Positions 1 to 64,000 of a stretch of 64,000 nt of DNA are shown one piece after another. Position 1 is the first letter of the stretch. The number at the start of each line of letters is the position of its first letter. A program made the position numbers and the translations under genes. Origin of the DNA: Malania oleifera (taxonomy: Eukaryota; Streptophyta; Magnoliopsida; Santalales; Ximeniaceae); contig NC_080422.1 of NCBI RefSeq assembly GCF_029873635.1, forward strand, positions 9,517,764 to 9,581,763, given 5' to 3'. The notes beneath the pieces are model-generated. The model ran no database searches. It was given only the letters and a program-made list of their open reading frames with translations, and had not been told where the DNA came from.

Positions 1-34
1 CAGCAGCAAATACAAAACATCATTCTGATAACCA

Positions 35-81
<47 letters not shown>

Positions 82-1963
82 CAGAATTATCTATAAACCA
101 AAACACTGTGTTTATATACATCTCCCAAAAATAGTACGAAATATATCTCTAGGATCCCACATCAAAACTTCTGATCCTAGTCCAAACTTACCCTCCTAGC
201 GAGGTAACTCAACAGACTCAACGGCGGCCACGACCCGCCGGTCCTTTCGGGTTTCCTGAAAATTATTTAATGTTCGGGGGTGAGACACTTCTCAATAAGA
301 GAAAATAAATTAAATACAGTTGTGTGGTAACATGAACATTTAATGCAATAATACATATATAGTACATTTCATATATCTATAGACATTCATCATAACATAC
401 TGAATAATCATATACTTTCGTATTTTCTAATAAATCATACTGTTCATAAAATGTCTGTTATAGCTGATAATACTAAAAATATACCCAAAATGAATAGTTA
501 GCCGGTGTCGTGTATTACCCCCCATGACGGGTTGTGTAGCCCGAAGGCGGGACTTGACAATGGATGGCCGACCACTGTCGAGTCAAAAATGTCTGTAAGT
601 ACGATGGGCCCGCCACACCCTGGTCCGGACTACCAGGTGGACGTCTACAACTCTACACTGAAAGCCACATAGACTATCCATCTCCCACCTCCTTGTGGGG
701 TGGTTAGCACAAGTCTGAACATAGATATCTGATCAGTATAGCTATGGTACCGTGCTCTTGAAACTGAACTAAACTAACATTCGCGTTCCGATAACATATA
801 GTACATGATAATATAGCATTTAACATAAATGGATTGATAGCATTTCTATACTTTCATAAATATGGCCTTACGCCAAATATTTCGTAAATACGGCCTTGCA
901 CCGAATATTTCATAAACACGGCTTTACGCCAGAAACATATAACATACACAGCCTTGCGCCGGCTATCAATCACAACCTTGCACCGAACATTTCATAAATT
1001 TCATTTTGAATAAATAATTCATTTATCATGTACTTTAAAATCATAATGTACTACATTCTTTCATAATCTTTGAAAAACATGTTTTATTCATAAAATTGTC
1101 ATATCATAATATTTCCCACGTAAAGTAATATTCATGCCACACATTACTGTATAAAACCATACATTATATTCTAAAATCATAATTTTTGGCATCTCTTACA
1201 TATATATGCATTTCAACATAATAGCAGTATTTTCCCAAACATGCATTATTACCAATCTCTTCTTATATATTAGACATGCTTCCTGAAAATAAATTTTCTG
1301 ATAAATAATAATAATAATAATATAATTTGCACAAAAAATAACTGCTTTAGTTTATTCCCTTACCTGACCCTAAAAAGAAACCCCCTAAAAATTCCAGTCC
1401 TGCACTCGTAGGATTCCTCGTTCAACTCCTTGAAAACAATAACTCCCAGAACTTAACTTCAGTATTTTTCTATGAATATCATTTCCTATTACTATGAAAA
1501 GACCAAATTTGGTATAAAAAGTCTTACCTGAAACCAGGAATGAATTTCAACTCCGGCCTACCAACAATCCGCTCTGGTAGATTTGGAGAGAACTTCCCCA
1601 AGAGCGTCGTGGTGGCCTTATATTGTCGATTCGGCAAACATTGGAGCCGAAATTGAAGAGAGAGAAGGGAGAAACTGTAGGGAGTGGAGAGAGAGTGTGA
1701 GAATTTCTAATTTTTTCTGTGTAAAACAGAGTTTTTGCACTATTTATAGAGCCGAATTCATCGACGAGACACGTCACCTCGTCGACGAGTCCCTGAAGAG
1801 TTTCATTAATGAACCTTCACCCCTCATCGAAAAAATTCAGAATTGCCAAAACCCTCCTCAGTATTTTCTCATCGACGAGACATATTCTCGTCGACAAAGT
1901 TTGCTGCGCCCTCTTTCTATTCCCATTTTTCTCTCTCTTGATTATTATTTAAATACCATTACA
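1..1963 (-). mobile_element. LTR copy A (LTR retroelement family 1), left end outside window
   Basis: Non-coding repeat that matches LTR copies B (4401-8465) and C (6216-8170) along its length. On the minus strand it starts with TGTAATGG at 1963, runs through a U3-like part with repeated GTCGACGA motifs (about 1755-1900) and a TATA box (CTATAAATAG, about 1742-1751), then a CT-rich leader, and leaves the window at base 1. A short minisatellite with CGGCCTT..CGCC units lies at about 850-990. Ends of the TG..CA type and the match to TSD-proven copies B and C identify it as an LTR. Its own TSD cannot be checked. It is a fossil with no coding part in view. Confidence 0.75.
39..77. repeat. (AT)n microsatellite
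   Basis: Uninterrupted AT dinucleotide run inside LTR copy A, near its U5-side end. Copies B and C do not have it at the matching place, so it probably expanded after insertion. Confidence 0.95.
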
Positions 1964-1984
1964 GTACCCCTCTGCTCTGATACA
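1964..1984 (-). other. Primer-binding-site-like motif next to an LTR-type end
   Basis: On the minus strand this reads GTATCAGAGCAGAGGGGTAC. GTATCAGAGC is the core of the usual plant LTR-element primer binding site, complementary to initiator tRNA-Met. It lies just inside the start of the next LTR-like block (1985 onward, read on the minus strand) and directly abuts LTR copy A. The simplest reading is that copy A inserted into the leader of a different element. This is inference; only the motif is seen. Confidence 0.45.
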
Positions 1985-3590
1985 TTTGACAACCTGAAGG
2001 TCACAACTAAAGCATACCAGGGCACTCACCTTACTCAGTAAGTCCTCAAGTATTAGATTGATCTCGTACTCATACAGTTCAAACAAAGGTTTACCAGTGA
2101 AGGCCCCAAGGATAAGAAAATCTAACCGCCCATACAAGTAGGTTCCCTTTGCCCTAGTACGTTATGCAGCTACTGCCACATCTAAAGTTACTAGAGCACT
2201 CGCCTTTCTCAGCAAACTCTCAGGTGAAGAGTACGCCCCGCCCAATCATAACATGTTCTATGAGCATAGATACTTCTAATATCATAATACATTATTCTTT
2301 CTATCATTATTCAACCATTCACATTTGTTCATGCTCATAGCTTAACATTTTGTAATGTTTCACTTTACGTGACTCTTTCCCATTTACATCGTTCATATTT
2401 TACATTTTATTCCATTGTCATTTCATTCCATTTTCATTTCATTCATTCGTACAGCCGCTCTTTAGCCGTCATCAGTTAGTCCACATAGAAATGCACTAAA
2501 ATCTACTAACACGGCTCCTTTTAGCTGTCATTAGTTAGTCCACATAGAAATGCGCTAGAATCTGCTAACACGACTTTTTGCAGTCATACATTTACATGGT
2601 TGCATTAACATACACAAGCAGCACGGTTCATATCATATTTCATTTTCAATACTTTACTTAGCTTGCATCTCATACATTTGACATATATTTGCACAAAACT
2701 TACATTTACTCATGCCACACAATTTAACAATAAAATTCAAATATTACCTATTAAATAAGTCAACCAACATTTAACGTTTATATACTGAAAATACCTTTCA
2801 TTTCTTATATAATTATCTTGAAAATATTTTCCACGTTCATCAGTTCATTTTCGCATATACATATTTAATAAAACCCTAAACTCGGAAAAACATAATTTAA
2901 ATGGTTGGCATTTTAAACCAATACTAAAACATATATCATTTTCCATTAAATTCATAAAAATTTTGGTTTAATATATATTTTTCCCCTTACCAGGTTTCTT
3001 GAACTACGCCAACAAGGACCCTGAAAAATTCCTGCGGCGCTCACTCGAATCCTAAATCAAAAATCTTAATTCTATTAAATTAACCCTAAATAAAATATTA
3101 TTTTAATATTTCCTAGGCTCATAAATTTCAAATAAATAATTATACCCTCAAATATAACAAATTTACCTAGTTTCCCAAATCTCACTCTCGCTTTGGAGTG
3201 GAACCTAAAAAATCTCAATTGGAAATTTACTCATGCCAAAATGACGACAATCACGACTAGGACCCCGCTGTGGTGTCTGATCATCGATTTAATGGCATAT
3301 TTAAGGAGAAATTAAGGATTTAGAGAAAATATATCTTTTCCTAGGAGTGGTACCTACGCTGCTCTCACGATAAATCTGCTCCAGTAGAAATGTCGGTGGC
3401 GGAGTTAGAAACCCAACGGTACCTTTCGTTTTCCGATCGGCCGAATATCTGCTGAGAAACTGAGAAGAGAGAGAGAAGGAGACAGAAGAGAGTGATGAAG
3501 AATGGGAAACTGAGAGAGATGCAAAGAGGCGGCTGAAGATGAAGATGGAAATGGATTTCAAATAGAAATTCAATCCATCTTATTACATTT
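1985..3590 (-). mobile_element. Second LTR-like repeat block, family 2 (uncertain)
   Basis: Non-coding stretch with the same architecture as the family-1 LTRs but a different sequence. Near 2460-2580 there is a roughly 60-bp direct repeat (AGTTAGTCCACATAGAAATG twice). At 2990-3060 is a block like the family-1 CCT..GCGCTCACTCG region, and at 3440-3580 a GA/CT-rich stretch resembles a transcribed leader on the minus strand. The tRNA-Met-like primer site at 1964-1984 supports an LTR identity. The outer end near 3590 is not defined and no TSD was found. The open frame at 3301-3573 is low-complexity and not a gene. Confidence 0.4.
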
Positions 3591-4317
3591 AATATATATT
3601 CTTTTAATATTTTATATATATATATATATACATATATATATTTATATATCTTTATTTCAATTTTTTTTACTATTCCTTTTTATTTATTTATATCTTTAAT
3701 TAATTCAATAATAATTAATTAATTAATAATTAGTCTTAACCTTTTTTTCATACTATTTCTTTTTATTTATTTATTTAATACATTAATTTAATAATGTTTA
3801 ACTAATTAATTGATTAATAATTTTAATTAATTAATTTTTAAAAAAAAAATTTAAATCGTGGATATTAAAGTATCTTAATAGTAGGTTGTTAAAACATCTG
3901 AAGCTATAAATTTAATTTTTATTTTTTCAATAAATAACTAAAAAACTAACAATATGAATAAATAATTTTCATAATATGTTTATTCAGTGTACAAAAACGA
4001 ATATAAAGAACAAACAATACGAATCAAAACTAGGGCTACAAATAAGTCAAGCTATGGCTAGTAAGCTTGGTTTGTTTATTAAAAAATGAGTTCAAGTTTG
4101 ACTTGAGCATAAAGTTTTCTATTTGAGCTCGATTCGTTTCATATATAAAACTTAAACTGAAATCAACTAAAACTTATTTCACTTTAATAAACGAGTCAAG
4201 TTCAAGCGCAAGCTTGAACTCAAATTCAACTCGAGTGAACTCATTTTAAATTGATAAACGAATTAAGTTATCAAACTAATTAAATTAATTGATAATTAAT
4301 AAATTATCAATTAATTT
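3591..4317. other. AT-rich spacer with one terminus-like segment of a non-autonomous element
   Basis: 3600-3850 is almost pure A/T with (TA)n and AATTAATTA runs; nothing codes. 4028-4260 begins CTAGGGCTACAAATAAGTCA and continues with repeated CAAGCTTG / AACTCGAG words. This is the style of subterminal repeats seen at one end of non-autonomous hAT elements. No matching opposite end was found, so it is probably truncated. Confidence 0.4.
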
Positions 4318-4400
4318 AGGAAAAGTTTAGGCAAAAGAAGAAAAAATTGCATATGGTTTTTATATCTAAATAAAGTTTATGATAGAGTAACTAGGGAAGT
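4318..4400 (+). mobile_element. RTE-type LINE reverse transcriptase fragment, left half (interrupted by LTR B)
   Basis: Translation gives EKFRQKKKKLHMVFI..K..YDRVTREV. This matches the RTE copy on the minus strand at 57516-59453 (EKFREKKRDLHMIF..EKAYDRIPREV). The match breaks exactly at the LTR insertion and resumes at 8471 with LW. In-frame stops replace part of the palm-domain segment, so it is dead. It gives independent proof of where the LTR went in. Confidence 0.75.
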
Positions 4401-6215
4401 TGTGACGACTTGCTTAATTTCCACATTTTTTTTCATAATATAATAAAATCAATATCACAAAACTCAGCAGATCATAATCCACCTGAACCCGTGGGTACTA
4501 GGGATACATTAGAACACATAACGGAAGCCTAAACAACAGGAAACATACAATCATAATATCATAAGTACAAAATCATCTAACACAATACCAGAGTTACTAT
4601 ATCCACTATATTTATATACACACAGTACACAACCCAAAAGATGTCTTAGGGTCATTTCCACAAAATACATCCGACCTTATCAAAACACTTACCCTTCTGG
4701 AAGGCTAGATCAATTGTACTAGATCAGTGGGGCTTTACCTGCTCTTCTATCAGGGGCTCCCGAAATGTTTATAAAGTTCGGGGTGAGACACCTCTCAGTA
4801 AGGGAAATAAACTAAGACTACTGTCTGGCAATATGAGCATTTCCGTGTTCTATATAAAATCATACATAAACATATCAGTATAACTATCTATATCATATCT
4901 GGGAAACATATATTTTCAAATCATTGCAGAACATACATGATTTTCATAAATATAATTCATCTCGTATAACATAATATGAAAACAATCCTGGTAGGTTAGC
5001 TAGCTGTTGTCATGTATTACCCCCACATGACTGGGTTGTGTGGCCTGAAGGCGTGACCTAATAATGGTTGGCCGACTACTGTCAAGTCAAGAGTACAGTC
5101 TGTAAGTTTGATGGGTCTGCCAGACCTGGTCCATACACCAGGAGTGCTCACACACTTCTTAAAAACCACATCGACTATCCAATCTCACACCACTTTGTAT
5201 AGCGGCGTTAACATAAATATCATGATCATGATGACCATTGACACATAGCAACGGTACTGTGCAAGTGCTAACCTAGACCAAGCCAACTAGATTCTGATAT
5301 CATATAACATATACTGAAACTATGATACATGGATATTTCATATCATTAATTATAAAATCAATCATATCATTTTGCATGTATACGTATATCATGAAAATCA
5401 TCGGCTTATATGCTAGTATTTCACATTTTACCATAGTTTGGCCCGTACGCCGGTAAATCATATCCGTAGCTCAGCCTGTACGCAGGCAAATCACATCCAT
5501 AGCTCCGCTCGTACGCCTGTAAATCATATCCATAGCTCGGCCCATACGCCGGCAAATCATATTAAAATCTAGGCCCGTACGCCGATTTTCCATTATAAAA
5601 TACTTGTCAATAACACATTCCCAGAAAACAGTATTTCATAACAATTTCTACTCATGCCACACTAAACAGGTTTTTCGCATATTTAACATACCATCATTTT
5701 TAACAGTATTTTTCCAAATATAAATCATATATAAATATATTTATTTTCCTGAAATCAAATGCTATACAAAATTTTCATAAAACTCTAGCTTAGTTTATCC
5801 CCTTACCTGAGTCCTAAAAAGCCCCTAAAAGAAATACTCATGCACCTGCAGGGTTCCTTACTCAACACCCTAGAAACAACATTCCCCATAACTAAAGTTC
5901 AGTATTTCTACACGTATTACACTTTCTACAACTGTCAAATAACCAAATACTGAGTAGAAAACCTTACCCTGGATTTGGGATGGTTTCCAACTCAGCCCCA
6001 CCGACGATTTGCTCCGGCAGACTTGCAGAGAACTTTTCTAGGAGCGTCGTGATGGCTTCAGATTGTCAAACCGGCGAGAATCCAGCCCGAGATAGTAGAG
6101 AGAAGGTAAGAGGGGCATAGAGAAGAGAGAGAATGTGAGAATTTCTGAATTTTGTGCATTTAGACGAAGTTTTAGGCTATTTATACTAGGAGATTTGTCG
6201 ACGAGCCACGTCATC

Positions 6216-8170
6216 TATGACAACCGAATAAAAATGATATTTAAAATAATAGAGAGAAAGGAGAATTATCAGAGGCCTCGTCGACGAACACAGAGGATTC
6301 ATCGACGAGGGCATAAGAGGGCCTCGTCAACGAAGCCAAATTTCATTGACGAGGAAATACTGAGAGAGATTTTTGAGCAGAATAAATTTCGTCGATAAGG
6401 AGTGGATTTCGTCAACGAAATTATTGAAGGACTTGCCGACGAGATGACGTGGCTCATCGATGAATCCAGCCCTATAAATATCAAAAATCTGGATTTTAAC
6501 TTCAAAATTAAGCAAACTCTCTCCCTCTCTCTCCTCCCTACGACTCCCTCTCCTTCTTTCTTGGATTTTGGGCCGAATTTACGCTAGTTCAACAATCTGA
6601 AGCCACCACGACACTCTTGGGGAAGTTCTCTCCAAATTTTCCAGAGCGGATCGTTGGTGAAAATAAGTTGAAAATCATCCCTAAGTTGAGGTAAGGCTTT
6701 TTAAGCCAAATTTGGTCTTGCGGTAGTTATAGGAAATGATATACACGTGGAAATACTGAAGTTTAATATTGAGAGTTTTCATTTTCAAGGTATTGATAAG
6801 GAAATTCTACGGGTGTTAGACCAGGATATTTTAGGGGCGTTCTCAGTAGTCAGGTAAGCGAATAAACTAAAACAGTTATTTTCCACACGTATTATTATTA
6901 TTATCAGCAAAGTAATTTTCAAGGAATATGTATTATATTTCAATATATTTGAGAAAATGTATGTTATTGGGAAAATACTGCTATTATACAGGAATGTAAT
7001 TTTAGAATGAAACATACGTATTTACTCAGCTTTGTGTGGCATGAATATTATTTTTCATGAAATGTATTATGTTACGACAATTTTACGAATAAGCATGTTT
7101 TCAGGAATTACGTAATAATGCAGCATATGATGATTTTGAAATACATGATAATTGATTTATATTTAGAATGTTATATATGAAATGTTCAGCACGAGGACGT
7201 AATTATGAAATGTTCGGCACGAGGCCGTAATTATGAAATGTTCGGCACGAGGCCATAATTATGAAATGTTCAGTGCGAGGCCGTATTTATGAAATTATGA
7301 AAGATGCTATAATATCATATATTATATGTTATCAGAACCCAGATGTTAGTTTAGTTTAGTTTTAGGAGCTCGGTACCATAGCTATATAGATCAGATATCT
7401 ATGTTCAGACTTGTGCTAACCACCCCACGAGGGGGTGGGAGATGGATAGTCGATGTGGCTTTCAGTGTAGAGTTGTAGACGTCCACCTGGCAGTCCGAAC
7501 CAGGGTGCTGCGGGCCCATCATACTTACAGACATTTTTGACTCGACGTTGGTCGGCCAGCCATTGTCGGGTCCCGCCTTCGGGTTACACAACCCATCATG
7601 GGAGGTAATACATGACATTACCTTGCTATTCATCCTAGGTATGTTTTCAGTATTATCAGATATAACAGACGATTTATGAATGATATGAGTTACTAGAAAA
7701 TATGAAAGTATATGATGATTCAGTATGTTATGACGAATGTTTATAGATATTTGAAATGTATTGTATATGTATAACTGCATTAAATGTTCATATTGCCACA
7801 TAGCTGTATTTAGTTTATTTTCCCTTACTGAGAAGTGTCTCACCCCCAAACTTAATATATTTTTTTAGGAGACCCTGAGAGACCTGCGAGTCGTGGCCAC
7901 ACAGCTGTAAGATTTTGTTCTAGGATCAGGATTATTTTGTTGTGAGGTCCTAGTTGTATTTGGAACGTTATGAGAGATTGAAAATATATGTATGCTATTT
8001 TGGTGTAAATAAACTCTGATATTATGTTTTATGGTTGGATGATTAAGATTTTATACTAACTGTTGCTTAGATTTCCACTGTGATTGAAAGGTGTCCCCGT
8101 TACCCACGAGTTCGGGTTGATATTGTTATTATTTATGTTTATTATGTGATAAGTTAAGGGGGACGTTACA
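6216..8170 (+). mobile_element. Solo LTR copy C nested inside copy B
   Basis: Full-length family-1 LTR (about 1,955 bp) on the plus strand, opposite to its host LTR, so 4401-8170 looks like a large imperfect inverted repeat. It is flanked by a 5-bp TSD, TCATC, at 6211-6215 and 8171-8175. Its U3 start (GACAACCGAATAA) matches the U3 terminus of copy B at 8465 read in reverse. Order: U3 with GTCGACGA repeats (6275-6460), TATA box CCTATAAATA (6472-6481), CT-rich leader, a 31-bp minisatellite at 7187-7285, and a GACGTTACA end at 8170. Younger than B by position. Fossil, no coding part. Confidence 0.85.
7187..7285 (+). repeat. 31-bp minisatellite inside LTR copy C
   Basis: Three to four copies of a unit like GAAATGTTCGGCACGAGGCC. 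Copies A and B have a minisatellite at the matching place but with different unit sequences, so the site re-expands independently in each copy. Confidence 0.85.
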
Positions 8171-8470
8171 TCATCTCATCGACGAGTCTTGTAGAAAGTT
8201 CGTCAACGAACTTGAACCTTCGTCGACGAATTTCAGGCTTCCAAAAATCCTCTTTCGGTATCTTATTGTCGACGAAACGGAACTTCGTCGACGAGATCCT
8301 GAAGCATCTTCGTCAACGAAACCCCTGTGTTCGTCGTCGAAGCCTAGAAAATTCCTTAGGATTATCCCATCCAAAATGCAACGTCGTCAACTGCCTCCTT
8401 CTGTTCCTGTTTCCATTTCCCTTTCTTCTTATTATTTAAATACCATTATTCTTCGGGTCATTACAGAAGT

Positions 8471-8550
8471 GCTTTGGTACGTGAGTATTAAAAAAGAAGT
8501 GAGTTTGCAATAGATATATGAATGTCACTAAGGGTATTTATGATAAAAAA
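8471..8550 (+). mobile_element. RTE-type LINE fragment, right half
   Basis: Continuation of 4318-4400 after the nested LTRs: LWYVSIKKEV.. lines up with LWWVLEKKGV of the RTE copy at 58410-59279, followed by a decayed stretch. The family reading REVLW is split between REV and LW by the LTR. Confidence 0.65.
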
Positions 8551-8574
8551 TATTATTACCTTATCTTTGGAGAG

Positions 8575-8690
8575 ACCTCGAATTTGAATATGAATTTGCT
8601 TTGGATTTAAATAAAATGTAATGAAAAATTATATTAAAAATTATTCAAATACATCCAAATCCAAATTTAAGATCTAAAATTTTTTTAACA
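8575..8690 (+). repeat. Dispersed ~110-bp AT-rich repeat, copy 1
   Basis: Pattern GAATTTG..TTTGGATTTAAATAAAATGTAAT..TTATATTAAAAATTATTCAAAT..ATCCAAATCCAAAT. Related copies lie near 26560-26680 (intron of the AAA ATPase gene), 34500-34612, 37558-37672 and 38545-38650. It may be a short MITE; its ends are not fixed. Confidence 0.6.
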
Positions 8691-8880
8691 AAATAAAGAC
8701 ACTCTAAAATCTATATACTCAAAAATTTAAAAGCTATAAGAGAGTTTAATGATCATAATAGAGTTATAAGATAACTAAACTTAGTGAAATTAAATCTTGA
8801 TTACTAGAAGTAACACATATCACTTATACATACAATTTTATTTTACGTAGGTCTTTTTTATTTCCTGAGCACCGATCTAA
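8690..8880. other. AT-rich spacer, nothing recognised
   Basis: Left flank of the MULE relic. No terminal inverted repeat of the MULE could be recognised here. Confidence 0.5.
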
Positions 8881-10794
8881 ATGACAGGAAGCTTAAACAG
8901 TACTCTGGTGACGGTATTGTTGTATATAGGGGTACATCATAACCGAAGCAGATGGTGTTAGTTATAGTAGTCTACCAGTTCGACCAATTCGAATTGGTCA
9001 TAGGTGTAAATTAAATAAATTATATACAAAGATATATAAATATTTGCATATTGATCTAGATCACTATGCATTGCAGGTGACCACAAGATACCCTTTGCGA
9101 GGGTTCAATAATACAGTCTTCTATAAGGCTGTTCCCATATTTGATGATTATGGTTGCGCATTGTGTTGGACATACACTACGTAGGTGAGACATATTTAAC
9201 AATGCAATTATATGTCGAAACCATTCCTCAAATGGGTGTAATCGTGGCTAGGCAGCCAGAGGCGCCTACCGAGCATTTGGATGAAGTCGAGGAAGACACC
9301 CAACAAACACGTCATCTTGATGTGAGTGTGGAGGTTGGTGGGATGCCTAGTGTCTATTTTAACGAATATTTAGGATGATCATTTGAGCCGCCGACATACG
9401 AAGCACCTGTTCCTGACACGTATCCGCAAGGAGGTTGTGAAGAAGTCCTAACAGAGGGTCCATCATCGTTGTTCACCATTGCGAACGACGCATTGGATAA
9501 GGGCATGAACATTACGAACGATGTTCATCTTGAAGATGAAAACACATATGAGCAGGAAATAGGTGAAGGGTTAAATGAAACCCACGATGATGTGAACCCA
9601 CCCTCAATCATATATGTGGACGGGACACACTTGTACAGTAAGTACAAGAGCAAACTCCTAATTGCGACGTGCCTGGATGCAAATAGGCAAATATTTCCCC
9701 TTGCATTCGCTATTGTGCAAGAGGAAAGCTTGGACACATGGAATTGGTTTCTGTGTTGTCTTCGTTCCATTACCAACAGGGACGACATTTGCCTTATATC
9801 AAATCGGCATTCAGAAATTCTCGCTGCAGTACAGCACAATCCTGATTAGCAACCACCAAGTGCTCACCACCAATTATGCCTTCGACATGTGGTGAGCAAC
9901 TTTAATACGAAAGTATGGAGTGTCAATCTTAAGCGAATGGCTGAGTGAGCAGGAAGAGAGCATCGGGTGAGAAAATTTGACATGTGGATGGAGAGGATAT
10001 TCGATGAGGGTGGGGAGCCAGCGAAGTCATTCTTCGATCAGATCCCTCCTCATATCTGGACTCAGTGCCACAACGGTGGAAAAAGGTATGGGAACATGAC
10101 CACTAACCTTGTCGAATGTTTCAATGCCATCCTAAAAGGCACTTGTAGCCTTCCTATAACAGCCCTTGTGCAACTAACATTTTATCGCGTTACACATTAT
10201 TTCAATAGACGACGGGAGGCAGCTCGTAACACAATATATGGAGGAAATGCAGTTACTCCGCACATATTGCTAGCAATGGAAAGAAGGAAGTTGAAGGCGA
10301 CCGGACATCGAGTCACGACGTTCAACTGGTCGAGGGGTAGTTTTAACATCACAACTGCACAGTTGGGGCCACATAAAGGGAATAACATCCAAACTTTGAG
10401 CATCCAGAGATGCGAATGCTCTTGCGGGAAGTGGAAAGCTTTACACTTTCCCTGCTCCCACCTTCTCGCCACCTATGCAGAGACATGGCTAAATGAAAAC
10501 CCGTATGTTGAGTCATGTTGGACCACTGCCAACCACTATGCGACATATGCTATGGATTTTCATCCGATTATGCACTAGGCATATTGGTCAGCATCCTCGT
10601 TGCCGAATTTGCAGGCAAATCTTGCATATGCTCGACATAAAGGTCGGCCTAGGAGCTCACGTATACACAACGAGATGGACGCATGGGAAGGTAGGAAGAA
10701 TATCACGTGCAACATATGTCATCAAGAAGGACATAACCGCACGAGGTGTCCGAGAAGGACACAACCCGGGGATGCAGCGGGACCTTCGCACTGA
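8880..10794 (+). pseudogene. MULE (Mutator-like) mudrA-type transposase, decayed
   Basis: Remnant of the DDE transposase that would cut and reinsert the MULE. Seen in order: an N-terminal stretch (VSYSSLPVRPI.. and HYALQVTTRYPL..VFYKAVPIFDD, about 8950-9150, in broken frames); YLTMQLYVETIPQ (9190-9230); the catalytic-core part PPSIIYVDGTHLYSKYK..LLIATCLDANRQIFPLAFAIV (9598-9720) and DDICLISNRH (9781-9811), where the family has an acidic residue (ISDRH); LCLRHVVSNFN (9870-9900); the C-terminal third with the SWIM zinc finger CECSCGKW..PCSH (10412-10460); and a CCHC knuckle CNICHQEGHNRTRC (10708-10750). Many codons between the N-terminal part and the DDE core are missing, and stops and frameshifts separate the pieces, so it is non-functional. 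It lies 365 bp (not counting the hAT insertion) before a plant-mobile-domain gene on the same strand, which suggests one two-gene element. Confidence 0.88.
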
Positions 10795-11299
10795 CCTATC
10801 ACTTATAGGTTAATGTAGAGTCCTATTATTACCTTTAATTTCCATAAAAAGGGCAAAAGAATGATTTGAGGTGCTGCCATATGTCCACAGTTCATGCCTT
10901 CTTACATCCCATATATTGACCCCATTTAGAAAAAAAAAAATATTCTGAATGTTCCAAAGAGCCCTTGTGATTAAGGCTATGTTCAAAGGATAATAAATTC
11001 CTTTAGAATCACAGTATGGATAGTCCATAATCTAAAGCTCAATAATCTCTTTGAGTTCCCTCATGTCCCTATTACTGTTATAGTGACTATTTAATAGGGG
11101 TGTACACGGTTCGGTTCGGTTCGGTTTTTGCCAAAACCGCCAACCGAACCGAACCGAACTCCTCGGTTTTCAAAATGACTGAATCAAAACCAAACCGTAT
11201 ACCATCGGTTTATGAACAAACCAAACCGTGAACTTTGCGGTTCGGTTCGGTTATTTTCGATTTTACCGAATTTTGAACTATCAAAAGAATATTAATACT

Positions 11300-11582
11300 T
11301 GAGCCTGGGAGCCACAGCCCATTACGGCATTACAGAACTCCTGGGCCAAGGCTTTAATTGCAAAGCCCAAACCATGAGACATGTTAAAAAGCGGATCCAT
11401 ACAAAATATATAAGGTGGGATCCTAGTTCACTTCCCATTTCCAACTGATGTGGGATGGCTAACAATTAGCATGTGGTTCCTGCAGCTGCATGTGCCTTCG
11501 CAAATCTGCTTGCCCTCTTTGCAGTTCACCAGTGGCCACCGGCCTCTCTCTCTCTCTCGCAAACACACACACACAAACAGAG
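11300..11582 (+). promoter_or_regulatory. Captured promoter and 5' leader of a ribosomal protein gene
   Basis: Inside the hAT element, directly ahead of the RPS17 fragment. It holds several site II-type words (CTGGGCC at 11341-11347; AGCCCA at about 11316 and 11365, the reverse form of TGGGCT), a TATA box (AAATATATAAGG, about 11404-11415) and a CT-then-CA-rich leader (11545-11578) ending just before an ATG at 11583. Site II elements are typical of plant ribosomal protein promoters. Their presence shows that genomic DNA, not an mRNA copy, was captured. Confidence 0.65.
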
Positions 11583-11910
11583 ATGGGGGTGTGCACTGTG
11601 CACTGCACACCATGACGGTGAAGAAATCTTCTCGGCAGCCGGCAGGTGATCGAGAAGTACTACTCTCGCATAGTCGCATGACCCTGGATTTCCATACCAA
11701 AACGAGATCGCCGACTTCTCCTGTTCTCCACCCACCTCATGAAACGGATCCAGAAGGCAGAAGGGTTCTGTGTTCTGTCCGTCGTGTCCGAGGCATCTCT
11801 CTCAAGCTCCAAGAAGAGGAGCGCAAGCGTCGCATGGAGCCATGGACTTCGTCCCAGAAATCTCCGCCATCCAGACCGACCAGAGGTGGATTCGGAGGTG
11901 GTTTCTCGCC
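11583..11910 (+). pseudogene. RPS17: Captured 40S ribosomal protein S17 gene fragment
   Basis: RPS17 is a small-subunit ribosomal protein of about 130-140 aa. Recognisable pieces in order: ATGGG..GTGTGC at the start (family MGRVR), TVKKSSRQ (about 11615-11640), VIEKYYSR (about 11647-11670), MTLDFHTKT (11678-11704), STHLMKRIQK (about 11728-11757), RGISLKLQEEERKRRM (about 11790-11838) and MDFVPEISAIQTDQ (11842-11883). The middle (family KK..EEVAIIPSKRLRN) is missing, small insertions and frame changes separate the pieces, and the C-terminus is replaced. It cannot make S17. It lies in a hAT element and is therefore a transposon-borne host gene copy. The motif order makes chance similarity very unlikely. 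Confidence 0.88.
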
Positions 11911-12203
11911 GACGACTGGCGATCCAACACGGCAACACCAACAGGCAACATCTATAATATATAATTATTTTTTATAAATTCGGTTTTCGATTTTTTCGGT
12001 TCGGTTTTGGTCCAAAATCGAAACCGAAATCGAAACCGAAATTTTTTGTATTTCAAAACCAAAACCGCAAACCGAAAAATCAAACCGAAATGTGTTTCGG
12101 TCCGGTTTTCTATTTTTCGGTAAATTTTGTACACCCCTATTATTTAACACTGCTTCCTTTTTGCAGGATCAATCCAAGGCCATCTAATTCCAGTGTACTG
12201 ACG

Positions 12204-14390
12204 ATGGGCGATCGTCACCAATCCAGTCGGGCGTGGACCGATTCGCATGCTGACGTCTTATATTGCCGAGGGGGCACATGGGTCGTACACGACAAGATAG
12301 GCACGGACCCCCGCATTGTTGATTGGATACAAAAGGCGAGCTTCTATGGGATATACCAGATTGGCCATATCCAGTTGGATTGGCATCTCGTGACCGCCTT
12401 GGTGGAGCGATGGAGGCTGGAGACACACACGTTCCACCTACCGCACGGGGAGGCGACTATCACCCTCCAAGATGTGGTGGTGTTGTTTGGGCTGCCGATT
12501 GATGGGAGGCCTGTCACTGGTCGTACTGCTGGACTAGTACAGGAGAGGGGCGCCGATCTGGGGGGAGCATTGTGTCGCATGTGCGAGAGATTGTTAGGGG
12601 TAGTGCCTCCCGAGGGTGAGATGGTTAGTGCCCACATCCGCATGTGGTTTCTTGAGGGTGAGATGTTTTGCCAGCTCCCGGCAGCTGCAGATGATCATAC
12701 AGTAGCGTGCCACACACGTGTCCACTTGCTGCAATTGATATGTGGGATGTTGTTCTGCAACCTCTTGGGGAGTTATGCGCACTTGATGTTCCTTCCACTC
12801 CTCACGGAGCGAGCAGAGATACACCAGTATAGTTGGGGCTCCGCAACATTAGCGTGGCTTTACTGGGTGATGTGCCGCGCTGTAGACGTGTCCCACTCAC
12901 ATATCGGAGGAGCACTCCGCTTATTACAGGTTTGGGCGTGGGAGAGATTCACGTCCTTAGCTCCTACGCACCTGGGTGTCCGGTGTCCTATTGAGGGACC
13001 ATGATGGTCGCCCGATTGACCCAGCCCCACTCGCATGAAGGTTAGTAACTTCATTCACAATGCATTCGTCGTATGAGTACTATGAATATTAATTCGTAGT
13101 ACGTACTAGTCGTCACACCTGTTCACTTACGTATTATTTTGTACAGGTGTAGGGATCGGTAGTTGGCGCCAAATGTTGCGCAATATACGCTGCCCTGGTA
13201 CAAGTTCGAGTTGGACATGCACTGGGAGCCTAAGGTATAGTCTCATTCAAGTGTATCCACCGTATTGCATATTTATCAGATATCCCTACACACCTCTTAC
13301 ATTTTGCATATGTTTACACGTAGTTCATATGGGCGCCCTTCACGGATGACATTTTAGCTGACCTACCGGCTGATTATGCAGTTGGGAGGGACCTCTGGGT
13401 AGCCCGAATGCCACTCATATATTTTCATATTATCGAGTGGCACCTCCTTGACCGAGTGATACGTTGGTTCGGCTTTTGGCAAGACATTCTAGACCGCTTT
13501 TCGACATAAGGGGTCGATGTATGTGGGGACGACCTACACGAGATTGATGGCCGCGGTCGAGGGAATACGGATTGGGCTGCCGAGCACGCGATGTACGTGA
13601 ATATGTGGGGGCATCAGCAGGAGTACATCATACAGGGAGTGGATCCGATGGGTTCAGAGGACCCATATTATACGTGGTATAGGTCCATCACACAACGCTT
13701 CATAGATAGGAATGCAACAGTCTACATGAGCCTCGTAAGAATACTCTAACGCATACCTAATTTTTTACTGTTTACGTTAGGTTGTCAATGTGGTAACCAC
13801 TTTTTTCGTATGCTACAGGTAGACATACTACACCAAGTCGACCTACTCTCTTCAGATCCCACTGTGAGCGATTTAGCAATAGCATGTTTGGACATTGTCT
13901 ACGAGGACAGGCGATGAATCCCTACACCACGCCAGGCCCCGACACCACGAGGAGGTCGAGCAGCTTTCTTCAGTTGTCCCTCGAGTCCGACCTTCTTGCC
14001 ACCCGTTGTACAGGTGAAGTACGTATTTGGTTTGTCCGCATCGTATGCCCCATCAACAGCCGACGATATTGTGGGCCTATCCAATAGGCAGGCAGACGCC
14101 CCGTCTGACTCTGCCACCACCTTGTTGATGTCATACCTGTTAGACGACCCTCTCAATGCGGAGGAGGTGGATGCACTCACGTTGCCACCTCAGACTCGTC
14201 TAGAGACTTCATACGACTTAGCTCCCTGTCTGCTTCACATGGAGATAGATGATCTAGTACCTATGGGTGAAGATGACAGACATGTAGCACATCAATGAGC
14301 CCGGACGCCAGACGTAGAGGAGCAGCTAGGAAAGGGCAGACGCAAACGATAGCCACCTCGACACCAGAGACAACCTCCTTGCGGCACCGA
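12204..14390 (+). pseudogene. Plant mobile domain (PMD, aminotransferase-like) gene of the MULE, decayed
   Basis: First exon 12204-about 13003: GTWVVHDKIGTDPRIVDWIQKASFYGIYQIGHIQLDWHL..ALVERWR-type sequence, followed by TFHLPHGEATITLQDV and VLFGLPIDGRPVTG, the hallmark of PMD proteins (relatives of MAIN/MAIL1 and of 'phosphatase 7 long form homolog' annotations). Later blocks: NVAQYTLPWYKFELDMHWEP (13174-13235), FIWAPFTDDILADLPADYAVGRDLW (13323-13400), FHIIEWHLLDRVIRWFGFWQDI (about 13424-13490), EYIIQGVDPMG..YTWYRSITQRFI (13621-13720) and a basic tail near 14300-14390. GT-AG introns appear near 13041-13146 and 13235-13322. Frameshifts and stops interrupt several exons, so it is a pseudogene. 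PMD genes are known cargo of some plant MULEs and LTR elements; the order transposase then PMD on one strand fits that. Host-gene origin is less likely. Confidence 0.82.
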
Positions 14391-14410
14391 GTAGGAGATC
14401 ATCGTCATAT

Positions 14411-14520
14411 TATTTCACTTGTACAACATGTATATGTTCATTCTTTCATTTGTACATCATGTATTTGTTCATTACTTCATTTGTACATCATGTATTTGTT
14501 CATTATTTCATTTGTATAGT
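14411..14520. repeat. ~31-bp tandem repeat
   Basis: Three and a half copies of a unit like TTCATTTGTACATCATGTAT, then degenerate traces to about 14660. It begins right after the basic tail of the PMD gene and is likely part of the MULE 3' region. Confidence 0.85.
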
Positions 14521-14774
14521 TCATCATATTATTTAAAGTGGCAAGCATCTATTTGTTCATTTTTTAACTTGTATAGATCGTTGTATTAATTCTTCTGTAC
14601 AACATCATGATGTCCATTATTTCATTTGCATAAATGATCCTTCTATTATTTCATTTGTGCAACATTATATTTTTTTTCTTTTGATCTAAAGCGCATCGTT
14701 GAATTATTTATGCATAATTTCAAATATTTATTCATTCTCCACAAGATGCATATGTGAATGAAATTTGGTTATGA

Positions 14775-15605
14775 TAGGTTGGATGTGTATGAAAGTGGTA
14801 AATGTAACGTTGTGAACATACAGGTATGCTTTGTGTAGGATAAATGTTTTATTTGAACAGGTGCATGGATGGATATGCTGAATGTTCCAAAGGGGACTCT
14901 GCCGAATTTTTTATAGTAATTTGATAGGTTGGATGAGTATGTAACTGGTGAATGTAATGTTGTGAAGATACTGGTATCAATTGTGTTTGATAAATGTTTT
15001 CTTTGAACAGGTGCGTGGATGGATATGCTAAATTTTTAAAGGGGATTCTGCCAAAAATTTTATAGTAATTTTATAGGTTGGATGTGTATGAAAGTGGTGA
15101 ATGTAACGTTGTGAACATACTGGAATGCCTTATGTAGGATAAATGTTTTCTTTGAACAGGTGCATGGATGGATATGCTAAATGTTCCAAAGGGGACTCTA
15201 CCGAATTTTTTATAGTAATTTGATAGGTTGGATGTGTATGTAACTGGTGAATGTAACGTTGTGAAGATACTGGTATCAACTGTGTTTGATAAATGTTTTC
15301 TTTGAATAAGTGCATGGATGGATATGCTAAATTTTTAAAGGGGACTCTGCCAAAATTTTTATAATAATTTGATAGGTTGGATGTGTATGAAAGTGGTGAA
15401 TGTAACGTTGTGAACATATTGGTATGCCTTGTGTAAGAGAAATGTTTTCTTTGAATAGGTGCATGAATGGATATGCTCAATTTTTAAAGGGGATTCTACC
15501 GAAATTTTTACAATAATTTGATAGGTTGGATGTGTATGAAAATGGTGAATGTAACGTTGTGAACATATTGGTATCAAGTGTGTTGGATAAATGTTTTCTT
15601 TCGAC
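14775..15605. repeat. 149/150-bp tandem array with alternating monomer types
   Basis: Six monomers start at 14775, 14925, 15074, 15224, 15373 and 15522 (TAGGTTGGATG). Odd copies carry GAAAGTGGT..GTGAACATA..GTATGC; the second and fourth carry GTAACTGGT..GTGAAGATA..GTATCAA; the last looks mixed. The array therefore grew as ~299-bp dimers. It follows the PMD gene and may be the MULE's subterminal region, or an unrelated satellite seed. Confidence 0.92.
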
Positions 15606-16490
15606 TTCCAATACTAAGATTACTATTATTCATATTATAGAATATTGAGTCAACAACAACTAAAGAACTCAATATAATAATCATACGTTATAAATATACA
15701 CTAACTCATTGGACATATACCATGGTTTATGTGAAAACAATTCATGCCTGCAAAGTAGGTCAAGAACTGCATACTTACCAAAAAAGAGAAAAGAAAATGA
15801 CGTCAAACTTCATGAATTGTGAATGAAAGTTGCTGCCAAATGAGCATAGCATATCAGTGGAACTACATACATGAAGGGTGACAATAATTAGAGGGCTAAA
15901 CTTTGTTCCTGAAATTTGAACCCTATATCCCCCCCCCCCTCCCCCCAAAACTAAACTCAACATGCATGCTTAAGCATGTACCAAACGAAGTCAAATTTCA
16001 AACCAGAAGACTATCTTTTTTTTAGCCAACATGGCTACACATATGAAACATTATTAAAAAAATTTATGATCACGTATCTATTTCAAATTAATCCTATGAA
16101 ATAGTGTAGGTAACAAGTGTAAAAAAATGACTTGGATAAACACAAACACCTCTATAATTTAATCTAGCTCAATGTTCAAAACCTAGTTGAACTGAGACTT
16201 GCTAACACCATCCCTAAATCAAACAGTTAAGTAACTAATCAGTGAAGATTATTCTAAGATAATTAAATAATGGATCGAAATGATATGGATGCTTGGTGTT
16301 ATCAATTATTAAAAGTCATATTTTAGTTTCCATTTAGGCGAATGATTCAAGCAAGAAAGAGGGATTTTTTTTGGGGGGGGGGGGTTGAACATGCTAGTAA
16401 GGCCAAAATATTATGTCATACACACATGGCGTACAAATCTAGAAGACCACATCAAATGAGAGATGTTGTTTTGTGACATGTGACAAATCT
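15606..16490. other. Intergenic spacer, no gene seen
   Basis: AT-rich with poly-C (15929-15945) and poly-G (16370-16383) runs. No coding signal and no repeat family recognised. Confidence 0.6.
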
Positions 16491-16597
16491 TGTTGCACCA
16501 AGTAGCGATATTACGTTAGAGTCATTTTGGAAATTATTTGCCCAAAAAAGGTATTATTTAATATATTTTATTAAAAAAAAGATAAACCGAGAAAAAG
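16490..16597. repeat. Repeat shared with 18100-18200, abutting the Alfin-like pseudogene
   Basis: CAAGTAGCGATATTACGTTAGAGTC..TATTATTTAATATA..AAACCG is matched at 18080-18205 by TACGAGATTACGTTAGAGTC..TATTATTTAATATA..TTAACCGG. The left copy ends exactly where homology to the Alfin-like 3' end stops. Confidence 0.7.
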
Positions 16598-17038
16598 ATG
16601 GGCATTTGTATTGCTTAATACTCTCAGCCTTAGCGGGGGTAATCTTCACACACTTTACATGGAACCACTTCTCACAATTGTTGCAACCAATCCAAAACTC
16701 ATCAGCATTGTAGTTTCCACCGCAGCTTCGACAAAGGGTTTCACTATGTTCATCTTCATTTCCCTCGTAACTTTCATCTACAAGTCTCGAGTTGCCTTTA
16801 ACTTGTCCATCATTAATCCCAAGTGCAGGTTCAGGAAGTGTAACTTCCTCTACCAAAAGAGTAACTTCCCAAGTTTTATTTGGTTGTACATACAGACACA
16901 AGTTCTCCTCCTCTGGATCACAGAGGTCATAAGTCAATCATCAACATCATATGTTAAGGCACAAACAAGGCAAACTCGGCTACCGTTGTAATCCTTGAAG
17001 ATCTCTTCTACAATTCGAGGACTGGAAGTCATTTCCAT
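16598..17038 (-). pseudogene. Alfin-like (AL) PHD-finger protein, processed-looking truncated pseudogene
   Basis: Alfin-like proteins are plant nuclear histone readers of about 250 aa whose PHD finger binds H3K4me2/3. From the ATG at 17036-17038: [29 protein letters not shown], then in a shifted frame LCDPEEENLCLY..WEV..LPEPALGIN, a jump over about 100 residues, an acidic linker, and the PHD finger CRSCGGNYNADEFWIGCNNCEKWFH..C (about 16615-16730 in genomic terms) ending at YKCPS. The last PHD residues and basic tail are lost. No introns separate parts that lie in different exons of the usual AL gene, which suggests a reverse-transcribed copy, though no poly(A) survives. A frameshift near 16940 and a WICC-to-WIGC change also mark it as dead. 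Confidence 0.85.
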
Positions 17039-17985
17039 GGCATACGAGATTAAAGTGATTCAATAGAACTTGAATTCAGACAGAATGCCGAAATCTTTTG
17101 GGCATATTCGATGAACAGAGAGCAGCTTGTCGAGGTCGCGACCATGGTCATAGGTCGAACTCTACCAAAGAGGTTTGGGAAAGATACCCTCCCCATAACA
17201 GTAACAACTCTACCATTTTTTTTGTGCAAAATGGTGGTGAAATGGCTTGCAAGAAGATTCCCTCCCCAATAGGTTGCTAAAGGAGCATTACAAAAGGCTT
17301 TCTTGTGCCTATTTGACTATCAAATCAACCCAAGTAATTGTCATTTACTGTAGAATTGAGTTTTCCTTCTTTGGATTGAGCTCGTTGATTTCCAGTACAT
17401 GGGTATGTTTTAATATTCATTTCAATGAAAAATTTGGTATTAAAAAAGAAAACTCATGCAAAAAATGATAACTTATTTTATACGATTAATAATTCAAAAA
17501 ACTCAAATGTTGATCATTTCTAAAATTATATTTTTAGGCATTATTTTGCTATACTTTTTTTTTCCTCAATTTTCTTGATATGAAATATGAATATTAAATT
17601 CTCTTATATTTCTTTTACTTTTTTTCTCCCCCATTCTTCATTTTCAAAATAGGACCTAAACTGAAGTTGCTGTTATCAATTAATTAATTTATCTAATTGA
17701 TTAACAATTTCAATAATAATTATTTTCAATTAATATTTAAATATTTCCTACTCAATAAGATTTCCCTATTTAATTAAATATAATTAGTGTATATTTATAT
17801 AGTGTATGACTGTTATATTAATTTATGATAAAAAATATTTTTAACTAAATTACGAAATGTAATTTATTATATGTGAAAATCTAAATTAATAAATGATTTT
17901 TTCCTCCAATAATTCAAAAAATAATCTAATTAATTATTATTATAATAAATAAATAATAAAGGGAAAAAAAATTTATCTTCTTGGT
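17039..17985. other. Spacer, no gene seen
   Basis: Non-coding. 17480-17960 is strongly AT-rich with ATTAATTA runs. Short open frames at 17098-17468 have no recognisable domain. Confidence 0.6.
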
Positions 17986-18205
17986 GCACAGAAAATCTCG
18001 CTACTCCAAGTAATGAGTTTTAAATGACAGCCCTAATCTGGAATAGACGTGTGGCAACAAAATCTCACTACTACAAGTAGCGAGATTTATATAAGGTCAT
18101 ACATGTGAAAAATCTCGTTACGAGATTACGTTAGAGTCTGAGAAATACTTTTCAAAATAGAATATTATTTAATATATATATTTTTTTTAAAAAGTTAACC
18201 GGCGA
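17986..18205. repeat. Hairpin-rich repeat with AATCTCGCTACT / AGTAGCGAGATT arms
   Basis: AAATCTCACTACTACAAGTAGCGAGATTT-type palindrome at about 18060-18088, a decayed one at 17991-18025 (AAATCTCGCTACTCCAAGTAATGAG), and a short one at 18110-18126 (AATCTCGTTACGAGATT). A related word is at 16500-16512. These look like units of a foldback or MITE-like repeat lying 300 bp upstream of the AAA ATPase promoter. Confidence 0.65.
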
Positions 18206-18420
18206 AAAAACTTAAGTATCAACCTCCAAAAAACAGCTTCTCTCTCTTTAAAAACTCAAAAGCCGAGGAGAGCTCTCAAAAGGCGGGAACCCACTCCACC
18301 ACCACTCTTTCTCCGCTCTTCGCCGTCGCTAACCACCGCTCGCCGTTCCAGTGTTTCGCGCAACGCCTCATCTTTCCGGCGAGTATTTTTCGCGTCCTGT
18401 GATCCACTTGTTTCGCTCTC

Positions 18421-18428
18421 TATATATA
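18421..18428 (+). promoter_or_regulatory. TATA box of the AAA ATPase gene
   Basis: TATATATA followed by AGGCCCG, 511 bp before the start codon. Transcription would start around 18450-18460, near the GA-rich run at 18475-18487. This is a pattern call without transcript evidence. Confidence 0.55.
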
Positions 18429-18627
18429 GGCCCGTAAAGCGCTCAAGTAGGATAACCAAACTAACACAAATTCCAGAGAGAGAGAGCGGTTGAGAACGTC
18501 GTGCGGATTGGAGATTTATCCGTTTGGTGTCGGAAGCAATTTACTAATCATTTCTTTCAAGTTTGTCTAAATTTTTCTTGTTTCTGTATGACCCTGTGAT
18601 TCAAAAATAGTTTCAGCGGCAGAAGAG

Positions 18628-18916
18628 GTACTGATTTTTTTTTTTGTTTTTTTGGTGTTAAATTTATGATTACGAACTTAACCAGGTTTTTTTTCGATGC
18701 GTCCTGTGTAAATTTCTTCGGTAATTCGAGAGTGCTTCATGAAGATTATGGCGATTACAGTTACCTTAGAGCAGTGATCGATCCGTGAAGTCGTTTACAG
18801 AAATTGAGCCTTTAGCCTTGAGGAGAGGGAGAAACATTACGGTCCTCTGTTTTTCAGTTTGCAGTGTCGTGATTGTTCGAAGTTTTAGTAACGAAAAGAT
18901 TTATTAGAATTTGCAG
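18628..18916 (+). other. Candidate 5'-UTR intron (contains upstream ORFs)
   Basis: Donor AGAG/GTACTG at 18628 and acceptor TTTGCAG/AGAG ending at 18916 bracket a T-rich stretch just before the ATG at 18932. Three upstream ORFs lie inside: 18666-18788 (40 codons), 18697-18711 and 18739-18777. A fourth, ATG ACC CTG TGA at 18588-18599, lies before it. Splicing would remove the three. Confidence 0.4.
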
Positions 18917-18931
18917 AGAGATTCGAAGGCG

Positions 18932-21900
18932 ATGGAGCAGAAACATGTTTTGATGTCGGCGTTGAGCGTGGGGATAGGAGTGGGATTGGGATTTGGATTG
19001 GCTTCGGGACAGACGATGAGCAGATGGACGGGCTCTGATTCCTCAAACGGCATCACTCTCCAAAAGATGGAGCAAGAGATGCTCAGACATGTGGTTGATG
19101 GAAGAGAAAGCAAGGTCACCTTCGACGAATTCCCTTATTACTTGAGGTGATCGCCGGTTCATTTTTCTTCTTATTTATATTTATATTAGTGTTAGTCAAC
19201 CTGTTTTAAATTTAATCCTTCTAAAATTATCAACTGCATATGAGTTTTGTTACGCGCGCAACTATTATTCTTCCGCACAATTTCTCACTATTCACCAAAT
19301 AGTCTCACAAGAAGTGGTTATGAGATTATACACACCAGTTTTGCTCTTTTTCGTTTGATGAGGAAATGAATACAGGATTATACCTTTTTGTTTCCTGAAC
19401 AAAGAATTGCGCACAGGCCATCCCCCAATAAACAAAGCAGTTGATGTTGAGAAAGTATTCAGGCGAGCGACCCCCTCATGCCCGGCCGCACCTGTGCCGA
19501 AACGCATGACACATGGCGCTAGACTCCTCTAAAAGAAAAACACTTGAAAGGAACGGTCTTGCATAAGATTTAGAACTTAATCTTATATTAATATTTTTGA
19601 GATTCAAGTCTCCTAGTTAAAATGGGAGGGTGCAAATCTTGGGGATTTCGATTTTTTATTGAGATAATACTTGATATTTTAGTGGAAAAGGATAGCGGGG
19701 TCGATCCATAAGAACTCGGATCTTTAAAAAGAATGGATGTAATAAAATAATGTGAAACTCACATTAGGATTTGCTTAATAAATGATAATTGTTGGTTGTA
19801 TTTAAGAGCATATATTTTAACCCTGGAGTTCAATGCTTACAAGCCCTAATTGGCTTCAGCTTTTACAGCTGACATCAACTTTTTTGTGTGTGTGGAGAAA
19901 ACTGCTTGTAATCATTTGGAATTCAAAAATCTAAAAACCTCCTAATTCCTCAGTTTGAATCTTTCCAAATTGGACACAATGATAATAATTTTTTTGGTCG
20001 AGTGTAACTTTGCGTTTAAAGTTTTGCTCCAGTATAAGTATATAACCTGAAATTATCTTTCCATTGGCAATGACAGTGAGCAAACACGGGCATTATTAAC
20101 AGGTGCCGCCTATGTCCACTTGAAGCATGCTGAGTTCTCTAAGCATGCACGTAACCTTTCTCCTGCAAGTCGGACTATTTTGCTCTCAGGACCTGCAGGT
20201 TGGCTATTTGGAATACTTGTTTTGAACTTGCTCAAATGTGAATATGCTTTGAATTTTCTTCTTAAAAGCTGGCCTAACAGCAATATTTCACTTTTTTGAA
20301 GAACTTTACCAGCAAATGCTTGCCAAGGCTCTAGCTCATTATTTCGAAGCCAAGTTGCTGCTGCTGGACGCAACTGACTTTTCATTGAAGGTGAGTGTGT
20401 GCCGTCAGCAATGTTCTTTTGTTTCTTCTGTTTAATGATGTTTGTGGTGGGTGGTTTCTACAGATTCAAAGCAAATATGGTGCTGCCAAAAAAGAAACTG
20501 TAAGCTTCCTTGTATTGTTCCGGCCTTCTGGGCACCATTTTTTTGTGTTGCTTCTAAATCTAGATTCAAAAAAAGTGTTATTCAGCTTAGTCCCTTAGCA
20601 TCTGAGAACCTGGATGGAGAAGTAAAATTTCTTCTAATACAATGGAGTGCAGTTTCTGTGTAATTGTATACTGTCAATTTACACCAATTACATGGTGCAT
20701 TCCATTGTGTCATGCTTTTTGTTGTGTGATGTGTTTACACTTAACAAACCAACTTCAAACTGTTTATCTCTTCCAACTTGGAATCTTGTTTTGTAGTCAT
20801 TCAAAAGGTCCATCTCAGAGGCAGCACTGAGTCGATTTTCTGGTTTACTGGGTTCACTTTCAGTCCTTCCACCGAAGGAGCAAGCCAAAGGTATATTAGA
20901 GAACTTCCCCTTTATTTGGTGAAGATTGAGTTTTAATGCTAGGAAGTGCCTTCTGAGTTATCTTGTGTGTGCGCTTCGCAAATTTGGTGTCGCTGTACAT
21001 GTTTATAATTCATTATGTAACAACATAACTTTGTCCAATGACACATGCTTTTGATGATCATGTATGGCAGCATTTTGTATTTGGGATCAATCTACTTTTG
21101 TTTTCTTATGAGCTTCGTTAAGTTTAAAGGTTGTCCTTTGCCAAAATTTTGCTATTTTCTCTATGATAATACTAGTACCAGCATATAAGGCTCCTCTTGT
21201 AAGACACGCAATTCATATGGGGCATAATATCTCTCTCCCACCTTGTAAGTTGCTGGTTTTTGCTTAGTTGTTTTCAAACTGGTAGAAACCATATTTAACC
21301 ATGGCTAAATACTTTCATACAAAGAAATTGTTAGAATGCCATATAAAATTATAATTTTCAGCTGGTTTGGGAATCATCGTTCGGTGAATATTGAATATTT
21401 GAGCATCACTCTTCTTTTGCAGAAAAATTAAGATCAAGTTGTTCAGCAATGCCATATCAATTTTTTGTTGTCTGAAGAATATGTAATTTGGTTCTATTCC
21501 CCACCACCCCCCCACCCCCCCAAAAAATGTGGTTGAGTTTTCTCTCATAGGCCATGTCGGTGTCTTTATACAAAATTTAAGTAGAGTTCAATTTTTTTTC
21601 CTTTTGTGCTTTGCCCCTGCAAATTTTGGTGAGTTTAAATCCTCACAAGTGGAAATTTGTTAAACTGTTTTGGGTAGGTGGGCTGCATTTTTATTGATGT
21701 TACTGGACTTGTGCAGGCACAATGATGCGGAGGCAAAGCAGTGGTGTTGATATTGCATCAAGGTATTGCGTAGATTACCTTTTTTCTTGGGTCATTTTTT
21801 GTTTTAATTTTCTTGGTCTTTGTATTTCAGGGGAGCAGAAGATTCTTGTAAGCCTCCCAGTTTACGCCGAAATGCCTCTGCCTCAGCTTATATTAGTAAT

Positions 21901-23310
21901 CTCCCAACACAATTTGGTTCAGCAAAACAAGGTTTTTCCTCTTTTTTTTTTTTGATAAAAATCATCTATTTACAAGATAAGATAACAGAATGAAAAATAT
22001 AATGAGATCTGGGACGCGTATTCCCTTTTTAGACAAGTATACTGGATTTCTAAGTTGAAGCTGAAGCCTAGTTATGCTTGATGTTTTGTTTCGAATGATA
22101 TTCAAAAAGTTACATGCACTTCCATTACCAAAAATTCACCACCACTATGCCTTTATCGCATTTATTTGCGGAGTGGCTAAAAAGCAAATGTAAGAGGCCC
22201 CCTAATGTGGTTCAATTATTCCATCTCCAGGCTGGTTTGCTTGCAGGTGGAATACATGCTTCTTCAGTCCATGTCAATTTACTTTTAGAGTTTTCTTCCC
22301 TATACTATTCCAACTATATCAGGTTCAGTCTAACCAATTATCAGTATCAAATATTGATTTAGTGCATGATCAATTAGATGATAAATATACATGCTGAAAG
22401 GATGAAGGCATTACTTAAAAATCACAACATGCTTTTTCGACTACGTTTGAATCTGCTCCTCTACTCTTCTTCCTTAGAGATAAATAAGTGTTGTAAGATG
22501 CCAAGTAACTTAAATAATTTTATGTCAGGACTTAATAGTTCTCAATGTCAACCAAAATAATTGTTAACAATTTAACCACTAAATTCCTCTTCAAGCTAAA
22601 GATTGTAGAAGAAAAAGTGAATTAATGATGTGTTATGTTAATAGAGGCTTCTACAAAAAACGAAAAATTAGTTGAGGGTACTACATGGAAATGACGGTTG
22701 AGGAGTGCCCATATGAGAGAGAGACATGGTGGCAGGTTCTTCTACAGAAGACATGACCCCAATGAATAATGAAATTATTTTGGATGTAAGAAACTGATTA
22801 CTTGAGTTAGGTTTAGTTGTCATCCATGTTTGTAAATTCAGTTCGTGCAAATTTAGGATTTATTGTTGTGAAGTTTAAATATGGTTCCAAACTTCCAATT
22901 TAGCTCTTCAATGCATACTGGTCACATCTTTTCTTGGGTCTATTGTTGGTCTCCTTCAGTTCCTTCATTTGGTGATTGCATTTAAGAACAACTCTTAAAC
23001 AACATTACTAATGCACCAAGAAATATATGAATTGTTTTTTTCTCTCATTATATATTACCCTCCAAATGAATTTTAAATTGTGTGCTCTGATTAATTTTTT
23101 ACATGCTTGCATATCTGAGATAATCTACTAGTTCTTATCAAACATGAACAATTTAGTTTATTGGCTATAATTTCTTATGTCACTTATGATTGTTTTTTTG
23201 TTTTAAATTTTTTAGCTCCTCTCAAGCGTACAAACAGCTGGTCATTTGATGAGAAGCTTTTCATACAGTCTCTTTACAGGGTAATATTTTGTAGTTTGTA
23301 CTAAATAAGA

Positions 23311-23344
<34 letters not shown>

Positions 23345-26300
23345 AATGTATATATGCAATATGAAATTATGTGCTACAATGTAATATTCTAGTAAAATCC
23401 TTCTGAATATGTTCCTTCAAGGATATTTGTGGCAATATTGATGAATGGAAATCAATTTTTGACTTACAGGTTCTTGTTTCAGTGTCAAAAACTAGCCCCA
23501 TTGTTCTATATCTTAGGGATGTCGAAATGCTCCTATTTAAATCACAGAGGATATATAACTTGTTTCAGAAAATGTTGAAGAAATTATCTGGATCAGTGTT
23601 GATCCTTGGTTCACGAATTATAGATTCAGATAATGACTACAGAGAAGTGGATGAGAGGCTTACTGCTCTATTCCCTTACAACATTGAAATCAGGCCACCT
23701 GATGATGAAACTCACCTAGTCAGCTGGAAAACTCAGCTGGAGGAGGATATGAAAAGAATTAAATTTCAGGATAACAAAAACCATATCATGGAAGTACTTG
23801 CTGCAAATGATCTTGACTGTGATGATCTGGATTCGATCTGCTTGGCAGACACTATGGTTCTTAGCAACTATATACAGGAGATTGTAGTATCTGCAATTTC
23901 ATATCATTTGATGAACAACAAGAATCCTGAGTACAGAAATGGAAAGCTCATTATTTCATCCAAGAGGTATGGTTAACATATTATTCCATGTTGTTTTTCT
24001 AAATTCTATTTACTTACATTTTTGTGGCCATGAAACAGTTTGTCCCATGGATTAAGTCTATTCCAGCAAGGTAAGTCTACAGACAAAGATAATTTAAAGC
24101 TGGAGGCGCAGCTGGAGACACAAGTTGAACATTCTAAGGTTTATCGTAGTCCTCCTCCTGTTTTATTGGCAGTTTGGGGGCAGTGAACAGACTATTAACA
24201 TAATTTGTCCTTATTGCTGTGGTTGCTTTTCTATCTAATAGGAAGCAGGAGGAGGAGAGGCTGCTGGTGCAAAGCCTGAAACTAAAGTTGAAAGCGCAGC
24301 CCCTGAAAAAAAAACTGGAGCAGATACATCATCAGCTCCAGCAGCAAAGAAAGATGGTGACAACTCACTGTCAAAAGTTGCGGTCAGTCTAGTTTTCTTA
24401 GTATTCCACTAGAACATAATATTGCTCATGTTTTGTTGCAAATATTGTGATTGATTTTTTTTGCTTCCAACTTTTATATGTTTTTTTTTTCAGAAAATTT
24501 TTATCATGTGTTTTATATAATGTACTCGTGCAGTAATGCTTACATCATTTTTTAAAAAAATGTTTCATTCTTTTTGTGTATATAAAAATAGAGTACAGGG
24601 ATGCACTAAAATACTTGCACAAACTCCTATAAAAAAATTTTTGCAGATTTTTAAGTGCCCTAACAAGAAGAATAGAATGATTCCATGGCATGATACAATT
24701 AGCATTGTCAATTTTGCACAGTTCTACATAGATCATCTGTTCACAAAGTAGGCAATGCTCATCTTCCAACCCATTTGTCAGAACTGATAATATGGTATGG
24801 TATATTAAAACTCCTAACAGGATGTTCCTCCTGACAATGAATTTGAGAAGCGCATAAGGCCAGAGGTCATACCGGCAAATGAGATTCGCGTGACATTTAC
24901 CGATATTGGTGCCATGGAAGACATTAAAGAATCCCTTCAGGAACTGGTAATGCTCCCTCTTCGAAGACCAGATCTCTTTGAAGGAGGCCTCCTAAAGCCT
25001 TGTAGAGGAATATTATTGTTTGGGCCTCCTGGGACTGGGAAGACGATGCTAGCCAAGGCCATAGCCAAGGAGGCTGGAGCAAGCTTCATCAATGTGTCCA
25101 TGTCTACCATCACTTCTAAATGGTTTGGAGAGGATGAAAAGAATGTACGAGCTTTATTCACTCTTGCAGCGAAGGTCTCCCCAACTATTATTTTTGTAGA
25201 TGAAGTTGATAGCATGCTTGGGCAGCGGAGTAGAGCAGGGGAGCATGAAGCCATGAGGAAGATCAAGAATGAGTTCATGACTCATTGGGATGGGCTCCTA
25301 ACTGGACCTGGTGAGCGTATCCTTGTTCTCGCCGCAACCAACAGGCCATTTGACCTTGATGAAGCCATTATCCGGCGTTTTGAGCGCAGGTATTTGCTAC
25401 ATTTTTTAGAGCTCTGATAGAACCACACTGCATTCTTTAAAAAACACCCCAATATATCCACTGATTTGTTTTAGATAAGGTAGAGTGATTGGATTTTTTT
25501 TTTTTGATACTTTAAAAAATAAAAAGCATGTTTGTGATGTTATTTCAAAATTTCCCAATCTTTGATCTTTACGTGATCATAAAATTTTGTCATGAACATC
25601 TCTAGCACAAGTATTTAAGTTTGCAAAACGTTGTTAAAGAATAAGCACCAATGAAGTTTTTGGGCTTGAGGTGTGCCTATTCTGATGTTTACTGTGATGA
25701 ACAGGATCATGGTTGGCCTCCCATCTGCAGAGAACAGAGAAATGATCATGAGAACTCTTTTGTCTAAAGAGATAGTATCAGAAGGACTAGACTTCAAGGA
25801 GATTGCAACTATGACAGAAGGATTTAGTGGAAGTGATTTAAAGGTTTGCATTTTCCCAGTAATGGCATGAGTGTTTTGATGCATAAATCATGTGGTATTG
25901 ACCTCCATTACTGTTGAAAACAGAACCTGTGCACAACAGCTGCTTATGGGCCCGTCAGAGAGTTAATACAGCAAGAGAGACTAAAGGATTTAGTAAGAAC
26001 TTTCATGCATCTCAGCCATCTCTTCCTTTCTTCCCTTATTTCCTGTTATTTTCAAGTACAGGAAAAAAAAATTCCTAGCAGTCCGTTGTTTAAATTTGAG
26101 TACTTGCAAAAGTAACTTTTAATTTTGGTTATGCCATTTGACTTGTTTCCTGCAGGAGAGAAAACGGAAAGCTGAGGAAGGGCAGAATTCAGAGGACGGT
26201 TCAGGCACAGTGGAAGGCGGTCAAGAAAAAAGAGTAATTACCCTAAGGCCTTTAAATATGGAAGACTTCAAGCAAGCAAAGAGTCAGGTAAATCTTTCTC

Positions 26301-27245
26301 TCTCTCTCTCTAACCATATGCGTGGACTGGAGTAATTGATAATGTTCATTTATGGAAATTATGGATTTCTGTTAGAATTACTTGGGCATGTCCGCATTTG
26401 TGCACCTTCTTGAATAAGTGTGGAGAAGGCTGAACATATGCCCCATTTTTTATATGGTATTTCAAAGAGGCATTTCATTTGTAAATAGTACTAGAAATAA
26501 GTAACCTTTTTGTTAAAATTCCTTATTTGGTTACGGGAAGAGAGAATTTGAATTTTAGGCCTTGTATTTAGATTTATATGAATTTAGGCAAAAGTCAATA
26601 TTATTTTGTACTTCATTTGATTCAAATTTACAGAAATTTAGATTTAAAGTCCAAAATCTGTACTCTCAAGCACAGGGAGATGGTATTATACTAATCATAC
26701 TGTCATCCCCATAACTCAAAAATGTTGTTGTCCTTTAAGAAGAAGCCTTCTGTGCCAACTCTTTAATTTATAGTTCTAATTATTATTTTGGAAATGGATT
26801 TATAAATTCCTCACAAAGTTCCCAAATAAGATATTTAAATTCTGAGTTTCCTGGGACTTGAATTTTTCCTTCATTTTAGCAAATCCCATTTGCTACTAAT
26901 GCCTTATCTAGACATGCCTTAATGCAGTGTTTGGTAAATAAGAATCCATTTGAATTATCATTTATTTTGACATATTGGTTGTGCAATTTTTTATTTCATT
27001 CTACCACCACTCTAGTCCATTTCAGCAGCGTTCCTGAACGGATTTGGATCATGGCATTGTCCTATTTCGCCTCATCTGATTTATTCTAAATCTCTGTGAA
27101 CATATATTCCTTTGGATTGGTGCAGGTTGCAGCTAGTTTTGCAGCAGAGGGATCGATAATGGCGGAGCTGAAGCAGTGGAATAATTTATACGGGGAAGGG
27201 GGATCGAGAAAGAATGATACCCAGCAATTATCTTATTTCCTGTGA
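18932..27245 (+). CDS. DAA1: DAA1-type AAA ATPase, complete 16-exon gene (844 aa)
   Basis: Exons (all GT-AG): 18932-19146, 20077-20198, 20302-20390, 20464-20499, 20797-20890, 21717-21762, 21831-21931, 23216-23280, 23470-23966, 24039-24138, 24242-24382, 24821-25389, 25705-25843, 25924-25992, 26156-26287, 27126-27245; 2,535 nt, in frame throughout. The product resembles Arabidopsis DAA1 (At1g64110) and its paralogues along its whole length. Seen: a Gly-rich hydrophobic N-terminus (aa 4-26); TILLSGPAELYQQ (aa ~95-107), a degenerate P-loop; a variable Ala/Lys/Glu-rich linker in exon 11; then the AAA core with Walker A GPPGTGKT (570-577), Walker B IIFVDEVD (625-632), sensor N676 and Arg fingers RRFERR (687-692); and a Vps4-type C-terminal helix ending GGSRKN..LSYFL. 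The family belongs to the meiotic-clade AAA ATPases, likely a membrane-anchored hexameric unfoldase; the substrate is unknown. ATG 18932 is chosen because MEQKH..LMSAL is the conserved start. Intron 8 has a (GT)n run and intron 15 a dispersed repeat. Confidence 0.93.
23312..23343. repeat. (TG)n microsatellite in intron 8 of the AAA ATPase gene
   Basis: Run of GT dinucleotides between exons 8 and 9, a likely length-variable marker. Confidence 0.95.
26560..26680 (+). repeat. Dispersed ~110-bp repeat, diverged copy in intron 15
   Basis: TTTATATGAATTTAGG..TATTTTGTACTTCATTTGATTCAAATTTA..AAAGTCCAAAATCTGTACTCTCAAGC follows the order of words seen at 8575-8690 and 34500-34612. Similarity is partial. 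Confidence 0.45.
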
Positions 27246-29955
27246 ACAAGCCTTGCTCTTCACGGATCCCATCAATTTCCTTTGCTGAGAAAATTTTGGA
27301 AAGTCCATCTTCTTTTTCCAGCAAAAACCACTTATATATATATACCTACGTCCCACGTTCTGCAGGCAATGATGAGTAAGTTAAAAGTAGTCTCTAGCTA
27401 GTTTAGTTTTTATATATATATATATGATCGACGTTTGTGTGCTAAAAAAAATAAGTTGGAAATTACAACAGCAGTGTTGTGGCCTGTCTGCGTGGGTTGC
27501 CTTACACCCTGCAGCTATTTTATGTTTTGTATATTTGAAAATTAGGATATATAAGGTTTTAGAAGTCTAAACAGTTGTATGAATATATATAGTGTGTATA
27601 TACATATAATATCAAATAAGGGTCATGTATTTCCCTTTGAATGGGGATTTAGATCAGGTAAACCTAGAACTTGTGAGCACTTACAACTCTAGCTCTTGGA
27701 AAGCTATTGTTTTTATTTCAATCATGGGTTGAGTGATTTCTATAGAGGCATCCGTAAAATGGGAGATTTGTGTTGTTTTGTGAATCTCCATAAGGTATGG
27801 ATACTTACCCAAAAATATCTTCACCCATTTATGATCCGTTTTTTTCGATGGAACTATTTATGTTACACTTATACATTGACAACTTTATTATATCATTACT
27901 GTATTCGTGGAGAAGATGGATGCACATTGTTCGTTATGAAAGTTGTGGTTGCAAGAGAGAGGCCCTTTGTGGGATAGGACTCCAAATGAACTAATTAGTC
28001 ACTCGCCGAAAGGTTCGGGAGCTCGATTTGGTAAGAGCTGGTGCAGGCTTATTTATTATATAAATTAATGATTCTTAAATTCAACTTTAGGGCTGGGTTA
28101 GTAAACAACCTGAATGTAATTGTAAGTGGGTTTGGCTCATGACTGATTTGATTACAGTATTGGTTAGACTTTATTTCATACGCTCATATTAGACTTAACT
28201 TAGTCATAAGTTTGGTTAGACGATGTTTCATAGGTTTATATAAAGCTTGTTTATGACCTCATTCAATGAGATTGAATAGGTTTAATAAAATATGGAACCG
28301 TTGGGATGTGTTTATGTTAAGTCCTTTTGAAAATTTATACACTATGAAAGGAAATTTCTTTAGTCACCATCAATTACTAATATAAATAGTTTTGATATGC
28401 AAATCTAGAAATATTTTTATATGACAATACAATAACATTACATCTCACTCCAAAACATCATACTGTATGCGTATGCATGTTGGAATAAGTTTAGTATGCA
28501 TATTTGGCCTGATATACATCGAGTCATAACTTAAAGTTGGGTAGTAATCTAACATTTTAACATTTCTATAGAAAAGCTAAAAAAGATAAAATAATATAAA
28601 AAAAAAATTTATTTTTTATCGGCTCCTATTTAAAAGGTTCTTTTAAAAAGTCACATAAATGTCAAATGAAGTCTAAAACATCAAGCATAGATTATGGTAT
28701 CGTAGACACCTCTTTCACATGAAAATTATCGGAGTGAACAATACCTTTGCTTTGCTTTGCTCTGCTTTACATATGTGAAATCAACATAATACATTTTCAT
28801 TTTCTTTAACCAATAGAGATTTTAAATAATTAACCTCACTAATATTTTTACTTCATTTTTATTTAACAGTAATCAACATATCCTAGAAAATAAGACAAAA
28901 TTATGAAATACAGAGAACACTCACACTGCAATGAATACATATGATCCTCTATTGATTGAAGTACTTATACTACTACCATGGTGATTGCTTTTTACCATAC
29001 ACATTTTCTTATTTTGCAAATAGAAATTTTCTTCTTGGCTCCTTAAAAGGACTATTATCAACATTCAACTACTCTAACTCAAGCCCATGAGATCTTCTTT
29101 ATGCTAGAACCGTGACTTAGTTCATGTGGTTGGCTTCACTGTTTTTGCTTAAGGCTCCTTAGGAGGCATTTGTATATATTTGTTCATATTGGGGTGGTTG
29201 AAAAAAGCTTTAGCATGATTATAGTCGCGAGTCTGTCACTGCCAGAGCCTTGTGAGGCTTGAGAAAAAATACAAGGACGTGCTAGAAACCCTAATCAAAA
29301 GAAATTTGAGCCATCTCTACACCTCCCATCCACACAAAACAACCTTACTTTCTTTGTTTCTACTAGTTGTCGTAATTTGCAATTATTGGTTGCAGAAGTC
29401 TTTTGCCAATAAAAACCCGACAAAAATTTTAAAATTATTTTTTAAGTTTTGGGGAAAAATATTAATGTTCCATAACTTTGTGTCTCATAATTTAATTTAT
29501 TTGATTGATTCCCCTATAAACTGCCTTCTTACACTTGCATAAAACATAAGAACAGGACAAGAACACCTCCACCTTCTTTAACTTTTATTTCTCTTCCATT
29601 TTCTCTAGATTCCCATGCTGTAAATCCATAATAATAATAATAATAAAAGATAAAAATCTCTTCAAAAAACTTTTTAAAAATATTACAAACATTTTTTTTA
29701 AATATTTATCTTCTTGTGTATAGAGAAATTTGTATTTTTCTGACAAATCTCTGAAAAAAATCTCTAAAATTCTTAAATCTCAAAAAATATTTTTAAAATG
29801 TTTAAAAATAATTATCGTTTTTTTCAAATCTTAAAAAGTTACCCTAATAGATATAGATGCCGCAAAAGGACTTCCCCAGCACGCACCACCCATCTCATCA
29901 TCAAAGTCATATTCTGATGGTTGAACTCTTCTTTTTCGATGTAGGGGTTTTGGGG

Positions 29956-30003
<48 letters not shown>

Positions 30004-31462
30004 CAGTGGTCGATGGGAGTGTGCAATGCGACAATCAACAATTCCAGTAGGAAGGAATAAAGTTCAGCAGCGGTTCAATTGAAAAAAAAAAAAAAACACC
30101 AAAAACATTTCCTTGACGTGCCTAAAATCCAAAAAATAAAAATAAATAATTAGAATTTTTAAATTTTCATATACAGCTCAGCTCACTTATATTTAGGTCC
30201 ATTTCTAGATTAAAATATATATATATATTAAAAAAAAGATAAACATATACAAATATATATTTATTATAAATCTATCTATTCATATTTAATTATTATAAAA
30301 AATAAAAAAATATAATAAATCAATAAATAAAATTTTATTTACATATATCCAATATTATATATTTTATTATTAATAAATTATATTAAAATAAAAATACTTT
30401 TAATGTAAAAAATATATAATAAAAATATAATTCTTTCTTATGGTCTCTCCCTTTCTTCTTAATTCTAATTGCGCGCCTTAAACTTTAAGGCACCTTGCAC
30501 CCTCTCCACCTAATATCACAATGTTTTTTTTCTAGCACTGGATTTTTTTTTTTTTCACTAAAAAGATGACCCAAACTTCAAGCCCTACAATTTCAAAATC
30601 ATAAAAACAAAGAGTAAAAATTCTTAAAAACCTTAGAAGAAAAATAGTTTAAAAAGAAGCAAAGCACATGGTGGTGCTCCTATGCCATACCATTTACTAA
30701 GCCACACACCATCATTTGTATTACTTCTTAATCAGCTTCGGACCAAACTGTACAAAAAATCCACAACCAACCACTCACAAGAAGCATGCTTGACCCACCT
30801 ATGCAAACATTTAAAAGACAGCTCAAACACCCCTCTAAATGCAGAGAAAAAGATCAAAAACAATTCTTCCACAAAATTTAGATACTGCATTATGAAAATA
30901 TTCACTCACAAATATTTTTCATGAATTCAATGCTGCTTTTTGCAACCATGTTATACCATTTCAAACTTACAAAAGCACACTTACAAATGGTCACTTCAGA
31001 GCAAGATCCCTCCAATAATATAATAAATCAACAGCCCACCTATGACATTATTCAGTCTCTTTAATAAAGATAAGCATCAGTTAAATCAGTCAAAGAGATG
31101 AGCATCAGTTAAATCACTCAATCCACACCCCATTCATGTAAATTACTTAAATCATTGGAAATGAAATAAAAAAATAAGCACATCGTGCAGGACACACTTC
31201 GTTGACGTGCAATATGAAACATGATGATCACTAGAACACTCATTGCAGATAGGTTCAAAAATATGCTGTCCATCTACGAAACAACAGAAAAGTATTATTT
31301 TAAAAACCTATATCCTTCCATATTGTGAACCCAAACTCTCCATAAAACAAAAGATTAAAAACAGGGTTCTAGGCAATGATGGATAGAAGTCACAACACCT
31401 TGACAAAACATAGCTACCAAACACTTGTCGGTACCTAGCAGTGACTATATGCCATAGCCACT
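27246..31462. other. Intergenic region between two convergent genes
   Basis: Starts with the 3' UTR of the AAA ATPase gene and ends with that of the reticulon gene. No further gene seen; open frames at 27696-27994, 29252-29542 and 30682-30924 have no recognisable domain and AT-rich composition. 30110-30440 is nearly pure A/T. Poly-A and poly-T runs at 30078-30094 and 30542-30556. Confidence 0.65.
29960..30003. repeat. (GA)n microsatellite
   Basis: About 22 AG units. The open frames that cross it are by-products of the repeat. Confidence 0.95.
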
Positions 31463-33316
31463 CTAAGCCTTCTTCTTATCTTTCAATGGTCCCCTTGGAA
31501 TCTTACTTAAGACCCTGGCATCAAAGACAGCATACTGCTTCTTGAGCTCGATCATTGCCTTCTCTGCAAATGAGTCCACCTGGTCCTCATATTTCTCGTA
31601 GAGAACAGGGACTGTGTGAAGCAAGACAAATGCTGTTTTACAAAATAATATGTCCAATGTCAATAAGCAATAAGTAGAAAGAGTGATTCAATTCAACACA
31701 TAACAGGAGTAACCACAATACCTATGTAGAACAAGGTCAGGAAGTTGCACCAACTCCCCATTATTGACACAACCCACAGGCCAGCTATAACCTAATTAAG
31801 TCCAGCACCATTATATCCATGTAAATGATCATCACAAAATCCAAAATTCGAAAAGTCCAATTCAAAACAAGTACGAAATTCAATCAAGAAATTAAATACA
31901 TATACTCATGATGCAGTTCAATCACAATCACAATCACCATCAGAATCCCAGGAAAATGTGGAAATACCCTAAATCACACAAATTGCTACAAGGAATTGCA
32001 ACCATAAAGTACTCAAATCAAAGTGAAAGGAAGCACTCAACATACAGCAAGAAATTTCTTCAGATCTTTTCCTGATGCAATGTCCCGTAAGCAAGCAAAA
32101 GCTTGATTGATTTCAATCCTCAGTGCAGAGGCAAACTGAAGGACTGGACCCTCTGGAATATAAACTTCAGGAATGCGCGGGGGAGACCTAAGGTGGAACC
32201 AAGTAGGGTGAGAAGCAACTTAAAAATATAACATTGAAGTAGACAACTTGGGCAACCATGTCAATGACAACTTACTTGTTGATAAAGGTAGTAGCATTGG
32301 ACCACAAGAACAACAAAGCAAGAGAAAGTATGAAGCAATGGCAAATCAGAGTCAGAAGGTGGTATTCAAGCAATTCAAACAAAACCCAAATCACAGTAGC
32401 CACGCCCAGCACTCCTCCTGAAATCTTCTTGTTCCTCCACAGAAATACATCCGCAGCTGCACCAGATAGATTAGATTAAGCCATGCCAATTTCCCTCCCT
32501 TTTTTAATTGACAGTTTTTGTTTTTGGGAGGGAGGAGAGAGAAATTGATCTAAATTAACTATATGAAAATTGTTATGTTGAAAATGATAAAGCACATTCT
32601 AAATGTTGAAAACAGTGCCCAAGAATCTTGAAAGTAATATAGAGATTTTTATAATGATTACTTAGTTTAACTTTGAAAAAAGCGTAAGAACCCTTGAACA
32701 CTTATTGTAGAAAAGTTCAGTTTACTAAAACCAATAGCATCAAAACTACATAGACTCCTTTAAGTTTCCAGTTTCCAACAAGTCAAGTCAATCCAATAAC
32801 AAGCTTCAGTTTTGTACATACCCAGATCTAGATCCAGAAGCAACACGCATCAAGAACATCACGAATACAACATCACAATCGAATAAGCAAACTACCAGTC
32901 AGGGTTTAAGCCAAAGGAAATCATTGAAATATAAGCCCATATATATCAAACGAAATTACAATCGAAGAAATGATGGAAACGACCGATAAAAAAACAAATG
33001 AGAGAAATTAAAACTTGAATCCATGCCCTAATTTTTGCATTTCATAAACAGAAATGAGAAATAATTAAAGCGGAACTAAAAAAAAACAGAGAAGATAAAA
33101 CGTACGTTTTCCACCACCGAGAGTCTTGTGCACGGGCTTCTCTCGCCCAAAGAGACGATAAATCTTTGATTTCGCCGCAGAAGACGACGCCTTTACCTTG
33201 TCGTCATCGGAATCCGAGGAGGAGGACGACGACGAATCGTGATCGTGAAACTTCTCCGTCACCTTTTCCATCATCGATTCAACGGCGGATGAGCTCGATT
33301 CCTCGTGATCCGCCAT
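31463..33316 (-). CDS. RTNLB: Reticulon-like protein B (RTNLB), complete 5-exon gene (257 aa)
   Basis: Exons on the minus strand: 33316-33106, 32456-32276, 32187-32046, 31791-31722, 31632-31463; 774 nt in frame, all GT-AG, stop TAG at 31465-31463. The product is an ER membrane-shaping reticulon: residues 1-69 are a Ser/Asp/Glu-rich cytosolic tail; the reticulon homology domain runs from [12 protein letters not shown] (about 70) to the C-terminus. Two long hydrophobic hairpins are seen, [20 protein letters not shown] (about 86-105) to the [10 protein letters not shown] block, and [20 protein letters not shown] (about 179-198) to [10 protein letters not shown]. Between them is [15 protein letters not shown], a plant RTNLB signature. 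The C-terminus KKKA is a KKxx-type ER retrieval signal. Length fits AtRTNLB1-5 (about 255-275 aa). It curves ER tubules and, in Arabidopsis, RTNLB1/2 affect receptor trafficking; which paralogue this is cannot be fixed. Confidence 0.94.
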
Positions 33317-33633
33317 GACTCCTAACTGAAATCCCTCTTATCAATCCCTCAAAACCCTTAATCTTCGAATCGGAACTGAAATCTCCCTCCCTCTCTCTCT
33401 CTCTCTCTCCCGCAAAGGCTGAAATGTAATCAGTTTCAGTTCTCTTTGTAACAGCTCCGCTCCTCATGCGGTGCAAGTGTGGGGTCCAAGCTAGGACATG
33501 CAATCTCAGCCGTTCAAAAGCCCAAGACCGAACCTAGTGCCGAGCCTCTTGGCTCGGACCCTACATTAATGGCTTGCAGGACTAACGACCGTTAGATTGC
33601 GGCAAACGGCGTTAATCAGCCGTTTCTCTTCGT

Positions 33634-33722
33634 ACACGTGGCGAAGCATGGGGCCTCGAGTTTATAAAGGTCACTGACGAGGAGCATGACGGTAATGCCG
33701 TCACGTTCTCCCGACACGTGGC
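33634..33722 (-). promoter_or_regulatory. RTNLB promoter: two GCCACGTGT (G-box/ABRE) motifs around a TATA box
   Basis: On the minus strand GCCACGTGT occurs at 33722-33714 and 33642-33634, with TTTATAAA at 33668-33661 between them, 345 bp before the ATG. CACGTG cores with GCC flank are bound by bZIP (ABF/AREB, GBF) factors, which suggests abscisic-acid or stress input. The leader contains a CT run (33386-33408). Confidence 0.6.
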
Positions 33723-33799
33723 GTGCTTTCGGCACTGCTGTGTCTTTTCTTTTTCTGGATTTGTCCGGAAAAGTCTTTTTAGTCATTAAGAAATTTGAA

Positions 33800-34368
33800 A
33801 ATATGATCTCATTATTTTTTTAAAAAAAAATTTACTTGTTTATTAAAAAAAATTATCCCACAAATTGATTTGAAGGGCTCATATTTTTATTAAATAATAT
33901 ATTGGCTTTAATTTTTTTTCATAAATTTTTTATCCTCCCATCACTCAAATTTAAATGATTATAAATATATATATATTCAAACTAAGATTTTAAAAAATTT
34001 TATATTATATTTTATTTATATATATATATATTCAAAATAAGATTTTAAAAAATTTTCTTAGTACTTCGATTTTAAAAATTATAAAATTATAAAATTTATG
34101 TTTAGTTTACTTCTTAAAGAAATTCTTTAATGTATATGGTGAAATAATTTTGCTCAACATTCATACCATGTTCTCAAGTTTTTTGGGCAAAAGTATATAA
34201 GTAAAAATAATGATTGAATTTAATGAGAGAGAAAGAGAGAAATCATGTGAATCTTGTTTTGAAAATGGAAAAAGATTAGAAAATATAAAAAGGATTGCTT
34301 ATAATAAATTTTGATAACCCTATCCACACATTTGTTCCATACGAATCGTGTTTTGAAAGAGGAGAGAT

Positions 34369-34425
<57 letters not shown>

Positions 34426-34789
34426 TCAACTCCCTTATAAGAAAATTTGATAATTCTGTAAAAACCCACATATTGATTCTATGTGAATGGATCGAATGTT
34501 TGAAGATAGATTGAATTTGAATAAAATCTAATATAAAATTATATTAAAATTTATTGAAATCTACATAAATCAAAATCTAAGATTCAAAATTTATACTTTC
34601 AAACGCTAATTGAGAGATTCGATAAAAGTTAATAATTTGTAAATGGCCACATGCATTCATTTGTGTGTATTGTCATCCAATCACAACCCTCTCGCTTCAA
34701 TCTCCACAGCTCCATAACTTTTGCCCCTTTTTTCTTAATCTGCAATAGGTTTTTTTCTTTTTTTATCAAGAAAGAAAAAAGTATCGAAC

Positions 34790-34832
<43 letters not shown>

Positions 34833-36520
34833 ACGTGGAATGAAATACAAGTTAAGAAAGTAAAGAGCCATGTGGCTAGAGCAAAAATAATGGTATTGCA
34901 CTTTCACCTTATATCCCTCTTGCCCTCATTTCTCTTTCATTATCCAAATTAAATAGAACAAAAATCATTCTCTTATTTTTCATTCATACCATTTTTCTAG
35001 TCGCACCAAATAATAGAGAAAGACCTATGAACCTAAGCATCACTTTTTTTACCATTTGGAATTCATGTAAACCCTGGAGAATTATTCTCACAATTGATGA
35101 AGGCTAATCTAGTTGAGCTTGTAGTATATATGATTAGAACTAAAATTGTTTTATTATTATGTTGAAGTTTTATAAACACATGATTGTACCATCATATGGT
35201 GTTAGCAATTATTATTTTATAAAATAATGAATTATGATGTTAATCCTTTCTTTTTCATTGGTGTGGATATTTGATTATTTTGATCCTTTAATATTGATAT
35301 GCTAACTCCTATACAGCTACCGGCCTATCTTGTGGTAGTCCATCAAATTCATCCAAGCTAAGGCTTCAATCTAGTCTATGTTGGCATTTAGTTCATATTA
35401 TTTCTATAAGCGCGATGTTGATTGCAAGTAAATATTAAAGCTTTTCCAACGAACTAACATGGCTTTGAACACATCATATCGGTTTTAACGCATACTTAGA
35501 ATTTCATCTAATTAATTCAATATGTGTCGAACAACCACACATTAAAGGAAAAATTATACTCTGTATCATCTTTAAAAGAAAGGTTTTAAACTCGATAGAG
35601 ATTTTACCTAAAATATGAAGAATGGCTCTGACATGCAAGATGAAATATCCTAATTTTATCATTTCTTATGCAAAGACTTTAAATTTAAAAGGAATTTCAA
35701 GTTTTCCCCACATGCAAGACAACTCTTCATTCCCACGAACATCAAGGTCTAACGCACATGAGGACTTAAAAGATTCCTTTACACACCGAGCCAATGTAAT
35801 CATTAGGTTGGGCTACTAGATTACATCATATTTTAGGCAATCAATCAAATTATTAGGATTTAATTGATTGTGATTCCAATATATAATTGTATATATATGA
35901 TGTCAATAGTCAATTGACCCTAATAATTTCTCTATAAAAAATATCCCTAGAAAATGTTATTATACATATCTCATTCATTTTGTTAGTACTAGTATGACAA
36001 CATCCAACTTCTAGTTATGTTGCATTCAGCTAATTAATATTAAATCTACATATCAATTATGTTTTATTTTGAATTTTTTATGGAACCATTTATCATCCCT
36101 TTCATGCCCAAGGTAGTGAGTCGTCTCTCTCATCACACCACTTTTTTCTTCTTTCATATTTTCATTATTTTTACATACTTGTTATCCAAGTAAAATAGAG
36201 AATGTACAAAAAAGAGAATCCAACAATTCTTAGGGTCTCAAGCTTTAGAGATACCAAGTAAGGGAGTCCTTGTTAAAGGAAATCTTAAAATTGGTAAGAG
36301 AATTCTTAGCAGAGAGAAATGAAGAGAGTGTGCATATTGACTCACAAATATGTAAAAAGATCCCAATTGAAGTGAGGTTAGAGATACTTATAAGAGAAAG
36401 GTAAGCATATATTAGTTATCAAATGAAAGGATGCCATCCTAAGACCCAATCAATGAGAAACAAGTAGATTCTTGTGTTAGGACGATTCTCGAGTAAGAAA
36501 GATGAAAATAGGTGTAATTC
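33800..36520. other. Intergenic region, no gene seen
   Basis: AT-rich, with (TA)n at 34373-34420 and (GA)n at 34796-34829. Open frames at 34220-34514 and 34629-34907 arise from these repeats. 35622-35819 is open but has no recognised domain. Confidence 0.6.
34500..34612 (+). repeat. Dispersed ~110-bp repeat, copy 3
   Basis: GATTGAATTTGAATAAAATC..TTATATTAAAATTTATTGAAATCTACATAAATC..CTAAGATTCAAAATTTATAC. Close in pattern to the copies at 37558 and 38545. Confidence 0.6.
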
Positions 36521-36679
36521 AAATGATACTTGATAAAAACTAGAGCGTTTCTAAAAAAACCCTTGGTTTGTCACTTTCCAACCAAAGCTCTCTAAAACAT
36601 CTTAGATTGAGATCAATACAAGAACCCTACCATGCACTCGACGATCAATCCCACTACCTGCAATTATAGTAAAATATAA

Positions 36680-37001
36680 CCTTAATACTCGAAATGTTCT
36701 TTAAAAACTTGGCACAACAAACTCCACCACCCACAGTATAAGTTTCTCCTTAAATATGGATTTGACCTCACAAGTGCTTATTCTTATTGTTGAGTTAGTT
36801 TGTGTGGTTAATCACACATTTTAGTCGAAATACAGAGAAACCTTAATACTCAAAATGTTCTTTAAATAGTTGGCACGACAAACCCCACCACCCACAATAT
36901 AAGTTTCTCCTTAAATATGGATTTGACCTCACAAGTGCTTATTCTTATTGTTGAGCTAGTTTACGCGGTTAATCACACATTTTAGTTGAAATATAGAGGA
37001 C
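36680..37001. repeat. 161-bp tandem doublet within the left copy
   Basis: Units start CCTTAATACTC at 36680 and 36841 and contain TGGCAC..CACCACCCACA, TTTCTCCTTAAATATGGATT and GGTTAATCACACATTTTAGT. The right copy (37715-38650) has only one unit, so the doubling came after the large duplication or was lost in the other copy. Confidence 0.85.
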
Positions 37002-37389
37002 CATAAGTTTGATTTAATTCAAACTTACCGTTTGAAAAATGTGAAACTTTATTAAAGAGGTAAAACTTTATATCCTAGCAACAAACCCTATAATAGCTAC
37101 CATATATACAAGAAGGTTTGATTTCATTTAAAGTGTATACACACAAATCTAATGAATGCACTATTGGGAGGTAGTTTTGAATTACACATCAATTTGTAGA
37201 GCACAATTGTCTTTAGCATAAATATAGATTGATAATTTTGAACTTAGAAATCAATTTTGAATCTCAACATATTTTAAGAAGTCAATAATTACTGAAAAAA
37301 TAAAAAGGGAATCCTTGTGAGAAGCAAAACCAATCTCCAATCATGTTCTGATCAAATTCTCAAAAAATACAAGCAAAGTGGGAGAAGGA

Positions 37390-37409
37390 GGGGGGGGGGG
37401 GGGGGGGGG
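37390..37409. repeat. Poly-G run in the left copy
   Basis: About 20 G in a row. The right copy has only a short GGGGGG at the matching place (38404-38409). Confidence 0.9.
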
Positions 37410-37714
37410 AAGCATCAAGATTCACACAATTCAATTTTTTAAGTCTACTTCGATGAGGAAAAGTTTTTTATTATGAATCACATAGTAGTGCGCAAATATC
37501 TGAATCATTCGATGAGAAAACCATAACTAAATACACTTATCCTATATTTGGGTAGCTTATAGATTTGGATTTGTATTGGATTTGAATAAAGTGTAATAAA
37601 AATTGTATTAAATTTTGTCAAAATCTACCCCTATCCAAATATGATCCAAAATCCATGCTTTCAATTAAAAGGATAAAAGAGGATAAGAGATGAAAAGAGA
37701 TATACTTTGAATGA

Positions 37715-38650
37715 TGATTGAAACTAGAGCACTCTAAAAAACCCTTGGTTTGACACTTTCCAACCAAAGCTCCCTAAAACTTCTTATATTAAGATCGATA
37801 CAAGAACCCTACCGTCCACCTAATGATCAATCCCACTACTGCAATTATAGTAAAATATAACCTTAACACACGAAACGTTCTTTATATACTTGGCACGACA
37901 AACCCATTCACCCACAGTATTAAGTTTCTCCTTAAATATGAATTTGACCTCTCAAGTGCTTATCCTTATTATTGAGCTAGTTTATGTGGTTAATCACACA
38001 TTTTTGTTGAAATATGGAGGACCATAAGTTTGATTTAATTCAAACTTACAATTTGAAAAATGCGAAACTCCCTCGAAGAGGTAAAGTTTTATATTCTACC
38101 AACAAACCCCGTAATGGCTACCATCTACACAAGGAGGTTTGATGTCATTCAGTGTATACACTCAAAACTAACAAATGAACTCATGTCAATTTATAGAGCA
38201 CCATTTGTCCTTAGCATAAATATAGATTGACAATTTTGAACTTAGAAATTAATTTTGAATAACACATTTTGAGAAGTCAAGTATTGAAGCTTATTGAAGT
38301 TTCCTTCAATAATTACCAAAAAAAAAAAGGGAATCCTTGTGAAAAGCAAAGCCAATCACCAATCATCTGTTTTGATCAAATTCTCAAATAAACAAGCAAA
38401 GTCGGGGGGAAGATAAGCATCAAGACTCGCACAATTCAATTTTTTAAGCCTACTTAGAAGAGGAAAAGTTTAGCAGCGCGTAAATATCTTAATCATTTGA
38501 TGTACAAACCATAACTAAACACACTTATCCTATGTTTGACTAGCGTATGAATTTGAATTTGTATTGAATTTGAATAAAGTGTAATAGAAATTGTATTAAA
38601 ATTTGTCCAAATCCACTTAAATCCAAATCCAAGACCTGAAATCCATGCCT
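37715..38650. repeat. Large direct duplication, right copy
   Basis: Second copy of 36530-37690, offset 1,182 bp at the left end. No open reading frame is conserved between the copies, so it is non-coding or long decayed. Confidence 0.85.
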
Positions 38651-39333
38651 AAAGAAAGAAATTCGCCACTGAAACTTGAAAGACAGGACCTTGTATCCAT
38701 AGGCCTAGAGAAAGAAATTCAACGCATTCTGTTAAAAGTGCAATTGAACCATTGGAGGGCACGGTCTGTTTCGAATCCAGACTAACTCAACATTCTCCAT
38801 TCAGAGAACAGTAAATGGAATAAAATTATTACCAATAAACATACAATCACATAATTTTGAAGGAGAAGAGAGATTAATAATACAAAATTAGAGCTGGAAC
38901 GTTCAGGCATTGAAGAGTTAAAAACATGTAATAAAATTTCAGGGAAAATGTTTTTATTCTTCTACACAGTACATATAAACTGCACAATACATCTCCTGAG
39001 ACGAGAACGGCAGCATTTTAAAATTTGCTTGAGCCAAAGACATAATCAGCTCATAACATAACCTTCGTCAAAACCTCAAATACTTGCTACAAAAATTTAC
39101 TTCATTTCAAAATACTATGGCTCAATTTCTATTATTAACTAACCCCATTCTGGAAAAAAAATAACCACCCTCTCCCTCTCTAGGGCATTAATAAGTACTG
39201 CCCTTTTAGCAAGTAATAATGGTTACATCAATGAACGATTATAAATTACACATTTTAACAACGCTTAACAGGCAAAAATGGTTAAAACTCATGAATCATA
39301 GCCAACTTTACTACTAATGAAATGAAGACCAAC
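38651..39333. other. Spacer and likely 3' UTR of the OXA1-type gene
   Basis: No gene seen. The part nearest 39333 is expected to be transcribed from the minus strand as 3' UTR; no clear poly(A) signal was chosen. Confidence 0.4.
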
Positions 39334-42300
39334 TTACCTCTTCTTGCCTTTTTTCCTTCCCTTCACTTGTTTTTCTAGACTTCTAAGCCTTTGACTCATA
39401 ATCGAAGATGATGAAATTTTTCGCTCAATAATTTTTGCAGGTTCGACTTGTGTGGAAGAAGCTTCCTGTGTCACTGCCACAGAACGTTTTAGTGCAGGCC
39501 AAGAGAAGGCAGGCTGTGATGCTGTAGTAGCCGGTGCAACAGGTATCTCAGGAATACCAAAAAACTTCTTTACCTCGGGGCGTTTGATTACTGAAGAATT
39601 TAAAAATAAAATTAAATGCTGAAAAATTAAAGGGGAAACTTTGAGAATGTGAATACTTGGTGCAATTCAGCATTATTTTATTTTATTTTTTTGTTTTCAA
39701 AATTGTAGTGGAAATTAACTTCAAAATGTAGGAAAAAAATGGAAAATGTAAATTTGCGGTCAATGGTTAGTGGATCCTATTCATGATTAGAATCAGCATT
39801 TTCCCAAAATGCCTTTTCTTTTCCCCAATATAATTCAAGACAGTAGTTCACTTGCGGAGATTTTTTTTCTTGAGACTGTAACAAATCAGCCGTCATTGGA
39901 GTTCGCAAAATGAGAGAAAATATTAAATTAGAATATCATGCATATCATTGGAAAAGCTGATTATATTGGGGAAAAGAAAGAGGGGGGGTGGGGTGGGACA
40001 TTACCTAGACCATACATAAGTGAGAACAAGTTGGAGGTAACCCAATAACAAAATATTGCCTGCAGAAATAGAAACACAATTGGAAGTTAAATTCATCCTA
40101 GCTTCAAGACATAGATAACATGAAAATATTTTATATATGAGTAGATTGAATACCTGATGAACTTGAAATAATCATCAAGACAAAGGACACAACTAAAAGA
40201 AAATCAAATATAACAAAACCATAACAAGAATTTGCCATCCTTTGTATCTTAATAGCTCATGCAAGTAAAAGGAAACCTGAAGTAGCCAACTTAGATGATC
40301 ATTTAAAAATTAATTAGAGCAAGAGTTGTGAGAATATGCTGAACTTTTGTGAGGGGCCAAAATATATGCCTTGTAAGAACCTCTTTTCATACCATAAATG
40401 ATGAACAGTCTCAGAATTCAAAGCATTGTGCTAATAGTAATAATGATAAGAAAACCATAAAAAGAAGGAAAAAGAAACAGAATGTACCTTAGGAAAATTT
40501 TGGGTAAAAAAAACAGTGGCAACAGCAAGACCCCTACAAACATTTTTCATGGTTTTAGCCACCGGATTTCCTTCCAGACCTTCTTGTGCATTGCACTGAG
40601 GAAAAATAGAACATCAGGTACTGCAAACAGATCCAAACTGAAGGGATAGGATGCAAAATTGAAAGAAACCAGAGATAAAGCACATAGCAAACGCTAGAAA
40701 GGCACCAAGCCCATATGATCATATGAGAAATAAAACAACATACTTAAGGACTGATTCAGGTAAGTTATGATACAAATTTTTTTTTCTCATTTGAGCAGAG
40801 AGTAAATCATTGAGAAAAAAAAGTTAAAATGCAAAACTAGAAAATATAATCTCAATACAGACTCATCAACAATAAAGTTGTCTAGAATTCCTAAAGTATA
40901 GACCAATAAATTTTCTCGTCAACATTTTCATACGAAAAATAAGACAGCTCTGATTGAATACTCCAATAAAAATTGCCACACAAAATGGATATTGCCATTT
41001 CTCTATTTCAATACAGTTGCGGGACCTTTGGTTTGCGGCATAAAAAATATTCCCATAAAATGACATTCTTGGGAAGGAATGCCTGATTCATGGGAATATT
41101 TTTGTTTGGTTCACATTGTAAGATTACCAAGAATGTACAAAAGATTCTTATGTCAATGTTTAGTTCAACATGGGAATCATGGAAGACATTTCACAAAAAT
41201 GACTGTTATACCCTAAACATGTGTGTAATCAATATATAAAGAATAACTATATTTTCAAAAAAAAAAATCACTAAGAATGTCCTAAAATTTTCAACAATCA
41301 TAAATTTAAAAAAAACTTTTTAACACCTAAATAATCAATTAGCTCAAATAATTGAGGGCAATGCAATGCGTAAATATTAACTATTTTATTAAAAATTCAT
41401 AACATTATTTTTTATTAATAATTTATTATTTTAAATATATATGTTATAGGGGCACTATTGTCCAACTAGTGAAAATAGTGAGAGCAAATTGATCCAAAAA
41501 TAACATTTGAGGGATGGTGGAAATAAGATGCCCATGTTTCATGGGAATCCTTTAATTCCTAGTAATGTAAACATTCCCGCCACATCATATTTCCATGCTC
41601 AAACAAACCTATGAATGAGATGTCACGGGCAACACATTTCCAAGAATCTTCAAAGAAGTCACAAACCAAACACCCCCTTGGGGTATACATTTAGGATGTT
41701 ATCCATCACAAACTTCCTAGAACGCAGTTGGGTCTATAGAATCAATAAGTATACCAATAGAAAATTGAGGATCAAAAAGGTTAGTCTCCAACAATCCATC
41801 AAGATCATAAATTCTGAAAAATGCACAAAATTATGCATTTATCAGAAGTCAACAACCCCCATCCTAACCCCCCAACCTAATCCATCATTTTTTTCAAATG
41901 ATGCAAGGATCAGTAAGAAATAGATTTGGAGGCAATCTCAGCACCATCCCTCATGACTGAAGCACATGGCTCAAAATAAAAGATGCCTACCTCCACAGTT
42001 ATCAAGAATGTCAATCCAGTCAACACAGGAAAGACATATAGACTATCTGGAGTTGTGAGATCGGTAAACCAGAATGCTCCCCCACCTTTGAAAGAAGGAA
42101 CCTTTTCTACCATGTTTGTAATCTACAAGTACAGTGATCAGAGAAACATTTAAGTAGCAGTAAGTTCTAAAAATGAAAGAAATGACTTCATTGATATTGT
42201 GAGGATAGAGTTTATTTGTCTTACAGCAATGTAGAAACTGACGAAGATAGGACCTTGTATGAAGAGTCCCTTCAATGGAGAGAATGGAGTCACACCATAT

Positions 42301-45300
42301 CTGCAGTTTCCAAATCATAACAAAATGAAAAATAAAAAATAAAAAATAAAAAATGAAGAAAACCAAAGATCAATGGGGCAGGAAGAGATTAGGTTACATC
42401 AACCCTTGGTTTCCTGCATCAAATGATCCTTAGTGCATGATCTTAGCAAAATCAGGTAATTTTATAATCCTCTATTTATTTTAAGTCTCTAAACACATTT
42501 AACTCCCTAAACTCCACAGACGCATCTATCAATGAATCATTCAGTTAAATTTGATATGAGCATCAACGACCCTAACACCTTGTATGGTTCGTCAAATTAG
42601 GACTGGGGAGATGAAATTCAGACCCCGATTCCCGTTCCAACGTTTGGTTTTACATAAAGAGGGCAGAATCACATTCCAAGCAAATGCTAATTCCCGCATT
42701 CAATGAAATGGTGACTCCTCCTTACTAGTGAGAACTAAAATTATAATACCAACTATTTTTTGAAGAACATTTATAACCCATGCTAAATAATAAATTCCAG
42801 AAAGAACAAAAGATATCTATCTTTTAGGTGGGCCGTTGTTAATGATGACAACAAAAACAACAATAATAATGGCAATTGTAGTAACAACAATAATAAAAAA
42901 TCTCTGGTGAAATTTCCTAAACCTGATGAAATACAATAAACTCTCTCGTCACCTCTGATCACCTATCACCATCTCCAGTGGTATTTCTTAAACCTGATGA
43001 ACTCCAATAACTCTCTCGTCACTTTTGTTCACCCCATGCTATCTTCCAACACGTCTCTTCCCCTCCAATCGTCTTTCATCATTTCTTCTCATCACCTCCA
43101 ATAAAACTTCCTGAACCCTTCTGCCATTAATCCTAAGATTCTACCCATTTTCTCACTCATTTGACTTTTTCAACCTATTTCCATATTAATAATCTGTAGG
43201 AAGCAGAAATTGAGGTTCTCATGGTTTTTCACCATTCTTTCAAGGTGAAAAGAAAAGTCTATAACTTTGATAGTTTGGAGAATGATTTAATTCATAAAAC
43301 TGAGTTTGTGGGTAGCCGATTGCCCTTTTTGGTGCTGAAAAATGATGAATTTCAGTGGTTCTTGACTCAGATTAAGGATATTTGGTCGGGTCTTTGTGGT
43401 TCAGATAAGACTATTGGTTATTTACCGCTCAAGAGTGGGAGGACATTTTCTTCACCTAAAGCTACTGTGGAATATATAGGGAAGATTTTTGTGCTTGGAA
43501 ATGTATAGAGAAGGAGGTTCTAGCAGTTCTCTTTGTTTTCCAAAGGGTTCTGAGGCAGATGGATGTTGGAAGCTCTTCTGTCCTTTGAAGGATTTTGTTG
43601 TTTGCGAAGTGAGTTTTGAAGGATTCAGGATTGATGTTTTGTTGTACTGATTGTGGTTCCACAAATGTGTGAAGGATCAAGGAAGGTAGGAGTGTCATGG
43701 CGCTGAGAAGGCCGAATAATTCATATGCTGAAGTTCTTTGATCAGCTCTGACAAAGGGCACCATAGTTGCCAGCGAGGGTGTGGCTCAAAATCGCTGGAA
43801 CCAAATTGCAAATAATCTGGGATCCTCTTCTATGGCAGGCAAACAAATGGCTCAAAATTGATGGTACCAGTTTGCAAACAATCAAGGATTCTCTTCATTC
43901 ATTCGGTGAAATGGTGGGAAGGGGAGGTGATTTCAGGATAGGGCTTGGTTTTAAAATTTTAAACCAGTTGGGAGGTTAGTTTCTAGTTTTCGCCGAAACA
44001 GGTTTAATGCTATTAGGCCTAAAGAAGCAAAGAATGGGCCTGTGGTGAGCCAATACAGCTGAGTGCTATAGAAAATTGGATACAATTTGGGCTGTGGTTA
44101 AGAAAAATACAGTTGATGGAATTACCAAGATTAATGAAGACTAATTGGCAGACCAAATTGAGTTGAGGGAGGTCCACACCATTCACTCTATTGCTGAAAC
44201 AGAACAGTAGTTTTACGATAAAAAAGTACTGTAGAAGAGAACAGAAAACTTGGAAAAGATGCTTTACAAGGGATTGTTGAAATCAATACTCAAAGATGTT
44301 TTGAAGGATTTGCAGAAAAAAAAAAAAAAAAAAGTGTAATCTAATAATTTACAGATGACTATTCCTGTGCAAGACGCTATTTCTGATGGTTCTATGGAAC
44401 AAATGGATGAGCAGCACAAACTTTTATCATTGAAAGTGGAAGAGGTAAGGCTGCATACTCTAGATCCATTGTCGTCCGCCCCTTCCCTGCACCTCGCATA
44501 TGCAGGAGCACAGTATTAAAAAATTGGTGCATAACGGCCGTTACAGTCTGTATGTATCATTGGCTTTAGAGACTGTTATAGGGCATATCTCTGAGGTATG
44601 CCAATCCACAACCGCAATGTATCAACAAGCTGTTACTGCGCCAGATTGGCTGTGAATAACTAAAACATGTTTTTTAGTCCCTTTTATATTTCCCCCTTTC
44701 TTTTCCCTTTATTGAAACTTAGAAACTCAATTTTAAGTTGGTCTATTAAGTTGGTGACATTTCTATTTTTTTTTAAAAATCATTTTTTGGTTTATTTTCC
44801 TTGACATTTATTATGCATTTTTTCAAAAACTAACATTAAAATAAACCCAAATTTTTCTCTCATTAAAGATATGTTCGTATTCTAAGTTTGTTCAATTTTA
44901 TTTTGTTTCTTCTGTTTTTCTTACACCTAGTTTGGAGACTACAATACATTCTATTGTATGCGCTTTTGTTTTGTTTAACAATATGAACATTCTATATTTC
45001 AATTTGGATAACAAAAATTATATTAAGAGTACAAAAGATGGCAATCCATATTTTATATTTCTTTATACTTATGATTTCTTAGCTTGAATTTTACTTATAG
45101 TCAATAAAGAAATGAAAAGTAGCAAATGCATGCTTCTTCTCGCCAATAGCAACTAAAACAACCAAGATGACATCCAATACCTGTAATATATGTTGCATTT
45201 AAATTAATTAAAATTTACTAAAAATCATTTAAAGCATTAGTATAAAGGATTCTAGGATCAAAACATATGAATTTATATTCTTTTAAGAAGTTTGCTAATG

Positions 45301-48300
45301 CAAAAGAAAAAAAAAATGAATTCAAGGACTGTTACCCATTATGTAACATTCGGACCGCTACACCATGACTGCTACCATTTCGCGGACCATTACGTTATTT
45401 AAAATCATGCGCAGGAGCTTCATGCACTGGGTCTTCCCTTTTTTTAGGGGGTTTTACCTATTGTTCCTTCAAAAGATTGTCTTCCCGTTCAGATTGTTAA
45501 TGGGTTCCAGTAGTTGAGAAAGGTATGGCTGAGAATGACCTTTTCATGGAAGATCAAGGGGATCCCACATCCCAAAGAGGTATAGTACCCGTACCTTGTC
45601 AAATTTACTCCTAATTCTTTATGCCAAAAGGATACATCTCACGAGGGAGAAGTTGTGACCATTAATTCAATAGGGGGTAATACAGACAACCGAGAACATC
45701 TATTATGAAACATTTTGATAGTTTTATTAGTGATTGTGAATTGAGGGATCTTCCACTGGGTAATGCTCTATTTTGTTGCCGTGTGACCTGGAGGTCACAA
45801 GTTTAAGGTGTGGAAACAGCCTATGGCAGAAAATGCAAGGTAAGGCTGCATACTATAGACCCATCATGGTTCGCCCCTTCCCCATACCCTGCATATGCGA
45901 GAGCTTTGTGCACCGGGGTGCCCCTTTTTAATGCTTTATTTTTCATGGCCCAGCAGGGAGAGGAGGTGTGGGGAAGAGAGGTAGTTAGATGCTTAGATAA
46001 GTTCTTGTTTTCTAGTGATTAGGAGGGTGAGTTTCCTAATCCTTCTCAGCGGGTTTATTTAGGCCAGTGTCAAATCATTTCCCCATTCTATTATTCTAAC
46101 AAGTTCAAGTGGGGGCCAACTCCGATCAGATTTGAAATTATGTGGCTTGGTCATTTTGAATATTTGGTTTGGAATGTTTAGAGTGAGAATGTTGAGAAGG
46201 GTTAGGAAGCTTTTAGGTTTATGAAAAAATTAAAGCGTCGAAAAGAAGAGTTGAAAATCTGGAATACTGAAGTTTTGGGGGATTTTAGGGCAAATAAATA
46301 CAACATTTAAGTGAGATGAATTTGTTGGACAGAAAAGAAGAAGAGAGGAGTCTTTTGGATGTGATAAGGTGAAGAGGTTAAAGCTGATTAATGATTTAGA
46401 GAAGGTGATTTTTAGGGAGTTGAGGAGTTAAAGGAAAAAAAGACACAGTTTTAAGTGGGTTAGGGAAGGTGACTGCAATTCTAAATTTTATCATAATTTA
46501 ACCACTGGTAGGAGGAGGAATATTATTATGGAATTGAAATTGAAGGGAGGAGAGGTAACGACTGACTCCTATTTGAAAACCGAGGGGATTACAGATTTTT
46601 TTGCTAATTTTTTTATTGAGGATGTTTGTAGGCCTATGTCTGAGGGGTTGGATTGAGGTCCTATTTGCAGTCATCAGATGCGGTGATTGGAGCGGCCTTT
46701 TGAGGAAAATGAGGTTAAAGTGTCGGTTGTGTTTAAGATGGAGAGGGATGAGGTGCCGGGTCCATTTAGCATGGTTTTCGTCCAAGATTGTTGGGATATT
46801 GTTAGAGGGGATTTACTGAAGATCTTCAATGAATTCTTTTTTAATGGGATTTTAGGTAAAAGCATTAACTCAACTTTTATCACTTTGGTGCCTAAGAAGA
46901 ATAGTTCTATTAAAGTTGACGATTTTTGGCCTATCAGTTTAGTCGCTCGTGTATATAAGATCATTGCAAAGGTTTTAGCTGAGAGGCTGGGTTTTGAGAT
47001 ACGAGATGCTCTTCTCGAGGCTCAAAGTGCTTTTGTGGGGGAATAGGAAGATTTTAGATGCTATTTTAGTAGCAACTGAGGTTATTGAGGATGTTCCAAG
47101 GAGATATTTAATGTAGACTTGCATATGATCAAGTAAGTTGAACGAACTTGATAAAATCTTTTTAAGAAAGTGGTTGGTCAAAGATGGAAATCTTGGATGA
47201 GGGGTTGTTTATCTACTGCTTCCTTCTAATATTATTAATGGAAAGCCTAACTCTTGGTTCAGGGCTTCAAGGGGAAGAGGCAAGGAGGTCCTCTTTCTCC
47301 TTCTCTATTTGTTCTTGTGATAGGTGTTTTGAGTAGATTGGTTTACATAGCTGTAAATAGAGGTCCCGTGAGAGGGAACGGGTGGGATACAAGGGGGTTG
47401 TGGTTTCTCATCTTCAGTTTGAAGATGATATTATTTCTTTTTAGAAGATCATAGGGAGTCTCTTTTAAACTTGCTCACTATGTTTGCAATTGTTTGAGAG
47501 GGTCTTTGGGTTGCTCCTTTGTGACCGGTTGGTCATGGGTTCGAGTCCAAGGAAACACTCTCTCTGCATAAAAGTAGGGGTAAGGTTGCATACACTGTGA
47601 CGACCCTCCCCTTACCCTCACAAAGCGGTGAGCCTTATGGCCCGGGGACGCCCTTTTTTTTATAGGATCTTCGGTTTAAAAATAAATTTGGGGAAGCGTG
47701 GATTAGTTTGTATCAATTTTTGGCTATTTCTAGATCTCTGGGATTGTCCTCTTTAGTTGGGTATGGTAATCTTGATTGGCCTTTTTGATTTATCTAGATG
47801 TGCCTCTAGGTGGTAATCCTAGAATGGTTGGGTTTTGGGATCCTATGGTGGAGAAGGTGTCTAAGAGGTTGGATGGGAGGAAAGGCACTTTATTTTCTCT
47901 AGGTGGGTATCATACTCATTTAGGCTTGCCTTGAGAGTATTCCTCTTTATTTCCTGTCTATCTCTAGAATCCTGGCTTTCGTGCTTTGGTGGGTTTCCGA
48001 GAACCTTTCGATGACCTATGTTGTGTTGAAGGGATATCTATATGATCTGATCGATTGCGTAAATCCCGCGGCAGCAACGGAACCAGGGAAAGTATACAGA
48101 AAAGACAGTTCTTTTCTATTCAATGAGAGACTTTCTTTGATCAGGGGTAGGGGAGAATAAAGATCATTTGATTAGTTGGGAAGTTGTATGTAGGTCTAAA
48201 AAGGAGGGGTTTGGGTCTTAGTATGTTGGTGTTTAAGAACATTGTTTTAATGGATAAATGTTTGTCGTGTTTTCCCTTAGAGGAGTCTTCCCTTTGGCAC

Positions 48301-51300
48301 AAAGTTACTAGAAGTAAATTTGACTTGCGAAATAATGGGAGGAACATTTCAAAGGGTTTTCTTTTTCTGATTTACAGCATGATTGGCTGGCTGCGCTGTT
48401 TCAATTTATTTTGATTCTTTCTTCTTGTATCTTTTAAGGATGATTTCTTGTGCACCTTGTTGTACTTCTCCTTATTATTAAAATCTCTTCTTTTCTATCA
48501 AAAAATAACAACAACAATAATAACAATATAATAATAAATAAAATTACTAACAACAACAACAACAACAACAATTATTATTATAATAATGATAATGTTTTAA
48601 AATGTAAAAAATATTTAAATCTCAAAAAAATAAAAAAATAAATCAATAAAATAATATTAATTAAAGTCATACTTAAAGAATACAAAATTAAATAGTTCAG
48701 CATTAGGGGAATTTTCAAAAAGTGAATTATTTTTCATTACATTCCAGCCCATTGAAAGATAAAAAACATTTGAAATTAATCAAAAATTTTTACTCCAGAA
48801 GTCATTCTATGGAAATAACCAAACACAATAATCACATTGCAACAGCAAATCAATTCCTGCCTCGATTCCATTCCTACCTCGATGTCTATCTTTGTTTTAT
48901 TCCATTCCACTGGCACTAACCAGACATCCTAAAAGTCCTAAGCCACAGAACTTTGTAGAGCGGAAGGCAGAATAGTGAGTATCAACTGTCAACTCAAATA
49001 GGTTTTGCACCATTAATTACCAATTATTTGATTTCATCTATGCCAGTCAAGGCACACATGTGTGTTTGTGTGCATGTGTGTGTCATCCTCATTGTCATCA
49101 TCAAAGAACAGTACTATTAATTCACTAAAAGATAAATCAGAAAATATGTACTGAGTTCTCAACTTAATTGTCATTGGTTCTGGATGCAAGAACATGGGAA
49201 AGATTCTTACTCTTTAAATATTGCTTGCATTCGTTTTTGACCTTCGGCCACAGCTGTTGGATCCATACCCTGAAAAAGATGAATATAATATTGTATTAAC
49301 ACAAAACCAAGCTGGGGTTGGCCCAAACAATACAAATAGTCAACAAAGCCCAGCTAGATTCCAGAGGAAATTTATGACCCAAAAAGCCCAAAAAGAAGAT
49401 AGTGGCCACCAATCTACAGTCACTCAGTGCACCCAGGAAGGCTCGAGGTAAACAGTCATGTTTTAGAGCCAGGTAGTGGTACCACAGTGCAGGTTAGGAA
49501 TTTCTCTTTTTTCCAATGGATTTAATTATTTATGTAAAAAATATGTGCAGGTCTGATTCAGTTCAGTTTCGGCTAAAATCATAACCAGAACCCTATTCAA
49601 AACATTGATTTTGATTGTCAGTTTTTGTATTATGAAAATAGAATCAACATCTCGATAATTCGAGGCTCATTGTTCACCCATTAAAACATCTTTTAGGAAG
49701 GGGAAAAAATGTTGAACATTTAACAAATCCTCTAAATTTCTGCAGAAGGAAAAAACTGTCGATAACTGTAGTAATTAAATAAAATCAATGAACAGTGAAT
49801 AAAACTGCATGAACTTAAAATTTCATTTACATAAAATCTAGAAGAAAAACATGAGTTTCTACACAAAAACACTAGCTGTGTGCACATGCTTAAGAACATT
49901 TATGAATTTTTTTTCCAATAACAAGAAAAACTGGAATTAGAGGTAAAATTGAGTAGTTTGAGGAAGTTATTTCAATTATTCCATGTTATGTATTTTGCTA
50001 ATAATGAAGCCATGTTATATTTTAAAAAATTATATTAATCACCATCCATCTTCAGATTATTTATATAAAGTTTAAAGGGTGCAGGTAGAAAACTACTCTG
50101 AGCTTCTCTCTATTAATAGCACACGCATTAAATCAATGTCCTTAGGTTTTGGGAAGACTTTGGATGGGAAATTCTGTGCTTTGCACTTCTTTTCCTTGTT
50201 TGTATAGGCTGTCCTTTTTGCTTAGTGATTCTGTTTATTTGTTTTTTATTTCTCGTTGGGACGGATTCTCTTGGGATTTTGATTTTGGAGGGCCATTAAT
50301 GATAAGGAGGTGTCGGAGCTCACCTTTTTATTGTGTGCATTGGAGGATAGTCATACTCCAACAAATGTGGACTATCAGTCATGGGTCCTTGATTCTTTGG
50401 GGAAGTACTCTTGCAAATAGTTTTTGGAGTATTTGACCCATACAAACATGTCTTTCCCGCTTCATTGTACTATTTGGAAGGCCAAAGTTCCCAATAAAAT
50501 TAAGGCTTTTATTTGGTTAGCTGTTTTTAATAGAGTTGACACTAACAATCTATTGCAGAGGAGGCCTTTTTATGGCATTATTTTGTGGATGTTTGTTATT
50601 TATGATTCGATAGTTCAGAATGTCTCTCATTTGTTTCTTCATTGTTCCTTTTCATGGAGGACGTGGAACAATTTATTCGGAATATTTGGAGAGAACAGGG
50701 TGTGACCAGAGGACGATTTATTGGCTATGTCCTTTTTCAGGTTTTGGGAGCAGATTTGGATGGAGCTGATTGCTCATATATTCATGGGAAAGAGGATGTC
50801 TTCCTCTATGATTTGGGATAGGATCCAGTTCTTTACCTCATTGTGGGCTTTGCAGCTGGTTGTTTTAAAGTATTGTCTTTTCAGGCTTACAGCATGAATG
50901 GAGGCCAGTGCTGTTTCGATATTGTTCTGTACTTCTTTTCTATTCTAAGGAAAATTTCTTTTGCTCCTTTTGTCCCTTTCTCTTCTCTTTACTAAAATTT
51001 CTTCTTACCTATCAACAAAAAAAATTCCAAACCAATTCATTAACACATCATTTTACAATAAGTAACATATCATAGTTACTGTAATTATGTCAATACATAA
51101 TTATATTGACACGTATTAGCTTCCAAACAAGATTTTGATGCTAAAGAGGAGACAATTTTTGAAGAGGGATTAAAAGGTGGGGTGGAAAGGAGTAAAAAAT
51201 TAGAAGCTTCCTTGGGAGGGAACTCTGATGTTTTTTTGTCCATAATTCTAACAGATTTGAGGCCAACAAGGTTTATGCTCATCAGAAGGCAGCTCGTATG

Positions 51301-54037
51301 GGTGCAGAGATGAGGAAGGTCTTTGATGATAAGAGAGAAATATGAGTCAATGCCAAAGATATTAAGTACAGATTCTAAAAGAGAATTTAGCATGGTGGAA
51401 GACTCTCATGCAAAGAAGGAGACTGGGAGTAGCAGTGGAGCAAGTAAAGGAAAGGAGATAAAGAAACGAGGGGATTTTTCACACTCAGAGAGTGACAATA
51501 TTAGTGAGTTCGACTGTGGTAAGGAAGTTGTTGGATGAGATTCGAGAACAATATGGTTCTGTTTTTTATTCGTATGATCAACGGGGAATATATCTTATAT
51601 TCATTCTCCCCTCAGGAAGGTTTGGAGGGAGTGTCTATTTTTGAAAACGATGGGATGGAATTTTGCCTACACCTATGGAGGAGATTCCTAAGAAGGAGGT
51701 AGAAGCTCAAGATCTTTTGGACAAAATGGGTTTAAAATTGACTAATTTTAGAGGAAAGGAAGTGCGATTGGATGGTGGCAAAAATCAAAAGATGAAGGGT
51801 CAAAGAGAATTAGCGAATATTGAAGAGCTCGGTAAATTATGATGAAAAGGGTTTGAAAAGAGGATTCCTCGGTTAATTTTGTCTAGTTTTATTTTGTGAT
51901 CTTGTTGCTTTCTTTCTTTTTTCTTTTCCTTCGATGGTTTTTTGGTGTTCTATGGTGGAGTCCTTGTTCCCACACATTGTACCTTCTCTTCTTTCTATCT
52001 AATAGAGCCTCTTTTATAATTAAAAAATAAATAAATTATCTGACACATCATTTCTTTGTTAAGAATAAGTACCACCGCATATAGAATCGCTTCCTTTTTC
52101 ACCAACTAGGTACCTGCAGCAGATCGAAATTCCAAACCTTGTTGATTTCCTCAGGTTGCTACACAAACTCAAGCTGAAATTGTTTGGTACCCCAATTTTA
52201 GTACCAAAATAACCAGTAACTTTCAGCAAGTTTAGAAATTGGGAACTTCAAACTCATCAACACCCATAGCAATACTCAACCCAACATAATGCTAAGGTTA
52301 TGTTTTGGTCCATGAAATTCCTATTCCAAGGAATAGAATGATCATAGTAGTTACAAGGTAAAAAGTGGTCAGTAACACAAATAACAATGCAATAAACTTT
52401 ATTAATCCATACATAGTTGTTAGAATTGTACGATTCTCGATTCAAACCGTACCATTCGTATCTAGAAAGGCATAAACCGATTCAAATCGCACGGGAGAAT
52501 TGCAGATGGCAGTGAATTGAGGTGAATCGTACGATTCGCCTGGTGAATCAGTGAATCAAATCAAATTGTGCGAATTGTAAGATTTGGATGCAACTCCTCT
52601 AAAACCCAACTTAAAGATTTTAAAATCTTTTTCTTTTATTTCATGGCAGCCTTCTATTTGCTATTTAGATGAGTTTTGTCCTCCAAGAGGAAAGAACGAA
52701 GTCTGTTGGCCCTCTCATTCTGCACCTCTTATTTTTGCCATTAGGTAAGATTAGAAGAAAACCAGAGTCAGAGAGGGAAACCTGTCTTGAGAAGAGAACT
52801 AAAGTCAACTAGGTGGGTGAGCTTTTTGTTGGCGTGTTGCCCTCTCCACTCCTCTGGATTTAAAGATCTGATTTTCCTTATTTTTTATATTTTAGTAAGT
52901 TTTGTTTCTGTTTTTTATTTACTTCCTCTACCTGTTTTAGTTATTAGAGCAAGCCCATGCATTAAAAATGACTTTTTTTATTAAGCACCATAAAGTTCAA
53001 ATTTTATTGTTTCTCATTGATTCATTCCCCTTAAAAACCATAAAGTTCAATTTTTCATTAAGCTTTCCTGGTACCCTCTCCTTATTATTTTTTTAAAGAA
53101 AGCATGCATATGAATTTTTTATTGTTAAACATGTAAACTTGGATCATAAGCATGAATTTCAATTTTTTTAAATTTTTTTGTGTCCCCTTATCTTACTTTT
53201 GATTGTAGCTTTAGTTTTGAGTCACATATCAAGTGTTATAGCTTAGCTTGATACTTGATAGAGGTGGAATGGTTAGATCATGGTATATCTTGCTTATACG
53301 GCTAGTTTTCCTTTTATATCAATATATGTACGAGTTAAATATATCATGGTAGGATTTAGACCTACAAAACTTGCTTCGAAGGCAAGCACCATTCCAATTA
53401 CCAGCATGGATGATCCATATTTGTTGAAATTTTAATGTATTTTACCATTTTACTTGTTTTACATTTATGCAAGTCATTAGGAATTGATTTTTCAAATTTT
53501 GCACCAAATCTTACAAATCGATTCCATTCTCGATTCTCGATTCTCGATTCATGAAATTGGGATTTTGATTCAAGATTCGAATCTCAATTTGACAACTATG
53601 AATCCATAACATGGAACATGAGAGGAATAGACATCCTCATGATTTTTTTTTTTTTTTTTTTTTTGCATACTCATTATCTCTATAATGACAACATTTTTTC
53701 TTCTATATAGTATTGAATCCTTATACTATGACCATTCTACTCCCTAAAATAAATATTCCGCAAACTAAACATAACCTAAGAACAATGATATAACCATCCA
53801 AATACTACCATAATGAAAGAATACCATTAGAAGTTTCAAATCATATGATCAAAATCCAGGTGTCTGAGATAGGAGGAACTGAATGTGCTCTAAAATGAAT
53901 GTTTCATGAACAAAATAAACCATCAAGAAGTTGGTGGCTACACAATGACTTATGTTTTAGACATGCTAAAAAGAATGAGAAAACTATACCGCATCCTGTA
54001 TCTGTTGCTTTATCTCCTCTAAGCGTGGCCTCATTAG
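39334..54037 (-). CDS. OXA1: Mitochondrial inner-membrane insertase OXA1-type, 3' seven exons (5' exons outside window or lost)
   Basis: Exons on the minus strand: 54037-53990, 49269-49211, 42300-42225, 42122-41991, 40595-40488, 40059-40005, 39590-39334. All have GT-AG borders and matching phases; about 244 codons. The product follows plant OXA1: LMRPRLEEIKQQIQDA, GMDPTAVAEGQKRMQ, YGVTPFSPLKGLFIQGPIF, MVEKVPSF..FWFTDLTTPDSLYVFPVLTGLTF, CNAQEGLEGNPVAKTM, AIFCYWVTSNLFSLMYGLV and a basic C-terminal tail ending KGRKKGKKR that in this family contacts mitoribosomes. Oxa1/YidC/Alb3 insertases put membrane proteins into the inner membrane, here probably of mitochondria rather than thylakoids, judged by the OXA1-like tail. 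No exon for the first transmembrane part (LLINQLKAT in relatives) was found up to 64,000, so the gene may start beyond the window or have lost its 5' end. Introns of 6.9 and 4.7 kb are packed with transposons. The stop TAA at 39336-39334 overlaps a good donor (AG/GTAAGT), so a further exon is possible. Confidence 0.85.
41021..41678. mobile_element. MITE-like element in an OXA1 intron
   Basis: About 660 bp between exons 40488-40595 and 41991-42122. Inverted ends GGGACCTTTGGTTTG (41021-41035) and CAAACCAAACACCCCC (41663-41678) differ at a few positions. The inner flanks contain TTCTTGGGAAGGAAT and related words on both sides. It has no coding capacity. TSD not clear; the hAT superfamily is possible. 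Confidence 0.6.
44440..45452 (+). mobile_element. Au-type SINE 3' part, interrupted by a hAT element
   Basis: GGTAAGGCTGCATACTCTAGA..CCGCCCCTTCCCTGCAC..CGCATATGCAGGAGC at 44445-44509, then after the hAT GCAGGAGCTTCATGCACTGGGT and a T run (45411-45452). Together these follow the order of the Au SINE (GTAAGGCTGCGTACA..AGACCC, GGGAGCTT..TGCACTGGG). The 5' tRNA-like half is missing. Confidence 0.75.
44510..45410. mobile_element. Non-autonomous hAT-like element inside the SINE
   Basis: 901 bp flanked by a perfect 8-bp TSD, GCAGGAGC (44502-44509 and 45411-45418). The ends carry related inverted words, CATAACGGCCGTTAC on the left and CGGACCATTACGTTAT on the right. Removing it and one TSD restores the SINE. 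No transposase. Confidence 0.8.
45775..45930 (+). mobile_element. Au-type SINE inside the L1
   Basis: 156 bp: GGAGGTCACAAGTTTAAGG (decayed box B), GTGGAAACAGCC, GGTAAGGCTGCATACTATAG, CGCCCCTTCCCCATACCC, GTGCACCGGGGTGCC and a short T run. TSD AATGCTCTATTTT (45762-45774) and AATGCTTTATTTT (45931-45943), 12 of 13 identical. Confidence 0.88.
47513..47663 (+). mobile_element. tRNA-derived SINE (Au-related) inside the L1
   Basis: Box B GGTTCGAGTCC at 47537-47550, then GGAAACACTCTCTCTGCA, GGGTAAGGTTGCATACA, CCCTCCCCTTACCC, GGGGACGCCC and a T run. TSD GGGTCTTTGGGTT (47500-47512) and AGGATCTTCGGTT (47664-47676). The L1 sequence continues correctly across it. Confidence 0.85.
49270..50139. other. OXA1 intron sequence, nothing else recognised
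   Basis: Non-coding; an open frame at 49221-49451 is a shadow on the opposite strand of the exon at 49211-49269. Confidence 0.6.
50140..51035 (+). mobile_element. 5'-truncated L1 LINE, C-terminal part of ORF2
   Basis: FWEDFWMGNSVLC..FPCLYRLSFLLSDSV, then TIWKAKVPNKIKAFIWLAVFNRVDTNNLLQRR and SHLFLHCSFSWRTWNNLF: the zinc-binding region at the end of plant L1 ORF2 (zf-RVT). Frames are broken. The tail AAATTTCTTCTTACCTATCA followed by A-rich sequence ends near 51035. Confidence 0.82.
51130..52035 (+). mobile_element. Retroelement remnant with an L1-like 3' tail
   Basis: Decayed coding-like stretch (51323-51538 open, Lys/Glu/Ser-rich) ending CTTCTCTTCTTTCTATCTAA..TTATAATTAAAAAA, similar to the tails of the L1 copies at 48480 and 51010. 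No domain recognised; classification is inferred from the tail only. Confidence 0.4.
52404..53608. mobile_element. Non-autonomous hAT element with perfect 8-bp TSD in an OXA1 intron
   Basis: Element 52412-53600 (1,189 bp). TSD AATCCATA at 52404-52411 and 53601-53608, perfect. Terminal inverted repeats CATAGTTGTTAGAATTG and CAATTTGACAACTATG, with subterminal GATTC/CGATTCTCGATT words on both sides. No transposase; the interior (52600-53450) has short open frames without recognised domains. Confidence 0.9.
53609..53989. other. OXA1 intron sequence with poly-T run
   Basis: Non-coding; T run at 53644-53664. Confidence 0.6.
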
Positions 54038-56335
54038 CTGCACAACATACAATAATCACTAAATATTCACTGGCGCTTTTTGGCTCAATAGGGAGGGAAA
54101 TCAAAAAAATAGGGAAGGGGGGGGGGGGTTGGAATGGCAAACAAAGATGCAGTAGAAACAGCAAGGTGAACATGAAAATTAAAGCATTAAAAGAAGCTAA
54201 TGCTGTAGGGAAATCCATGGTAAGGAATGCATTGAACCGAAGAACAAAAACATAGGCCTTTTCACCAAAAACAAGTAAATCATCTAACAATGATGGAGTC
54301 TAAAGCAAGCAAAAGCAAAATTGAAATCTAGTTTATTTGTGAACAATTAAATTTGGAAACATCGAACTTCGCAGCTGTCATGTTAAAATTAAAGCATTTA
54401 CCAGCACAATTCAGAGAAAAGAGAAAACTGAGCATGAATAAAAGCCAAGGCTATGAAAGTGCCATGCAAATCAATGACATGTAATCAGCAATGAAAGATA
54501 TAGTGGAGAAAATTGGCGTCTACAAATTTGAAGAGTTGACAAATGATAAAATTCTACACCTCTGAAAATGAGAAATTTGATGTATATTCACAAGAAATTT
54601 TATTTTTGAAAAAATTATTTAACTGCTCCATACAATGTTTTTCAAATCTGTAATCAAGGCAAATCTCTTGAAGAAGTGTAAAGTTGCACCAGGGAAATTT
54701 AAAGATTCAGTGCAGCTGAAAGGATTATAACTCACCACTTGCGTTTATGCCTAAAATTTGTCTCAAGCATGCAATGCATTGCATGGCAACGTGTACTCCT
54801 TTTGGAGGCTACTGGGTTAATGGCATATAAATGATAAATGAATAAAAAATTAAAACTATTTTTTAAGTTAGCCACTTTAGGTAACAATAACTAGTCAACA
54901 CTGTTTAGAAAATAATAACAGTAAAACCTGGAGTTTTCTAAAAGGAAAAACCAGACCACTTTAAACTCCCCTCCCCCAACAATGACTGGTAATCTGTGAC
55001 TGATTGAGTCTGCCCATTAAGCAAAAGTTTTAAGAAATCCTAGCATGCTTGAACTAAAATATTTTGCCACTTTTATAGCCACTCACAGGAGGCTTCTCAG
55101 CAACTTCGAGGGGCTTGCCAAATATTTTTGTTTAGCTTTCCTATTCTTTTTCTTTTTGTGTAAATTTAATTTTATTGGAAAAATCTGAGAAATACTATCG
55201 GGCTCAGAAAAAATATTTCCTTATCCAGTTCACACTTAGAATATATGAGAATCACTACCTTTTTAACATAAAACAATCAGACAATTACAGACTCAGAATG
55301 TTCAAAAAAAAATTCTCAAAGATTCAACGATACCTTTATACACATTTTTAATTGTCAATAATACAATTCTTTTACCAGGATTACAAATTTTTATTCATAT
55401 TTATATATTCAAATATAAAAAAATATATATAAACTCAAAAAGCATTTGCCTGAATGACTAAAGCTTCAAGAGTAAATACTTACATTATTTTTTGTCTGCG
55501 GAACAAAATAGTGTAGAAATGGAGTGCCACTAACAGTTTACAAAGAAAAAAAAGGTCGCATGATGAAGTACAGCTACAAAGGAGAAGAAACGGGGAAATA
55601 ATTAGATTAGAAAGAGAAAATATGGAGAGATGATTATAGACAGAATAGATGAGAAAGAGAAAGCAAGAAAGAAGAAAAAGAAAAAGAAGAAGAAGAAGAA
55701 ACCTGAGAAGAGGGAATCAGACGGGAGGGAAAGGGCAGGTGAGAATGCCATGACACACAAGAGAGGGTAACATGAGACTCAATTCATCATCCAAAAATTA
55801 ATTATTCTCCCATCATAAGCATATACTCATAGACAACTGAGAAAAAAACTATCCATATTTTCAGAGAAACAGGGATAGTTATGGTCATGTCAATGCTGTC
55901 TATAACCAATACCTAGCCATTTGTTTGCAGTATGACAAGGAAGCAACCATGCCTACAGCATTTAGTAAACTATTTAATTGCAGATATAGACATAAGCTTG
56001 AGACTTGAATATGTTAGAAAATTAATCCTAGAATGAATGATAACAATTGTCAATGTTAGGTCAAGTAATAACTTTCCATTTTGATAGAAAAAGCTACGAA
56101 GGAATAGGCGAGTGTTCAAAATTTCAACCTCAACAATCCAAAACAGCAAAGAACACTGGATTCCTTCCTCCCATGAAGGCACTTTGCAATAGATAAGGAG
56201 CTACATGACCGAGGAACCATGTGCATAGGAGTTAAGTGCAACAAATTATAGCTTCATTGCCTTTCTCTCAACAAAAATTGATACCAGTGTCCATCCCTCC
56301 TAATCCTCTAATGTCGATCCAACTTCATCATCAGA
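54038..56335. other. Upstream intron of the OXA1-type gene, no further exon seen
   Basis: Searched by eye on the minus strand for the preceding OXA1 exon without success. Poly-G at 54117-54128 and GAA/GAAA-rich purine tract at 55640-55705. Overlapping open frames at 53899-54290 are by-products. Confidence 0.55.
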
Positions 56336-56539
56336 TTGGCTAGGTGTCATTTCCCTTGATGTATTTTCTTCTGGATATTTAGGTAATCCTTAGTCAAAAG
56401 TTGCATATATCAACATTCAACTGGAACAGTTCAAGACTAACCATGTGACTCATTCAATTGGCTAGGTGTCATTTCCCTTGATGTATTTTCTTCTGGATAT
56501 TTAGGTAATCCTTAGTCAAAAGTTGCATATATCAACATA
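56336..56539. repeat. 82-bp perfect direct duplication, 122 bp apart
   Basis: TTGGCTAGGTGTCATTTCCC..TATATCAACAT at 56336-56417 recurs without visible change at 56458-56539. The second copy directly abuts the 3' end of an RTE fragment. The lack of divergence suggests a recent event. Confidence 0.9.
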
Positions 56540-56890
56540 CAACAACAACATAACAACAAAACCAAGCCTTAAGTCCCACTAGGTGGAATCAGCTATATGA
56601 ATCCTTTTCCGCCAATTTATGCAATCATGGACCATTTCTTTTGAGATTCAGGGATATTAAATCCTTACTATCTCCTCCCAAGTTATTTTAGGTCTACCCC
56701 TACTCCTTCTACTACCCCCCACGGTAACTAACTCACTCTTCCTCACTGATGCACTATGCGGCCTACATTGCAAATGTCCATGTCATTTGAGTAGTCCCTC
56801 CCTTATCTTATCTTCTATAGGAGCTACACCTAAATTTCCACGAATATGTTCATTCCTAAATTTATCTTTCAATGTTATACCATCTACGCA
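56540..56890 (-). mobile_element. Short 5'-truncated RTE LINE fragment
   Basis: Minus-strand copy of the last 350 bp of the RTE at 57516-59453, ending with the TTGTTATGTTGTTGTTGT-type tail at 56540. Encodes pieces of the C-terminal region (RLRWYGHLQ-like part in broken form). Confidence 0.8.
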
Positions 56891-57119
56891 TTCTAAATAC
56901 CCCTCCCCCAAAAAGGTTGCTTTCTTTGTGTGGGAGGCAAAGAAAAACTCTTAACACTTGGAAAGATTCTGACCCTTGATAACTTGCAGAAAAGGGGGCT
57001 GATAAGTGCTCCCTTTCTTCTATAAAAGTTTCTAGAGTGCCCACATAAACATTGCAGTCTTCCACTGCATCAATCTTCCAAGTACGAGCCGGACGGCTTC
57101 CCCAGCAGCAACGATGGCC
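56891..57119. other. Spacer, nothing recognised
   Basis: Short non-coding stretch between the RTE fragment and an L1 piece. Confidence 0.4.
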
Positions 57120-59640
57120 AACATGATCAATGAGTAGCTCTCATCGAATTAATAGTTGGACAAACAAGTACCTCTCTTATGCAGGCAGAGTTCAATTAAT
57201 AAAGTCAGTTTTGTTGGGTATTTATCATTATTGGGGCTCATGTTTGGTTCTTCCCAACTCAGTTTTGAATTGCTTGGAGAAGAAATTTAAATCCTTCCTC
57301 TGGAAAGGTAATGATCTCTCAAACTCTTCGGGAAATATTAGTTGGGAGAAATCTGCAAACCTATCTCTGAAGGTGATCTTGGAATTATGACTTTATTCAG
57401 ATTTTGGGGCTAGAAATACTTACGCCGTCTCCAAATTACTTGGTTATAGGTTCATCTACTTAAAAACAGAAACATATGGGCTATATAGCCCCCTCATGCA
57501 ATTACAACTTGGTAACAACAACAACAACAAAACCAAGCCTTAGTCCCACTAAGTGGGGTCGGCTATATGAATCATTTTCCACCAATTTATGCGATCATGG
57601 ACCATTTCTTTTGATAGATTCAAAGATATTAAATCCTTACTCACTATCTCCTCCCAAGTTATTTTAGGTCTATCCCTACCCCTTCTACTGCACCCCACAG
57701 TAACTAAGTCACTCTTCCTCACACGTGCACTATAAGGCCTACATTGCAAGTGTCCATACCATCTGAGTCGTCCTTCTTTTATCTTATCTTCTATAGGAGC
57801 TACATCTAACTTACCACGAATATGTTCATTCCTTAATTTATCTTTCAATGTTATACCACTCATCCATCTAAGCATCCTCATCTCGGCAACTTTTACTTTT
57901 TGGATATTATGTTTCTTCGTCGCCTAACATTCTGATCCATATAGCATAGCTGGTCTTATAGCTGTCCTATAAAACTTCCCTTTCAATTTTAAGGATATTC
58001 TACGATCACATTGAACACTTGAAGAACTTCTCCATTTTACACAACCTGCTTTAACTCTATGCATTACATCATTTTCAATTTCTCCTTCAGCTTGCATAAT
58101 AGATCCAAGGTATCGAAATCTACAAGTGCTATTTATTTCTTCATCATCAAGTTTAACTTTGTCTCCAATATTCCTCCTATCATTATTAAAATTACATTTC
58201 ATATATTCTGTTTTATTTTTACTTATCTTAAAGCCTCTAGATTCCAAAACTTCTCTCCATAATTCTAACTCAGCCTCTACTCCATCCCTAGTTTCGTCAA
58301 TTAATACAATATCATCTGCAAACAACATACACCATGGAACCTCCTTTTGAATACTCTTAGTCAATTGGTCCATCACTAAAGCAAAAAAATAAGGACTCAA
58401 AGCAGATCCTTAATGTACACCTATGGTAATTGGAAATTCTCTAGTTTCTCCATCTATAGTCTTTACACTAGTCATTACTCCATCGTACATATCCTTAATG
58501 ACATTGGTATACCTACAACATACACCCTTTTTTTCTAAAACCCACCATAGAACTTCCCTAGGTATCCTATCATATGCTTTCTCAAGGTCAATAAATATCA
58601 TATGCAAGTCCCTCTTCTTTTCCCTAAACTTTTCCATTAATCTTCTTAAAAGATAAATAGCTTCTGTGGTAGATCTCCCAGGCATAAAACCAAATTGATT
58701 TTCTGAGATCTTCGTTTCTAACCTTAACCTTTGTTCAACTACTCTTTCCCATAGTTTCATCGTATGACTCATAAGTTTAATTCTACGATAGTTATTACAA
58801 TTTTGAATATCTCCTTTATTTTTGTATATAGGTATTAAAGTGCTTTTCCTCCATTCATCTGGCATTTTCTTAGTTTTTACAATTGTATTAAATAAATTAG
58901 TTAACCATATAATTCCGTCATCACCCAAGCATTTCCAAACTTCAATTGGGATGTTATCTGGTCCCATAGCTTTCCCATCTTTCATCTTTTTTAGTGCAAA
59001 CTTAACTTCGTTAACACTAATTTTTCGAATAAATCTTATATTTTTAGTCTTTTCCTCATTTGACAATTCTAAATTTAAGCCTTCTATTTGGTTTGCGTTA
59101 AACAACTTACTAAAGTAACTTCGCCATCTTTCTTTAATATCTTCGTCCTTAACCAAGACAATATCATCCTCACTTTTTATACATTTTACATTTCCTAAGT
59201 CCTTGTTCTTCCTTTCTCTAGCTTTAGCAAGTTTAAATATATCTCTTTCCCCTTCTTTTGTACCTAATCTATCATACAAACTATTAAATGATCTATATTT
59301 AGCTTCACTAACGGCCCTTTTTGTATCTTTTCTTGCCTCCTTATATTTTTCAAAGTTATCGCTGTTTCTACATTTTTGCCACGTTTTATACCAAATTCTT
59401 TTTGTCTTTATGATTTTTTGTACATCTTTATCCCACCACCAACTTTCTTCACCAATTACAACTTGGTAAGAATCTTAAAAATCAGAGATAAAGTGGATCT
59501 ATTATTCAAGTATAACATTAGTAATGGAAGGAACACTTCATTTTACTTTGACAATTCGCATCCTTTTGGTCCCCTCTACAAGAGATATGGTTCAACCATT
59601 CAAAATGAGTTTTTTTTCCCCCAAAAAGCATGGTCTCTTC
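57120..59640 (+). mobile_element. L1 LINE fragment split by an RTE insertion
   Basis: Left part 57120-57515: RINSWTNKYLSYAGRVQLIK..LEKKFKSFLWKG, the region after the L1 reverse transcriptase. Right part 59454-59640: ILKIRDKVDLLFKYNISNGRNTSFYFDN. The break coincides with the RTE TSD. Truncated at both ends. Confidence 0.82.
57516..59453 (-). mobile_element. RTE-type LINE, 5'-truncated, young, with 16-bp TSD
   Basis: TSD AATTACAACTTGGTAA is perfect at 57500-57515 and 59454-59469. The endonuclease is missing. Reverse transcriptase and C-terminal region remain almost open: 59279-58410 (289 aa; VNEVKFALKKMKDGKAMGPD, STLIPIYKNKGD, ISENQFGFMPGRSTTEAIYL, MIFIDLEKAYDRIPREVLWW), 58400-57924 (PWCMLFADDIVLI with the FADD catalytic motif; FRYLGSIMQ) and 57881-57549 (RMLRWMSGIT, RLRWYGHLQ, WEEIV). 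These are one frame broken by only two stops: TAA at 58412-58410 where relatives have Gln (VHQGSALSPYFF), and TAG at 57926-57924 where relatives have Trp (ECWATK). The tail is (GTT)n. Confidence 0.92.
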
Positions 59641-61745
59641 AATTATCAAAGAAAAATGCTGGTTTTGGCTGAGAAGATCTTACTATTTTAGTGGCTGATG
59701 ACGTGGTGGAAGACATTTGTAGGAGGAAGAAGAGGGGTTTCATTTTTAAATTGGATTTTGAGAAGGCCAATGATAGAATTAATTGGAGTTTTTTTGATAA
59801 AATTTTTGTGAGGAACGGTTTCAATGAGTGTTGACCCAGGTGGTTAGGGGTTGTGTGTCTAATGCGTGGTTCTCAATAGTGGTGAATGGGGAACCTAAGT
59901 CCTGTTTTAGGGCTTCGAGAGGGTATTAGAGAGAGTGATCCACTTTCCCCTTTTTTATTCATCATAGCAGCCGATGTGTTGAGTAGATGGCGGATAGGGC
60001 TGGGAATAGGGGGATGGTTTGAGGCTCTGAAGTGGGGAGCGAGAGAGTGGTGGTATCTTGTCTTCAGTTTGCAGATGATACCATTTTCTTTCTAGAAGAT
60101 CACAACCCTTCTTTCAGCAGTGTTCTGGGTATCTTCGAAGTCTTTGAGAGAATTTTGGGGCTTAAAATAAATATGGGGAAAAGTGGTTTAGCAAATATTA
60201 ATGTGCATGTCGATCGAGTTAGGTTGGTCTTCTGTTGTGGGGCGCAGTATATTGGAATGGCCTCTGACTTATCTGGGGGTCCCGTTGGGGGACAATCCTA
60301 GACATGCAGAATTTTGGAATCCAATAGTGGAGAGAGTGGCTAAGAGGCTTGATGGTTGGAAGGGGGCTCTTTTTCTCCTTGGGGGTAGAATCACCCTCAT
60401 CCAGTCCTGCTTATCTAGAATTCTGTTATATCATTTGTCTATTTTTAGGATTCCATCGAGGATTGCTAAGAAGATTGAGAAAATCCTGAAGGATTTCTTG
60501 TGGTCCAGAATCGGGGGTTTTAGGGATCATTCAATAAGGTGGGATAGAGTTTTTAGGTGCAAATTGGAGGGAGGGCTGTCTTGAAAATTTGGTGTCTAAA
60601 AACCTCGCCCTTTCAGCTAAGTGGTTATGCAGTTTTCCCTGAAAGATCACTCCCTTAGGCATAGTGTGATTAGAAGCACGTATAGGGTGGGTGAGAATGG
60701 GTGGGGTACCAACATTAGTCTACAATTTTTATTGGAAAGCCTATGGAGATCTATTTCTCAAATCTATCCTTTGTTTATGCCTCACATCAAATTTGTGGTG
60801 GGGATGGGTTCTTGGATTCAATTTTGGAAAGATCCAAGATTGAGCAATGATATTCCAGCCAAATTTTTCCTCGTCTCTTTCGTTTGAGCTCAGGGCAAGA
60901 TAGTGTAATTTATTTCTTTGTGGTTGACTCGGGTGGCCCTCTGGTTTCACGGAACTTTCATTTTAAGAAGATCTCTTAATGATAGAGAACTGTTGGAAAA
61001 CTTTCATCCTTGCTGTCATTATTGAATAACTGTCATCATTCTTCAGCTAGAGATACTTGCTCTTGAGTTGTGGATATTTTGGGGGTGTATTATTGTAAAT
61101 CTATTTTTAAGTTTATGATCCTTTCCAGTTCTTGTTTTCCCCTATATTCATCTATTTGGAAAGCAAAAGCTCCCCCAAAAATTAAGGCTTTCATACGGCT
61201 GATTGTGCATTCTAAAATCAACACTAATAACTGGTTGCAGATCAAGAGACCTTTGAAGTCCATATCTCCAGATGTTCGCGTGCTATGCTATTTGAATTCT
61301 GAAACAGCACCTCATCTATTTTAACACTGATTAGGCGTAGAGAATCTAGAATAATTTATTTGGTGTGATGGGAGAATCTTGGGTCTACCCAGCATCAGTG
61401 GACAAAATTGTTATCTATTTTTTTTGGGTGTTTTGTTAGAAGGAAGGCAAGGGTTGCACTGTGGAAATGCAATATTTTTGCAGTGTTGTAGGGATTATGG
61501 TTGGAGTGCAATGCACAGATTTTTTCAGGGAGAAAATTGAATTGGCAGCTGGTTTGGGAGAGGTTCATTACCTGGAGATTCTTTATGGTCTGTTGGTTTC
61601 AGTTGTTTTAAGGGAGTTAGTTTTTTGGAGCTTCAGCAAGAATGGAAGATTATTCCAGTTATTGTCTTTTTAGTTTAATTTTTCTGGATTTTTTCTCCTT
61701 TTTGCAAATTCTCCTCTTATCAATGAAATATCTTCTTTTGCTATT
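59640..61745 (+). mobile_element. L1 LINE, 5'-truncated, from the RT palm to the 3' tail
   Basis: KKRGFIFKLDFEKANDRINW (59729-59790), GEPKSCFRAS (59890-59920), DPLSPFLFIIAADVLSR (59938-59988), QFADDTIFF (60068-60093; the FADD box), LKINMGKSGLANI, PLTYLGVPLGDNPR (60260-60303), AKRLDGWKGALFLLGGRITLIQSCLSR and, after decay, zf-RVT pieces (SIWKAKAPPKIKAFIRLIVHSKINTNN, 61150-61235). The tail is near 61745. Frameshifts separate the blocks. It is distinct from the fragment to its left, because the domain order restarts. Confidence 0.85.
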
Positions 61746-61754
61746 AAAATAAAT

Positions 61755-62375
61755 GTTTGGTTTAAAAACCATATCCCCAGATATGCTATGATATTATGGA
61801 TGGCAGCCTGGAACAGGCTAAAAACTTTGGATAGAATGACTAAACAGAAGAACCTTTATTCTTGAAATTGAATTTTCTGCAATGAAATGGAAGAAAGCAG
61901 GAATCACTTGTTTTTTTCATGTAGATTACTTATAAAAGCTACTCTGATAATGCTGATATGAGAAACACTCACTGCCCTGTTGAAAACTGGGATGATGAAC
62001 TAAGAAGGATTGCTAATCTGAAAGGAGCTAGAGCTGATTTTAATAAGCTAGTATTGGCTGTCACAGTTTATCATATATGGAAAGCAAGAAACAAAACCAT
62101 CTTTGAGAATTCTTATTAGTGATATCAGCTGCATAATCAGTACAATAAAGGTGAAATAGGCTGGCCACACTTCCCAGATTAGAAGGCTAGCAGGATTAGA
62201 GCTTTACCAGATTTGAAGGCTAGCAGGATTAGAGCTTTTCCAGATTTGAAGGCTAGCAGAATTGTATTTTGTTTTAGCTGTTGTTTTGTAGTTTGTTCTG
62301 GTCATTAGGCCTTCTTGAACTTTGTATTCCCTGTGAGCTTACTATATTATTCTTACCTCTCTCAGGAAAAAATAT
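61755..62375 (+). mobile_element. Another L1 3' fragment (different subfamily)
   Basis: RYAMILWMAAWNRLKTLDRM, FCNEMEESRNHLFF (zinc-binding part) and NWDDELRRIANLKGARADFNK..VYHIWKARNKTIFENS (61990-62118). Then a 33-bp tandem and a 3' end of TTGTATTCCCTGTGAGCTTAC type. Confidence 0.75.
62176..62265. repeat. 33-bp tandem repeat, about 3 copies
   Basis: Units GAAGGCTAGCAGGATTAGAG start at 62182, 62215 and 62248, in the 3' region of the L1 fragment. Confidence 0.9.
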
Positions 62376-62849
62376 ATATCAAAAATTACAAAATAGCACC
62401 AAAACAAATAAAAAATTAAAAATAAACTAATATAAAATCCCTAATTTCTTAAATCTATGCCTTCTATAAAACTATTTAAAAGCTGGAAAAATTGGTCCTT
62501 CATCATCCTCCCTGGCCTATATATATATATATATAACTTGAATTCAGAGAGTTAGATTGCAAACACCACTCCAATCAATCAGGATCAATTGTGCAAAGAT
62601 CATCCTAGAGAAGCCAAGTAGCAAACGAAGCAGGGCAACCACTCCATTTAACAAAGCATAAAAAAAACCTCCATCTAAAGATGTTGCAAAATCATCAACT
62701 AATATAATCCCGATCCCATCCTACTGCTATGAAATGGAAGGTATCTAAGGACTGGAAGAAATGAAAAAAGGAGGCTCAAAAATGCCTTAATAAGGTGTCA
62801 AATCCCCCACATTTTAAAACAAAACTAATATTCATATGAGCGGGCAAAA
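62376..62849. other. Spacer with (TA)n
   Basis: Non-coding; (TA)n at 62520-62535. No exon seen. Confidence 0.55.
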
Positions 62850-64000
62850 CAAGTAATTAAGCATTAGATCCTAGTTTTCTAATAATGGGGAATGGGCCAG
62901 TGGCATGGGCATGCAATTTCTTAAATGAATTATTTGGAAAGCAGTCTGGACAAAGCAAACCATGACAATATCACCTACATTAAAACCTCTGGCTCTGCAT
63001 TGCACATGAACAGCAAGTTTATAATCTATATTACACAAGACCAGTTTGCACCCAAGCTTGAAAATCGTGGATATGTTGTGTGAAGAGAACTCTCAACACA
63101 TTCAGAAATGCAGCCATCTGCTGCTAAAGGAACAATGTCAATGGGAGATCGACTTTGTTTCCAAAGACACACTCAATTGGACTCTTGCCTAGGGGCCTAT
63201 TGGTTGGATTATTACAAGCTAACTCAACAACAGGCAATACCAAGTCCCAAGTGCTCTCTTTTACTTTTAGAAAACACCATAGGGAATCACATGAACTAAG
63301 ATTTACAACCTCAGTTTGAGCAACAAAACGGGGCAAAAGGCAAAAGAGACTAAAAAAACATCAAATGTGTGCCACAAAACTTCCAAAGTATCTTCCAGAA
63401 GTCAATAACAAACTTTACATCTGTATCAGACACCATGGAGCTAGACAAAGTACTTGACTTCCCTAAAGAATAGCATGGCAACACTTACTGCAAGAAATCA
63501 CGAACCTCAAACTGAGGACAACATTCCTAATCAAAGTCTTTCCATGGCGCATGTGGCAAAGGAAGATGAATATAGTCCAGCTTGTTTCCTATTCTTGCTA
63601 ACTACCAAGTGCAGCACTAGGAAACTATCCTACTGGAATCTCTTTTTAAAGGCCAATAAAACCTATCCTTAACCAGGGCAATGGTCTTGTCTCTACATAA
63701 ATGGGTGGCTAAGCCACCTGTATGCAACTCCCAAACTAAGAAATCCCAAAATGAAATGCATGGATAATCTAATGCCCTTAAACAAATAACCCTCATGGAT
63801 GAAAAAATCAGTATAGTTCCTACCAGTACCAATGTTCATTTCCAAAAATAAGATCCTACAACAAGAATAATTACAACTCAACTGAGGCCATCGACAAACC
63901 TTATTTTCAGCACATGAACTATGTTTGACAACAAAAGTGCACTCATACAAGAATTTCTACCCCCTAGCAAATCAAAAACTCAATTTCTTCACTAAACTCA
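62850..64000 (-). mobile_element. Ty3/Gypsy LTR-retrotransposon pol fragment, broken, runs off the right edge
   Basis: Minus-strand similarity in pol order: an RNase H/integrase-side region near 63690-63950, the zinc-binding start of integrase (about 63650-63730), the integrase core near 63170-63290, and a C-terminal region near 62880-63060. It is clearly broken, with several interruptions, and no LTR is in view. Old by appearance. Confidence 0.8.

Follow-up and report, generated by a model that had tools for sequence, protein, structure and literature searches.

A putative composite Pack-hAT element in Malania oleifera carrying a broken RPS17 fragment and a cluster of footprint-like near-duplications

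In the 64-kb stretch of DNA analysed here (hereafter the window), a non-autonomous hAT-type element with a moving unit of about 1045 bp encloses a broken fragment of an RPS17 (eS17) gene. Our preferred reading, to which we assign a probability of roughly 0.6, is that the element is a composite Pack-hAT, in which a copy of S17 was visited by hAT elements that came and went, and was then carried off by two flanking copies. This reading draws on two features overlooked by the initial annotation, which had described an RPS17 gene captured with its promoter: the two arms of the element align with each other in direct orientation, and the S17 part contains a cluster of near-duplications spaced by 7-9 nt. 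Coordinates of all features are collected in Table 1.

Table 1. Features of the element and of the DNA it carries. Coordinates are those of the window; complementarity refers to the outer junction bases, and insertions are those in the alignment with eS17.
Feature	Coordinates	Strand	Remarks
Left flanking 8-mer CTATTTAA, presumed target site duplication	11087-11094	.	7/8 identical to 12140-12147
Outer left terminal inverted repeat TAGGGGTGTACA	11095-11106	+	
Putative left MITE unit	11095-11288	+	Inner end about 11278-11288 without recognisable TIR; 11288 estimated
Captured DNA upstream of the S17 ATG, possible RPS17 promoter and leader	11289-11582	+	
Footprint-like near-duplication, spacing 8	11319-11334	.	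Upstream of coding part; 1/2 junction bases complementary
Broken eS17 coding fragment	11583-11903	+	Residues ~1-103, in several frames and with an internal deletion
Footprint-like near-duplication(s), spacing 7, run of 9	11589-11605	.	Overlapping registers counted once
Footprint-like near-duplication, spacing 7	11632-11646	.	Insertion 11630-11636
Footprint-like near-duplication, spacing 8	11665-11680	.	1/2 complementary; insertion 11664-11671
Footprint-like near-duplication, spacing 8	11715-11730	.	2/2 complementary; insertion 11713-11717 with cheaper gaps only
Footprint-like near-duplication, spacing 7	11750-11764	.	Insertion 11751-11757 with cheaper gaps
Footprint-like near-duplication, spacing 7	11764-11779	.	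Inside insertion 11763-11785
Footprint-like near-duplication, spacing 9	11775-11791	.	2/2 complementary; inside insertion 11763-11785
Footprint-like near-duplication, spacing 8	11832-11847	.	2/2 complementary; insertion 11834-11841
Footprint-like near-duplication, spacing 8	11924-11939	.	2/2 complementary; S17 homology uncertain; insertion 11925-11931 with cheaper gaps only
Putative right MITE unit, oriented as the left one	11975-12139	+	Inner end without recognisable TIR; start estimated
Outer right terminal inverted repeat	12128-12139	-	
Right flanking 8-mer TTATTTAA, presumed target site duplication	12140-12147	.	7/8 identical to 11087-11094

Ends, arms and surroundings of the element

The 12-bp inverted ends initially reported as perfect are so (TAGGGGTGTACA at 11095-11106 and 12128-12139, 12/12 matched), and the perfect match extends to 15 bp (11092-11106/12128-12142) once the palindromic flank edge is included. 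TAGGGGTGTACA is a short terminal inverted repeat (TIR) of the type (T/C)AGGG..., a start typical of plant hAT termini. The flanks CTATTTAA and TTATTTAA have the 8-nt length of the perfect target site duplication claimed for them but agree at only seven of the eight positions, leaving an 8-bp hAT duplication with one mismatch. The inverted ends and the near-matching flanking 8-mers together uphold the assignment of 11087-12147 to a non-autonomous hAT-type element. Within the 64-kb window the TAGGGGTGTACA 12-mer has no further exact copy, its two extra matches with two mismatches being at chance level, and all seven occurrences of GGTTCGGTTCGGTT in the window at ≤2 mismatches (0.10 expected) fall inside the element. 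A search of viral_contigs with two patterns returned no relatives of the termini; eight bacterial loci in genome_contigs that matched the end pattern (seven Brevibacterium, one Opitutaceae) were judged unrelated by their titles, and among the matches listed for literature retrieved by the element's sequence words, none had a title that concerned plant hAT elements.

Compared in direct orientation, the two arms (left, 11115-11278; right, 11995-12132) are co-linear, with identity at 112/132 aligned bases when gaps are excluded and at 112/170 columns when they are included. The score of this alignment is 94, compared with 45 for the inverted orientation, on which ground we rejected a single long inverted repeat as a description of the arms. 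Because the arms are rich in repeated, GGTTCGG-like words and are partly self-complementary (scores of 76 and 74 when each is aligned with its reverse complement), we chose Markov nulls of orders 2-5 as the control; a score of 94 was attained by one of 4000 null pairs, an order-4 null of the left arm that reached 103. The repeat spans most of the unit, and both arms finish at corresponding points near their right-hand ends (AATTTTGAAC/AAATTTTGTAC). Each unit has a perfect outer end, and no inner TIR was found in either unit at ≤2 mismatches.

Judged from these alignments, the element looks like a composite of two same-orientation copies of one MITE of about 165-195 bp, whose inner ends would have been lost. 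A single MITE that had been opened and filled predicts halves that differ or are inverted relatives of each other, so the direct homology of the arms favours the composite. Arm homology combined with absent inner TIRs is the pattern of a composite Pack-TYPE element, that is, two flanking copies that have lost their inner TIRs. In the Pack-TYPE model, as set out in a maize study, neighbouring insertions are mobilised as one after their internal TIRs have been deleted or mutated and the outer TIRs kept, and such neighbours mostly share an orientation (12/15 local maize hAT pairs; PMC8903248).

The neighbours of the element lie in the same orientation as it does: MULE transposase and SWIM reading frames on one side (9379-10575; E=6.5e-12 and 2.2e-6), and a plant mobile domain (PMD) reading frame on the other (ending at 13001; E=7.9e-48). 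The MULE and PMD matches, together with that to eS17, point to a plant origin of the DNA. We considered whether the element is enclosed by MULE inverted ends and rejected this, as the five pairs listed included no clear MULE pair. A splice-acceptor-like stretch (tttttgcag) was noted by eye just past the element, at about 12160-12167. Further away in the window, a minus-strand frame at 16554-16937 matches Alfin (E=1.3e-12) and PHD-finger (E=1.2e-9) domains; of the plus-strand reading frames at 23407-25417, the second matches the AAA ATPase family (E=6e-40); the frames at 1544-2041 and 8121-8513 share the pattern HL(V/I)DES ... (I/V)DET ... YYLNTI (BLASTP, 28/101 identical, E=9e-7); and frames at 57549-59474 and 60192-60584 resemble, by eye, pieces of a LINE reverse transcriptase.

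The RPS17 fragment and the DNA ahead of it

The presence of RPS17 pieces in the correct order, as initially described, is corroborated by Pfam, structural and frame-tolerant matches to eS17. A single frame matches PF00833 (Ribosomal_S17e) at E=1.7e-5, above the curated cut-off; eS17 chains rank first among solved structures, led by eS17w 9h3g_BB (E=2.7e-7), and we take the top-ranking chains to be plant ones; and a frame-tolerant alignment of 11571-11960 with eS17 scores 234.7, compared with at most 49.7 in 40 shuffles. This fragment supplies the host gene DNA that a Pack-TYPE element holds between its ends. About residues 1-103 of ~141 can be recognised, in pieces that occupy several frames, with many frame breaks and an internal deletion of 13 residues under default gap costs or 5+11 under cheaper ones. 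Frame breaks, internal deletion and fading near residue 103 leave no full-length intact RPS17 reading frame, and an eS17 tail sought by alignment beyond 11903 was unconvincing. RPS17 DNA is thus inside the element, but not as a whole gene, and the description of a captured gene is overstated because short insertions interrupt the coding part, which fades near residue 103. The core is also crossed by a 187-codon open frame (11414-11977), of a length reached in 5/1000 shuffles, which we take for a by-product.

The promoter and leader words attributed to the DNA upstream of the S17 ATG are indeed there, namely three site II words (TGGGCY at 11316, 11342 and 11364), a TATATAA at 11407-11413 and a CT-rich stretch at about 11545. 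However, three site II words are reached by 48/2000 shuffles of 11289-11582, and the S17 ATG at 11583 is preceded by four others (11448, 11455, 11471 and 11490) that lie downstream of the proposed transcript start (~11440). Over the whole window site II words are fewer than expected (33 vs 39.7); a second trio of them, on the minus strand at 49320-49390, is perhaps a promoter. It is plausible that the upstream DNA is a candidate RPS17 promoter captured along with the fragment. Capture at the DNA level, which the initial annotation had argued from the promoter words, is likely, because the fragment is not followed by a poly(A) run (the longest A run in 11881-11990 is 3 nt), the element contains about 290 bp from upstream of the ATG, and its paired flanking units are in keeping with capture by a composite transposon.

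Near-duplications in the captured DNA

With a minimum length of 6 nt, we counted nine exact repeats (6-9 nt) at a spacing of 7-9 in 11583-11955. Shuffles of this interval contain a mean of 0.26 such repeats and a maximum of 3 (2000 shuffles), windows of the same size elsewhere a mean of 0.77 and a maximum of 6 (n=623), and GC-matched windows (81, overlapping) a maximum of 2; the other windows densest in repeats, around 3.6 kb, have a GC content of 20%. A further site at 11953 (TATAAT, spacing 7) was left out of the nine as AT-rich, but the GC-matched comparison and the tally of spacings count ten: five repeats at spacing 7 (11953 among them), four at 8 and one at 9, with none at 4-6, 10, 11 or 15-20 and one each at 12, 13 and 14. 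In the eS17 alignment, default gap costs yield insertions of 7, 8, 23 and 8 nt, and near-duplications overlap all four; cheaper gaps yield ten blocks, of which nine are overlapped, the exception being 2 nt long.

No excess of 7-9-spaced repeats is seen in 11301-11582, where the one site is matched by 397/2000 shuffles. The rates per 373 bp in other reading frames of the window (MULE 0.31, PMD 0.44, LINE-like 0.39, AAA 0) likewise show no excess, so the scars belong to the captured DNA and not to its present neighbourhood. The clustering and spacing of the near-duplications are very strong observations, to be read with the caveat that the 7-9 spacing was spotted in the same data prior to testing, and that adjacent sites overlap, which limits their independence, so that the statistics do not represent a clean prior prediction.

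hAT insertion duplicates 8 bp. Upon hAT excision, the flanks form hairpins whose repair leaves a footprint, and the joints left by Ac/Ds have at their centre the complement of the base beside the transposon end, with short deletions or P-nucleotides (PMC5873905). The nine repeats at spacing 7-9 have the form of such excision footprints, i.e. 8-bp duplications with a net gain of about 6-9 nt.

Each of the five spacing-8 sites consists of six matching bases and two changed junction bases. When these are taken together with the spacing-9 site, 10/12 outer junction bases agree with the predicted complement, which departs both from a one-in-three expectation (p=5e-4) and from the rest of the window (63/250 with overlapping registers counted; Fisher p=7e-5). 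Under the strictest control, confined to spacing 8 and runs of exactly six, the figures are 8/10 in the element and 27/64 elsewhere (p=0.028). The 655-bp core has three spacing-8 sites at which both bases are complementary, and the remaining window has five. At spacing 7 a complementary register is present in 5/5 core clusters, but also at 27/47 sites elsewhere, and these sites consequently add little. We consider the complement rule at the outer junction bases to be a moderate observation.

Origin of the element and comparison with known systems

In the sequence of events that we propose, hAT-type elements would have repeatedly entered an RPS17 copy and excised, each excision leaving an 8-bp target duplication with hairpin-processed junction bases. 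Two same-orientation copies would have remained, one upstream of the promoter-like region and the other inside the coding region near codon 103, and their inner ends would then have been lost. Transposase supplied in trans could have acted on the two outer ends, so that a unit of ~1045 bp moved as a single element and inserted, with an 8-bp duplication, between the MULE transposase and plant-mobile-domain frames. Our preference is for hAT visits that predate capture rather than follow it. Ten visits to ~650 bp are improbable under random insertion, and the footprint reading would therefore require local hopping or a preferred open target. One form that this could take, which we advance tentatively, is that one or a few hAT MITEs walked through the S17 copy by very short jumps, leaving footprints as they went, until two copies bracketed its front part and carried it off.

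Other accounts explain parts of this pattern. Error-prone gap repair within one MITE, with a template switch to RPS17 DNA after excision, could have duplicated part of the MITE and produced the short duplications by slippage. Abortive repair products of Ds are known to carry short duplications and filler DNA, and a single cluster of duplications in a single stretch suits a single event, but we think this route unlikely: it sits poorly with a direct repeat that spans most of the unit and stops at a corresponding point near each right-hand end, and slippage predicts exact copies, whereas all five spacing-8 sites carry two changed junction bases. Similarly improbable, in our estimation, is a composite element whose near-duplications stem from replication slippage, end-joining repair or incomplete insertions and not from hAT excision. 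The p-value of 0.028 in the strictest control and the failure of the spacing-7 sites to discriminate leave some room for it, but the concentration of spacings at 7 (five) and 8 (four), with none at most others, and the complementarity of 10/12 junction bases at spacings 8-9 count against it.

That the arms resemble each other through GGTTCGG-like words alone, the element being one MITE with an insert, would be in keeping with their word-rich, self-complementary make-up and with the one order-4 null of the left arm that hit 103; we hold this to be very unlikely, as only that one null in 4000 (orders 2-5) attains the score and the alignment takes in non-word stretches such as the AATTTTG end. 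Least credible of all is an mRNA-derived S17 copy acquired by the element. It might account for an S17 part without a recognisable intron, but not for the ~290 bp with promoter-like words that precede the ATG, the lack of a poly(A) run or the fading near residue 103.

If such a walk by very short jumps took place, the captured DNA would be a stepwise record of local hopping as a route of gene capture, and dense 8-bp scars might be a general marker of DNA captured, or soon to be captured, by hAT elements. Should the founder units and the scars of earlier visits prove real, capture by local hopping could be tested genome-wide by looking through Pack-TYPE elements for duplications spaced by 7-9 nt whose junctions are complemented, and hAT footprints would be one origin of the insertions that break reading frames in genes so captured. 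Among the matches listed, titles and abstract openings revealed no published report of numerous hAT footprints within one captured gene, a result that does not prove that none exists.

Pack-MULEs carry pieces of host genes, often 5' parts, between transposon ends, and MULEs make 9-bp duplications. The element described here shares with them a host gene piece, in this case a 5' part, between transposon ends, but differs in its 8-bp flanking match and hAT-like ends. The Ac/Ds footprints of PMC5873905 show an 8-bp duplication, complement-centred joints, short deletions and P-nucleotides, a pattern that the near-duplications here would share; those footprints were obtained experimentally from one known donor site, whereas here 9-10 candidate scars lie within ~650 bp and are read from the sequence. 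Maize Pack-hAT elements (PMC8903248) likewise have hAT-like ends, an 8-nt target duplication and gene DNA inside without a transposase, and an origin from two neighbouring insertions mobilised jointly is likewise proposed for them. In the passages covered, that study does not mention footprint-like scars in captured DNA, promoters or ribosomal genes, and its main text has 0 occurrences of the words 'promoter' and 'ribosomal'. The way in which DNA transposons acquire host genes has been argued mainly from comparison of family members, as in PMC8903248; here, by contrast, a single copy displays what appear to be both founder units in direct orientation together with a cluster of footprint-like scars, and so seems to hold both traces, that of its two founders and that of earlier visits.
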